A DNA stretch of 47,585 nucleotides from Anaerolineales bacterium. GTDB lineage: Bacteria; Chloroflexota; Anaerolineae; Anaerolineales; Villigracilaceae. The position numbers were made by a program, and so were the translations under genes. Shown one piece after another: positions 1 to 47,585 of the stretch. Location of the stretch: the NCBI GenBank assembly GCA_016934715.1, contig JAFGSI010000068.1:1-47585 (forward strand), read 5' to 3'. Within the stretch, counting starts at the first letter, position 1. Each line of letters starts with the position of its first letter. The notes beneath the pieces were generated by a model. It had not been told where the DNA came from. It ran no database searches and worked only from the letters and a program-made list of their open reading frames with translations.

Positions 1-62
1 GCCGGCTCCTCGGCGGGCAGGTCGCCCGGCTCCTCGGCGGGCAGGTCGCCCGGCTCCTCGGC
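1..62. repeat. 24-bp tandem repeat (coding)
   Basis: About 2.5 head-to-tail copies of a 24-bp unit, nearly identical, encode the EEPGDLPA peptide repeat of the minus-strand secreted protein. The array continues past the left edge. The period is a multiple of three, so copy-number changes would keep the frame. Confidence 0.8.
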
Positions 63-305
63 GCCGGGCTGTTCATCTGCCGGCTGCGGCTCCGCGGGGG
101 GGGCTTCAGCGCCTGTCCCGCCTCCGGTGTCATCGACGACGACTTCAGCGCCTGTCCCACCTCCGGTGTCATCGACGACGACTTCCTCTCCCGGTGCCTC
201 CGGAGGGGCACTCCCATCGGCCAAGGCGGCCGTCGCGGTGACTGTGCTCAGGAACAAGGCCAGGCAAACAGCTGCAATGAAAACAATACTGCGAATTTTG
301 AACAA
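1..305 (-). CDS. Secreted acidic repeat protein, 5' part only (runs off the window)
   Basis: Reading the minus strand from a TTG at 305 gives an uninterrupted frame to the window edge. The TTG is preceded by AAGGAG with a 7-nt spacer (about 313-318), which decides the start. The N-terminus looks like a Sec signal peptide: basic start, a hydrophobic stretch around residues 6-25, and a possible Ala-x-Ala cleavage site near residue 30. The mature part is low-complexity and acidic. It has two copies of a 13-residue unit (VVVDDTGGGTGAE) followed by an 8-residue unit (EEPGDLPA) repeated at least twice. Function is unknown; exported acidic Pro/Glu-rich linkers often separate a signal peptide from a domain further downstream. 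The C-terminal part is outside the window, so no family can be assigned. Confidence 0.6.
   Translation of the reverse strand, partial: MFKIRSIVFIAAVCLALFLSTVTATAALADGSAPPEAPGEEVVVDDTGGGTGAEVVVDDTGGGTGAEAPPAEPQPADEQPGAEEPGDLPAEEPGDLPAEEP
104..181. repeat. 39-bp tandem repeat (coding)
   Basis: Two adjacent 39-bp units differ by a single base and encode two copies of a 13-residue acidic/glycine unit in the same minus-strand gene. A truncated third copy begins at about 182. Confidence 0.8.
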
Positions 306-529
306 GGATAAGCTCCTTTCTCCAATGAATCAAGAACCGATCGGCTGTGGCAGGCCACAGGATTGGGAAATGGGAATCTGGCTTCGACCTCCTTTCTGGC
401 AAGACAAAAAGAGTCGTCCGCCAATCGGGTTGATCAGAGGCTTGGTTTTTTAGGGGTTCCGTGCAGTTCTCAATCACCACCCTGAAAACTGCGCAATTCG
501 ATTATACAATACTTCCGGTCTCAAAACAA

Positions 530-560
530 TTGCAAAATTTTCTCCAAAGGGCAGTAGAAT
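530..560 (+). promoter_or_regulatory. Probable promoter of the PIG-L gene, very short leader
   Basis: TTGCAA (530-535) and TAGAAT (555-560) are separated by 19 bp. Only six bases lie between the -10 element and the ATG at 567, and no Shine-Dalgarno sequence is visible. This would make the transcript leaderless. The spacer is longer than ideal, so this is a tentative call. Confidence 0.4.
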
Positions 561-566
561 CAGGCC

Positions 567-1304
567 ATGATCACTCCAGAATATATTCCTCTCATCGCCC
601 TATCCATCCATGCCCATCCCGATGACCAGGAATTCACCGTCGGCGGAACGCTGGCCCGCTGGGCGCGGGCCGGGTGCCGGGTCGTCTCGGTGGTCGTCAC
701 GCGCGGCGAATCTGGCAACAACGACCCCGACAAGGATGGGGGTTTCAAGCCTGCTCTGGCCCGCATCCGCATCGCCGAACAGGCCGCGGCCAACCAGGTC
801 CTGGGCATTGCCGAAACGATCTGCCTGGACTATCCGGATGGCGAACTTGAGGCGACCATCCCCCTGCGGCGGGACCTGACCCGCCTGATCCGGATCCATA
901 AACCGGAGGTGGTCGTCCTCGGGGATCCGCAGGCGGTATTCTACGGCAGCGGCTACATCAACCACCCCGATCATCGCGCCGCGGCCCAGGCGGGCCTCTA
1001 TGCCGCCTTCCCATCGGCCGGGACCCGCCTGATCTTCACCGATCTGCTCGCCGCGGGCTACGAACCACACAACGTCAAACGGGTCTACATCCACGGCTCG
1101 GAGAAGCCCGACACCTGGGTAGACATCGCGGCGACGATCGAGGTCAAGATCGCCGCCCTGCGCAGGCACGTGTCACAGTTGGGCGATTGGGACCCCGAGG
1201 AGATGATCCGCAAGTGGGCTGCCGAAGAAGGCCAGCGGGGTGGGCTGGAGTCTGCCGAAGCCTTCAAAGTGATGGTCCTGGAAGAGGAAAAGCAAGAAAA
1301 TTAA
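567..1304 (+). CDS. PIG-L/LmbE family deacetylase
   Basis: A 245-residue protein of the PIG-L (LmbE-like) zinc-dependent N-acetylglucosamine deacetylase family. It has the family signature AHPDD-x-E at residues 16-22 (zinc ligands and catalytic Asp) and the distal HPDH motif at 133-136 with a third metal-binding His. Members de-N-acetylate GlcNAc-type sugars in glycolipids, in mycothiol or bacillithiol precursors, or in antibiotics; the substrate here cannot be deduced from sequence. The C-terminal part (residues about 190-245) is charged and helical, as in stand-alone bacterial members of this length. No signal peptide is present, so it is cytoplasmic. The gene stands alone, convergent with the DUF2917 gene. 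The start is the first ATG, which follows a TAGAAT element by six bases. Confidence 0.88.
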   Translation: MITPEYIPLIALSIHAHPDDQEFTVGGTLARWARAGCRVVSVVVTRGESGNNDPDKDGGFKPALARIRIAEQAAANQVLGIAETICLDYPDGELEATIPLRRDLTRLIRIHKPEVVVLGDPQAVFYGSGYINHPDHRAAAQAGLYAAFPSAGTRLIFTDLLAAGYEPHNVKRVYIHGSEKPDTWVDIAATIEVKIAALRRHVSQLGDWDPEEMIRKWAAEEGQRGGLESAEAFKVMVLEEEKQEN

Positions 1305-1354
1305 AAGGCCGGCCACGGGTCAGATGGCAGGCCTTATGGAGGATGCTGCTTCGA

Positions 1355-1564
1355 TCAATTCAGGCTGAAAATGGAGGAGAGATTCAGCGCCTGCAGCACC
1401 ACTTTTCCCTTGTGGTTGGCGACAAAGGTTTCACCGGCGGCGATGATGTGGTCTTTGAGATCCCCCTCCAGGGTGATCCACAGCATGCCCTCCAGACAAC
1501 AGATTTCAGATCCGCGCTGTACCACCAGCGCCTTCTGTGAATGATTCGCAAGTGTTCCCGTCAT
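1355..1564 (-). CDS. DUF2917 family small protein
   Basis: A 69-residue protein whose central part (cysteine-containing strand, LWITLEGDLKDHII, then an AGE turn) matches the DUF2917 family, a small cupin-like beta fold of unknown function. The ATG at 1564 is preceded by GGAGG with a 5-nt spacer. It is transcribed divergently from the MocR-type regulator at 1727, and a palindromic element lies between them. From general genomic experience, DUF2917 proteins often sit beside GntR/MocR regulators, so this gene is a plausible target of that regulator. That link is inference. Confidence 0.75.
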   Translation of the reverse strand: MTGTLANHSQKALVVQRGSEICCLEGMLWITLEGDLKDHIIAAGETFVANHKGKVVLQALNLSSIFSLN

Positions 1565-1658
1565 TCTTACCTCCGGATTCCTGGGTACCAGTCAGATAGG
1601 CCTTGATTTTAGACCGTCCGGGTGTAAAATAACAGATGCAGAAATACGCAATTGTAAT

Positions 1659-1713
1659 CAGTACAGTGTATTTAATCGAAAACTGTACTGCCTATCTTTT
1701 CAAGCAACTGTAC
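1659..1713. promoter_or_regulatory. Probable MocR operator: inverted repeat plus a third half-site
   Basis: A perfect 9-bp inverted repeat, CAGTACAGT (1659-1667) and ACTGTACTG (1682-1690), has a 14-bp spacer. A further ACTGTAC lies at 1707-1713, 25 bp downstream of the equivalent position in the second arm and in the same orientation. The element fills the 162-bp gap between the divergent DUF2917 and MocR genes. MocR/PdxR-type regulators are known to bind combinations of direct and inverted repeats in such divergent promoters, so it is a good operator candidate. No confident -35/-10 pair was assigned on either strand. Confidence 0.6.
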
Positions 1714-1726
1714 CGGGAGGAAAGCC

Positions 1727-3157
1727 ATGCCTGCGGACAAGGAACCGCTCTACGAGCAAGTGGCCAATGAGACCGCCCTGTTGATCAGGTCGGGCACCTT
1801 TCGGCCTGGCGACCGGCTGCCTTCGGTGCGCAAGATGAGCCGGCAGAAAAAGGTCAGCATCAGCACGGTCCTGCAGGCTTACATCAAACTGGAGAATCGC
1901 GGGCTGATCGAGGCCCGTCCTCAATCCGGCTACTACGTCCGCCGCCAGGAGGAGAACGAGTCGCCTGAGCCGAACATTTCCTCGCCCCAGCAGGATCCCT
2001 GCCAGGTAAGCATCCAGGAACTTACCATGATGGTCCTGCGCGACATCACCAACCCCAGGCTGGTGCAGCTCGGGACAGCCCTGCCCAACCCGGACCTGCT
2101 GCCCTCCAGCCGGCTCGCTCGGATCGTGATCTCCCTGACACGTGAGAATCCATCCCTGGCCAACACCTACGACCTGCCGCCCGGGCTGGAGCCTCTGCGG
2201 GTTCAGATTGCCCAACGCCTGGTCGAGAACGGTTGCAAAGTGACACCCAACGACATCGTGATCACGTCCGGCTGCATGGAGGCCATCGACCTGTCGCTGC
2301 GGGCTACCTGCCGGCCCGGCGACATCGTGGCGATCGAGTCGCCGATCTACTTCGGCATGCTGCAATCGCTGGAAGCGCTCGGCCTGCAGGTGCTCGAGAT
2401 CCCCACCCATCCGCGCGACGGCATCAGCCTGGATGCCCTGCGTTTCGCCATTGCCCATAACTCCATCCGGGCCTGCATGGTGATCTCGAACTTCAACAAT
2501 CCGCTGGGGAGCTGCATCCCCGACGAGAACAAGCGCCAGCTGGTGGCACTGCTGGCCCGGCACGAGATCCCTCTGATCGAGAATGCCATTTCAAGCGAGA
2601 TCCATTTCTCCGAGCAGCGACCGACAGTCTGCAAGTCCTACGACCTGCGCGGGCAGGTCATGCTGTGCTCCTCCTTCTCCAAGGACCTCAGCCCCGGATA
2701 CCGCGTCGGATGGGTGGTCCCGGGAAAAGCCAAGGCCGAGGTGGAATGGTTGAAGTACACGGCCAACATCGGGGTCGCCCCTCTGCCGCAGATGGCCATC
2801 GCCCAGTACCTAAAGACCGGCGGATACGACCACCACCTGCGTCGCATCCGGCGTGAGTACGCATACAACGTCGGCCTGATGTCGCAGGCAGTCCTGCACC
2901 ATTTTCCGTCCGAGACGCGGGTCACCCGTCCGGGTGGCGGTTTCGTGCTCTGGGTCCAGCTTCCTGAAAAAGTCGACTCGCTGGAACTCTACAAGCAGGC
3001 GCTGGAATCCGGGATCACGCTCACCCCGGGTTACCTGTTCTCTGCCTCCCTCCAATTCCGCAACTTCATCCGCCTCAACGCTGCCTGCTGGACCCTGGAT
3101 ATCGAACGCGCCATCCAGACCCTCGGCCGGCTGGTCGACGAGATGGCGCGCAGCTGA
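1727..3157 (+). CDS. MocR-type regulator: GntR wHTH fused to aminotransferase-like domain
   Basis: A 476-residue protein in two parts. Residues about 1-75 form a GntR-type winged helix-turn-helix (EPLYEQVANE, then FRPGDRLPSVRKMSRQKKVS). Residues about 110-470 form a fold-type I PLP-dependent aminotransferase domain. The PLP-binding lysine is K319 in SSFSKDLSPGYRVGW, with the supporting motifs NFNNPLG and the downstream Arg-rich region present. Length and order are normal for the MocR subfamily, which uses the domain to sense PLP or an amino-compound rather than for catalysis. PdxR (vitamin B6), GabR and TauR are characterised examples; no pdxST, gabT or taurine genes are nearby, so the ligand is unknown. 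The ATG is chosen because GGGAGG lies six bases upstream. It is divergent from the DUF2917 gene, with an inverted-repeat operator between them. Confidence 0.9.
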   Translation: MPADKEPLYEQVANETALLIRSGTFRPGDRLPSVRKMSRQKKVSISTVLQAYIKLENRGLIEARPQSGYYVRRQEENESPEPNISSPQQDPCQVSIQELTMMVLRDITNPRLVQLGTALPNPDLLPSSRLARIVISLTRENPSLANTYDLPPGLEPLRVQIAQRLVENGCKVTPNDIVITSGCMEAIDLSLRATCRPGDIVAIESPIYFGMLQSLEALGLQVLEIPTHPRDGISLDALRFAIAHNSIRACMVISNFNNPLGSCIPDENKRQLVALLARHEIPLIENAISSEIHFSEQRPTVCKSYDLRGQVMLCSSFSKDLSPGYRVGWVVPGKAKAEVEWLKYTANIGVAPLPQMAIAQYLKTGGYDHHLRRIRREYAYNVGLMSQAVLHHFPSETRVTRPGGGFVLWVQLPEKVDSLELYKQALESGITLTPGYLFSASLQFRNFIRLNAACWTLDIERAIQTLGRLVDEMARS

Positions 3158-3164
3158 AAATGCC

Positions 3165-3584
3165 TCATTCACCGACGACCTTCACCAGGACGCGCTTCCG
3201 GCGCCGTCCATCGAACTCTCCGTAGAAGATCTGCTCCCAGGGGCCGAAGTCCAGCCGCCCCTCGGTCACGGCGACAACCACCTCGCGGCCCATCACCTGG
3301 CGCTTGAGATGAGCATCGGCATTGTCCTCACCGGTATCGTTGTGCCGGTACTGGTCAATCGGCTCGTGGGGTGCCAGCCCTTCAAGCCAGCGCTCATAAT
3401 CCTGGTGCAGCCCGTGTTCGTTGTCGTTGATGAAGACCGAGGCGGTGATGTGCATGGCGTTGATCAAGATTAGCCCTTCGCGAACGCCCGACTCGCGCAG
3501 GCATTGCTCGACCTCCGGCGTAATGTTGACGAACCCGCGCCGGGACGGGATGTTGAACCAGAGTTCCTTGCGGTAAGATTTCAT
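3165..3584 (-). CDS. YjbQ/UPF0047 family protein
   Basis: A 139-residue protein of the YjbQ (UPF0047) family. Recognisable features are the [12 protein letters not shown] segment near residues 45-56, [15 protein letters not shown] near 84-98, and [21 protein letters not shown] at the C-terminus, all characteristic of the family. E. coli YjbQ has weak thiamine-phosphate-synthase activity and NCBI calls the family 'secondary thiamine-phosphate synthase'; its main role is unsettled. The start ATG follows AAGGAG by four bases and overlaps the stop of the upstream membrane-protein gene (ATGA), so translation is probably coupled. It is the last gene of a minus-strand cluster of five, convergent with the MocR gene. 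Confidence 0.85.
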
Positions 3585-4792
3585 GAGACTCCTTCAGGGG
3601 AGGAAAGCCGCTGGCGAAAAATCCTCTCGGGGACCCAGAGCATCAGCAGAATGGCCAGCATCACCAGGTAACAAATGCTCTCCTTCAAGAATTCAGCGAA
3701 ATAGCTGAACAGCAGGAGAATGGAGACGGTCAACGGGACCAGGACCGCCTGAGGCCCTGCCAGGTATCGGCACCGCAGAGCAGCCAGCATCAAGCAGACC
3801 CCGGGCACGACCAGCAGGACGAAATCGTGAAAGTGGAAATGGGGGGCGGTGAACAAGGCCAGGATGACCGCCAGGCCGATGTGCTTCTCCTCCAGCTGTT
3901 TGCTGCGGGCCCACACAAGGCACAGGCCGGCGATAGACGCGCAGTACACCCCCCAGCCGGTCCAGCGCAGGTGCTCCGGCGGGATCCCCGGAAACAGGCG
4001 CAGCAACAGGCCAATGAGGTTGACCATATTCTCTTCGCCGGTATGGTAGTTCACCCCCCGCCCGCTGACCAGCAGGACCTGCACAAACCCTTCGATCCCG
4101 CCCGGACCGGTGTAGAGCAGGCTCAATCCGGCCAGCAGGAAGCCTCCCAGCAGGAACCACCACCAGACCCGGCGGCGTTTGAAAAGGAACGGCAGCGCCA
4201 GCGGCAGGGCGATGTGCGGGCGGACCGTCACCACCGCCAGGCCCAGGCCGGCCAGCCAGTCCCTGCCCGTCAACATCCCCAGCAGCCAGAGTGTGCCGCC
4301 CAGGTAGAGCAAGGCGCTGTCCTGGCCGTTGACCAGGCTGACGAAGGAAGGATAGAAAAGCAAAAAACAAATGAACAGGAAAAGCCTTTGCCGTCGGTCA
4401 TAGTGAGCCTTCAGCAACTGGAGCAGGGGGATGCTTCCAACCACCAGGAAGGCCAACATGACCAGGTTCCAGAGGATGAATGAAAAGACGAAACTGTCCC
4501 CCGCAATGAGCTGGGCCAACGGGGCTACGAACGGCGGATGAAGATACGGGCTGATATGCTCGGGGGGGATCTCAAACCCGACCACCTGCTCCTCGTAGGC
4601 ACGCTGCAGATCCAGGTCATAGAGGTAGGCCGGGCCCTCGTTCCGGGCGATCCGGCCGGCCGCATAAAACGCGATGAAATCCGCCCCGGTGTATTCGATC
4701 GGGGTCGTGATCATCCGCAGCCAGAGCAGTGGATAGGAGATGGTCAGGGAAAGTACTCCGGCGATGAGAAAAACCCGCCGGAAATCGATCAC
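3581..4792 (-). CDS. GT87/DUF2029-like polytopic membrane protein
   Basis: A 403-residue protein with about ten hydrophobic helices. The N-terminal part shows the pattern of the GT87 (DUF2029) branch of GT-C glycosyltransferases. There is an acidic residue just after TM1 in [14 protein letters not shown] (about 36-49), followed by a YDLDLQ segment and the HPPF motif near 85-88 before TM2. Characterised GT87 enzymes are polyprenol-phosphate-mannose-dependent mannosyltransferases of actinobacteria; the donor and acceptor here are unknown. A GTG start is used, overlapping the stop codon of the DUF4342 gene (GTGA), and the gene's own stop overlaps the YjbQ start. It is therefore embedded in a translationally coupled run. 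A hydrophobic protein of another family cannot be excluded. Confidence 0.65.
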
Positions 4793-5034
4793 GCAGCCTT
4801 CTCCACCACGATGGTCGCCTCGCTGACCAGGGCGGCGATCGCGCCCACTGCAGCCAGGGTCGGAGCCAGGACCAGGCCGACCACGCCAAGCGTCACCGGG
4901 AACTCCATGACGGTCTTGCCATCCTTGTCCTTGATGCTGACCCGGCGGATATTTCCCGCGTGGATCAACTCCTTGATCTTGGAGATCAACTCCTCACCAT
5001 TGACACGGAATTCTTCTGTGCGAAATTCGGACAT
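4789..5034 (-). CDS. DUF4342 family protein
   Basis: An 81-residue protein matching DUF4342. The N-terminal half is a charged domain (TEEFRVNGEELISKIKELIH, then RRVSIKDKDGKTVMEFPVT). The C-terminal half is one or two hydrophobic segments, GVVGLVLAPTLAAVGAIAALV (about 50-70). Function is unknown; the architecture suggests a small membrane-associated protein with a cytoplasmic domain. The ATG is preceded by GAGGAG with a 7-nt spacer. It lies 24 bp downstream of the 4-TM protein gene and overlaps the GT87-like gene. Confidence 0.8.
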   Translation of the reverse strand: MSEFRTEEFRVNGEELISKIKELIHAGNIRRVSIKDKDGKTVMEFPVTLGVVGLVLAPTLAAVGAIAALVSEATIVVEKAA

Positions 5035-5058
5035 CTCTATTCTCCTCGTACAATTCCA

Positions 5059-5655
5059 TCAACTTTGATGGTTCAGGACCAACCGATACCAGCGCAACAG
5101 GCCGAAGTATCCGCCCACTGCCAACAGGAGCATGCTCCCCCAGCCCCACCAGGCCAGTTCTCCAAAGATGTTCAGCAAGAAATACCCACTGGCGGCGATC
5201 GTGAGCGCCCCCAGCATGGAGACTTCCACAGCCAGCAGGTTGGCGATGCTCAAGGGCTTGTCCTTCTTCACCCCGGGATGCTGTGGGGTCATCCGCCAGG
5301 CGAAGGCCGGTTCGATCTCCGGATACAGGGCGATGTAATGTTCCTTGATCTGGTTCATCGCCTTGATCGACTCATACCAGGCTGCCCGCAGGCGGGCCAG
5401 TTGGGCGATCGTCAACAGCGCCAGCGCAGTCTCGACGCTGAAGATCAGGCTCAATGCCCCGTAGACCAGCGGCGGAATCTCCTCGGCATACAGGATCCCC
5501 AAGATGGAGGCCACCAGCGACCCCACCGAGATGAAGAAGAAGGAGGCCACTCGGGCCCGGTCTTCGTTGGCCTGAAAGACAGTTGACGATATGTAGTCGA
5601 ACTCGGCCTGCAGGATCTCCTCGGGGTTGAGGGCAGACCTGGAACGCTTGAACAT
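5059..5655 (-). CDS. Four-TM membrane protein of unknown function
   Basis: A 198-residue protein with a charged N-terminus and four predicted membrane segments at about 39-60, 64-90, 140-162 and 167-188. Between the second and third pairs is a soluble, amphipathic stretch (about 90-135) containing HYIALYPEIEPAFAWRM. I do not recognise the family. It sits six bases upstream of nothing but the Pmp3-like gene (which ends at 5662) and 24 bp before DUF4342, so it is most likely co-transcribed with both. The start ATG has an AAAGGAT-like ribosome-binding site. Confidence 0.7.
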   Translation of the reverse strand: MFKRSRSALNPEEILQAEFDYISSTVFQANEDRARVASFFFISVGSLVASILGILYAEEIPPLVYGALSLIFSVETALALLTIAQLARLRAAWYESIKAMNQIKEHYIALYPEIEPAFAWRMTPQHPGVKKDKPLSIANLLAVEVSMLGALTIAASGYFLLNIFGELAWWGWGSMLLLAVGGYFGLLRWYRLVLNHQS

Positions 5656-5661
5656 CGCTGC

Positions 5662-5868
5662 TTATCCTTTCGATGGCGGCCGCCTGACCACCTTCTCTTT
5701 GACAACAAGCACTGTTTTTTCGGGTCGGTTGAACAGGATCGCGGCGATGACGCCTGGCACCCAGCCGACCAGGGTCAGGATCGTGGTCAGGGTGATCGCC
5801 CCGCAGCCCCTGTCAAGCACCGCCAGGGGAGGCAGCAGAATGCACACCAGGACGCGTCCGAAACGCAT
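5662..5868 (-). CDS. YqaE/Pmp3 family small membrane protein
   Basis: A 68-residue two-TM protein of the YqaE/Pmp3 (UPF0057) family. Visible hallmarks are ILLPPLAVLDRGCGAI, the ILTLVGWVPGVIAAI second helix, and a basic C-terminal tail ending VVRRPPSKG. Homologues in yeast and plants affect membrane potential and salt or cold tolerance; bacterial members are mostly uncharacterised. The start at 5868 is chosen over an in-frame codon at 6006 because GGAGGAG sits just upstream and the protein then matches the usual family size. It is the first gene of the minus-strand membrane cluster. Confidence 0.85.
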   Translation of the reverse strand: MRFGRVLVCILLPPLAVLDRGCGAITLTTILTLVGWVPGVIAAILFNRPEKTVLVVKEKVVRRPPSKG

Positions 5869-5984
5869 AGCTCCTCCAGATTCTTGGGGTCCAGTCCCGC
5901 TGCTTGCATCACGATCCGAACCAAAGCCGCCTGCAGCCGGGAGCAGACCAGGGTTTGTTTCAGAAATACACGCGGTACCCTGTA

Positions 5985-6027
5985 AGTATACAGGAATTAC
6001 TTCCAAAAGAAAAAGGTGTTATATACT
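5985..6027. promoter_or_regulatory. Divergent -10 elements between the Pmp3 cluster and the acetyltransferase gene
   Basis: A consensus-like TATACT occurs on the minus strand at 5985-5990 (for the Pmp3-led cluster) and another on the plus strand at 6022-6027 (for the acetyltransferase at 6056). Neither has a convincing -35 at 16-18 bp; the stretch between them is T/A-rich. These are -10 calls only. Confidence 0.35.
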
Positions 6028-6055
6028 TATGTATTCCATAATCAAGGAGTTGTCC

Positions 6056-7189
6056 GTGGTCACCATCGAGAAAGTCGACACCGAGAACAAGGCCCAGGTC
6101 AGGCGCTTCGTCGAATTTCAATACGACCATTATCGGGACTGCCCGCAGTGGGTCCCACCGTTGTTCGTGGACGCCTATCTGCCCCTCAACCGCAAGAAAC
6201 ACCCCTTCTTCGAGCACTCGGAGGCGGATTTTTTCATCGCCGTCCGCGACGACCAGATCGTCGGGCGCATCTGCGCGGCCAACAACCGGCCCTACAACGA
6301 CTATCACAAAACGAATAAGGGCCATTTTCATTTGTTCGAAAGCGTGGAGGATCCCGAAGTCGCCCGGGCGCTCTTCGAGGCCCTCTTCGACTGGGCTCGA
6401 TCCCGCGGCCTGCACACGGTCATCGGGCCAAAAGGCCTGTCGTCCTTCGATGGCTACGGCATCCAGGTCGAGGGCTTCGAGCACCGCCAGATGATGACCA
6501 TGATGAACTACAACTACGACTACTACCCCCGGCTGGTCGAAGGGCTCGGATTTGAAAAGGAGGTCGACTTCGTCTCCTGCTACCTGCCGGCCGAGGCCTT
6601 TCACATCCCGGAGCGGATCGAACGGATCGCCCAATGGGCCATGAAACGCCAGCACCTGCAGATCAAGCATTTCAAGAGCAAGCGCGAACTGCTCCAGTGG
6701 GCTCCTCGCATCGGCCAGGCTGCCAACCAGGCCTTCGTGAACAACTGGGAATACTACCCGCTCAGCGCCGGCGACATCCAGTACGCGGTTGACAACATCT
6801 TCCTGGTCGCCGACCACCGCATGATCAAGCTCATCCTGCACGGCGATGAGATCGTCGGTTTCCTGTTCGCCTTCCCCGACGTTTCCGCCGCCCTGCAGCG
6901 CGCCCGCGGTCGTCTGTTCCCGTTCGGCATTGCCGACATCCTGCTCGAGATGAAACGCACCAAGACCGTCGCCGCGAATGGAATGGGCATCCTGCCGGCC
7001 CACCAGGGCACCGGCGGCAACGCCCTGCTCTACTACGAAATGGCCCAGACCCTCTTCGCCTTCAACCAGTTCGAACACGTCGAAATGACCCAGATCGCCG
7101 AGACCACCCACCAGATGCGCGCCGACCTGAAGAATCTCAACGGCGTCGAATATAAGAACCACCGCGTCTACCGGAAAGCACTCGCATGA
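6056..7189 (+). CDS. YghO-like GNAT-fold protein, copy 1
   Basis: A 377-residue protein related to the GNAT-superfamily proteins typified by E. coli YghO. Family landmarks are the QWVPPLFVDAY segment near residue 35, NRKKHPFFEHSEADFFIA (about 47-64), VGRICAANNRPYNDYH (about 70-86), and the C-terminal acetyltransferase half with GRLFPFG and GTGGNALLYYEM. Substrate and acyl donor are unknown. A GTG start at 6056 is chosen because AAGGAG lies exactly six bases upstream and the length then equals that of the two paralogues at 23142 and 24288. Upstream in-frame sequence would overlap the divergent cluster. Its stop overlaps the start of the next gene (ATGA). It is more divergent than the other two copies are from each other, with unusual NYNYDYYPRLVEG and NNWEYYPLS segments. 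Confidence 0.78.
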   Translation: MVTIEKVDTENKAQVRRFVEFQYDHYRDCPQWVPPLFVDAYLPLNRKKHPFFEHSEADFFIAVRDDQIVGRICAANNRPYNDYHKTNKGHFHLFESVEDPEVARALFEALFDWARSRGLHTVIGPKGLSSFDGYGIQVEGFEHRQMMTMMNYNYDYYPRLVEGLGFEKEVDFVSCYLPAEAFHIPERIERIAQWAMKRQHLQIKHFKSKRELLQWAPRIGQAANQAFVNNWEYYPLSAGDIQYAVDNIFLVADHRMIKLILHGDEIVGFLFAFPDVSAALQRARGRLFPFGIADILLEMKRTKTVAANGMGILPAHQGTGGNALLYYEMAQTLFAFNQFEHVEMTQIAETTHQMRADLKNLNGVEYKNHRVYRKALA

Positions 7190-7743
7190 CACAAACGCCT
7201 ATGCGCTGCCCGCTGGACTTCACCCCCCCGACCGCCCGCAAGCCCCTTTTTCTGTACCTGCTCGCCTGGACCCTGCTCCTGTTCGCCGTCTTCCAGGCGC
7301 TCAATGCCCCGCTGCGGACCCCCGCCGCCCCAGCAGGCATCGTCACCTTCGAACTTGCCCGCACCCCCGCCAATGCCCAGGCCATCCTGGACTCGTGGTC
7401 CCACTGCAGCACCTGGACCTTGGCCGCCTTCGGTCTGGGCTTCGACTATCTCTTCATGCCATCCTACGCCGTGACCCTGGCGCTGGGCGTCCTGGTGGCT
7501 GCCGGCAGGCACCCGGGATGGTTCGCCCGCCTTGGCGCCTGGATGGGATGGGCCGCCTTTGCAGCGGCCATCCTGGACGCGTTGGAAAACCTGGCCCTGT
7601 TCCAGATCATGCTCCTGTCAGGGGCAGAAGTCTGGCCCGGAATGGCCTTCTGGTGCGCGACGATCAAGTTCGCGCTTCTGCTGGCCGGGATCCTCTATGG
7701 CCTGACCGGCTGGCTGTGGCCCAAAGGAAAACCTGCCGGATAA
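7186..7743 (+). CDS. Small four-TM membrane protein, unknown family
   Basis: A 185-residue hydrophobic protein with four probable helices, at about 22-42, 82-105, 118-140 and 152-178. Conserved-looking residues include FDYLFMPSYAV and LDALENLALF. I do not recognise the family. It overlaps the acetyltransferase gene by four bases (ATGA), so the two are almost certainly one transcript. A perfect 12-bp hairpin terminator follows the stop codon. Confidence 0.7.
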   Translation: MTQTPMRCPLDFTPPTARKPLFLYLLAWTLLLFAVFQALNAPLRTPAAPAGIVTFELARTPANAQAILDSWSHCSTWTLAAFGLGFDYLFMPSYAVTLALGVLVAAGRHPGWFARLGAWMGWAAFAAAILDALENLALFQIMLLSGAEVWPGMAFWCATIKFALLLAGILYGLTGWLWPKGKPAG

Positions 7744-7745
7744 TA

Positions 7746-7775
7746 CAAACTCCCGCCGCAATTGGCGGGAGTTTG
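7746..7775. terminator. Bidirectional hairpin terminator
   Basis: A perfect 12-bp stem (CAAACTCCCGCC paired with GGCGGGAGTTTG) has a 6-nt loop. It lies between the convergent membrane-protein gene (stop at 7743) and the cold-shock gene (stop at 7797). The stem ends in AAA/TTT, giving a short T-run on either strand. Confidence 0.8.
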
Positions 7776-7796
7776 TTGATGGTCGGATTGGTCTTC

Positions 7797-8006
7797 TTAG
7801 ACGATGGTTACGTTGACAGCCTGCGGGCCCTTCTGGCCCTGCTCGACGCTGAATTCGACCTGCTGGCCCTCGTTGAGGGAGCGGAAACCGTCAGACTGGA
7901 TGGCAGAGTAGTGGACGAAGACATCCGGGCCGCTTTCGCGTGCAATGAAGCCATAGCCCTTCTCGCCGTTGAACCACTTGACCGTGCCGATGATACGTTC
8001 AGACAT
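7797..8006 (-). CDS. Cold-shock domain protein (CspA family)
   Basis: A 69-residue single cold-shock domain with both RNA-binding motifs: [12 protein letters not shown] (RNP1-like, about 9-20) and DVFVHYSAI (RNP2-like, about 27-35). Family members bind single-stranded RNA/DNA, melt hairpins, and in E. coli CspA/C/E act as transcription antiterminators. The start at 8006 is preceded by AAGGAGG with an 8-nt spacer; in-frame upstream codons belong to the leader. A good promoter lies about 140 bp upstream, leaving a long untranslated leader with a terminator-like hairpin and a hairpin over the ribosome-binding site. The gene ends just before the shared terminator at 7746-7775. Confidence 0.93.
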
Positions 8007-8011
8007 TTGTG

Positions 8012-8028
8012 TTGCCTCCTTGTGGCAA
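8012..8028 (-). promoter_or_regulatory. Small hairpin overlapping the csp ribosome-binding site
   Basis: On the transcript TTGCC and GGCAA can pair around a 7-nt loop. The AAGGAGG Shine-Dalgarno sequence lies half in the loop and half in the 3' arm. Five base pairs are weak, so it would be open most of the time at high temperature. This is a structural suggestion only. Confidence 0.3.
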
Positions 8029-8072
8029 TTGAAAAAAGAAATTGTGTGACAGGTTCGTTCCATCGGACGATC

Positions 8073-8105
8073 AAAAAAAATAACCCGGGCGAAGAAACCG
8101 CGGGT
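8073..8105 (-). promoter_or_regulatory. Candidate transcription attenuator in the csp leader
   Basis: Reading the transcript strand, ACCCG-c-GG pairs with CC-CGGGT around an 8-nt loop (TTTCTTCG). One C is bulged. The stem is followed by TA and then eight consecutive T residues (forward A-run at 8073-8080). This is the shape of an intrinsic terminator, placed about 40 bases after the predicted transcription start and about 70 bases before the ATG. Confidence 0.45.
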
Positions 8106-8152
8106 CATCGTCTTCTCTTCCAACGTGAACGTACTGGCATCTTACAACCTCA

Positions 8153-8181
8153 ATCATAATGCCGAATGCCGTAACCGTCAA
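8153..8181 (-). promoter_or_regulatory. Sigma70-type promoter of the cold-shock gene
   Basis: On the minus strand TTGACG (8176-8181) and TATGAT (8153-8158) are separated by exactly 17 bp. This is the best promoter match in the window. Predicted start near 8146 gives a leader of about 140 nt, comparable to the long leaders of enterobacterial csp genes. Confidence 0.7.
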
Positions 8182-8225
8182 GTGTGATTTTTGTCCTGCT
8201 GTGCACTGTTGGACCTGTGACGGTC

Positions 8226-10511
8226 TCACAGCTTCATCTTGACTTCACTCCCGATCCGGATGGTTGCACTGTCGCTCTGGTGAGACAGCGGCAGGACGAC
8301 ATGGAATTGACTGCCGGGGAAATTGACCTCATCATATCCCGGGGATTCGACCCAGATGCGGCCGCCATGGGCTTCGACGATGCCGCGCGCCAGCGCCAGG
8401 CCCAGGCCGGCACCGGATCCCTTGAACTTGGTCTTGCCAGTTGAGTGACGGCCCAGATTATCCTCCGACTGGTAGAACTTGGAGAAGATCAGCTCGCGGT
8501 AGTTGGGATCGACCCCCACGCCGGTATCGACAACGACGATCTCGATCCCGCCCTCGGGCAAGTCGCGCTGATTTCCCGCCAGGGCCCGCCCGGCGACCAT
8601 GATTCTGCCGCCATTCGGGGTGAACTTGATGGCATTCGTCACCAGGTGGTGGAAGACCTTCTGCAGGGTCTTCGGATCAGCCTTGATCGCTGGCAGGGCC
8701 GGCAGGTTCAGGTTCAGGCTCTGGGCGCGCTCCCGGGCCGAGCCAGCCAGGCCGCTGCAGACCCCGCGGATCAATTCCGGCACATCGACCATCTGCAGCG
8801 AGAGATCGAGCGAACGCGTGTCGATGGCGGCAATGTCGAACATCGAGTCCATGATCTCGTGCAGACGCAGAGTCCCCTTGTGGATGCCTTCGATCGTCTT
8901 GTAGTGGTACTGGTTCGCACGAATGATCGGATCATCGAGCAGCATCTCGGTGTAACCGCGCAGGACCGTCAACGGGGTACGCAGCTCGTGGGAGGCGATA
9001 CTGATGAAATCGGACTTGGTCCGATCAAGACGCTCGAGGTTGCGGTTGGCCTGGTCGAGGGCCTGGTAGGCTTGACGGATCTCACGGTTGAGGCGCATCA
9101 GGTTCTCAACCAGGCGAGCATTCTCCAGGGCGACCGCCGTCTGATTGGCCAGGGTGGTCAACACGTTCAGGTCATCATCGGTGTAGCGATTGCCCGAAGA
9201 CTTGGCCCCCAACGCCAGCATGCCGATCCACTCGCCCTTGGAAAAGATCGGCACAGAGACCTCGGTGTCCAGGCTGGCCAGCCAGTCGCGTTCGGCTGCT
9301 GCGGCGCGCTGGAATTCAGGCAGCATGTCAACATCGTACTGCAACAGGGGACGATGCCCTTCAATAAAGTACCCCGCGATCGGCCCTGACCCGCTCAGAG
9401 TCCCGATGCGCAGCGGGCGTTCTCCCGCCCCGCGCACCGCCCGCAAACGGTAGACCAACTGCCCATCCGGGCCGGTCTCGCGGTCGACCAGGAAGAGGAA
9501 GCCGCGCCGGATGTCGACCGCCTCGATGATCAAGCCGACGGCCACGGTCGCCAGGCGCTCGACGTCGAGGATATTGCTGATCATGATCGAGTAGTCACGC
9601 AGCGTCTGGCTGGGGTTGTAACTCTCGACCGGCAGTAGACGATAGATCACGCCGCGCAGCAGCCCATAGAACGGGGCAGCAACCCCCACCATGCTGCCGG
9701 TTACCAGCAACCCCAGCAGGAAGGGATCGACCCCCGGCAGGAATCCCGGCAAGAGACGCAGCAGATAATAACCGCCGACATACGCCCCACCGACCAGCCC
9801 GATCCCTGCCACGTAAGTGAAACCCTGGCGAAAGATCTGCCGGACGTCCGACAGGCGGTGGCGGGTCAAGATGTAAATCATCAGCCAGACCGCGATCAGG
9901 CGCAGGGCGGACCCCCACGCATTCCGGAAATTCAGGATCAGGGCATCGTTGACGAACAGCAGAACGACGATCGGCAGCCAGTAGCTGATCCGATTGCGGT
10001 GGAGAGGCTGACGGGTCCGGCGATAGGCCAGGCGGGTGATCTGAAGCGTCGTGGCGAAGAAGATGATCCAGCCGAGCAGCAGGATGGCGACCCCCAGGCG
10101 GTCACTCGGAAACTGGGAGCGGCCGTTGGTCCACAGGATCTCGGGCAGCGGGAACAGGCGGCTGGAGACCAGGGCCGCCGTGGCAAAGAAGAAGACCCCC
10201 AATCCCAGCCAGACCGCACCCCCGCGCAGGCGCAGGTAGGCCCGGTTGACCAGCGCCATTGTCAGCGCCAGGGCCAGGATCCCATAGATCTGCACCCGCC
10301 AGAATGCCTCTCCGTCCAGCGCCAGGCGGCCGGCCCGCCAGAGAGCCTCCAACACCACAAGGATCAGGGCAAAGATGGCATACAGCACCATCCAATAGGC
10401 CGCATCCTCCTGGCCGGAACGATGGCGTAAAGCCTGGACGATCAGCACCAGGTAGACGATGCCGATCACTCCCAGCAGGATGACGAACAGTAAATCGGGG
10501 TCGAAATGCAT
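8226..10511 (-). CDS. Membrane sensor histidine kinase (multi-TM, GAF, HisKA, HATPase)
   Basis: A 761-residue hybrid-free sensor kinase. Residues 1-285 contain about eight hydrophobic helices, a membrane input module. Residues about 300-465 form a GAF domain (LATVAVGLIIEAVDIRRGFLFLVD, then VPIFSKGEWIGMLALGAK). A short coiled coil (about 466-500) leads to HisKA with the phospho-accepting H508 in IASHELRTP. The HATPase domain has an N-box with VTNAIKFTPNGG, a G1-box DTGVGV and a G2-box GSGAGLGLALARGI. No receiver domain and no response-regulator gene lie nearby, so it is an orphan. The signal is unknown. A TATACT at 10526-10531 on this strand lies 14 bases before the ATG with no ribosome-binding site, so the leader is short. 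It is divergent from the GH13 gene. Confidence 0.9.
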   Translation of the reverse strand: MHFDPDLLFVILLGVIGIVYLVLIVQALRHRSGQEDAAYWMVLYAIFALILVVLEALWRAGRLALDGEAFWRVQIYGILALALTMALVNRAYLRLRGGAVWLGLGVFFFATAALVSSRLFPLPEILWTNGRSQFPSDRLGVAILLLGWIIFFATTLQITRLAYRRTRQPLHRNRISYWLPIVVLLFVNDALILNFRNAWGSALRLIAVWLMIYILTRHRLSDVRQIFRQGFTYVAGIGLVGGAYVGGYYLLRLLPGFLPGVDPFLLGLLVTGSMVGVAAPFYGLLRGVIYRLLPVESYNPSQTLRDYSIMISNILDVERLATVAVGLIIEAVDIRRGFLFLVDRETGPDGQLVYRLRAVRGAGERPLRIGTLSGSGPIAGYFIEGHRPLLQYDVDMLPEFQRAAAAERDWLASLDTEVSVPIFSKGEWIGMLALGAKSSGNRYTDDDLNVLTTLANQTAVALENARLVENLMRLNREIRQAYQALDQANRNLERLDRTKSDFISIASHELRTPLTVLRGYTEMLLDDPIIRANQYHYKTIEGIHKGTLRLHEIMDSMFDIAAIDTRSLDLSLQMVDVPELIRGVCSGLAGSARERAQSLNLNLPALPAIKADPKTLQKVFHHLVTNAIKFTPNGGRIMVAGRALAGNQRDLPEGGIEIVVVDTGVGVDPNYRELIFSKFYQSEDNLGRHSTGKTKFKGSGAGLGLALARGIVEAHGGRIWVESPGYDEVNFPGSQFHVVLPLSHQSDSATIRIGSEVKMKL

Positions 10512-10544
10512 GATGCTTTATGGAAAGTATACTCGAATTCCGGT

Positions 10545-10572
10545 TTGTTGATTTCCACAAGTGGGGTATCAT
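10545..10572 (+). promoter_or_regulatory. Probable promoter of the GH13 gene
   Basis: TTGTTG (10545-10550) and TATCAT (10567-10572) are spaced 16 bp apart. The predicted start near 10579 leaves a leader of about 40 nt before the ATG at 10620. Confidence 0.5.
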
Positions 10573-10619
10573 TGGGGTGTGCACATCAGCGGAACCACGC
10601 GGCGACGAATAAGAGGAAC

Positions 10620-13340
10620 ATGAGCCAATTCGAATTCCACGTTTCCCGCCAGGCGCGGCTGAAGTACCAGTTCGAGGAGGGTCTGTTCGCCCTGAACGGC
10701 AATGTAGTGCTGGCCGATTTCGGCGCCGCGCGGCGTTTTGCCGAAGCCATGACCCGGGCAGGCAACAGGATCGTCCCGGCCAGTGACATCAACGCCATGG
10801 GCCTGATCGACGAGATCCTGCATATCCTGGTGCGCCAGTACGCCCTGCAGAACCCGGGCGTGATGGCCGCGGCTGTCGAAGCCCTGAGCGGCGCGCCCCT
10901 CGAGACGACCCTGCTGCGCTTCAACCAGGACTTCCCGCCCCTGCGCGTCCATCGCGGCGAGATCAGCGCCCGCGCGCACCTAGATGGGGAGACGGCCGGC
11001 ATCCCGCATCGCCAGTCGACGCTCGAAGAAATGTTGATGCTCCACCTTTCCAACCTGAACCCGGCTTTCCATCCCTATCGGGAGCTGTTCGACGATCGTG
11101 ACCTGCAGCGTGACACCGCCTACGGGCGGATCGTCGCCGGGCTGAAGGAGTTCTTCGCCGCCCAGCCGACCATGGGATCCGGAAGCGAAACGCTCTTCGA
11201 CCTGCTGGCTGCCCCCGCCAGGATCGCACCCCACTCCCTGACCGCCCAGCTCGAGTTCCTGCTCCAGCGCTGGGGCGGCCTGCTGGGTGAGGGCTTTGTT
11301 CAGCGCCTGCTGCGGGCGATCGACTTCGCCCGCGAGGAGAGCCTGCGCGGCGGCTTCACCGGCGGCTTCGCCGGAGAGGCCCCGGTGCAGACCTATGCCG
11401 GCCAGCCTGAGTACGAACGCTTCAGCCAGGACAAGGACTGGATGCCACGCTGCATCCTGATGGCCAAGAACACCTATGTCTGGCTCGAACAGCTCTCACG
11501 CAAGCACGGATTCTGGGTCAAGACCCTCAACTTGATTCCCGACCAGGAGCTGGATCTCCTGGCCGAACGCGGTTTCACCGGCCTGTGGCTGATCGGCCTG
11601 TGGGAGCGCAGCCGGGCCTCCCGGCGCATCAAGCAGCGCATGGGCGACCAGGATGCTGTCGCATCGGCCTACTCGCTCGATGCCTACGACATTGCCGCCG
11701 ACCTGGGCGGCTGGGACGCCCTCGACAACCTGCGAGGACGCGCCTGGCAGCGCGGCATCCGCCTGTCTGCTGACATGGTGCCCAACCATATGGGCATCGA
11801 CTCGCGCTGGGTGGTCGAACACCCCGACCGGTTCCTCTCCCTGCCTCAGCCTCCCTACCCGACATACGCCTTCCAGAGCGAGGACCTTTCCGACGACGAA
11901 CGGGTGGGCATCTTCCTGGAGGATCACTACTACAGCAGATCCGACGCGGCGGTGGTCTTCAAGCGCATCGACCGCTGGACCGGCGATGTACGCTACATTT
12001 ACCATGGCAATGATGGCACCTCGATGCCCTGGAACGACACCGCCCAGCTAGACTATTCAAGGGGAGAGGTCCGCGAGGCCGTCATCCAGACCATCCTGCA
12101 CGTGGCGCGCAACTTCCCGGTCATCCGCTTCGACGCGGCCATGACCCTGGCCAAGAAGCACATCCAGCGCCTGTGGTTCCCCGAGCCGGGCGCTGGCGGA
12201 GCAATCCCTTCGCGTTCGGAGCACGGTCTGACCCGGGCCCAGTTCGAGGCCGCGGTCCCGAACGAGTTCTGGCGCGAGGTCGTCGACCGGGTGGCAGCCG
12301 AGGTCCCTGATACGCTCCTGCTGGCGGAGGCCTTCTGGATGATGGAAGGCTACTTCGTCCGCACGCTGGGCATGCATCGGGTCTACAACTCGGCCTTCAT
12401 GCATATGCTGCGCGACGAGGACAACGCAAAATACCGCACGCTGATGAAAAACACCCTCGCGTTCGATCCCCAGGTCCTGAAGCGTTTCGTCAACTTTCTA
12501 AACAATCCCGATGAAAAGACCGCCATCGATCAGTTCGGCGACGGCGACAAATACTTCGGGGTCTGCACGCTGATGGCCACCCTGCCCGGGCTGCCGATGT
12601 TTGGCCACGGACAGGTAGAAGGCTTCCGCGAGAAATACGGCATGGAGTTCCGCGCCCCCAAGTGGGATGAGCAGCCCAACGAGGGGCTGGTCAGCGGCCA
12701 CGCGTGGCGCATCTTCCCCCTGCTTCACCGGCGGCGGGTTTTCGCCGAGGTCGAGAACTTCCTGCTCTATGACTTTTTCACCCCCGAAGGCCACGTCAAC
12801 GAGGACGTCTTCGCCCATTCAAACCGGCATGCCGAGGAACGGGGTCTGGTGATCTACCACAATAAATACGCCGAGACTTCCGGCTGGATCAAGCGCTCGG
12901 CAGCCTACCTGGACAAGGGCGCCGGGCAGTTGGTTCAGAAGGACCTGGCCGAAGGGCTGGCCCTGCCAGACGATGGCTACGCGATCTTCAAGGACTACGT
13001 CACCCAGCTGGAATACCTCCGCCCGTGCCGCGAACTGGTCGAGAAGGGCCTGTTCGTCATCCTGGGCGGGTACCAGTGCCACGCCTTCCTGGACTGGAGA
13101 TTCACGACCGACGACGGCGGACGCTGGACCGAGGTCTACCGGGCCCTGAACGAGAGCGGTATCCCGTCGGTGCAGGCGAAGTACGACGAGTTGTTCGCCG
13201 TACGGGGAAAGGCGAAGAAAAAACAAGAACCAGGAAGTGGCAAAGGGGGGCAACCCGGCAAGAAAAAACCAACAGGAAAAGGGGAAACCGCCAAGGCCAC
13301 CGGGCGAAAAAAAACAGCCTCTAAAAAAGCTGCGCAATGA
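10620..13340 (+). CDS. GH13-type alpha-amylase family protein with lysine-rich tail
   Basis: A 906-residue protein. A helical N-terminal region (about 1-290) of unknown role precedes a GH13 (alpha-amylase) barrel. Conserved regions seen: region I ADMVPNHMG (D385, N389, H390), region II VIRFDAAMTLA (nucleophile D505, with R503), region III LLLAEAFW (acid/base E570), and region IV read as FVNFLNNPDE (P630, D631). Region IV normally carries His-Asp, so the transition-state-stabilising His is replaced by Pro while Asp remains. It therefore probably acts on alpha-glucans or trehalose-like substrates, but activity is not assured. The last about 45 residues are a Lys/Gly/Ala-rich, histone-H1-like basic tail. 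The ATG at 10620 follows GAGG; an ATG at 10506 would run back into the divergent kinase gene. No signal peptide, so cytoplasmic. Confidence 0.82.
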   Translation: MSQFEFHVSRQARLKYQFEEGLFALNGNVVLADFGAARRFAEAMTRAGNRIVPASDINAMGLIDEILHILVRQYALQNPGVMAAAVEALSGAPLETTLLRFNQDFPPLRVHRGEISARAHLDGETAGIPHRQSTLEEMLMLHLSNLNPAFHPYRELFDDRDLQRDTAYGRIVAGLKEFFAAQPTMGSGSETLFDLLAAPARIAPHSLTAQLEFLLQRWGGLLGEGFVQRLLRAIDFAREESLRGGFTGGFAGEAPVQTYAGQPEYERFSQDKDWMPRCILMAKNTYVWLEQLSRKHGFWVKTLNLIPDQELDLLAERGFTGLWLIGLWERSRASRRIKQRMGDQDAVASAYSLDAYDIAADLGGWDALDNLRGRAWQRGIRLSADMVPNHMGIDSRWVVEHPDRFLSLPQPPYPTYAFQSEDLSDDERVGIFLEDHYYSRSDAAVVFKRIDRWTGDVRYIYHGNDGTSMPWNDTAQLDYSRGEVREAVIQTILHVARNFPVIRFDAAMTLAKKHIQRLWFPEPGAGGAIPSRSEHGLTRAQFEAAVPNEFWREVVDRVAAEVPDTLLLAEAFWMMEGYFVRTLGMHRVYNSAFMHMLRDEDNAKYRTLMKNTLAFDPQVLKRFVNFLNNPDEKTAIDQFGDGDKYFGVCTLMATLPGLPMFGHGQVEGFREKYGMEFRAPKWDEQPNEGLVSGHAWRIFPLLHRRRVFAEVENFLLYDFFTPEGHVNEDVFAHSNRHAEERGLVIYHNKYAETSGWIKRSAAYLDKGAGQLVQKDLAEGLALPDDGYAIFKDYVTQLEYLRPCRELVEKGLFVILGGYQCHAFLDWRFTTDDGGRWTEVYRALNESGIPSVQAKYDELFAVRGKAKKKQEPGSGKGGQPGKKKPTGKGETAKATGRKKTASKKAAQ

Positions 13341-13364
13341 TCGCTGGCCGCAGATCGACCCGGG

Positions 13365-14993
13365 ATGAACCATGAGACGCGACTTCGGGAAACTCTCTTT
13401 CGCCCCCCCGCTGCCCTTCCTCGCCCTGGAGGCCCTCTGGCCGGGAAACCGATGGATCAAACACTGAGCCAGCCAGCGCGCGCTCCCTCCACGCCTTTGG
13501 CGAGCCTGACGGCTGTCTACCTGCTCATCCCGGTCGTCTTTTTCGCCTGGGGCTGGCTGCAGTGGCCCTACGCCCTGGCCACGACCCTTCTCGTGGTAGC
13601 CTTCATGTTTTTCGCCCTGCGCGATGCCTGGCGGGAACGCCCCTCCCGGGCCGAGGTATTCCAGGGGCTGTCCAGCCTCTGGCCGGCCCTTCTGGTCGTA
13701 AGCGTCTGGACGTTCTTTTCCGGCATCGGCGGCTTCGGCTTCCAGAACCCTGACTACAATTCCAACAACGCCCTGTTCAAGGGCCTGATCGACGGCGATT
13801 GGCCGCTGCAGATCGAGTTTGCAGGCCAGACCGTCTACGTGGTCTATTACTTCGCCTATTTTCTGCCTGCCGCAGGAGTCGGAAAGCTGCTCGGCTGGGG
13901 AGCAGCCAACCTGGCCCTGTTCGCCTGGGCCCTGACCGGTGTCCTGCTGGCCTTCGCCTGGTTCAGGCTGGTCAGCGGTCTGCGCCCCGGACCCTGGGCC
14001 AGGCTGCTGCTGGCCCTGGTCTTCTGCCTGGCCGGCGGGTTGGATGTGATCGGCTACTACGTTTTCAACGCTCATCCTTTCCTGTGGGGTAAGCATATCG
14101 AGAACTGGGGGGGCCTGTTCCAGTTCTCGTCCCAGGCAACGCTGCTCTACTGGGTCCCGCAGCAGGCCCTGGCAGCCTGGCTGCTGGCCGGCCTGACCTT
14201 CGCCACGGCCGGGGATACGCGCCTGATCCGCAGCCTGGCAATGTCCGTGGCGGCCGGAACCCTGTGGAGCCCATTCGGGGTGGTCGGGGTTGTCCCATAT
14301 CTGCTCGGGCTGGCGATCCTGCTGCTGGTGCGCAAACAGGGCAAGAGCCTGTTCGTCTCGCCAACAGTGGAGTGGATCATTGCTGCCGCCTGGGTTGCGA
14401 CCGTCAGCCTGCTGTTCATCTCGTCCAACGAATACGAATTTCCGATCGGGCTGCTGTGGAACCTGGCCAAGAGCCGGCAGCAATACCTGGTCACGGGGAT
14501 CGTCTTCTGGTGCCTGGAGTTCGGACTGCTGGCGATTGTCGTCGTCGTCCTGGGCGCTTTCATCCGCCGGAGCCGCAAACAGACCGGGCAACCGGGCTCC
14601 CAGACGGGTCTGCGCCGGACCTGGTTCGGACTGGCGATCCTGACCCTGAGCGGGTTGCTGCTGTTCAAGATGGGCTTCAACAATGACCTGGCGATGCGAG
14701 CCTCGATCGCCTCACTGTTTTTCCTGTGGGCCTTCGTCAGCCGCATCCTGGTCGAAGCAGGGCCCTGCCTGCGCCAGCGGCGTGTCAAGATTGCCCACGC
14801 CGCGGCTGTCTGCCTGCTGCTGATCGGGAGCTACACCGGCCTTTCGGAAGTCATCCGCTCAGCCAAGCACTACCACTTCGGTCCGCCTGATCCAGCCGGG
14901 GTGCGCGAGATCGCCACAGCCAGCTACACGCATATCGTCGCCCAGCGCATCGGCCAGGAAGAGGCGCCCTTCTTCCGCCTGCTCGCGCCCTGA
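13365..14993 (+). CDS. Polytopic membrane protein, GT-C-like, function unknown
   Basis: A 542-residue protein with about eleven to thirteen hydrophobic helices. A long first soluble loop after TM2-3 contains GGFGFQNPDYNSNNALFKGLIDGDWPL (within about 120-147), and the last part has FNNDLAMRASIASLFFLWAF. The topology and the polar loop resemble GT-C glycosyltransferases or related mannosyltransferase-like proteins, but no diagnostic motif was found. The start is uncertain: the ATG at 13365 lies 24 bp after the GH13 stop without a clear ribosome-binding site. An in-frame ATG at 13452 (MDQTLSQP) would give a more usual N-terminus just before TM1. Likely co-transcribed with the GH13 gene. Confidence 0.65.
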   Translation: MNHETRLRETLFRPPAALPRPGGPLAGKPMDQTLSQPARAPSTPLASLTAVYLLIPVVFFAWGWLQWPYALATTLLVVAFMFFALRDAWRERPSRAEVFQGLSSLWPALLVVSVWTFFSGIGGFGFQNPDYNSNNALFKGLIDGDWPLQIEFAGQTVYVVYYFAYFLPAAGVGKLLGWGAANLALFAWALTGVLLAFAWFRLVSGLRPGPWARLLLALVFCLAGGLDVIGYYVFNAHPFLWGKHIENWGGLFQFSSQATLLYWVPQQALAAWLLAGLTFATAGDTRLIRSLAMSVAAGTLWSPFGVVGVVPYLLGLAILLLVRKQGKSLFVSPTVEWIIAAAWVATVSLLFISSNEYEFPIGLLWNLAKSRQQYLVTGIVFWCLEFGLLAIVVVVLGAFIRRSRKQTGQPGSQTGLRRTWFGLAILTLSGLLLFKMGFNNDLAMRASIASLFFLWAFVSRILVEAGPCLRQRRVKIAHAAAVCLLLIGSYTGLSEVIRSAKHYHFGPPDPAGVREIATASYTHIVAQRIGQEEAPFFRLLAP

Positions 14994-15128
14994 GCGCCTC
15001 CCCCATTCAGGACAAGAGCCCTCCCTTCGAGAAGGGTCCCCCGAAAGTGTTTGGCCGGAGCAGATCGAGTGGCCTGCCTTCTGGTCTGTCACATCCTTCT
15101 TCGCGATTTCGGTTGCGCGTTCCAGGGT

Positions 15129-15134
15129 TATAAT
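15129..15134 (+). promoter_or_regulatory. -10 element upstream of the CDF gene
   Basis: A perfect TATAAT lies 23 bases before the ATG of the cation transporter. No acceptable -35 was found at 16-18 bp. A GAGG ribosome-binding site lies between it and the start codon. Confidence 0.4.
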
Positions 15135-15157
15135 CAGGCCATTGTCTTGAGGAAACC

Positions 15158-16132
15158 ATGACTCACCAATCCGCCCAGAAAGAAAAACGCTCGGTTGCCC
15201 TGCTCTCGGTCGTCGCTGCCGTGGGACTGACCGCCTTCAAGCTGATCGTCGGCTTGCTGACCAATTCGCTGGGCCTCCTGGCGGAGGCGGCGCACTCGGG
15301 CCTGGACCTGGTCGCCGCAGCGATGACCTACGTTGCGGTGCGCGTCTCCGACAAGCCCGCTGACCGGTCTCACCCGTACGGCCACGGTAAAATCGAGAAT
15401 CTCTCGGCCCTGTTCGAGACCCTGCTGCTGCTGGCCACCTCCGGCTGGATCATCTACGAAGCCATCGACCGCCTGTTCTTTCACCCGGCCGAGGTGCAGG
15501 CCTCGATCTGGGCCTTCCTAGTTATGGGGACCTCGATCATCATCGACATCAACCGCTCAAAGATGCTCTACAGGGCAGCCAGGAAGTACAACAGCCAGGC
15601 GCTCGAAGCCGACGCCCTGCACTTCTCGACCGACATCTGGTCCTCGGCGGTGGTTATCCTGGGTCTGATCGGGGTGACCGTGGCCCGCTTCCTGCCCGGC
15701 CTGGACTGGATGCACGCCGCCGACTCGATCGCCGCCCTGATGGTGGCGGCGATCGTGATCTACGTCAGTGCCCAACTGAGCTGGCGGACGATCGCCGCAC
15801 TGCTGGACTCCGCCCCACAGGGAATGGCCGAGAAGGTCAGCCAGGCCGCCAGCAAGGTCGAGGGTGTGATTGACGCCCATGCCGTGCGCATCCGCGCCTC
15901 AGGCCCGATCTGGTTCATCGACATGCATGCCACCATGGATGGAGATTGCACTCTTAATGAAGCCCACATCGCCACGGAACGGATCGAACAGGCCCTCCAG
16001 GAGATCATCAAGGGAGCCGACGTGACCGTACATGTCGAGCCGGTGGAGGGCCCCCGTTCCCAAGCCGGCGGAGGCGCGCCCACGAAGGAACGCGAAGAAA
16101 TAAAGCGCAGGATGGACGAAAGGCCGGGATGA
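15158..16132 (+). CDS. Cation diffusion facilitator (CDF) metal exporter
   Basis: A 324-residue CDF-family divalent metal/proton antiporter. Six helices are expected in residues about 12-225. The metal-site motifs are present: HSGLD (H46, D50) in TM2 and HFSTD (H155, D159) in TM5. Between TM2 and TM3 is the basic SHPYGHGKIE loop typical of the family. A C-terminal cytoplasmic ferredoxin-like domain (about 228-305) includes a DMHATMD segment. The two-His/two-Asp site suits Zn/Cd or Fe/Co; specificity is not decided by sequence alone. The last 20 residues are highly charged. The start has GAGG five bases upstream. It is a monocistronic-looking gene, convergent with the ABC-F gene. Confidence 0.92.
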   Translation: MTHQSAQKEKRSVALLSVVAAVGLTAFKLIVGLLTNSLGLLAEAAHSGLDLVAAAMTYVAVRVSDKPADRSHPYGHGKIENLSALFETLLLLATSGWIIYEAIDRLFFHPAEVQASIWAFLVMGTSIIIDINRSKMLYRAARKYNSQALEADALHFSTDIWSSAVVILGLIGVTVARFLPGLDWMHAADSIAALMVAAIVIYVSAQLSWRTIAALLDSAPQGMAEKVSQAASKVEGVIDAHAVRIRASGPIWFIDMHATMDGDCTLNEAHIATERIEQALQEIIKGADVTVHVEPVEGPRSQAGGGAPTKEREEIKRRMDERPG

Positions 16133-16314
16133 ATGTCGCCGGTCCTATCTTTCCGGGGCAGAATCATTCCCGGCAACCTACACCCGCTGTCTCTCGATAG
16201 CGAAGGAGGGCAGGACCACCAGTGACCCCAGCGGTCGCAGGGCTTTCCCCAGGTCCATGACCGCTCTCCCGGCCAGCAACAACACCAGCAGGCCCAGGGC
16301 GTCGCCCGCTCCCC

Positions 16315-18339
16315 TCAAGAATGCAACTCTTCCCATTCACCCAGCAGGGCATCCATCTCGGCCTGGACCCGGGCATAGTCCTTGCCCAACTGGGCGACCC
16401 GCGCCGGGTCATCCGGTGGATTCTCAAGCCGGGCGCCAATATCAGCCAGTTCGGCCTCCAGGCTGGCGATCTTGTTCTCCAGTTCCTGGATCCGTGCGCG
16501 GCGGCGGCGTTCGACCTTGACAGACTGATTGGATTCCCGCCGGCGGGACCTCTGTGCGCCCTCCCCAGTCTCCAGGCCGCGGGCCCCGTCCGCCATCCCT
16601 GTCGACCGTAAAGCCGCCAGGCGCTCGCGCTCTTCCTTGCGCTGGCTATAGGTCCCTTCGAAGACATCCAGGCTGGATTCGTCGGGATCGATCTCCCAGA
16701 TCTGGGTGCCGAGGGCGTCGATCAGGTAACGATCGTGGGTCACCAGCAGGATCGTCCCGGAGTAGTCGTCGAGCACGGCCTGCAGGATCTCCTGCGAGGG
16801 AATGTCGAGGTGGTTGGTCGGCTCATCCAGCAGCAGCAGGTTGGTGTCCTGCAGGGCCAGCTTGGCCAGGGCCAGGCGGCCGCGCTCCCCACCGGAGAGC
16901 ATCTCGACCTTTTTGTAGACATCGTCGCCGGAGAAGACGAACTTGCCCAGGTAATCGCGGATCTGACCGGGCAGCCAGTTGGGCATGATGGCATCGATCT
17001 CCTGTAGCAGGGTCTTGTCTGGATCGAGGCCCTCATGGGCCTGGGCAAAGTATCCCACCTGCAGCGAGGCACCCAGAGCTAATTCACCGGCCAGGGGCGG
17101 AGTCTGGCCCAGGATAGTTTTGAGGAAGGTTGTCTTGCCGGCCCCGTTGGGACCGATCAGGGCAGCGCATTCCCGGCGCCGCAGAAGGATGTCGGGGGCA
17201 GCAAACAGCAGACGGCCGGGGTAGCCGATCTGCAGATCGCGACTGCGGATGACCAATTCCCCCGAGCGGCCGCCGCTGCGCAGGTTGAGGTGCAACCGCG
17301 GCAGCGTCCGGACCGGGGAGCGGAGTGCCCGCACCCGCCGTTCGGCCTCCTCGACCCCGAACGGCGAAGTGGCGACGTTCACATCTTCCGCAGTCTCACT
17401 CCACTTCTGGTTGACGACCGTCTCGAAGCCGACCTGCTCGATGGCCTGGACGATGCGGCTCAGGCGGCGCAGGCGGCCCTTGGCCTGGTTGACGTTCTGT
17501 CCGGAGATATTCTTCTTGATGTACTCGACATCCTTGAGCAATTTGGCCTTCTCAGTTGCGAAGGTTTCCTGGCGGCGATCGGCGCGGATCTGGCGTTCGT
17601 GCAGGTAGGCGGTATAGTTACCCGGGTAGCTCTCCAGCCCGGCCAGGGTCATCTCGAGGATGCCAGTACAGACAGAATCGAGGAAATAACGGTCATGAGA
17701 GACGATCAGGGCCGCGCCCGGCCACTGGCCGAGGTAGCCCTCAAGCCACTCGACGGCGGCGATGTCAAGGTGGTTGGTCGGCTCGTCGAGCAACAACAGG
17801 TCGGGGTCGGAAAGCAGCAGGTGGGCCAGATAGGCCCGTGTCCGCTGCCCGCCGGAGAGGTGCTCGAGCGGCAGGTGGAAGTCTTCTGCCAAAAAACCGA
17901 GACCGGTCAGAACCTGCTTGATGCGGGTGGAGTAGGTGTACCCGCCGTCGCGCTCGAAAGCCTCCTGAAGCTTGCCATAGCGTTCCATGACCGGGCGGGC
18001 TTTTTCCGGGTCGGCCATCTGCTCTTCAAGCGAATGGAGTTCCTCCTGGCGCTTCTGCAGCCCGGCAAATGGGGCCAGGCAGGCGTCCCAGACAGTTCCG
18101 CCCATCTCAAACTCGGCCTCCTGCGGCAGGTAACCGGGGCGCAGGTTGCGGGCGCGTGCCACTGTCCCGCCAGAGGCTTCCTCCAGGCCAAGCAGGATGC
18201 GCAGCAAGGTCGTCTTACCGATCCCATTCGGCCCGACCAGGGCCAGGCGCGAACCTCTGGCGAGGCCAAATGAGACACCGGAGAACAGGTCGACTGGACC
18301 AAAGGATTTGGAAAGATTGGATGCGGTGATGAGGGACAT
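16315..18339 (-). CDS. ABC-F family ATPase (Uup/EttA-type)
   Basis: A 674-residue soluble protein with two ABC ATPase domains and no membrane segment. NBD1 has Walker A GPNGIGKTT at 36-44, signature LSGGQRTR and Walker B LLLDEPTNHLD. A charged linker with the VEYIKKNISGQ segment (the P-site tRNA interaction motif region) follows. NBD2 has GPNGAGKTT, LSGGERGRLAL and LLLDEPTNHLD. The C-terminus ends in a coiled coil (about 615-674, QELENKIASLEAEL). ABC-F proteins act on ribosomes, in translation rescue or antibiotic protection; the coiled-coil tail resembles Uup. The start MSLITASNLSKSFG is chosen by family match; an ATG nine codons earlier is also in frame. No leader regulation of antibiotic-resistance type was recognised. 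Confidence 0.88.
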   Translation of the reverse strand: MSLITASNLSKSFGPVDLFSGVSFGLARGSRLALVGPNGIGKTTLLRILLGLEEASGGTVARARNLRPGYLPQEAEFEMGGTVWDACLAPFAGLQKRQEELHSLEEQMADPEKARPVMERYGKLQEAFERDGGYTYSTRIKQVLTGLGFLAEDFHLPLEHLSGGQRTRAYLAHLLLSDPDLLLLDEPTNHLDIAAVEWLEGYLGQWPGAALIVSHDRYFLDSVCTGILEMTLAGLESYPGNYTAYLHERQIRADRRQETFATEKAKLLKDVEYIKKNISGQNVNQAKGRLRRLSRIVQAIEQVGFETVVNQKWSETAEDVNVATSPFGVEEAERRVRALRSPVRTLPRLHLNLRSGGRSGELVIRSRDLQIGYPGRLLFAAPDILLRRRECAALIGPNGAGKTTFLKTILGQTPPLAGELALGASLQVGYFAQAHEGLDPDKTLLQEIDAIMPNWLPGQIRDYLGKFVFSGDDVYKKVEMLSGGERGRLALAKLALQDTNLLLLDEPTNHLDIPSQEILQAVLDDYSGTILLVTHDRYLIDALGTQIWEIDPDESSLDVFEGTYSQRKEERERLAALRSTGMADGARGLETGEGAQRSRRRESNQSVKVERRRRARIQELENKIASLEAELADIGARLENPPDDPARVAQLGKDYARVQAEMDALLGEWEELHS

Positions 18340-18412
18340 TGGAGAAGGACAAAGGAAAGGGATCACCCAGACGGACTTCCGGGGTCTGCCACCAACGTGA
18401 AGCGCACAGTCA

Positions 18413-18559
18413 TCAGAACGTCCGAATTATAAAGCAAATCGTCAAGGAGAGGCAAAAACAACCCGAATCCCGTGCCTGGGTTTGGAAAATCGCTGCGGCC
18501 TCTGCCAGGACAGGGACACGCAGGACCAGGCGTTCGGTTTCGAACCGTTGGGTGGTTTG
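18413..18559 (-). pseudogene. N-terminal remnant of a RimJ/RimL-type GNAT acetyltransferase
   Basis: In one minus-strand frame the peptide TTQRFETERLVLRVPVLA followed by EAAAIFQTQARD is a typical N-terminus of RimJ/RimL-type GNAT enzymes (ETERLxLR motif). The expected start codon position reads CAA, and after about 30 residues the similarity ends and the frame stops at 18413. The rest of the acetyltransferase is missing, so this is a fossil fragment. Recognised by motif only. Confidence 0.5.
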
Positions 18560-18679
18560 ACGACCGTCCCGTCAAGGCCCAAGAATGCAATCCTGGATCC
18601 AGGCCAACGCGGATCTTGGCCAGGGGAGCCATCTGTTCGGTGCTGCCCGCGCTCCTCGCAGTCACCGCCCAGGAAGTTC

Positions 18680-19018
18680 AGGGCTGGAAGGCGGTGGTGG
18701 GAGGGAAATCCTCGGCCCGCACAAAGGAAAGGGTCCCGGTCGTAAAGAGGAACTGAACCTGCAGGTCGCGCGTTAATACGAAATGCTCATACTTCTTCCG
18801 CCGTCCAAGGTTACGAATCCCGCCACGACCTTTGCGAGTGATCCGATTTTTTCTTGTCGAGGATCGCAAACCACATCGCCCGGATGGCATCGGGAGAAGC
18901 AAAGATCTGCTGGCAGTTGCCGAATTCGCTCGAGCCACCGCGCAGGCGGACCGGTGCGAGCAACCTCAGGTCGGGAAGGGTTGTCCCGTGGGCGACCAGG
19001 CCGTGCCAGCAGGGGCAT
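18680..19018 (-). pseudogene. Possible decayed gene downstream of proC
   Basis: Two minus-strand frames each give protein-like sequence over part of this interval. One (about 18840-19015) contains SSEFGNCQQIFASPDAIRAM and AILDKKK, then stops. Another (about 18680-18840) contains KYEHFVLTRDLQVQFLFTTG and ends TTAFQP. A frameshift between them would explain the pattern. A third frame starts with an ATG at 19018, two bases past the proC stop, and is open for 81 codons to 18773, but its sequence is less protein-like. I cannot name a family. Confidence 0.25.
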
Positions 19019-19019
19019 C

Positions 19020-19886
19020 CTAATTCCCTTCGTCCGTGTGCCCCTCCGGGATGTGGACCGGTTTCTCGCGACCCAGTTCGAGCGAGCGCTGGTAGGCTGC
19101 CCAGATGGCACGCGAGATCGAGGTTCGGAAACCGGCCTTCTCCAAGTAGTAGAGCGCCTCAGCAGTCGTCCCGCCGGGCGAGGTGACCTGGTTGCGCAGC
19201 GCCGCCACGTGGACGGCTCCCTTCTGGTTGATGGCCTGGAAGTAGTCCACCGAGCCGCGCAGGGTCTGAACGACAAGCTGTTCAGCGATGTGGCGCGAGA
19301 AGCCCATATGCACCCCGGCGTCGATCATCGCTTCCATGAAAATGAAGACATAAGCCGGACCGGTGCCGGAAAGGGCAGTGGCCATATCAAGGTAGTTCTC
19401 GCGGCTGACCATGACCTGTTCGCCAAGGGCACCCAGGATGGTGCTGGCCATGCCGCGTTGCTCTTCGCTGACCGCCGGGGCCGGGATCCAGACCGTGATC
19501 CCCTCCCCGATCTGGGCCGGCGTGTTGGGCATCGAGCGGACGACGGCCTTGTGTCCCAACGTGCCGGCGATCTTGGTCATCGGGGCCCCGGCGACGATCG
19601 ACAGGACCAGCGCCCCGGAGGGGATCGACCCCTTAAGCCCCTGCAGGACCTCGGTCAGGAATTGCGGCTTGACCGACAGGACTACCACGTCGGCCTGGGA
19701 GGCAACCTGATTGTTGTCAGTGTACGGCCGGACGCCATAGCGTTCCTGGAGTTCGGTGCCCCGTTCCGGACGGACGTCCGCCGCCAGCAGGTTGCCAGGC
19801 TGGGCCAAGCCCTGGCGCAGCAGGCCGGCGATCATGGCCTCGGCCATGGCCCCCGATCCGATAAAGGCGATCTTCTTGTCAAGCAT
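19020..19886 (-). CDS. proC: Pyrroline-5-carboxylate reductase
   Basis: A 288-residue enzyme that reduces 1-pyrroline-5-carboxylate to proline with NAD(P)H, the last step of proline synthesis. The N-terminal Rossmann fold begins IAFIGSGAMAEAMIAGL (about 5-21). VVLSVKPQ and the VRSMPNTPAQIGEG segment are family hallmarks. The C-terminal dimerisation domain has the signature ALSGTGPAYVF and SPGGTTAEALYYLE. Length is normal apart from a 15-residue polar extension at the end. The start at 19886 is preceded by GAGGAGGAG; an in-frame codon nine residues earlier lacks a ribosome-binding site. It follows ruvA on the same strand with a 68-bp gap. Confidence 0.95.
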   Translation of the reverse strand: MLDKKIAFIGSGAMAEAMIAGLLRQGLAQPGNLLAADVRPERGTELQERYGVRPYTDNNQVASQADVVVLSVKPQFLTEVLQGLKGSIPSGALVLSIVAGAPMTKIAGTLGHKAVVRSMPNTPAQIGEGITVWIPAPAVSEEQRGMASTILGALGEQVMVSRENYLDMATALSGTGPAYVFIFMEAMIDAGVHMGFSRHIAEQLVVQTLRGSVDYFQAINQKGAVHVAALRNQVTSPGGTTAEALYYLEKAGFRTSISRAIWAAYQRSLELGREKPVHIPEGHTDEGN

Positions 19887-19954
19887 CTCTCTCCTCCTCA
19901 ACTTCTTAAACACTGTCCCCGCTTTGGCGGAGCGGGGAGCAGGTCACTTCTACA

Positions 19955-20536
19955 TCATTTCCCGGTGAACTGCTGCAGCGCCAGCCGCAGGCGCTCCTCG
20001 ACATCATCGGGCGCATCCCTCGGAATGGCCTGGATGGCTGCCTGGGCCTCGACGACCGAGTAGCCCAGGGCCGTCAGGGCGGCCAGGACCTCCGAATCGG
20101 CGTCCGTCATCGCCGCCACAGCCTGCAGGGCATCGACCGGCTTGAGCCGGTCATGCAAGTACAGGACGATCTTCTGGGCAGTCTTCTTCCCCACTCCCGG
20201 GACACGTCCCAGCAGTTCGGGCTCGTCCCCGAAGACGGCCCGCTGGATAATCTCCGCCGATGCCCCCGACATGACCGCCAGCGCCGTGCGCGGCCCGACC
20301 CCATCGGTGCCGAGCAGCATGATAAACAGATCGCGATCAGCCTGGGTTTCGAAGCCGTACAGGGTCCAGGCGTCCTCGCGCACGACCAGGTGGGTGTAGA
20401 ACAGCACCGGCGCACCGACCTGCATCCGGGCCCGGGAGGGAGCCGGGAGGAAGACCCGCCGCCCAATCCCGCCGGTCTCGACGATCACGGCGTTGTCTTC
20501 GATCAGGGTGATTTCACCACGCAGAGTAGCGATCAT
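19955..20536 (-). CDS. ruvA: Holliday junction DNA helicase subunit RuvA
   Basis: A 193-residue RuvA, which binds Holliday junctions as a tetramer and loads the RuvB motor. Domain I (OB fold, 1-63) starts MIATLRGEITLIEDN. Domain II carries tandem helix-hairpin-helix motifs: LLGTDGVGPRTALAVMSG (about 73-90) and LLGRVPGVGKKTAQKIV (about 107-123). Domain III is the small three-helix RuvB-binding domain (about 145-193). Length is typical. It is downstream of ruvC on the same strand with a 161-bp gap that shows nothing clear; ruvB is not in this window. Confidence 0.96.
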   Translation of the reverse strand: MIATLRGEITLIEDNAVIVETGGIGRRVFLPAPSRARMQVGAPVLFYTHLVVREDAWTLYGFETQADRDLFIMLLGTDGVGPRTALAVMSGASAEIIQRAVFGDEPELLGRVPGVGKKTAQKIVLYLHDRLKPVDALQAVAAMTDADSEVLAALTALGYSVVEAQAAIQAIPRDAPDDVEERLRLALQQFTGK

Positions 20537-20697
20537 CTTTCACCATCCATGCATCAAGGGAGATTCCAGATCCGCAGGTCGTCCCAAGAAACCCGTGCAG
20601 GCGGGTCGTTGAAATCTCTGGAGAACAGCTGCTGGCCTGCTCGAAAAAGGGGGCCAAAAAGCTTCGCAAGCCGTTCTTTCAAGGTTGGCATCCCCGG

Positions 20698-21177
20698 CTA
20701 ATACCTTCGCGTGTTCAGGTGGGTGATCGCCACCGCCAGGGCATCGGCGGCGTCATCGGGCTTGGGCAACTCGGGCAGGACCAGCAGGGTGCGAACCATC
20801 TCCTGGACCTGGCGCTTGCCCGCCGACCCGTAGCCGGCCACCGCCTGCTTGACCTCGTTGGGCGTGTACTCGAAGGCCTCCAGCCCGGCCTCGGCGATCG
20901 CCAGCAGAACCACCCCGCGCGCCTGCCCGACGGCAGTGGCCGTCGAAACGTTGCGCTGGAAGAACAACTTCTCCACCGCACACGATTCCGGGCGGTGGAG
21001 AAGCAGGATTTCGGTCAAACGATGGTAGAGCAGGGCAAGCCGCCGATGGGCCGGCAGCCCGGCCGGGGTCTGGATGATGCCGTATTCGACCGATGCCAGG
21101 CTCCCGTCGGGGAGGTCGCGCACCACTCCGTAACCGGTGGTGGCAGTCCCGGGGTCGATGCCCAGCACCAGCGCCAT
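20698..21177 (-). CDS. ruvC: Crossover junction endodeoxyribonuclease RuvC
   Basis: A 159-residue Holliday-junction resolvase that cuts junctions symmetrically within the RuvABC complex. The four catalytic acids are in place: D8 in LGIDPGTATTGYG, E69 in CAVEKLFF, and D142 and D145 in DDAADALAVAITH. The FFQRNVSTATAVGQARG segment matches the family's DNA-binding loop. The start ATG lies one base past the stop of yebC (ending 21179), so the two are tightly coupled. Confidence 0.96.
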   Translation of the reverse strand: MALVLGIDPGTATTGYGVVRDLPDGSLASVEYGIIQTPAGLPAHRRLALLYHRLTEILLLHRPESCAVEKLFFQRNVSTATAVGQARGVVLLAIAEAGLEAFEYTPNEVKQAVAGYGSAGKRQVQEMVRTLLVLPELPKPDDAADALAVAITHLNTRRY

Positions 21178-21178
21178 C

Positions 21179-21934
21179 CTACTCGGCCTCGAGTTTCTCC
21201 CAGACCTCGTCGGAGACTTTCAGGTTGTGAAAGACATCCTGGACATCGTCGAGCTCTTCGAGGGCCTCGACGACCTTCAAGACCTGCACGGTCTGATCGA
21301 GGGACAACTCCACGTCCTGCTTGGCGATCATGCGCAGGCCGGCTTCCTCGACCTGCACGCCAGCGGCGCGCAGTTTGTCGCCGATCGCCTTGAAGGCCTC
21401 GACCGGAGCGATGATCTCGATGTCTTCGCCTTCCTGGGTGACATCATCGGCCCCGGCCTCCAGGGCCAGTTCGAAGGCCTTGTCAAAGTCGAGCAGCGCA
21501 ACCGGGAAGCCGAAGACAGCCTTGCGGTCGAACTGCCAGCCGACCGCCCCGACTTCGGCCATGTTCCCGCCGGCCCGGCTGAGGTGATGGCGGATCTCGG
21601 CCACCGCCCGGTTGCGGTTGTCGGTGACGCAGTCGATCATGAAGGCCACGCCGTGGGGTCCATACCCTTCGTACACGACCTGCTCGATGGTGCCGCCTTC
21701 CTTATCATCGCCGGTGCCACGCTTGATGGCGCGTTCGATATTGTCCTTGGGCATGTTGCCGGCACGAGCCTTGTCGATCGCCAGAGCCAGGCGGACGTTG
21801 GTACCCGGGTCGCCGCCGCCGTCCCGTGCCGCCATGACGATTTCACGCGCCAGGCGGGTAAAGATCGCGCCGCGCTTGGCATCCTGTGCGCCCTTCTTTC
21901 GGCGGATGGTAGCCCAGTGGCTGTGTCCAGACAT
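21179..21934 (-). CDS. yebC: YebC/PmpR family protein
   Basis: A 251-residue protein starting MSGHSHWATIRRKKGAQDAK, the unmistakable YebC N-terminus, with GGGDPGTNVRLA and MPKDNIERAIKRGTG further on. The family was first described as DNA-binding regulators (PmpR); more recent work on YebC-type proteins ties them to translation of difficult sequences such as proline stretches. Which role applies here is not known. Adjacent ruvC is its classical neighbour. The start is unambiguous and a GGAG-like site precedes it. Confidence 0.95.
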   Translation of the reverse strand: MSGHSHWATIRRKKGAQDAKRGAIFTRLAREIVMAARDGGGDPGTNVRLALAIDKARAGNMPKDNIERAIKRGTGDDKEGGTIEQVVYEGYGPHGVAFMIDCVTDNRNRAVAEIRHHLSRAGGNMAEVGAVGWQFDRKAVFGFPVALLDFDKAFELALEAGADDVTQEGEDIEIIAPVEAFKAIGDKLRAAGVQVEEAGLRMIAKQDVELSLDQTVQVLKVVEALEELDDVQDVFHNLKVSDEVWEKLEAE

Positions 21935-22000
21935 AGACGTTCTCCTTCTAAACCACGAGTGGGAATTTTCGAGTAGCCTGCGGATTATACCATAGCGGCA

Positions 22001-22843
22001 TTATTCGACAAAGAAGCCAACCGCCATCGCCCTGGGCCCGGCGTGGACGACGATCGCCGGAGGCAGCTCATAGACTGGAATGTCCATCCGCAGGTCCAGG
22101 GCGAACCTCAGGTCGTAAGCCAGGGCTTCGGCGTCTTCGGATGCCTCGGCGTGCATGACACTCAGGCGGGCATCAGCCGACCTGGGGCACTGCTCAACGA
22201 CGATTGCAGCCAGGCGGGCCAGGGCACGCTTCTTGGTGCGCTGCTGCTCGAAGGGTTCGACCTGTCCAGCGCGGATGGTCAGGATCGGCTTGACCTGCAG
22301 CATCTCGCCCAGCAGAGCCCTGGCCCCGCCGATTCGGCCGCCCTTCTGAAGATACTCGAGCGTATCCACCAGGAAGTAGGTCCGGCCGCGGGGGACCAGT
22401 TCTTCCAGACGCTGCACAATCGCATCGGCGTCCGCGCCCTCTTTCGCCCAACCATCGGCCGCCAGGACCAACCCGCCCAGGTTGCCGGCGATGCTCAGCG
22501 AATCGACGATCCGCACATCCAGGCCGGGAAAATCCTGGGCCGCGACGGTCGCCGCTCGCACCGTCCCGCTGACTTTAGCCGAAGGGGCCACCACGACCAC
22601 ACTCTCGCCGCGCTTCAGCGCCTGCTCAAAGATCGGGGCATACAGCGCCGGGGACGGCGCGGCCGTCTGGGGCAGCCCGGATGCAGCCCGAAGTTTTTTC
22701 ATGAAAGTGGCCGTGTCCAGTTCGGTGTCATCACGGTAGGAATCCTCGCCGAAAACGACAATCTGCGGGATCAGCGGAATGCCCAGCCGCGTGGTGGTCT
22801 CGCGCGGCAGACCGGCAGTGGTATCAGCAACAACAATGGTCAT
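22001..22843 (-). CDS. DegV family fatty-acid-binding protein
   Basis: A 280-residue DegV-family protein. The N-terminal domain begins TIVVADTTAGLP, with the family's DxTxxL pattern that contacts the lipid carboxylate. A middle part has SAKVSGTVRAAT, and the C-terminal part has FLVDTLEYLQKGGRIGG and LLQVKPIL-like sequence (LGEMLQVKPILTI), all characteristic. FakB-type members present fatty acids to the kinase FakA; no fakA gene is nearby. The start at 22843 has GGAGG five bases upstream; a codon five residues earlier lacks this. It is a single gene between yebC and a small unknown gene. Confidence 0.92.
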   Translation of the reverse strand: MTIVVADTTAGLPRETTTRLGIPLIPQIVVFGEDSYRDDTELDTATFMKKLRAASGLPQTAAPSPALYAPIFEQALKRGESVVVVAPSAKVSGTVRAATVAAQDFPGLDVRIVDSLSIAGNLGGLVLAADGWAKEGADADAIVQRLEELVPRGRTYFLVDTLEYLQKGGRIGGARALLGEMLQVKPILTIRAGQVEPFEQQRTKKRALARLAAIVVEQCPRSADARLSVMHAEASEDAEALAYDLRFALDLRMDIPVYELPPAIVVHAGPRAMAVGFFVE

Positions 22844-22871
22844 CACAGCCTCCGTCACTTCTTATCCGAAT

Positions 22872-23126
22872 TCAATCCCCGGAAAGCAACGCCGTTACTC
22901 TTCCGGCTATGTCTTCATCCTCCAGGAATGCGATCGCCTCGATGAAATCCTGCGGCGCACCGCCGGCCCGCATCTCCTCGATGAGATTTCGCAGCAGGGG
23001 CAGACGGGCATTGTGGGGCAGGTGCAGGAGCAGCAACAGGCGCTGGCGGACGGTTGGATCCTCGCAGGCAACCAGGATCAACTTAATGAAAGTATCGTGA
23101 TCAGCAGCAGATCGGGCAGGTTTCAA
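22872..23126 (-). CDS. Small helical protein, unknown function
   Basis: An 84-residue protein read from a TTG with GAGG five bases upstream. It is predicted all-helical, with HDTFIKLILVACEDPTVRQRLL, a leucine-rich stretch and an acidic segment FLEDEDIAGRVTALL. No family recognised. It fits between the YghO-like gene and degV on the same strand without overlap, with codon use like its neighbours, which supports a real gene. Confidence 0.5.
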   Translation of the reverse strand: MKPARSAADHDTFIKLILVACEDPTVRQRLLLLLHLPHNARLPLLRNLIEEMRAGGAPQDFIEAIAFLEDEDIAGRVTALLSGD

Positions 23127-23141
23127 TCCAACCTCGCCCGA

Positions 23142-24269
23142 TCATAGATCCCGGGTATAAACCCGGTGCTTCTTGCAAAAAACAACCCCGAAGTTAGCGA
23201 TCTCGCGCAGCATATTGTCGTTGGTCGTGTCGATCTGGACGAAATCGCCCACCCGGTACTGGAGCTTGCCCAACAGGGTCTTGGCAATTTCAGCGGCCAG
23301 GATGGCCGACCCGCCCAGGCCGCGGTACTCTTCCTTCAGCCCGATCCCATTCAGATTCACCCAGTCGGTGCGCCGGAACTCCCGTAGCAGGACGATCCAA
23401 CCCAGTGGGAACAATCGCCCCCGGGTCTTCTGGATCGCCGCTGAAACATCAGGATAGGCCATGATGAATCCAACAACTTCATCTTCCTTCATCACCAGCT
23501 TGACCAGTTCGGGGTCGGCGAAAGACTGCAGCATTTTTCCCATTTCGGCCAGGTCGGCATCGTCGATGGGAATATTGTCACGCACCCCGCTGATGGAGGC
23601 ATTATACAATTCCTTGAGGTGAGGAAACAGCCCGCGTAATTCCCGCCGGGAGTGATAATTGACGACCCGCAGCCCGCGCCGGGCTGCGACCCGCTCTGCC
23701 AGTTCACGCACCCGCTCCGGGAAAACCGCTGTCGCACGCCGCAGGTAACCGGACAGGTATTCGTGATGGGGGCGAAAACCGGCGGCCTCGACCAGACCGG
23801 GGTAATAGGGTGGGTTGTAGGCGACCCCGAAGGCAGGACGATATTCAAAACCCTCGACAAGCAGACCCCGGCCTTCCAGGGGGGTAAACCCGCGCGGCCC
23901 GATCACGCGAACCAGGCCGCGCCCCCGGGCCCATTCGAAAGCCGATTCAAAGAGAGCCTGCGAGGCGGCAGGATCGTTTTCGCATTCGAACCAGTTGAAA
24001 AAAGCGGTTTTCGAGTGATAATACTCGTTGTAGCGACGGTTGTCCATGACGACGATCCGCCCCAGCGGCTGGCGACGATCCCCGTAAGCCAGGAAAAAGG
24101 CCGCCTGCGCATAGCGGTAGAAGGGATGTTTTTTCGGATTGAGCAACGCCCTGCTGTCCATCGCCAGCGGCGGAACCCAGAGAGGGTCATCCCGGTAGAT
24201 CCGGAATGGCAGGTCGAGCAGATCCTTCACCTGGCGGCGGTTAGCGAGGTCAATCTGGATGACGTTCAT
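23142..24269 (-). CDS. YghO-like GNAT-fold protein, copy 2
   Basis: A 375-residue protein of the same family as the genes at 6056 and 24288. Landmarks: DDPLWVPPLAMDSRALLNPKKHPFYRYAQAAFFLA is the family N-terminal block (about 28-62), followed by GRIVVMDNRRYNEYYHSKTAFFNWFECE and GLLVEGFEYRPAF. The acetyltransferase half has GRLFPLGW and GLGGSAILAAEIAK (probable acyl-CoA loop, about 320). It lies 18 bp downstream of copy 3, in tandem, so probably co-transcribed. Substrate unknown. Confidence 0.8.
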   Translation of the reverse strand: MNVIQIDLANRRQVKDLLDLPFRIYRDDPLWVPPLAMDSRALLNPKKHPFYRYAQAAFFLAYGDRRQPLGRIVVMDNRRYNEYYHSKTAFFNWFECENDPAASQALFESAFEWARGRGLVRVIGPRGFTPLEGRGLLVEGFEYRPAFGVAYNPPYYPGLVEAAGFRPHHEYLSGYLRRATAVFPERVRELAERVAARRGLRVVNYHSRRELRGLFPHLKELYNASISGVRDNIPIDDADLAEMGKMLQSFADPELVKLVMKEDEVVGFIMAYPDVSAAIQKTRGRLFPLGWIVLLREFRRTDWVNLNGIGLKEEYRGLGGSAILAAEIAKTLLGKLQYRVGDFVQIDTTNDNMLREIANFGVVFCKKHRVYTRDL

Positions 24270-24287
24270 CGGTTGTCCCTGCTCCCA

Positions 24288-25409
24288 TCACAATCCGATC
24301 CGGTAGGTGCGGTGAACCTTGTAGAATTCGATCCCGAAGTTTTCCATCTCCCGCTGCATGGCCTCATTCTCCATGCCGATCTGCACCACTTCGGCATGCC
24401 GGTAACGCGGATTTTCCGCCACCGCCTTGAACAACTCGCTGTACAGAACCGCCGTCCCACCCAGGCCGCGGTATTCCTCGACCAGGCCCGCCCCGTTGAT
24501 GTTGATCCAATCGGTGGAGCGCAGGGCGCGCAGCAGGACCAGCCAGCCAAAGGGGAAGAGCCGGCCCCTGGTCTTCTGGATGGCGGCCGTGATGTCGGGA
24601 TAGGCAAACAGGAAGCCGACCGCCCGGTCCCCCTTCATCACGATCTTGATCAGCCGGGGATCGGCCAACCACAGGATCTGGCCGGCCAGGGCAGCAACCT
24701 CCTCGTCTGTAAGGGGGACGTTCCCCGGGGTTCCATCCAGCGCGCCGTTGTAGAGCTCCTTGAGACGCGGGAGCATGCGGCGCAACTCCCAGCGCGTTCG
24801 GAACCGGGCGATGTGCAGCCCGCGCCGTTCCTGAATACGGGCCGCCAGGGCATGGATGCGCTCCGGGAAGTGGGTCTCCACCCCCAGGTAACCAGATACG
24901 ATCTCGCCCGCCTTTTCAAAACCCTGTGTCTCCAGCAGGGTGGAATAATACGGCAGGTTGTAGGGTAGACCTAGAGCCGGACGCCGCTCGAAGCCCTTGA
25001 CCAGCAGCCCCAGGCCATCCAGAGCCGTAAAACCCTTGGGGCCAAAGAGCTGCTCCAGGCCGCGCATTCGTGCCCAGTCTCCAGCGGCTGTCAGCAGGCT
25101 GGCCGCCGTACGCTCATTGTCCTCGCATTCGAACCAGTAGAAGAAAGCCGTTTTTTCCCGGTTGTACTCGTTGTACCGCCGGTTGTCGAGGACGGCGATC
25201 CGCCCGACCGGCAGATTGTCGCGGTAGGCGATGAAGAAGGCCGCCTCGGAATGGCGGTAGAAGGGATGCGCGTGCGGGGCCAGCACCGCGCCCATTTCCA
25301 TTTCCAGCGCCGGGACCCATTGCGGAACCCCGGCATAGAGGCGGAAGGGCAGGTCAACGAAATCACGCACCCGCCGGCGGTTGTTGAGGTCGATCAAGAC
25401 AGTTGTCAT
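24288..25409 (-). CDS. YghO-like GNAT-fold protein, copy 3
   Basis: A 373-residue tandem paralogue of the gene at 23142. It shares the VPQWVPALEMEMGAVLAPHAHPFYRHSEAAFFIA block, VGRIAVLDNRRYNEYN, FFYWFECED, GLLVKGFERRPALG, GRLFPFGWLVLLRALRSTDW and GLGGTAVLYSELFKA. Conservation runs the full length, so the pair arose by duplication. It lies 49 bp after the MFS transporter gene on the same strand. No clear ribosome-binding site precedes its ATG. Confidence 0.8.
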   Translation of the reverse strand: MTTVLIDLNNRRRVRDFVDLPFRLYAGVPQWVPALEMEMGAVLAPHAHPFYRHSEAAFFIAYRDNLPVGRIAVLDNRRYNEYNREKTAFFYWFECEDNERTAASLLTAAGDWARMRGLEQLFGPKGFTALDGLGLLVKGFERRPALGLPYNLPYYSTLLETQGFEKAGEIVSGYLGVETHFPERIHALAARIQERRGLHIARFRTRWELRRMLPRLKELYNGALDGTPGNVPLTDEEVAALAGQILWLADPRLIKIVMKGDRAVGFLFAYPDITAAIQKTRGRLFPFGWLVLLRALRSTDWININGAGLVEEYRGLGGTAVLYSELFKAVAENPRYRHAEVVQIGMENEAMQREMENFGIEFYKVHRTYRIGL

Positions 25410-25458
25410 CGGAGAAGGATGAGGGACACAGGCTTTCTGTATTCCTCGCCAGCACTGG

Positions 25459-26775
25459 TTATTTCGCCTGCTCCTGGGCAGCCCGAGCGGCCATCTGGGC
25501 GCGCAGATGTTTCACGTCCTTGTCGATCGTGAACAGCGCGCCCAGGTAGATGACGAAGCACAGCACCCAGGTGGTGATGCAGATCGTCAGGATGGCATAC
25601 TGCAGGCTGGAGAACGGACTGATCGTGCGGGCGAAGTAGAGCGAGAGCGCCCCGGCCAGGGTCGGCGCCAGGGCAGCACCGCTGTTCTCGACGAAGTATT
25701 CCACCGCCTGGGCAGTCGAGCGGACCTCGGGCGGGGTGATGTCGAAGATCGTCGCGATGACATTGGGGGATGAGAAGGGCATGAACAGGGCGGTCAGGCA
25801 CATCAGCACAAAGAAGGTCGTCCGGTCCAAGACCGAGGTGTTGAGCGCCAGGAACAGGAACAGGGCCCCCAGGATCACGCCGGCGCTGGAGACGATGATG
25901 CGGCCCTTGGGCGTGCGCTTGAAGAACATGTCGCCCAACCAGCCGCCGACAAAGTAGCCGGCCGCCAGGATCAGGACGATCGGTCCCATGGTCAGCAGAA
26001 CGCTGGTGTTGTCATAACCGCGCTCGCGCATCAGGTAGCCGAAGAAGAAGAAAGTGATCACGTTCCAGGGAAAGACCCCGGCAAAACCCTGGGCAAAGAC
26101 GAACCACATGGTGCGCTTCTTGAAGATCTCCCTGACCTCCTGCCAGTTAAATCGGAACTGGGTGTACTCCTCCATCCCGGCAAACTCGGGCTCGGCCTTG
26201 CCGCGTGGCATCTCCTTGACCCCGAAAAAGATCACCACCGCGATGACGATGCCCAGCGTCCCGGTGATGTAGAACACCGAGCGCCAGCCACCGATCATGG
26301 GGGCGATCATCAGGGCCAGGATCATGCCCAGCAGGTAGCCGATCGGCTGGGAGAGTTGCAGCAGGCCGTAGACCTTGCCGCGCACCTCCGGGCCGAAATA
26401 GTCGGCCACCAGGCTGTACAGGCCGGGGTAGGATGAATCGTCAATGCCGGTCGAGGCCCGGGTAGCCAGGAACTGCGGATAGGTCCTGACCACCGAACTG
26501 AGCCAGGTGGTGGCGCCCCAGACAAAGGATGCCAGGGCCAGCAGTTTGGCACGGGCGTAGCGGTCGTACAGGTAGCCCCAGATGGGATACAGCAGAGTGG
26601 CAACGACCAGCGCTCCGGAATTGATCAGGCCCCACTGCAGGTCGTTGAGGTCGAAAGTCCGGCTGACGTCGGTCTGCATCGAGCCGATCATCAGCTTGTC
26701 AGTCTGGTGCAGGAGCATGAAGAGAAAGAACACGATCACGACGAAGATGGTGTAGCCGCGGGAGGTTTTCTTCAT
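25459..26775 (-). CDS. MFS transporter
   Basis: A 438-residue protein with twelve expected membrane helices. MFS signatures are visible: GYLYDRYARAKLLAL in the TM2-3 loop (about 63-77) and the charged RASTGIDDSSYPGLYSLVADYFGPEVRGKVYG region around TM4-5. A matching KRTPKGR loop occurs between TM8 and TM9. The GIDDSSYP stretch resembles the spinster-like/organophosphate branch, but the substrate cannot be named. The start at 26775 is preferred to an upstream in-frame TTG because the hydrophobic TM1 begins soon after it. A GAGG lies 11 bases upstream. It is divergent from tex and upstream of the acetyltransferase pair. Confidence 0.82.
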   Translation of the reverse strand: MKKTSRGYTIFVVIVFFLFMLLHQTDKLMIGSMQTDVSRTFDLNDLQWGLINSGALVVATLLYPIWGYLYDRYARAKLLALASFVWGATTWLSSVVRTYPQFLATRASTGIDDSSYPGLYSLVADYFGPEVRGKVYGLLQLSQPIGYLLGMILALMIAPMIGGWRSVFYITGTLGIVIAVVIFFGVKEMPRGKAEPEFAGMEEYTQFRFNWQEVREIFKKRTMWFVFAQGFAGVFPWNVITFFFFGYLMRERGYDNTSVLLTMGPIVLILAAGYFVGGWLGDMFFKRTPKGRIIVSSAGVILGALFLFLALNTSVLDRTTFFVLMCLTALFMPFSSPNVIATIFDITPPEVRSTAQAVEYFVENSGAALAPTLAGALSLYFARTISPFSSLQYAILTICITTWVLCFVIYLGALFTIDKDVKHLRAQMAARAAQEQAK

Positions 26776-26891
26776 ACCGGCAATACCTCTTTTCCTGGGA
26801 GATGTGATAGCCAATAAAGAAAGTGTACAATAGATAAATCGTCACGTCAAACTTTTTTGTCAGACATTTTCCAGAATGATGTGCCACAACA

Positions 26892-26920
26892 TTGGAGCAC
26901 GGGGGCGCACGTGGTACAAT
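26892..26920 (+). promoter_or_regulatory. Promoter of tex, apparently leaderless
   Basis: TTGGAG (26892-26897) and TACAAT (26915-26920) have the ideal 17-bp spacing. The ATG at 26928 is only seven bases after the -10, so transcription should begin at or next to the start codon. No Shine-Dalgarno sequence is present. Confidence 0.6.
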
Positions 26921-26927
26921 CGCCGCC

Positions 26928-29063
26928 ATGACCCACGCACAAAAAATCGCCTCCCAACTGAACGTCAGGCCTTCGCAGGTAGATGCCGTCATCCGCCTGT
27001 TGGATGACGGCAACACTGTCCCGTTCATCGCCCGTTATCGCAAAGAGATGACCGGCTCGCTCGACGACGAGCAGGTCCGCATCGCCGCCGACGAGGTCGC
27101 CCGCCTGCGAGCCATCGACGAGCGCCGGGCCGCGATCCTGAAGTCGATCGAAGAACAGGGCAAGCTGAGCGACGAACTGCGGACCACCATCGAAGCCGCC
27201 GAGACGATGACCACTCTCGAGGATCTGTATGCCCCCTACAAGCCCAAGCGCCGCACACGCGCCATGGTCGCCCGCGAGAAGGGCCTGGAGGGTCTGGCAG
27301 AGCAGATCCTGAAACAGACCCTTACGCAGCGCCCGATCGAGGAAATCGTCACCGAGGCCTACCTCAACGAACAGGTGCCCACGGTCGAGGAGGCCCTTCA
27401 GGGGGCGCGCGACATCGTCGCCGAGGCGATCAGCGACAACGCCAGCGTCCGCCAGGTGACGCGTGAAAAGGCGCTCAAGTTCGCCAAGGTCACGGCCGAG
27501 AAGATCGAAGACGCCGTCGATGAGAAGGGCGTCTATCAATCCTATTACGCCTTCGAGGCCCGCGTCGACCGCCTGCAGGCCCACCAGATCCTGGCCCTCA
27601 ACCGCGGCGAAAAGGAAGGCAACCTGCGAGTGCGGGTCCACATCGACGAGCGCGACTGGCGCAGCGCCGTGGTGGCCGAGTACGAGGGCGACATCCTGTC
27701 CCCCTTCGTTGACCAGCTCGAACTGGCCATCGCGGACTCCGCAGACCGGCTGCTACTGCCGGCGATCGAACGCGACGTCCGGCGGGAGCTCTCCGAGAAA
27801 GCCGACAATCACGCCATCCAGGTCTTCGCCACCAACCTGCGGGCCCTGCTCAACACTCCGCCCCTGGCCGGGCACACCGTCCTGGGCCTCGACCCGGGCT
27901 TCCGCACCGGCTGCAAGGTGGCGGTCGTCGACCCGACCGGTAAGCTGCTTGACACCGGGACGATCTACCCGCATGAGCCTAAAAATGACTGGACCGGGGC
28001 CCTGACAACCCTTGAGGACATGGTCAACCGCCACCATGTGACCCTGATCACGATCGGCAACGGGACCGCCTCACGCGAGACCGAGAAACTGGCTGCCGAG
28101 TTAACCCGCGGCGCGCCGTCGGTGAAATACCTGATCGTCAACGAGGCCGGGGCCTCGGTCTATTCGGCCTCCGCCCTGGCCCGGGCTGAGTTCCCCAACC
28201 TGGACGTCTCGCTGCGCGGGGCAGCCTCGATCGCCCGCCGGGCCCAGGACCCGCTGGCCGAGCTGGTCAAGATCGACCCCCGCTCGATCGGCGTCGGACT
28301 GTACCAGCACGATGTCGACCAGACCGCCCTGGGCCACGCCCTCGATGGGGTGGTCGAATCGGTCGTCAACGCCGTCGGAGTGGACGTCAACACCGCCTCT
28401 CCCGCCCTGCTGACCCATGTCGCCGGGGTCGGGCCGAAACTGGCTGGCGCGATCGTTGCCCACCGGGACGCCAAAGGTCCGTTCACGTCGCGCCAGACCC
28501 TGCGGGAGGTCTCCGGGCTGGGGCCGAAAGCATTCGAGCAGGCTGCCGGCTTCCTGCGCGTCCGAGACGGGCAGAACCCGCTGGACGCCTCGGCTATCCA
28601 CCCCGAGTCATACGCCATCGCTGAAGCGGTCCTGGCCAAGGCCGGACTCTCCCCGGCCACCCCACTGGTCGAACGCAAGCCCGCCCTGGAGGCCCTGACC
28701 ACTGCCACCCCGCTGTCCGACCTGGCCGCCGAACTGGGCTGCGGCATCCCAACTCTGACTGACATCCTCGAGCAGTTCGTCCGCCCGGGACGCGATCCGC
28801 GCAGCGAAACCCAGGCGCCGATCCTGCGTTCCGATGTGCTCAAGATGGAGGACCTTTTGGTTGGGATGACCCTGCAGGGCACCGTCCGCAACGTGGTTGA
28901 CTTCGGGGCCTTTATCGACATCGGGGTCAAGCAGGACGGCCTGCTGCACCGCACCCAGATCCCGCACGGAACCGTACTCAAGGTCAGCGACATCCTGGAC
29001 GTGGAAATCCTCAAGATCGAACCCGAGCGCGGCCGCATCGGCCTGGGCTGGGTAAAAAAATAG
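26928..29063 (+). CDS. tex: Tex family RNA-binding protein
   Basis: A 711-residue Tex/Spt6-like protein. Order: N-terminal helical region with TVPFIARYRKEMTGSLDDEQ (about 28-47), a YqgF/RNase H-like domain beginning VLGLDPGFRTGCKVAVVD, tandem helix-hairpin-helix motifs (HVAGVGPKLAGAIVAHR and VSGLGPKAFEQAAGFLR), and a C-terminal S1 RNA-binding domain (about 640-705) with GMTLQGTVRNVVDFGAFIDI. Tex proteins bind nucleic acid and affect transcription and virulence genes in several bacteria; exact role is unsettled. The start matches the family N-terminus and lies seven bases after a TACAAT box. A hairpin terminator follows the stop. Confidence 0.95.
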   Translation: MTHAQKIASQLNVRPSQVDAVIRLLDDGNTVPFIARYRKEMTGSLDDEQVRIAADEVARLRAIDERRAAILKSIEEQGKLSDELRTTIEAAETMTTLEDLYAPYKPKRRTRAMVAREKGLEGLAEQILKQTLTQRPIEEIVTEAYLNEQVPTVEEALQGARDIVAEAISDNASVRQVTREKALKFAKVTAEKIEDAVDEKGVYQSYYAFEARVDRLQAHQILALNRGEKEGNLRVRVHIDERDWRSAVVAEYEGDILSPFVDQLELAIADSADRLLLPAIERDVRRELSEKADNHAIQVFATNLRALLNTPPLAGHTVLGLDPGFRTGCKVAVVDPTGKLLDTGTIYPHEPKNDWTGALTTLEDMVNRHHVTLITIGNGTASRETEKLAAELTRGAPSVKYLIVNEAGASVYSASALARAEFPNLDVSLRGAASIARRAQDPLAELVKIDPRSIGVGLYQHDVDQTALGHALDGVVESVVNAVGVDVNTASPALLTHVAGVGPKLAGAIVAHRDAKGPFTSRQTLREVSGLGPKAFEQAAGFLRVRDGQNPLDASAIHPESYAIAEAVLAKAGLSPATPLVERKPALEALTTATPLSDLAAELGCGIPTLTDILEQFVRPGRDPRSETQAPILRSDVLKMEDLLVGMTLQGTVRNVVDFGAFIDIGVKQDGLLHRTQIPHGTVLKVSDILDVEILKIEPERGRIGLGWVKK

Positions 29064-29071
29064 CGCTCCCG

Positions 29072-29105
29072 AACCTCCGGCCGGATACCGGGGGTTTTTC
29101 TTCTT
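29072..29105 (+). terminator. Rho-independent terminator after tex
   Basis: A 9-bp stem (AACCTCCGG with CCGGGGGTT, one wobble pair) with a 7-nt loop is followed by a T-rich tract, TTTTTCTTCTTTT. Confidence 0.8.
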
Positions 29106-29141
29106 TTCAATCCTGTGCTAGAATTTCAACACCCGATTCCC

Positions 29142-30128
29142 ATGGCCTCCAAGCGCTTCCTCCCCCAACCCATCCTGGCAAAGATCCGCGCGACCTATGC
29201 CCACCTGGCCGCCCACCAGGAGCGCCCTGAGGACAGGCCCGTCACCTCGCTGCGCGAATTCCTGGAGATTACCGGCCGCGCCATGACCCTCGCCCCGGGA
29301 GAGATCCTCTTCACCCAGGACGAAATCGGCGAGAGTATGTACTGGATCGAATCAGGTGCCCTGGCGGTCCTTCAAGGCCCACTTGATGAGCCGCGCCTGC
29401 TGACCTTCCGCCACCCGGGCCAGATCGTGGGCGAGATCGCTCTGCTCGAGGACGTCCCGCGCACGGCGACCGTGGCAGCCGTGCGCCCGACCCGCCTTAA
29501 GGCACTGAATATGGATAAATTCCAGGCTCTGCTGGGGCTGATCCCCGATGTCGGCGTGGAACTGATCCGCCTGCTCAGTGCCCGCCTATACGAGGTCCAG
29601 CCGGCGGAGTACGGCGCCGGCTACTACGACCACCTGACCGGAGCCCTGTCGCGCCAGGCCTTCGATGAACGTCTGCAGCAGGAGATCGAGCGCGCCCGAC
29701 TCTACCGCTACGGTTTTTCGCTGGTCTTCCTTGACCTGGACCACTTCAAAGAGGTCAACGACACCTACGGGCACGCCCGCGGGGATGAGGTTCTGATCGC
29801 CTTCGTCGAACGGGTCGGCGCAAAACTGCGGGCCACCGACCTGCTCTTTCGTTACGGCGGGGACGAGTTCGTCCTGATCCTGCCCGGCATCGATGCCGCC
29901 AGGGGGGCCACCATGACCCAGGACCTGCTCATGGACGTCCAGGCGACCCCGGTTCCCGGCGACCCGCCCGTGTTCATTGCCTTCAGTGCCGGGATTGCCT
30001 TCTTCCCGGATGATGGGGAAAACCCCGAAGTGCTGCTGGCAGTGGCCGACCAGCGGGTCTACACTGCCAAGCGCGGCGGACGCGGCCAAGTGTCCGATTC
30101 CATGCCACCCGGGAAAACCGATGCATGA
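29142..30128 (+). CDS. cNMP-binding domain/GGDEF diguanylate cyclase
   Basis: A 328-residue protein. Residues about 35-160 form a cyclic-nucleotide-binding (CAP_ED) domain with LAPGEILFTQDEIGESMYWI and GEIALLEDVPRTATVAA, the phosphate-binding cassette region. Residues about 170-315 form a GGDEF domain, with DHLTGALSRQAFDERL at its start and the intact catalytic signature GGDEF at 239-243 in RYGGDEFVLILP. It should make cyclic di-GMP under control of a bound nucleotide or other ligand. No RxxD inhibitory site was evident. The ATG at 29142 is preferred; an in-frame GTG nine codons earlier overlaps a TAGAAT -10-like box (29119-29124). Its end overlaps the methyltransferase start by eight bases. 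Confidence 0.88.
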   Translation: MASKRFLPQPILAKIRATYAHLAAHQERPEDRPVTSLREFLEITGRAMTLAPGEILFTQDEIGESMYWIESGALAVLQGPLDEPRLLTFRHPGQIVGEIALLEDVPRTATVAAVRPTRLKALNMDKFQALLGLIPDVGVELIRLLSARLYEVQPAEYGAGYYDHLTGALSRQAFDERLQQEIERARLYRYGFSLVFLDLDHFKEVNDTYGHARGDEVLIAFVERVGAKLRATDLLFRYGGDEFVLILPGIDAARGATMTQDLLMDVQATPVPGDPPVFIAFSAGIAFFPDDGENPEVLLAVADQRVYTAKRGGRGQVSDSMPPGKTDA

Positions 30129-30771
30129 GAATCCCTGGGAGCAGGTCTACCGCCAGGACGGGCATGTTTTCACCGACCTCCCCCCGATCGTACCTGACTT
30201 TGTTCGCCTACTCAAAGCAAAGGAATTAGCCGCCGGCCGCCCCCTGCGGAATCTACTGGATGTCGGCTGTGGGAACGGGCGTCTGCTGGTCCATTTCGCC
30301 AGGCTGGGGTACCGGATCACCGGTTTCGACAGCGCCCCGACGGCGATCCGGCTCTCCAAAGAGTGGCTGGACGAAGAGCAGCTGGCAGGGTGTCTGCTCC
30401 TGGGAGACGCCCGCCAGCCGCTGCCGTTCGCCGACCAGTCCTTCGACATCCTGCTCTCTACACAGGTCATCCACCACGCCCGGCTGGCGGCCGTGCTCGG
30501 CACGATCGCCGAGATCCACCGCCTGGTGCGTCCCGGGGGCCTGATCCTGCTCACGGTCCCGGTTTACCGAATGCGGCAGGGCGAAGAAAAATATGCGACC
30601 TCCGACGAGATCGAATACCACACCTTCGTGCCTCACACCGGCAAGGAGGCCGGGCTGCCCCACCACCTCTTCACGCTGGAGGAGTTCGGCGACTGCTTTC
30701 CAGGTTTCGAGGCCCTGCTTCTGGAGGTGCGCGATGAGAAGATTATTGTCCTGGCCGGGCAAAGACACTGA
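30121..30771 (+). CDS. Class I SAM-dependent methyltransferase
   Basis: A 216-residue methyltransferase of the UbiE/type-11 fold. The SAM-binding motif I is LLDVGCGNGRLL (about 42-53), followed by an acidic residue at the end of strand 2 (GFDSAP) and a motif II/III region with LPFADQSFDILLSTQVIHH. Motif LVRPGGLILLTVP is the post-motif III loop. Substrate unknown. Its ATG lies within the last codons of the diguanylate cyclase, so translation is coupled. An overlapping longer frame starting earlier is not supported. Confidence 0.85.
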   Translation: MHENPWEQVYRQDGHVFTDLPPIVPDFVRLLKAKELAAGRPLRNLLDVGCGNGRLLVHFARLGYRITGFDSAPTAIRLSKEWLDEEQLAGCLLLGDARQPLPFADQSFDILLSTQVIHHARLAAVLGTIAEIHRLVRPGGLILLTVPVYRMRQGEEKYATSDEIEYHTFVPHTGKEAGLPHHLFTLEEFGDCFPGFEALLLEVRDEKIIVLAGQRH

Positions 30772-30832
30772 AGAGAACCACCCCGCGCGCTGGTCTCATG
30801 TCACAATGTGGCATCCACCGCAAGAGAGGATC

Positions 30833-31193
30833 ATGAAATCCGACTGGGTTGTGCATCATGGAAAAAGAGTGCTGGGGGCGAGTTTCACCGGCTTCGGCCG
30901 CGACCATGAGCAACTCCAGGCCGGATGCAATGCCCTCCTGACAATGCCGGGGGAAGAGCCATCGGATTCAGTGATCGCCATTGCCGGCATCACCGGAACC
31001 TCGGCCAGACCGGAAAACGTTCGGGGCCTCAGAGCCAGGGTGTCCAAGAGCAACCCGTATGTCCGCAAACGGGCGATCATCGATGGTTGCGGAGCCAGGA
31101 CTCTTTCCTGGACACCCTCACCACCTTCACCGGCATGCCAATTTTCACCGCTTCGACACCCCCGGGCAGGTCCGCAACTGGATCGTGCGCTGA
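30833..31193 (+). pseudogene. Frameshifted STAS/SpoIIAA-like gene
   Basis: The frame starting with the ATG at 30833 (GAGAGGA just upstream) encodes MKSDWVVHHGKRVLGASFTG and VSKSNPYVRKRAIIDGCG. It aligns along its length with the intact gene at 31266 (MKSHWIEHKGRRIFFADYSD, IPRANQAVIKRALLGVSG). After about 31085 the matching sequence continues in a second frame (FLDTLTTFTGMPIF), then in a third (HRFDTPGQVRNWIVR, stop at 31193). At least two frameshifts are needed, so the copy is broken or misread. Confidence 0.65.
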
Positions 31194-31265
31194 CAGGCCG
31201 GCAATTATCAATCCTGTAAGCAGGAGAATCGAGAAAAACGGTTACAATGTCTACTCGAGAACGCC

Positions 31266-31628
31266 ATGAAATCACACTGGATCGAACACAAAGGCAGGCG
31301 GATTTTCTTCGCCGACTACTCCGACTTCGAGAATGATACGCAAGCCCTGCAAGAGGAAGTCGATCAGGCCGTCGATGCAATTGCCCAGGAAGCGTATAAA
31401 TCCGTCCTGGTTTTGAGCAGCTTTGTAGGGACCCTCGAGACGATCAGCAACCTGCGGGTGGTGCGTCAGGCCATTCCACGTGCCAACCAGGCAGTCATCA
31501 AGCGCGCCCTGCTTGGAGTTTCTGGGCCGCGCCGGCTTTTCATCACAACTTTCGCATCCGTTCTCGGGGATACCATCGTCAAGGCGTTTGACACGCAGAT
31601 ACAGGCCCTTGACTGGTTGGTAGAATAA
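31266..31628 (+). CDS. STAS/SpoIIAA-like small protein
   Basis: A 120-residue protein of a widespread uncharacterised family with an alpha/beta fold resembling SpoIIAA/STAS domains. The pattern is an N-terminal HKGRRIFFADYSDF, a central SVLVLSSFVGT strand, a helix with VIKRALLGVSGPRRLF, and a C-terminal AFDTQIQALDWLVE. Function unknown. A frameshifted relative lies directly upstream in the same direction, indicating a tandem duplication. A hairpin follows the stop codon. Confidence 0.6.
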   Translation: MKSHWIEHKGRRIFFADYSDFENDTQALQEEVDQAVDAIAQEAYKSVLVLSSFVGTLETISNLRVVRQAIPRANQAVIKRALLGVSGPRRLFITTFASVLGDTIVKAFDTQIQALDWLVE

Positions 31629-31649
31629 CGGCCCCAACGCAACCCTGTA

Positions 31650-31682
31650 AAGAACCGCCTCCCGGTCAGGGAGGCGGTTCTT
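31650..31682. terminator. Strong hairpin between the STAS-like gene and the TnpB remnant
   Basis: A perfect 14-bp stem (AAGAACCGCCTCCC with GGGAGGCGGTTCTT) has a 5-nt loop. It can terminate the plus-strand gene ending at 31628. It also lies just beyond the C-terminal end of the minus-strand TnpB remnant, where IS200/IS605 elements carry an imperfect palindrome. Which origin applies cannot be told from sequence alone. Confidence 0.65.
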
Positions 31683-31699
31683 GGGCCACTCCCCGGCCA

Positions 31700-32120
31700 C
31701 GATGGTGATGGGGCTTCTTGGGGCAGCCTCAGCCCCCGGATTGTGCTTTCGCCCCAACAGGCGTGTCCGGCCCGTTTCAATACGTCAACTGCAGTATAAC
31801 CATCGCGATCCAGCGAGAGCCCACGCTCCCACTCCACCCAGCGATTCGCCAGGGTGGAGGACGCATGCTTCCTCCCGCGCGCACTGCAGGCCCTGGGCGT
31901 GTCAACCGGATCCAGCCAAGAAACCCAGCGCCCCGCTTCAGCCGCCCTGGCGTACAGGCCTGGGAACAGGGTCCCCAACCCGCATCCAGGATGCTGTTCG
32001 AGGTGCGACGGTTCCGGATCATCCCGGCGATGTACAGGCCTTCCACCGCGATCTGATCAACGTTGGCGATCAAAAACCAACCCGCCGCCTGCACAACTTC
32101 TCGAAAAATCGTCCTTTCCA
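31700..32120 (-). pseudogene. Remnant of a TnpB (IS200/IS605-type) gene
   Basis: One minus-strand frame reads LIANVDQIAVEGLYIAGMIRN and NSILDAGWG, the TnpB RuvC-II region with its catalytic-type Glu. A frameshift near 31975 joins it to a second frame with LDPVDTPRACSARGRKHASS, WVEWERGLSLDRDGYTAVDVL, KRAGHACWGE and PQEAP. This matches the zinc-ribbon/RuvC-III end of TnpB. Three of the four zinc-binding cysteines are replaced, the N-terminal two-thirds are absent, and no intact tnpA or IS ends were found. The element is dead. The remaining identity is a motif-level recognition. Confidence 0.7.
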
Positions 32121-32162
32121 CTGTCCTTGAAAGGACGAGGGGTATGGCAGGTTTTCCTTCGG

Positions 32163-32318
32163 TCAAGCCGGACACTCCTTCTTCAGCAGGGAGAGCACAC
32201 CGGCGCCAATCGCCAGGATGCCTGCGACATCATTCAGGCAACGGACAACCACGAAGGTCAGCACACCGACCAGAATGAGATCGATGGCGAGGAGAAGCGT
32301 GGGGAGATCCTTTTTCAT
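32163..32318 (-). CDS. Possible 51-residue two-TM membrane protein
   Basis: An uninterrupted frame gives [20 protein letters not shown], a first membrane helix, then [21 protein letters not shown], a second. It ends KKECPA. The composition looks like a genuine small membrane protein. The ribosome-binding site is weak. It is separate in frame from the TnpB remnant downstream. Not recognised as a family. Confidence 0.4.
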
Positions 32319-32416
32319 CTGCAACCATCTCGGCACCAGCGAGTTCAGCTCATAATCCGAAGAAGGTCGTGGTAAAATGGGACTTTCCCTCTCCAGAATT
32401 CAGGACATCTGACTCT

Positions 32417-34177
32417 ATGGCAGCAATCCCTTCCCCCGCCGAATTCACCCTCACCCGCCGGGGCTCGAATCGAGGTGGGCCAGCGCGCTGGATCCTCAGC
32501 CATGCCCTGCGCCACTGGTGGTTGATCCTCATCATGGTCGCCGGCGCCTGGGGCAACGCCCAGCTGGCTGCCTACGTCCCGATGCTGACCGGGCAGGCCT
32601 TTGACACGATCCTTGCCGACCCGAACGCGCTGCGCGCCTTGATTCCGATCACCCTGTTGATCGGCGGCTCGCAGGTCCTGCGCGCCTTCCTGCAGTTGGG
32701 GCGCAACTTCGGGGCCGAGGTCATTGCCCAGAAGGTCGAACGCGACGTGCGCGATGAACTGTACGTCTCGCTGCTCGGCAAGAGCATGACCTTCCACAGC
32801 CTGCAGCCGGTCGGTGATACGATGGCGCGCGCCACCAATGACGTGCGCGAGGTCAATTACCTGTTCAGCCCGGGCGTCAACCTGGTCGTCGGCTCGCTGA
32901 TCTTCCTGGTCATGCCGATCGCCTTCGCCCCACAATACCACCCGACCCTGATCCTGACCCCGTTGATCTACACGATCCTGTACTTCTTCGCCCTGCGGCG
33001 CTACCTGCAGAACATGGAGCCGATCACGGACGAGGTGCGGGCCTCCTTCGGGAAGATGAACACCCACCTGGCCGAGGCCCTGGACGGAGTCGAAGTCATG
33101 AAAGGCGCTGCCCAGGAGGAGGCCGAGGTCGGCCGCTTCGAGGCCAATGCCCGCCGGGTGCGAGCCGCCAATGTCCGCCAGGGTGATTTGGAGGCCCGCT
33201 TCGTCCCGCTGCTGATGTTCGCCGTCGCCTTGGGCGTCGGCCTGTTCCACGCCATCCTGCTCTACCGGCAGGGCCTGCTGCAGGTCGGCGACGTTGTCGC
33301 CTACATGGGCCTGTTGCTGATGCTTGACTTCCCCACCTGGACCTCGATCTGGGCCTACTCGCAGATCTCGCTCGGATTGGCCGGCGCCCGGCGCATTCTC
33401 GAACTGATGAACCGCGAGACCAACCTGGACCAGAACGAGGCTGGCTATAGCGGATTGATGCAGGGCGAGGTCGAGTTCCGCGGCGCCTGCTTCTCCTACG
33501 AGGAGGGCGACCCTACCCTGGCCGATGTCGCCTTCAGGGTCCGGCCCGGTCAGACAGTGGCGATCGTCGGCCAGACCGGGACCGGGAAAACCTCCCTCAT
33601 GAAACTGGTCAACCGGACCTACGATGCCACTTGCGGGCAAGTGTTGATCGACGGCCGGGATGTGCGCGACTGGAACCTGGCCGCCCTGCGCCGCCAGATC
33701 TCGATCATCGAACAGGACATCTTCCTGTTCTCGCGCACCGTGGCCGAGAACATCGCTTTCGGCAAGCCGGATGCCACACAGGCAGAGATCGAGGCCGCCG
33801 CCCGGGCCGCCCAGGCCGACGAGTTCATCCAGACCTTCGTTGACAAATATCAGACCGTGATCGGCGAGCGTGGTGTGACCCTCTCCGGCGGCCAGCGCCA
33901 GCGCCTGGCCCTGGCGCGCGCTTTCCTGACCAACCCACGCATCCTGATCCTGGACGACTCGACCTCGGCCATCGACTCGGCCACCGAGGACCTGATCCAG
34001 CGCGCCATCGCTGCTGCTGCCAAGGGTCGCACGACCTTCATTATCACACATCGACTTTCACAGATCCGCTGGGCTGACCTGATCGTCGTCCTGCGCAAGG
34101 GCCACGTGGCCGCCATCGGTACGCACGAGGAATTGCTGCAGACCTCGGAGGCGTATTCAAGGATCTTTCGCGAATAA
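32417..34177 (+). CDS. Heterodimeric ABC exporter, subunit with degenerate Walker B
   Basis: A 586-residue type I exporter half-transporter: six TM helices (about 30-315) and a C-terminal nucleotide-binding domain (about 345-580). Walker A is GQTGTGKTS and the signature is canonical [14 protein letters not shown]. Walker B reads [12 protein letters not shown], where the catalytic Glu is Asp. The H-loop is ITHRLS. This pattern is that of the non-catalytic partner in heterodimers such as TM287/288 and BmrCD. The next gene is its partner. The ATG at 32417 is preferred to one 16 codons upstream that lies in a -10-like TAAAAT. Substrate (lipid, drug or peptide) unknown. Confidence 0.88.
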
Positions 34178-34220
34178 TGGGCGGGAGCACGGTGAGACCG
34201 TGCCCCAGCCATGGTGAACC

Positions 34221-36038
34221 ATGGGATTCTTCGACGATCTTAACCCTGAGAAATATGACCGCCAGTACAAGGACCGCGACCTGGTCAAACGCATCGCGGC
34301 CCAGTTCAAACCCTACCGCAAGGGGATGATCCTCATCTCTTTGCTGACCCTGATCATGTCCTTGATCGGGGCCTTGCTGCCGATCGTCGGCGGGCGGGCC
34401 CTGGATTTTCTGGACGATACCAGCAGCTGGCTGGTGCTGATCGCCATCCCTGGTATCGTGACACTGGTCGGCGTCAGCGAGTGGGGGCTGAACTGGGTGC
34501 GGCGCAGCCTGACGGTCCGCGTGCTCGGCGACGTGGTGCTCGACCTGCGCACACGCGCCTTCCGGGCCGCTGCCGGGCACGACCTGTCGTTCTACGACCA
34601 GCACTCCTCCGGCCGGATCGTCTCGCGGATCAACTCCGACACCAATGACCTGAGCCAGCTGGTCACGATCGTCACCGACGTGGCCTCGCAGGTGGTCCAG
34701 GCAATCGCCCTGGGCGTGGTCCTGGTGAATACCGAGTGGCGCCTGTCGCTTGTGCTGTTCGCCTTCATGCCGGTTGTCTTCGGGATCGCCATCGGATTCC
34801 GCCGCCTGGCGCGTGCCGTGTCCAAGAAGGGCATGCAGGCCATGGCCGATGTCAACGCCGCCATCAAAGAGACTGTTTCGGGAATCGCGATTGCCAAGAA
34901 CTTCCGCCAGGAGATGAGCATCTTCGAGGAATTTGACAGCGCCAACCGCAGGTCATACCGCTTCAACATCCAGCGCGGCTTCGTCCTTTCGCTTATCTTC
35001 CCGGTATTGAACGCCACCACCGGCATTTTCACCGCCATCCTGGTCTACATGGGTGGCGCCAGCGCCGCGGCGGCGGTCATTACAGCCGGGGCCTGGTATC
35101 TGTTCCTGCTCTCCCTGGACCGCTTCCTGTGGCCGGTGATGAACCTGTCGGCCTTCTGGGCCCAGATCCAGTCGGGGCTGAGCGCCTCGGAACGTGTCTT
35201 CGCCCTGATCGATGCTGAACCCGTCGTCATCCAGACGGACAGCCGACCGGTGGCGGCGCTCAAGGGCGGGGTCCGCTTCGAGAAGGTCACCTTCCGCTAC
35301 ACCGACACTGAGCCGATCCTGACCGACTTCAGCCTGGAACTCCATCCCGGCGAAAACCTGGCCTTTGTCGGCCACACCGGTTCGGGCAAGACATCCATCG
35401 CCCGGCTGATCGCCCGGTTCTACGAGTTCCAGGAGGGGCGCATCCTGATCGATGGGATGGACATCCGGTCCCTCGACCTGGGCTCCTACCGCCGCCGGCT
35501 GGGGATTGTCTCCCAGGTACCGTTCCTGTTCTCGGGCACTGTGGCCGACAACATCCGCTACGCCGCCCCCGGCACAAGCGAGGCAGAGATGCTGGCCATG
35601 GCCCGCCGGATCGGCGAAGGCGACTGGCTGGAAACCCTGCCCGCCCGGCTGGACACCGAGGTCGGTGAGCGCGGCGCGATGCTCTCGATGGGCCAGCGCC
35701 AGCTGGTGGCGCTGATGCGCGTTCTGGTCCAGAAACCGGCCATCTTCATCCTGGACGAGGCGACTGCCAGCATCGACCCGTTCACCGAGTGGCAGATCCA
35801 GCAGGCCCTCAACCTGATCCTTTCAGAATCGACCAGCCTCCTGATCGCCCACCGTCTATCGACGGTCAAGGCTGCCGACCGGATCATTGTGATCGAAAAG
35901 GGCAAGATCATTGAGCAAGGCGACCACGACGGACTGCTGCTCAAAGGCGGCCACTACGCCACCCTGTATAATACCTACTTCCGCCACCAGTCCCTGGCTT
36001 ACGTGGAGAAGGCCCGCGAATTGGTCGATGGGGATTGA
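34221..36038 (+). CDS. Heterodimeric ABC exporter, catalytic subunit
   Basis: A 605-residue half-transporter with six TM helices (about 35-325) and an NBD (about 355-590). Walker A is GHTGSGKTS and Walker B is intact, FILDEATASID with the catalytic Glu. The signature is altered to LSMGQRQLVAL. In the dimer this altered signature would face the first subunit's degenerate Walker A/B site, and the intact Walker B would face the first subunit's LSGGQ, giving one competent and one degenerate site. It follows 43 bp after the first subunit. The last about 20 residues form a charged tail. The start is the first ATG after a short gap with no clear ribosome-binding site. Confidence 0.88.
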   Translation: MGFFDDLNPEKYDRQYKDRDLVKRIAAQFKPYRKGMILISLLTLIMSLIGALLPIVGGRALDFLDDTSSWLVLIAIPGIVTLVGVSEWGLNWVRRSLTVRVLGDVVLDLRTRAFRAAAGHDLSFYDQHSSGRIVSRINSDTNDLSQLVTIVTDVASQVVQAIALGVVLVNTEWRLSLVLFAFMPVVFGIAIGFRRLARAVSKKGMQAMADVNAAIKETVSGIAIAKNFRQEMSIFEEFDSANRRSYRFNIQRGFVLSLIFPVLNATTGIFTAILVYMGGASAAAAVITAGAWYLFLLSLDRFLWPVMNLSAFWAQIQSGLSASERVFALIDAEPVVIQTDSRPVAALKGGVRFEKVTFRYTDTEPILTDFSLELHPGENLAFVGHTGSGKTSIARLIARFYEFQEGRILIDGMDIRSLDLGSYRRRLGIVSQVPFLFSGTVADNIRYAAPGTSEAEMLAMARRIGEGDWLETLPARLDTEVGERGAMLSMGQRQLVALMRVLVQKPAIFILDEATASIDPFTEWQIQQALNLILSESTSLLIAHRLSTVKAADRIIVIEKGKIIEQGDHDGLLLKGGHYATLYNTYFRHQSLAYVEKARELVDGD

Positions 36039-36053
36039 GAGTGCGCTCACCAA

Positions 36054-36075
36054 TGCCCTGCGCACCAGCAGGGCA
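36054..36075 (+). terminator. Hairpin after the ABC exporter operon
   Basis: An 8-bp perfect stem (TGCCCTGC with GCAGGGCA) has a 6-nt loop and lies 15 bases after the stop codon. There is no T-tract, so termination is uncertain. Confidence 0.35.
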
Positions 36076-36147
36076 GCAAAGTAGTGAGGCCGAAAGAGAT
36101 TACTGCTTCTTTACACCGGGCAGCGTAAGAACAGGGATTTGGGGTTG

Positions 36148-36306
36148 ATGGATTACAATGCAAGGTTTTTTGATCTTCTGCAGGGGAATGACAGGCTCTT
36201 TGAGTGGAAATATATCCTCAGAAATGTATTCATGGCCTGTCGGGACATCAGGAAGGGTGGTTGTGGACTTCGTTCCCACTTTTCAATCCTGAAGTATGCC
36301 ACTTGA
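36148..36306 (+). CDS. Possible 52-residue protein
   Basis: An uninterrupted frame from an ATG gives MDYNARFFDLLQGNDRLFEW then a basic, Cys-containing C-terminal half ending HFSILKYAT. The sequence looks protein-like, but base composition is lower in GC than the neighbours and there is only a poor ribosome-binding site. It may be a fragment of a transferred gene. No family recognised. Confidence 0.25.
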   Translation: MDYNARFFDLLQGNDRLFEWKYILRNVFMACRDIRKGGCGLRSHFSILKYAT

Positions 36307-36335
36307 CAGGCCTCCCTCTTTACCCAATTTTAGTT

Positions 36336-36350
36336 GCGGCCGGAGGCCGC
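36336..36350. promoter_or_regulatory. Palindrome in the hicB promoter region
   Basis: GCGGCC and GGCCGC flank a 3-bp centre, about 60 bases upstream of hicB. A TTGCGG (36335-36340) and TATACG pair spaced about 18 bp apart overlaps it. HicB antitoxins are known to autorepress through palindromic operators, so this is a candidate; the evidence is weak. Confidence 0.3.
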
Positions 36351-36407
36351 GCCATGCTATACGCAGAGGGAACCGCGGATCGAGATCGCCGGTGCAAGGA
36401 GGACCTG

Positions 36408-36632
36408 ATGAGCAAGCAGAAAGTCTTTACCGTGATCGGCGAGCGCGACCCGGAGTCTGGCTGGCTGGTGGGGGAGGTGGCCGAACTGCCCGGCTGTTAC
36501 ACCCAGGCGCCCGACCTGCCTGGCCTCGAAAAGAACATCCACGAGGCGATCGTCGGCTACCTTGATGCGGCCGGTCCTCGCGAGCCTGCGCCCGAGTTCG
36601 TCGGCACTTTTCACATTGGGGTGTCTGGATGA
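36408..36632 (+). CDS. HicB-like antitoxin
   Basis: A 74-residue HicB-type protein. It has the family's beta-strand region FTVIGERDPESGWLVGEV, the proline-loop AELPGCYTQAPDLPGL and the helix EKNIHEAIVGYLDAAG, which form the partial RNase H-like fold. A C-terminal DNA-binding extension is not present, so it is the short form. AAGGAGG precedes the ATG. It overlaps the next frame by ATGA, the usual hicB-hicA arrangement. Normal partner is an mRNA-cleaving HicA toxin; that partner is damaged here. Confidence 0.75.
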   Translation: MSKQKVFTVIGERDPESGWLVGEVAELPGCYTQAPDLPGLEKNIHEAIVGYLDAAGPREPAPEFVGTFHIGVSG

Positions 36633-36817
36633 CACGTCTGCGGCTGGTCCCTTACGGTCGGCTCGCCAGGCTGGTCCAGGCCAAAGGGTTCCGCCACATC
36701 CGCACAAGCAAAACCCGACTTCCTGAAAGGACGGAGGCCTTTTTGCCAGGAGAGTCATCAACGAACTCTGCAATCGACAAGCGGACGAAAGTGGATGCCG
36801 CGATCCCCGGCCTGTAA
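36629..36817 (+). pseudogene. Truncated or degenerate HicA-like toxin
   Basis: A 62-codon frame starting at the ATG that overlaps hicB. The first about 25 residues, LVPYGRLARLVQAKGFRHIR, match the start of HicA (a helix and first strand of the dsRBD-like fold). The family's following G-S-H region with the catalytic histidine is absent; instead the sequence continues TSKTRLPERTEAFLP and has no similarity. Neither of the other two frames restores it. It is probably a disrupted toxin, leaving an orphan antitoxin. Confidence 0.5.
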
Positions 36818-36831
36818 GCGGCCGGGGATCG
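36801..36831. terminator. Hairpin terminator after the hicBA remnant
   Basis: A perfect 12-bp stem (CGATCCCCGGCC with GGCCGGGGATCG) with a 7-nt loop is followed by TTTGGTTGTT. The stop codon of the HicA-like frame lies in the loop. It could serve the convergent LURP1-like gene as well. Confidence 0.75.
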
Positions 36832-36862
36832 TTTGGTTGTTGGGAAGATCGCGGGGGGAGGT

Positions 36863-37402
36863 CTATTTCTCCCCGTGCGACATCATGTCCACTGCGACGG
36901 TGACGGCCAGGATCAACACATCGTCCTCGCCGGGAGCGATCTCCACGCCGTAGGTATCGCTCAGACGGAACCATTTCCTGGAGATTTCGGCCACCTTGCG
37001 GCCGCCTTCCTCGATCATGTACTCGTAGTCCAGGATGTTGCCGGTGATGTTCATGTCAGGCCCGTTCTTGATCCGCACCGTGTAGCGTTCCCGCAGCGGG
37101 GCGATGAGCGCCTTCTTGACGACCGCCACGGTTTTACCTTCGGCATCCTCGACCGCCATCGATTCTTTGATGGTCAACAGTTTCTGCTGGATCTGGCACA
37201 GTTTCCTGCCATTCATATCCTTGAAATCCAGGGTCTTGCGAATGCGCAACACCTTTCCATCGACCATGTACACTTTCTGCCCCTGCTCGTTCTCGATCAC
37301 GAAGTCATCGCCGATCGAGACCAGCTTCTGTCGCATCTGGTAACGGCTGGCCGTACCCTTGCGCCCGAAGATTTCCCTTTCTTCACGCCGCTTGTTCACC
37401 AT
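36863..37402 (-). CDS. LURP-one-related (tubby-like fold) protein
   Basis: A 179-residue protein of the LOR (LURP-one-related, DUF567) family, a 12-stranded barrel with a central helix, related to tubby and phospholipid scramblases. Alternating short strands are visible: YQMRQKLVSIGDDFVIENE, VYMVDGKVLRIRKTLDFKD, then KLLTIKESMAVEDAEGKTVA. The C-terminus holds the buried hydrophobic helix DVLILAVTVAVDMM (about 160-173). Bacterial members are uncharacterised; plant LURP1 acts in defence. The ATG has GAGGAG five bases upstream. Confidence 0.82.
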   Translation of the reverse strand: MVNKRREEREIFGRKGTASRYQMRQKLVSIGDDFVIENEQGQKVYMVDGKVLRIRKTLDFKDMNGRKLCQIQQKLLTIKESMAVEDAEGKTVAVVKKALIAPLRERYTVRIKNGPDMNITGNILDYEYMIEEGGRKVAEISRKWFRLSDTYGVEIAPGEDDVLILAVTVAVDMMSHGEK

Positions 37403-37446
37403 AGGTCTCCTCTCTTCGCCGGCTTCGTCCGCCGACGAACGAGTCT

Positions 37447-37476
37447 ATTCTACCCCACAATCCGCCTTCCCGGCAA
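37447..37476 (-). promoter_or_regulatory. Promoter of the LURP-one-related gene
   Basis: On the minus strand TTGCCG (37471-37476) and TAGAAT (37447-37452) are separated by 18 bp. The leader would be about 40 nt. Confidence 0.5.
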
Positions 37477-37500
37477 TCCACGCCTGGGCAGCGAAAATGC

Positions 37501-38151
37501 CTACACGAAAAACGCAATTCCAAACAACCAGAAAATGGTGGCGAAGAAGACCAGCCATTCCAGAAATGCCAGAGGCCAGAAGCGCGGCCGCTCGGAGATC
37601 TGCTCGGGATCGAGGGCCTCGAGCGGGGCGATGTCGGGCTTCTTGAGCCGGGGCAGCAGCAGGAACGAGCCAAACGCTGCCGCGGCCACCAGGCTGAGCA
37701 GGTTGGCGACCTTGGGGATCACGATCCGCTCCGCCGGTTGGAGCTGGATCGCCAGCCCGAAGACGATCACCATCGCCAGCCCACCGCGAAAGAAGGTCAT
37801 CGCCGCCTTGATGTGCGGATCGAGGTTGTTCATCGGGAAAACGCCCACCGCCGAAACCCCCAGGGCCGTGACAACCCCCACGACAACCCCCAGCCAGGCC
37901 AGCCAGGTATTGAGGACGATCCCCAGGCCAACGATGAACGGCAGCAGCAGCAAGCCGCCGAGGACCAGACCAAGGTTAAATAACCGGGCCCCCGTCGAGA
38001 CACCCACCTCCCCCAATTCTGAGATGAAGTGATTCAAGAGCGAATAGCGCTCGCCGCGTTTGCCGCGGTACTGCAAAGCCGCACAGGCAATCGCCACGAC
38101 GACCACGACTGTCCCGATCAGGGCAAAATAGAGGAAGATATCGATGAACAT
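37501..38151 (-). CDS. DUF998-like membrane protein
   Basis: A 216-residue protein with about six TM helices. The sequence SLLNHFISELGEVGVS at about 38-53, a GVFPMNN loop and the HIKAAMTFFRGG segment (about 115-127) match the DUF998 family pattern. Function unknown. It lies 98 bp upstream of the LURP-one-related gene on the same strand but that gene has its own promoter. No clear ribosome-binding site. Confidence 0.65.
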   Translation of the reverse strand: MFIDIFLYFALIGTVVVVVAIACAALQYRGKRGERYSLLNHFISELGEVGVSTGARLFNLGLVLGGLLLLPFIVGLGIVLNTWLAWLGVVVGVVTALGVSAVGVFPMNNLDPHIKAAMTFFRGGLAMVIVFGLAIQLQPAERIVIPKVANLLSLVAAAAFGSFLLLPRLKKPDIAPLEALDPEQISERPRFWPLAFLEWLVFFATIFWLFGIAFFV

Positions 38152-38220
38152 GGTGGAGCAAACCCCTTTCGATTGGTCTCGGCATGCCCTGGCGGGGAGT
38201 GCTCGACCATCGTATGAAAC

Positions 38221-39831
38221 TCAATGCTGGCGCAAGAAATAGCCGGTCAGGAGGTCCGAGAAATCCGCCGCCGTGTGCTGGCGCAGGATCGTGAAGAAAT
38301 CGCCGGCCGTGGCCCGTCGCCCGGACATCTGGGCAGTGTAGTCCAGCAGGAACGCATAGAAGGCCTCAGATCCAATCCGGTCGCGCAGGGCTTGCAGGAA
38401 GCGCGCTCCGCGCAGGTAGACCGCGTCGGTGTAGGCCCGGAACGACAGACCGCTGTAAATGTCCACATCGACCCGCCCGCCCGGGCCGAAACCATCCACC
38501 CGGAAAGCCCACCACCAGGATCGATAATACGGGTAATTGTCCTCGAAGAAGATGCACTCGCTGTACGTCGCCAGGGCCTCGTCCAGCCAGGGCTCGATGG
38601 CCTGGTCGTTGGCGACCATCCCGTACCACCACTGGTGGGCAGCCTCATGGATCCCGATGACGATCAAGTTGTCCTGGACCCCGCCGCCGTACTGGCGGTA
38701 GAAGTCGCGGCTCAGGAAGAACAGCCCCTGGTATTCCATGCCGTCCGGGAAGACTGCCTCGACGACCGTCAGGCTGGCATGCGGGTAGGGTCCAAAGCGC
38801 CGGCTGTAGGTATCCACCGCCCGGGTGGTCTCGCGCAGGATCGCCTCCCCGCTGACGTGCTCCCCCGCAAAATAGTAGCTCAGCACGGTCACCGACCCGA
38901 CCACGGTCGTCGAGAGGCGGTAGCCCGGGCTGGCTGAGAAGACGAAGTTGCGCGCATTTTCCAGGTGATAGTGATGCTCGCCTCCGCCTCCGTAATCGAG
39001 ACCGCTGGCCGCGATCACGACCGCCGGGTCGGAGACCTGCAGGGTGACGTCGAAATCTGCCGGGTCGTAGACCAGGTGCTCACCGACGTTCGACGGCGGG
39101 TGCAAGATCCACCCCCCTGCCGGTTCATAGGGGACGATGAAAGGGTACCAGTCGGTGAAATGGGCCTGCAGGCTGTTATAGCCGAAGAGATGCGAGGAAC
39201 TGGAATAAGGTTGGTAGAGGACGTACTGCAGGACCAGGGTCAGGCGCTCGCCGGGGTTGAGCGCCGCCCCCAGGCGGACCTCAAGCCGGTTCCCGTTCAG
39301 CGAGTAATCGCCCCAGGCCTGGTTGTCCACCAGCAGCGAGGACAGGAAGAAGCTGTTCGACCAGCGGTTGGGCTCGACCGCCAGGACGATATTTCCCAGC
39401 GGGACCCCGGTCTGGTTGGTGTAGTAGATCACCTGGCCGACCCCCAGGCTGTGATTGGCGTAGTCCAGGGATGCATTCAGAATGTAGGTCGTGCGAGCAG
39501 ACTCGGACGGGATGGCCAGGTCTGTGGCTCCCGGGTCGGGCGTGGCGCTCGGGGGCAAGGTCGGCGTCGGCGTCGGCAGGAGCGGGGTGAAGGTCGGTGT
39601 GGGAATCGGCGTATCGGTCGGAAGCGAGGTCGAGGTGGGCGGCGGAATGACCGACTCGTCGACCGGCTGGAAGGGCGTCGCCGTGTGCGTTGAGAAGGGA
39701 TCGAGCGTCACCGACGGATAGGTCGTCGGGGTCGGGGGCGGAGTCGCCGGAGCCGGGAAACAACCGCCCAGGATCCAGGCAAGCAGGGCCAGGGCCGGGA
39801 GAATGGTACGAAGACGGAGGTGATGGGTCAT
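38221..39831 (-). CDS. M1-type zinc metallopeptidase lipoprotein, copy 2
   Basis: A 536-residue exported lipoprotein. A signal peptide ends in the lipobox LGGC (about 21-24). A Thr/Pro-rich linker (about 25-110) and an Ig-like N-terminal beta domain follow. The M1/gluzincin catalytic domain has HEAAHQWW with H395, E396, H399 and, 18 residues later, E418 in WLDEALATYSE. The GAMEN-like exopeptidase motif is replaced by FPDGMEYQGL, as in many bacterial M1 members. Probably an outer-surface aminopeptidase-like enzyme. Its ATG overlaps the stop codon of the upstream paralogue (ATGA), so the two are translationally coupled. Confidence 0.88.
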   Translation of the reverse strand: MTHHLRLRTILPALALLAWILGGCFPAPATPPPTPTTYPSVTLDPFSTHTATPFQPVDESVIPPPTSTSLPTDTPIPTPTFTPLLPTPTPTLPPSATPDPGATDLAIPSESARTTYILNASLDYANHSLGVGQVIYYTNQTGVPLGNIVLAVEPNRWSNSFFLSSLLVDNQAWGDYSLNGNRLEVRLGAALNPGERLTLVLQYVLYQPYSSSSHLFGYNSLQAHFTDWYPFIVPYEPAGGWILHPPSNVGEHLVYDPADFDVTLQVSDPAVVIAASGLDYGGGGEHHYHLENARNFVFSASPGYRLSTTVVGSVTVLSYYFAGEHVSGEAILRETTRAVDTYSRRFGPYPHASLTVVEAVFPDGMEYQGLFFLSRDFYRQYGGGVQDNLIVIGIHEAAHQWWYGMVANDQAIEPWLDEALATYSECIFFEDNYPYYRSWWWAFRVDGFGPGGRVDVDIYSGLSFRAYTDAVYLRGARFLQALRDRIGSEAFYAFLLDYTAQMSGRRATAGDFFTILRQHTAADFSDLLTGYFLRQH

Positions 39832-41330
39832 CAGTGCGGTTGCTGGAAGTACAGGCTGAACAGGTCGTTCAGGTCCTCCGAGGTGTGCTCGCGCAGCACA
39901 GCGAAGAAATCGGCCGTGGTGGCACGCTGGAAACGATAGCGGCTGGCATAGTCCGCCAGGAAGGCGAAGAAAGCATCTTCGCCGATGCGCAGGCGCAGGT
40001 TCTCCAGGAAGGTCGCCCCGTTGAGGTAGATCGCCCGCCGGTAGAGCTCGTAGCCTTCGGTGGCGGCGACCGGTGCATCCAGCCAGCCGGAGGGATTGTA
40101 CAGGGCGATGCGATAATCCCAGTACCAGCCGGCCTGACCGGGATAGTAGGTCTCGAAGTAGATCCGTTCGCTGTAGGTGCACAGCGACTCGTCCAGCCAG
40201 GGCTCGAGGGCCTGGTCGTTTCCAACCAATTCGAACCACCACTGGTGGGCAGTCTCGTGAACGGCGATGATGGTCAGGTAATTCAGCGGACTGCCATCGT
40301 AGGTGCGGTAGAAATCGCGGCTCAGGAAGTACAGGGCCGAATACTCCATCCCGTCGGCGAAGTCGCCGGCGATGGCCGACAGGGTGGTGTGCGGGTAGGG
40401 ACCGAAACGGCCGCTGTAAAGCGACAGCGCCCAGGCGGTTTCCTGCAAGACCCGTTGTCCGGCTTCCTCATAAAAAGGGAAGTAATAACTGAAGACCGTC
40501 ACCTCGCCCACCTGCTGGCTACTGACCAGGTACTCGTGGCTGGCCGACAGGGCGAAGGTCCGCCCGTGCTCGAGGCGGTAGACGGTCGCCTCGCCGGCCT
40601 GCTCAGCCGCCCCGCTGGAGGCGATGACCGGCGCGTTGGCCGGATCAGCATGACGCAGGGCGACCTCGAAATCGGCTACGTCGTAGACCAGGTACTCGCC
40701 GTAGGCGAATGGATCATGAAGGATCCAGCCCCGCCCGGCCTCGAACGGGACAATGAACGGGTACCAGTGGACCAGATTGGTCTGGCGGGCCATCCAGCCG
40801 AAGATGCGTGGCCGCTCATCGTTGGGGTCGGTGAACATCTCGGCCTGGGGCAGGAAGAGCTCATACTGCATCTGCAGGACCACGGTCTCACCAGGGGCGA
40901 ACGGCTGGGCCAGGCTGATCTCCATCCGTTGTCCGGAGGTTCCATAAACCGCCGCCTGGTCGTCGACGGTCAGCTCGTGCAGGACGAAGCAGTCCGGCCA
41001 GGTGTTGGGCACCACCGCCAGGGCCAGTCCGGTCAGGACCTCACCGCTGGTATTGGGATAGATGATCGTCTGCCTGACGCTGGCATAGTGCCCGGTGTAG
41101 TCGAAAAAGACATCCATCTGATAGAGCGGGACGTCCCGGGCTGCAGGCGTGGAGCTTGCTTCGGGCATGGGGGAACCGACATCAGTAACGGCAGTGGAGG
41201 TCGGGTTGATCTCCTGCGGTGAAGTCGCCGCCGGGAGCGGTGCCGTCAGCGGGGCGCTGCAGGCGGACAGAAGAAACAAGAACAGGAGGAAAAAGCAGGG
41301 CAGGCGGTTTTTCACAGAGGTCCTCGGCAT
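39831..41330 (-). CDS. M1-type zinc metallopeptidase lipoprotein, copy 1
   Basis: A 499-residue paralogue. Lipobox LSAC near residues 21-24, a shorter Thr/Pro linker, and the N-terminal beta domain QMDVFFDYTGHYASVRQTII. The catalytic motif HETAHQWW has H358, E359, H362 and E381 in WLDESLCTYSE. GMEYSALYFLSRDFYR replaces the classical GAMEN loop. The two genes are full-length homologues with the same order of domains, so they arose by tandem duplication. A TAGAAT -10-like box lies 14 bases before the ATG with no ribosome-binding site. Confidence 0.88.
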   Translation of the reverse strand: MPRTSVKNRLPCFFLLFLFLLSACSAPLTAPLPAATSPQEINPTSTAVTDVGSPMPEASSTPAARDVPLYQMDVFFDYTGHYASVRQTIIYPNTSGEVLTGLALAVVPNTWPDCFVLHELTVDDQAAVYGTSGQRMEISLAQPFAPGETVVLQMQYELFLPQAEMFTDPNDERPRIFGWMARQTNLVHWYPFIVPFEAGRGWILHDPFAYGEYLVYDVADFEVALRHADPANAPVIASSGAAEQAGEATVYRLEHGRTFALSASHEYLVSSQQVGEVTVFSYYFPFYEEAGQRVLQETAWALSLYSGRFGPYPHTTLSAIAGDFADGMEYSALYFLSRDFYRTYDGSPLNYLTIIAVHETAHQWWFELVGNDQALEPWLDESLCTYSERIYFETYYPGQAGWYWDYRIALYNPSGWLDAPVAATEGYELYRRAIYLNGATFLENLRLRIGEDAFFAFLADYASRYRFQRATTADFFAVLREHTSEDLNDLFSLYFQQPH

Positions 41331-41384
41331 AGAGAGTGACTTGATTCTACCCTACTCTTTCCTCCCTGTGAGCCAGAGCCAGGT

Positions 41385-42320
41385 CTACGGACCGTTGTGC
41401 TGGACCGTCGGCCCGAGTGGGACCGGCAGGTCGTCGACGATCTCAAATCCGCCCTCCGGCATCGGTGGGCCATCGTGATCGCGGAAGAAGAGCGGCAGGC
41501 CTTCGGCGAAATTGATCGGGTACATCGAGGGGTCCTGGCGCTGGTGGTGGATGTGAATGTGTGGTTCGCTGGTATTGCCCGAGTTGCCGCACTGGCCGAT
41601 CGGCTGCCCTTCCCGGACCCGCTGACCCGCATCGACCAGGACACTACCCTGTTTGAGATGGGCGATCAGGAGGTAGGTGCCGGTCTCCATCTGGATGACC
41701 ACGTAATTCCCGGTCGGGGCTTCGCTATTGTTGGTCAGAACGCCGGGAGTGGCATCCGGTTCGCCGTCATGGGCGGCAGTCACAAGGCCATCGATCGGCG
41801 CCACGACCGGGACGCCGTAACAGCCGTATTCTTCAAGCTGATTGCTGCCGGAGAAGAAGGGGGCGACGACAAAATCATACGCCCAGCGCTGGTCCGGAAC
41901 GATCACGTGATAGTTGGTCGCCAGGCGGTCGCCCCCCCAGGCGACCAGCAGTGGAACGTCAGCTGGCAGCCGGACGGTGGCCGCGGGGCCAGTCCGCTCA
42001 AGCGAAGCCGGGTAGGGCACCGACACGAACAGCATGAACACCGGCAGGATGGCGAGCACAGAGAGCAGGACCGCACCCGTGGTCCGCCGGTCCCAGCGCC
42101 GGCGGATGAGCGCGGCCAGCCCGGCGACCAACAGGCAGACCAGTCCCAGAACGGGCAGGGCAAGTTGCAGCAGATACCAGGCTGCCACCCTGCGCATCCC
42201 GCCCGAAAGCAGCAACCCGGCAAGAACTGCAATCGCGACCAGCAGAAAAATACCCACAACCAGGGGCAGGGTACTTCTCCGGGGCGAGGGCCTGGACGTA
42301 GAAAGGCGAGTGGACATCAT
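41385..42320 (-). CDS. M23 family metallopeptidase, membrane-anchored
   Basis: A 311-residue protein. Three TM helices (about 18-38, 45-71 and 82-101) precede an extracytoplasmic M23 (LytM/duplicated hybrid motif) domain. Zinc-type ligands appear as H138 and D149 (NYHVIVPDQRWAYDFVV), H221 in LIAHLKQGS, and H254/H256 in SEPHIHIHH. Family members cut peptide bridges in peptidoglycan or bind other cell-surface partners. GNSGNTSEPHIHIH is the classical end motif. Two adjacent ATGs follow GGAGGAG; the second (42317) has better spacing. It lies 54 bp upstream of the M1 pair. Confidence 0.85.
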   Translation of the reverse strand: MMSTRLSTSRPSPRRSTLPLVVGIFLLVAIAVLAGLLLSGGMRRVAAWYLLQLALPVLGLVCLLVAGLAALIRRRWDRRTTGAVLLSVLAILPVFMLFVSVPYPASLERTGPAATVRLPADVPLLVAWGGDRLATNYHVIVPDQRWAYDFVVAPFFSGSNQLEEYGCYGVPVVAPIDGLVTAAHDGEPDATPGVLTNNSEAPTGNYVVIQMETGTYLLIAHLKQGSVLVDAGQRVREGQPIGQCGNSGNTSEPHIHIHHQRQDPSMYPINFAEGLPLFFRDHDGPPMPEGGFEIVDDLPVPLGPTVQHNGP

Positions 42321-42428
42321 CTCCTCCGGATGTATAGATCAATTCTTATACGTGAATCTGGGGAATGAGTCGCAAGAAACGGGGTCCAGGCCTGTCCCGG
42401 AAGGGAAGTGCTGGCGATGGATGAAGGG

Positions 42429-43265
42429 CTACTGCTTGTGCCGCCGGAACAAGAAAACGACCAGGAAGAACAGCGTCGCCGTCAGGACGATCGCCGATCC
42501 GGAAGTGATCCCCCAATAGTAGGAGGCGTACAGGCCAATCAATCCAGACAGGGAGGCCATGCTGGCCGCCAGGACCATCATGTACGGCAGGCGCCGGGTC
42601 AGCAGCGAGGCGGTCGCCGCCGGGGTGACCAGCATGGCGACCATCAGTGCCACCCCGACCGTCTGCATGGAAACCGCCACGGTGACAGCGATCAGCACCA
42701 GCAGCAGATTGTTCAGCAGGTTGACCGGCAAACGCAGGGTACGGGCCAGGACCGGATCGAAAGAAATGGTCAGGAATTCCTTGTAAAAGGCCAGGATGAT
42801 CAATAACACCAGCCCGCCGAAGATCGCCATCAGGACCAACGAACGGCTCGAGACCCCCAGCACATCGCCGAACAGGAAGTGGCTCAGGTCGACAGCGTAA
42901 CTGCGCACGGTGGAGATGATGGCAATGCCGAGGGCGAACATCCCGGCGAAGATGATCCCGATGGCAGTATCCTCCTTGATGCGGGCGCTGCGGGTGATGG
43001 CGCCGATGCCCAGCGAGGCCAGGACCGAGGTCCCCAAAGCCCACCAGAAAAGCGGCTCGCGCGCACCACCGCTGACCAGGTAGCCAAGCGCCACGCCCGG
43101 CAGGAGCGTGTGCGCCAGGGCGTCGCCAAAGAAAGCCATGCTGCGCAGGACAACGTAGGTCCCGACCACGGCACAGACGATGCCGACCAGGACAGCGGCG
43201 ACCAGGCCGCGCTGCATGAAGGCATAGGAGAGCGGTGTGATCAACCAATCAATGAGCGTGGTCAT
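42429..43265 (-). CDS. Metal ABC transporter permease (ZnuB/MntB type)
   Basis: A 278-residue permease of the ABC-3 family with about eight TM helices. Family pattern VVLRSMAFFGDALAHTLLPGVALGYL (near residues 40-65, with the conserved Asp-His region) and GVALMVAMLVTPAATASLL (near 200) are clear. It forms the channel of the divalent-metal importer with the ATPase and lipoprotein genes next to it. The start at 43265 follows GAGGGAG and lies inside the end of the ATPase gene (17-bp overlap). Specificity (Zn, Mn or Fe) cannot be read directly. Confidence 0.92.
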   Translation of the reverse strand: MTTLIDWLITPLSYAFMQRGLVAAVLVGIVCAVVGTYVVLRSMAFFGDALAHTLLPGVALGYLVSGGAREPLFWWALGTSVLASLGIGAITRSARIKEDTAIGIIFAGMFALGIAIISTVRSYAVDLSHFLFGDVLGVSSRSLVLMAIFGGLVLLIILAFYKEFLTISFDPVLARTLRLPVNLLNNLLLVLIAVTVAVSMQTVGVALMVAMLVTPAATASLLTRRLPYMMVLAASMASLSGLIGLYASYYWGITSGSAIVLTATLFFLVVFLFRRHKQ

Positions 43266-44058
43266 GCTCGTCTCCCTCGCAGCAGGTGTCCATGACCGCG
43301 ATCGTTCCTCCATTGGCTACGCGCAGGCGGTTGCCATAAGCCTGGACCAGGACCTCGGGCTGCAGGACCTGCCCGGCCGGGCCGAAGGCAACGATGCGCC
43401 GGTTGAGCAGCATCACCCGATCGAAATATACGGCCGCCTGCTGCAGGTCGTGGGTGGCGACCATCACGGTCACGCCCTTGCGCTGCAGCTCCCCCAGCAG
43501 GGCCAGCAAGGCCTCCTGGGAAGGTGTGTCCAGTCCGGTCAACGGCTCGTCCATCAACATCAGTTCCGCCTCCTGGGCCAGCGCGCGGGCGATGAACATG
43601 CGCTGCTGCTGCCCGCCGGAGAGTTCGCCGATCTGGCGCCCGAACAATGCGCTCATCCCGACCGTCGCGAGCGCCCCCCGGACCAGCTCCCAGTCTCGCT
43701 TGCGCGGCCAGCCCAGCCAGCCCAGCTTGGCGATGCGCCCCATCATGACCACATCGGCGACGCTGACCGGGAAATGCCAGTCGACCTGCGAACGCTGGGG
43801 AACATAGCCAATGCAAACATGCCCGCCCGGCCCAGATCCATAGACGCGCACCTCACCCCGGTCTGGCGTCAGCACTCCGGCCACGACCTTGAACAAGGTG
43901 CTCTTTCCGGCCCCGTTCGGCCCGACGACCGCCACCCGCTCGCCAGCGTGCAGATGGAATGTAATCTCCTCCAGCGCTGAACGCCCGTCGTAACGGACAT
44001 TCAGGCCGCGCACATCGAGCACGGGTTGATCAGTCTGATGGTCAGTGTGGGGATACAT
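43249..44058 (-). CDS. Metal ABC transporter ATPase (ZnuC/MntA type)
   Basis: A 269-residue ABC ATPase. Walker A is GPNGAGKST (about 46-54), Q-loop YVPQR, signature LSGGQQQRMFIARAL, Walker B LMLMDEPLTGLD and switch His in VATHDLQ. The C-terminus DEHDHAH is rich in metal-binding residues. It powers the importer with the permease at 42429 and the lipoprotein at 44090; the three form one operon. Confidence 0.92.
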   Translation of the reverse strand: MYPHTDHQTDQPVLDVRGLNVRYDGRSALEEITFHLHAGERVAVVGPNGAGKSTLFKVVAGVLTPDRGEVRVYGSGPGGHVCIGYVPQRSQVDWHFPVSVADVVMMGRIAKLGWLGWPRKRDWELVRGALATVGMSALFGRQIGELSGGQQQRMFIARALAQEAELMLMDEPLTGLDTPSQEALLALLGELQRKGVTVMVATHDLQQAAVYFDRVMLLNRRIVAFGPAGQVLQPEVLVQAYGNRLRVANGGTIAVMDTCCEGDEHDHAH

Positions 44059-44089
44059 TTCTTCCAGACCCCATCGGCGAGCCGATGGT

Positions 44090-44998
44090 TTATCGCAGGG
44101 CGTTCACGATCGCGGTGACATTATAGCGCATCAGATCAAGGTACGTTGCCGCCGGGCCGTCAGCCGGGCTCAACGAGCCATGGTAAACCATGACCAGCTG
44201 CACGCCGGTGTCGCGGGCCACCTGGGCGGCCAGTTCCTGGTTGACCGTCACCCCGACGAACACTGCCGGGACATCATACAGACGAATATCGTCCTCCAGG
44301 GCAGCCAATTCACGTGCCGAGGGGGCGGCATTGGTACTGAAGGAGGCCGTCAGCGTCCCGACCTGCTCGAAGCCGTAGGCTGCAGCGAAGTAGCCAAAGA
44401 CGGCGTGATCCGAAACCAGCAGGCGGCGCTCCGGCGGAACCTGGGCGACTTCGTTCCGGATCCAGTCATCCAGCTGCAGGAGTTCGGCAGCGTAGGCGTC
44501 AGCGTTGGTCCGAAATACGGCGGCGTGTCCTGGGTCAGCCGCCGCCAGGGCCGCGTAGATGTTCTCGACCCAAACCAGGACATTGTTGGGATCGAGCCAG
44601 GTATGCGGGTCACCCTGGGCATGTTCGTCGGCATTCGCGCCAGCGAAGGGCAGCAGTTCGATCCCGGCAGACACTTCGACCAGTTTGTCCACCGCTCCGG
44701 CGCTTTCCAGCAGCGGTTCGAGGAACTCCTCCAGCCCGGCCCCGCTGGCAAAGACCAGCTCAGCATCAGCCAGGGCGGCTGCATCCCGTGGACGCGGCTC
44801 GAAGGTGTGTGGGTCACTGCCCGGGGGCAGCAGGGGGATCACCCCGACGTGCGTGCCGCCGACCTGGGCGACCACATCGGCGACAATCCCCGTCGTCGCC
44901 AGGACCTGCAGCCGATCCGGCCCGGTCCCGGTCGCTCCTCCGCCGCAGGCGGACAGAGCCAGCATAAAGGCAATCAGCAGAACGGCATTCTTCTTCAT
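44090..44998 (-). CDS. Metal-binding lipoprotein of the ABC importer (ZnuA/MntC type)
   Basis: A 302-residue cluster A-I substrate-binding protein. Signal peptide with lipobox LSAC (about 15-18). Ligand-type segments are SDPHTFEPRPRD (His, about 62) and DPHTWLDPNN (His, about 131), then LLVSDHAVFGYFA (His, about 196), and GSLSPADGPAATYLDLMRYNV near the end. There is no His-rich loop of the kind seen in many ZnuA proteins, only a short DEHAQGD. It binds zinc or manganese and delivers it to the permease. First gene of the three-gene operon; a TACAAT (45037-45042, minus strand) lies 38 bases upstream. Confidence 0.9.
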   Translation of the reverse strand: MKKNAVLLIAFMLALSACGGGATGTGPDRLQVLATTGIVADVVAQVGGTHVGVIPLLPPGSDPHTFEPRPRDAAALADAELVFASGAGLEEFLEPLLESAGAVDKLVEVSAGIELLPFAGANADEHAQGDPHTWLDPNNVLVWVENIYAALAAADPGHAAVFRTNADAYAAELLQLDDWIRNEVAQVPPERRLLVSDHAVFGYFAAAYGFEQVGTLTASFSTNAAPSARELAALEDDIRLYDVPAVFVGVTVNQELAAQVARDTGVQLVMVYHGSLSPADGPAATYLDLMRYNVTAIVNALR

Positions 44999-45030
44999 GT
45001 CCGAACGACCTCGCTTGGTTTTTGTCTACC

Positions 45031-45046
45031 AGGACTATTGTATCCT
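45031..45046. promoter_or_regulatory. Imperfect palindrome in the divergent promoter of the metal operon
   Basis: AGGA and TCCT flank an 8-bp centre, overlapping a TACAAT -10 on the minus strand and a TATCCT -10-like box on the plus strand. It could be a metalloregulator operator, but it matches no consensus I can recall with confidence. Confidence 0.2.
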
Positions 45047-45053
45047 AAACGGG

Positions 45054-45669
45054 ATGTTCTCCCGCATCTTCCAGTTCCGGGAACTTGATCGGTTCTATTA
45101 TCTCGCCAGCGGCCTGCTCCAGCTGGTGCTCGGGTTCGCAGTTTTCACCTGGTTCGAAGGCCAGTTCGGGACCACGCCCGGAAAGATCCCGGGAGTCGAT
45201 CCGATGCAGTTCAGGGTCCTCACCAAAGACGGGAGGAAAACTGGACCCGGGCGAGCTGCGTTGCGGGCGCTCATCGGCCTGTTCGAGATCAACCCGACTG
45301 GCGACGATCGTCATCGCCCCCAGCCCGCAGAAACAACGCCAGGGCGGTATGGCCGCCGGGACCCTGGTGGTCGACGAGACCAGGATTCACGTTGTCGCAT
45401 TCAGACCCGATCAGATCACGCCTACTTCGCGTGCCGCGACGGGCGCAGCGAGGAGATCGTCCAGATCGACAAGGCCGCGATCACCAAATGGCTGGGCGAC
45501 CGCAGTGGATGCTCATCCGGGCCAAGGTCATCCGCAAGGCGACGGTCTTTTCCAACGACCCAAGTTGGACCGGCTGCGGGCCGGGATCGAGGCAGCCTTT
45601 CACATCCAATTCACAGAGCTGCGCGATTGGTGCGGAGCGTCGCCCGGATCATCGCCCCGGGGTTGGTGA
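45054..45669 (+). pseudogene. Frameshifted RDD-family membrane protein gene
   Basis: From the ATG at 45054 the frame encodes a hydrophobic segment, then FGTTPGKIPGVDPMQFRVLT, the RDD-family T-P-G-K pattern, to ALIGLFEINP. The protein then continues in a second frame with VIAPSPQKQRQGGMAAGTLVVD, in the first again with EEIVQIDKAAITKWLGDR, in the third with MLIRAKVIRKATVFSNDP, and in the second with RLRAGIEAAFHIQFTELRDW up to the stop near 45669. At least four frame changes are needed. RDD proteins are small membrane proteins of mostly unknown function. Divergent from the metal-uptake operon. Confidence 0.65.
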
Positions 45670-45733
45670 GGTGTGTCAGGGTGGCGATCTTCCTGCCGCT
45701 GCTCGGAATCAGCCATTCAACCCGCGCACCCCG

Positions 45734-45774
45734 CATCGAAGACGGGCGAGGAGTTGTCTCATCCGTCTTCGATG
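45734..45774. repeat. 12-bp perfect inverted repeat
   Basis: CATCGAAGACGG and CCGTCTTCGATG flank a 17-base loop, in the gap between the RDD pseudogene and the end of the rhodanese gene. It could form a transcript hairpin on either strand and so stop convergent transcription, but there is no T-tract. Confidence 0.6.
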
Positions 45775-45799
45775 TTGCCCGCGGCCGGGAAGAACGCGC

Positions 45800-46291
45800 T
45801 CAGGGCCCGTTGACGGTCGGATAGCCCAATGTCCGCCAGCCGGACACGCCACCGTTCATGCTGGTCACGTCGGGGAAACCAGCAGCCAGCAGGGTGGTGC
45901 GCCCGAGGCGGCTGCGGTTGCCCGTGTCGCAGACCACGACGATCTGCCGGTCGCGAGGCAGCTCATCCACCCGGGAGGCCAACTCGCCGAGCGGGATCAG
46001 GATCGCGCCAGGAATGTGGAAATTGTCCCATTCGGACCGCTCGCGCACGTCAACGAAGACGGCGGTCTCCTGCTGGTACAAGTCGTAGGCTCTTGCAATG
46101 GTGATCTCGGACGGCAGGCCACCGATCTGGGACGGCGCCACGGCCGGCCGGGTGTTGAAATACCAGACCACGCCGATGATCGCCAGGATAATGAACAGCG
46201 CCGCCAGCCAGGTGTAGCGGGAAGGCGAGGGGGAACGCCGGCGGGTGGAACGCGTGGCAGAACGCCGGGATGAAGGTCGTCTTCTGGACAT
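45800..46291 (-). CDS. Membrane-anchored rhodanese-like protein
   Basis: A 163-residue protein. A very basic Arg/Ser-rich N-terminus (1-25) precedes one TM helix (about 28-45). A single rhodanese domain (about 60-160) has FVDVRERSEWDNFHIPGA and the active-site loop VVVCDTGNRSR with C121. Such domains carry persulfide or transfer sulfur; a membrane-anchored single-domain type may act outside the cytoplasm. Start at 46291 has AGAGAGG upstream. The catalytic Cys is intact, so activity is plausible. Confidence 0.85.
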   Translation of the reverse strand: MSRRRPSSRRSATRSTRRRSPSPSRYTWLAALFIILAIIGVVWYFNTRPAVAPSQIGGLPSEITIARAYDLYQQETAVFVDVRERSEWDNFHIPGAILIPLGELASRVDELPRDRQIVVVCDTGNRSRLGRTTLLAAGFPDVTSMNGGVSGWRTLGYPTVNGP

Positions 46292-46348
46292 GGGAACCTC
46301 TCTGTCTGAGTTTAGTGTTTGGATGCACCACACAGGAAAATGTGGCGG

Positions 46349-47560
46349 CTAGGGGGCGAAACCGGCCAGCAGCCCCTGCGGATCGATGATGGCCTGCAGG
46401 GCGGCATACGGAACCAGGACTTCCTGTGGACCGGCAGCCCCCGGCGCTACCTGGTAGGTGTCAAAAGTGATCAGGAAGCCACTGGCGGTCACGTTCCAGC
46501 GGTTGTAATTCTCCGCCGTGGGGGCCGCTCCTTCGGCGAACAGGAAGTCACCCACTTCCCGCCCCCGCAGGTCCGCCAGGCAGACGTCTGCCAGGATCCG
46601 CAGGTAGTCCGCCCCGGGCAGGAACAGATCGGCCAACGCGACCTGCTGACCGGACTGCAGGTCAAAGGTGAAGGTCAGGCTGTACCGGAAGGGATGGGCC
46701 GCCCCGTCGAAATAGCCATTGAAGACGAACTTGAGGCTGACCAGGTCACCCGGAGGCGAGAGCAGGCTGTACGTGATGTCCAGCCAGCTGCCGTTCGTGA
46801 TCGGCGGATCCGGCACCAGGACCATCGACTCGCCGAAAAGGGCGATCTCCCTCTGGACGACCTCTGCCACCTGGCGGTTGAACGCGAGCACGCGCGGGTC
46901 GTCTGAACCCTCGAAACGGGGCGTCTGGGCAGTAATCCTGTAGGGCGGGGACTGGCTTTCCTGTTCAAAAGATTCAGATGTCAGGGTCAGGACCTGGTCG
47001 GGGGCCGGCAGTTCGGCATCCCATTCGCAGATGAAGGGCATCTCAGAATTCGGGATGTCGTTCCAGCCGAGCGTGTACCCACCCCAGTAGGAGAGGTACT
47101 GTTCTCCGGTGTCGCCGACATTATTCGGCTCCCCCGGATACCAGTGGGTGTAGCTCCAGGGCTCGCCGTTGGCCCAGACCCAGACGCCTTCCTGGACCTC
47201 GTCAGTGGCCCCCAGCCAGGTGCTGGGATTCAAACCAAAGACGAATTCGTTTTCAGCCTCTGATTGGATCGTAACCAGATAAGCGCCCCTGGAGGTGCAA
47301 TAGGACGAGGCTCGATGCCAGGTCATCCCCGTATCCACCACCAGATAAAGATGGCCATTCTCGGTATTCAGAACCCGCCGGTCCGGGGTTGGAACAACAG
47401 GTCGGGTCGGGGTGATCGTTGCCGTCGGCGGTACTGTCGCAGTCGGTGGAGAGGGTGGCAGTGGCACAGGAGTTGTCGAATACCAATTGCATGCCAGCAT
47501 CGCCGCCAGCACGATCATCCATACCGTTCGCCGGATCGCCCGGCCGTATTTTTTAAGCAT
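46349..47560 (-). CDS. Lipoprotein with C-type lectin and DUF3298/RsiV-like domains
   Basis: A 403-residue lipoprotein. A signal peptide ends in lipobox LAC (C24). A Thr/Pro-rich linker runs to about residue 62. Residues about 66-180 form a C-type lectin-like domain: WHRASSYC, TWLGATDEVQEGVWVWANGE, the sugar/calcium motif EPN (144-146) and WND (166-168), with Cys88 and Cys178 as the conserved disulfide. Residues about 190-403 resemble the DUF3298/DUF4163 (RsiV-type) domain, with FNRQVAEVV, SLLSPPGDLVSLKFVFNGYFDGAAHP and TFDLQSGQQVALADLF. The start follows GAGG. EPN usually goes with mannose-type binding in animal lectins; ligand here is not known. No sigma factor gene is seen nearby. Confidence 0.82.
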   Translation of the reverse strand: MLKKYGRAIRRTVWMIVLAAMLACNWYSTTPVPLPPSPPTATVPPTATITPTRPVVPTPDRRVLNTENGHLYLVVDTGMTWHRASSYCTSRGAYLVTIQSEAENEFVFGLNPSTWLGATDEVQEGVWVWANGEPWSYTHWYPGEPNNVGDTGEQYLSYWGGYTLGWNDIPNSEMPFICEWDAELPAPDQVLTLTSESFEQESQSPPYRITAQTPRFEGSDDPRVLAFNRQVAEVVQREIALFGESMVLVPDPPITNGSWLDITYSLLSPPGDLVSLKFVFNGYFDGAAHPFRYSLTFTFDLQSGQQVALADLFLPGADYLRILADVCLADLRGREVGDFLFAEGAAPTAENYNRWNVTASGFLITFDTYQVAPGAAGPQEVLVPYAALQAIIDPQGLLAGFAP

Positions 47561-47585
47561 CAGCACCTCACCCATGCAGGCCTTA

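Follow-up and report, generated by a model that had tools for sequence, protein, structure and literature searches.

A conserved leader RNA of csp genes in Anaerolineales as a candidate transcription attenuator

The window, that is, the whole stretch of 47,585 nt analyzed here, carries on its reverse strand a csp gene coding for a cold-shock domain protein, which is preceded by a sigma70-type promoter and by a leader in which several conserved elements were delimited (Table 1). The promoter and the leader length of about 140 nt given in the initial annotation agree with the positions of the promoter boxes and of the start codon and, judging from the promoter position, transcription of csp would start at about 8146. 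Upstream of its start codon, the csp frame continues without a stop as far as a TTG at 8123, yielding a 108-aa ORF (8123-7797). Folding of the 144-nt csp leader gave -44.2 kcal/mol and a z score of -3.7, with none of 200 shuffles being equal, and placed most of its length in one long predicted hairpin, the tip of which is the terminator-like hairpin P4.

Table 1. Features of the csp gene and its leader in the window, listed from the promoter to the gene.
Feature	Position	Strand	Evidence
csp promoter, sigma70-type, TTGACG-17-TATGAT	8153..8181	-	10/12 consensus matches
Conserved csp leader RNA element (P1, P2, P4, U-tract)	8043..8145	-	covariance model R1, 89 bits, E 2e-19 in own genome
P2 outer helix, 5' strand GUUCACGUUGGA	8119..8130	-	P2 covariation
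CGUUG of P2 5' strand, pairs alternatively with CGAUG at 8110-8106 (candidate stem Palt)	8121..8125	-	
Terminator-like hairpin P4, 27 nt, one bulged C	8081..8107	-	folding, terminator score, covariation
U-tract (U8), directly after P4	8073..8080	-	7/9 post-P4-core positions 84-97% U in 76 leaders (set favouring U-tract-bearing leaders)
P2 outer helix, 3' strand UCCGAUGGAAC, made only after U-tract	8057..8067	-	synthesis order, covariation
Shine-Dalgarno hairpin UUGCC-ACAAGGA-GGCAA	8012..8028	-	stem of at least 5 bp in 71/76 leaders
Start codon of csp	8006-8004	-	
csp gene, cold-shock domain protein, 69 aa	7797..8006	-	ORF list; PF00313, 107 bits, E 1.7e-30

A bulged GC-rich hairpin about 40 nt into the leader, followed by eight T residues, had been described for this locus, and both are present as P4 and the adjoining U-tract. 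The 50-nt hairpin region of the window folds at -18.1 kcal/mol (z -3.2), with 1 of 200 shuffles being as good. A simple terminator scan of the window did not list the csp leader terminator, which we suppose to be due to the bulge. The terminator score D, calculated with our own implementation of a published formula and taken as a pass at D > 0, was 36.5 for the window leader. Two features of an intrinsic terminator, namely a stable GC-rich hairpin and a U-tract directly 3' of the stem, were found, and the putative terminator lies between the csp promoter and the csp start codon, as in an attenuator, and does not look like that of the upstream gene.

A protein search in 61 genomes, the own one included, gave a match in 60, and the 30 best csp loci were picked by protein alone for comparison of their leaders. 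A common layout was recognized by eye in 28 of the 30 leaders (exceptions L018 and L028): the promoter is followed by GUAGGAU..CAGUAAGUUCRCGUUGGA, an A-rich linker and the GC hairpin P4, and then by the U-tract (often UUUUGUUUU), UCCGAUGGAAC, a short 3' flank and the Shine-Dalgarno hairpin. Twenty-seven of these leaders, L008, L018 and L028 being excluded, formed the seed A1 of the covariance model R1, which the window leader matches by construction because it is among the seed sequences. R1 matched 83 of 121 relatives at E 0.01, and in at least four of the 83 matched genomes (G105, G108, G117 and G119) the only matches were at sites not upstream of csp. From the 102 R1 matches 69 were inspected, those left out being mostly antisense copies of listed matches, plus L005 and L007; 55 of the 69 were upstream of csp (28.5-97.8 bits), 54 as recognized by a csp pattern and L083 by eye on a cut contig, while the other 14, at 12 loci, were not (24.3-33.8 bits) and mostly look like ordinary terminators. 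A larger set, A2, comprised 86 matches at E 1e-6 from 88 chosen sources, 76 of them distinct; weak leaders such as L008, L018, L028 and L103 were lost at this threshold, and L091 and L102 were not entered. All 76 aligned elements, the window copy included, have a TANNNT box upstream, 7 nt from the element start in 42 of them, and 71 additionally have a TTGACA-like box at a spacing of 16-19 nt. In one genome with tandem csp genes (L022, also L071), two element copies are found about 500 nt apart (1365-1465 and 1859-1961).

With regard to the spread of the element, a strict DNA pattern found 25 loci in named species genomes, all labelled as Chloroflexi, Chloroflexota, Anaerolineae, Anaerolineales, Anaerolineaceae or Anaerolinea. 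A second model, R2, used at E 1e-4 with strict filters by which weak matches may be lost, matched 23 genomes in each of two samples, one of the class (346 genomes) and one of the phylum (350 genomes), the matches being mostly common to both, and all of them fell within the order save those in G398. This genome, placed outside the order, has two strong element matches (L130, L144) and a listed contamination of 7%, so that transfer and contamination are both possible. Judged by these comparisons, the window leader represents an RNA conserved among csp leaders of the Anaerolineales. The initial annotation had named lack of hairpin conservation in close relatives as grounds for abandoning its proposal; the hairpin was found to be conserved, so the proposal is not refuted on this point.

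The conserved fold consists of P1, P2 and P4, which form one arm separated by loops, with an internal loop between P2 and P4. Changes on both sides of the pair were observed for 10 of the 11 P4 pairs and 8 of the 11 P2 pairs in the 76 distinct leaders, an alignment fitted to the covariance model and thus leaning towards it, and for 9 of 11 and 2 of 11 pairs, respectively, in the 27-leader seed, which was aligned by sequence alone. Paired cells in P2 and P4 amounted to 91.1% in the 76 distinct leaders as compared to 85.0% after shuffling; RNAalifold on the 27-leader seed predicted P4 only. Partner-swap tests with 48 leaders less than 80% identical gave p = 0.0005 each for P1, P2 and P4 (z -6.8, -6.7 and -10.7, respectively), to be read against the inflation of such tests by kinship, since reversed-sequence controls went down to z -3.5 (P2 itself). 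These results indicate that the partners of P1, P2 and P4 co-evolved. Conservation of the U residues through pairing with the A-rich strand was rejected: the same test for the U-tract and the opposite strand detected no co-evolution, with p = 0.89 within the order (48 leaders) and p = 0.94 outside it.

The terminator score separated the leaders from controls: D > 0 was obtained for 28 of the 30 protein-chosen csp leaders, which are free of U-tract selection although 27 of them also form the seed, vs. 5 of 180 shuffled leaders of the same set. The csp 3' ends of the 30 loci likewise passed in 28 cases, and with a median D of 23.7 the leaders are weaker than these 3' ends (47.6). L010 failed (D -16.9). 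In L018 and L028, which represent one divergent family of the order, an insertion follows the hairpin and the U-tract is poor or absent; the former failed with D -37.6 and the latter weakly passed with 6.2, and the terminator feature seems lost or weak in both. A chance hairpin is ruled out by the z score of the hairpin region, the covariation of P4 and the comparison with shuffled leaders. A terminator of the upstream gene is disfavoured, as the nearest long upstream frame is co-directional at 15 and divergent at 14 of 29 judged loci, the direction being taken from the longest open frame and L008 not being judged.

Moreover, the leader signal is directional. The 30 leaders pass in 28 cases in sense and in 7 in antisense, as compared to 28 and 22 for the csp 3' ends. 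The U-tract positions hold 1.2-1.8 bits vs. 0.3-1.1 bits on the opposite strand in the 76 leaders, a set collected by a model that contains the U-tract and therefore favouring leaders that bear one. The U profile of the leaders resembles that of the csp 3' terminators, except for a frequent G at the fifth position. Taken together, the sense/antisense bias, the U profile and the score contrasts are better explained by selection for a terminator acting in the csp direction than by a U-rich loop kept for pairing. The intrinsic terminator proposed for the csp leader is well supported at the level of comparison, by the covarying stem, the adjacent directional U-tract, their conservation in the order and a similar layout elsewhere in the class.

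The main rival to a terminator is a long 5' hairpin that sets stability or translation of the mRNA, e.g., as a substrate of RNase III, with the U-tract serving as a single-stranded Csp site, a reading we regard as rather unlikely. It would account for the conservation of P1 and P2 across the U-tract and their formation only in full-length leaders, and it has a precedent in S. aureus cspA, where, according to the available part of the report (PMC3386247), a long 5' hairpin is cut by RNase III, and the short leader that remains bears a small stable hairpin; the Shine-Dalgarno hairpin described below would fit the part of this short leader, and a structure of a Csp with UUUUUU has been reported, as far as the excerpt of PMC7704496 goes. 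However, it leaves unexplained why the U-tract adjoins P4, why the signal has a direction and why it is like csp 3' tails, and the arm is broken by the internal loop between P2 and P4 and is not a single long perfect duplex. A leader of the S. aureus type would be expected to hold a long and nearly continuous duplex of at least 20 bp; in the window leader, P1, P2 and P4 make up one arm with loops in between. The window leader is similar to that of S. aureus in combining a csp gene with a long 5' hairpin, whereas the latter forms a nearly perfect 32-bp helix in the accessible text of PMC3386247 and the former has a GC hairpin with a conserved directional U-tract tipping broken helices.

Returning to a leader terminator, the order of synthesis constrains what each helix could do. 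The 3' strands of P1 and P2 are made after the U-tract, therefore the outer helix cannot decide termination; as modeled, it is the leader of read-through transcripts that it shapes. P1 and P2 are kept on both sides of the U-tract, which implies that the read-through leader is functional too. In classical transcription attenuators and terminator riboswitches an intrinsic terminator lies in the leader between promoter and gene; in contrast to these systems, neither an antiterminator structure nor a ligand site was identified in the window leader, and the leader comparisons revealed no antiterminator fold that would unfold P4. A constitutive, leaky and unregulated terminator that lowers csp output, or whose short U-tailed leader RNA may titrate Csp, would be consistent with this result and with the moderate terminator score; the read-through function implied by the conservation of the outer helix argues against it, and we consider it quite unlikely.

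Two pairings of the 5' end could precede closure of the outer helix. Palt, in which CGUUG of P2 would pair with the linker immediately preceding P4, matches at 5 of 5 positions in 47 of 76 leaders as compared to 15% in shuffles (partner-swap p = 0.064) and is suggestive only. The second pairing, between the 5' end and the P4 loop, gave z -4.5 and is likewise suggestive only because reversed controls reach -3.5. If both were real, the leader might act as a bistable cold-shock RNA switch, in which the first ~25 nt would initially pair with the linker (Palt) and the P4 loop and later with the stretch beyond the U-tract (P1, P2), and Csp protein or temperature would set the winning fold; csp genes of the class would then possess an autoregulatory attenuator that senses Csp shortage via its own product. 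This remains doubtful, and no such attenuator of cold-shock genes, autoregulatory and shared by a whole class, was seen in the open-access literature searched. The idea that P4 senses temperature by melting was rejected: pairing of the nascent P4 averages about 0.9 at 10, 25, 37 and 55 °C, with the mean unchanged and the lowest single leader at 0.00-0.05, and this steadiness speaks against a simple thermal switch.

The Shine-Dalgarno hairpin constitutes a second conserved domain of the csp leader. In the window and in relatives, the Shine-Dalgarno sequence of csp is located in and beside its loop. An anti-Shine-Dalgarno role of the P2 3' strand was rejected, with CCUCC present in just 29 of 76 leaders and swap z scores of -2.4 to -2.5 lying within the control range. 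Leader-peptide attenuation, in which translation of a short ORF over P4 would control termination, is very improbable: the window leader does contain ATG CCA GTA CGT ... TGA, with 11 codons before the stop, yet an ATG occurs within the first 40 nt in just 39 of 76 leaders, and the 29 leaders with an ATG in the first 15 nt have frames of 3 to 42 codons, 7 of which stay open. Hence, no short ORF over the terminator is conserved among the 76 leaders, and leader-peptide attenuation was rejected.

Outside the order, scores were obtained for 25 csp leaders that belong to other families in the class, 29 loci having been fetched and L173-L176 dropped since the csp pattern found no gene. Without shuffled controls, 17 of the 25 had D > 0 in sense and 6 in antisense (20 of 28 in sense when three leaders picked by R2 are included), and the sense score exceeded the antisense score in 21 of the 25. 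Several of these leaders start with a similar GUAGGxUGxAGUAAG stretch, while the stem sequences differ. In the 17 passing leaders the flanks of the hairpin pair mutually (p = 0.0004 vs. swapped flanks; reversed control p = 0.74); outer and inner flank halves tested apart were not significant in these leaders (p 0.37 and 0.065). The hairpin and the flank pairing suggest that the layout, i.e., a terminator-like hairpin tipping a long outer helix, seems to extend beyond the sequence motif.

Concerning known RNAs, no family of Rfam 15 was found for the csp leader RNA. The E. coli cspA thermosensor family RF01766 was matched at gathering score by 5 of 12 related loci, with matches that span leader and coding region. 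L016 with its gene scored 108 and 120.9 bits to RF01766, whereas its leader without the gene, the single leader tested alone, gave no match up to E 10; the window leader with its gene reached 65.7 bits, under the gathering score of 78. Membership in RF01766 was rejected, as in the case tested (L016) the score comes from the coding region. The likeness to the E. coli thermosensor lies in the structured leader of a csp mRNA, and unlike the window leader, that of E. coli cspA showed no terminator-like hairpin by the same scan. Going by their titles, a 2010 study by Giuliodori reportedly describes a translational thermosensor in the E. coli cspA leader and a 2024 study by Delaleau Rho-dependent switches in the same leader. 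In S. aureus, autoregulation of CspA was reportedly described by Caballero in 2018. An intrinsic terminator in a csp leader was not recognized in any report in the open-access literature, seen in part, which is weak evidence of absence.

Effects of cold-shock proteins on terminators are on record in two other bacteria. In E. coli, CspA, CspC, CspE and CspD reduce termination at intrinsic terminators (metY-rpsO, SgrS), as stated in the available sections of PMC9765468; the likeness to the window leader is that cold-shock proteins act on terminators, but the E. coli targets in these sections are other genes, whereas here it is the csp leader that carries the candidate terminator, and the Csp action is putative. 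In B. subtilis, two terminators (manR-manP and liaH-liaG) showed more read-through when CspB and CspD were lost and the pyr operon showed less, according to the excerpted text of PMC8307031. The 5'UTRs of B. subtilis cspB and cspC with their cold shock boxes are comparable as regulatory csp leaders of a species in which Csp affects terminators; unlike for the window leader, terminators in these leaders are unmentioned in the accessible text (PMC8307031). The sign of the effect would thus differ by analogy, since E. coli Csps seem to oppose termination and those of B. subtilis seem to promote it in most cases, as far as the portions available tell. A real terminator at which Csp favours termination, as negative feedback limiting csp when free Csp is abundant, would match manR-manP and liaH-liaG (PMC8307031, in part) and might suit an abundant chaperone; the reduced intrinsic termination in E. 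coli (PMC9765468, in part) and the opposite response of the pyr operon (PMC8307031, in part) make it unlikely.

On balance, the compared leader sequences make it somewhat probable that the conserved leader RNA acts in cis to attenuate transcription of csp, with read-through probably set by Csp. RNA polymerase would first make the 5' strands of P1 and P2 and then P4 and the U-tract, which together would act as an intrinsic terminator of moderate strength, so that some transcripts would stop as RNAs of ~70 nt. Polymerases that read through would complete P2 and P1 with their 3' strands, upon which the leader would close into one long hairpin, followed by the short hairpin that would expose the Shine-Dalgarno sequence and allow csp to be translated. 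The share of read-through would probably be set by Csp bound to the leader as it emerges, the U-tract being a candidate binding site. Comparison supports the fold as well as the presence, direction and spread of the U-tract; that transcription does terminate there, under regulation and with Csp as the regulator, is our inference. Csp is the natural candidate because of the structure with UUUUUU and the effects of Csp proteins on termination in E. coli and B. subtilis, in so far as the excerpted reports cover them. That Csp itself opens the leader terminator, as the initial annotation had proposed, is plausible by analogy; that annotation had missed both P1/P2, the outer helix, and the hairpin with the Shine-Dalgarno sequence, which a terminator-antiterminator loop alone leaves unexplained.

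A leader terminator conserved together with csp in Anaerolineae would offer a natural and portable test of Csp self-control through termination, in a small system of a ~140-nt RNA, one small protein and one terminator; the effects of Csp on termination found in print concern other genes (PMC9765468 and PMC8307031, portions available). Being unmatched in Rfam 15, the csp leader is moreover a candidate RNA family, and if termination holds true, it would join the thermosensor of E. coli and the RNase III processing of S. aureus as a way of controlling csp through its leader.

The own genome contains three csp matches, and the other two genes have no leader terminator. The second csp (L002, contig C59) has a diverged leader with GUGUUC/GAACAC flanking a GC hairpin and a poor U-tract (D -18.3), and the third (L003, contig C86) has a different leader (D -47.2). 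Finally, a strong inverted repeat, ACTCCCGCC..GGCGGGAGT, is located in the window at 7740-7785, between csp and a convergent frame on the forward strand (7186-7743); with D 32.3 in the csp direction, it may be a shared two-way terminator.
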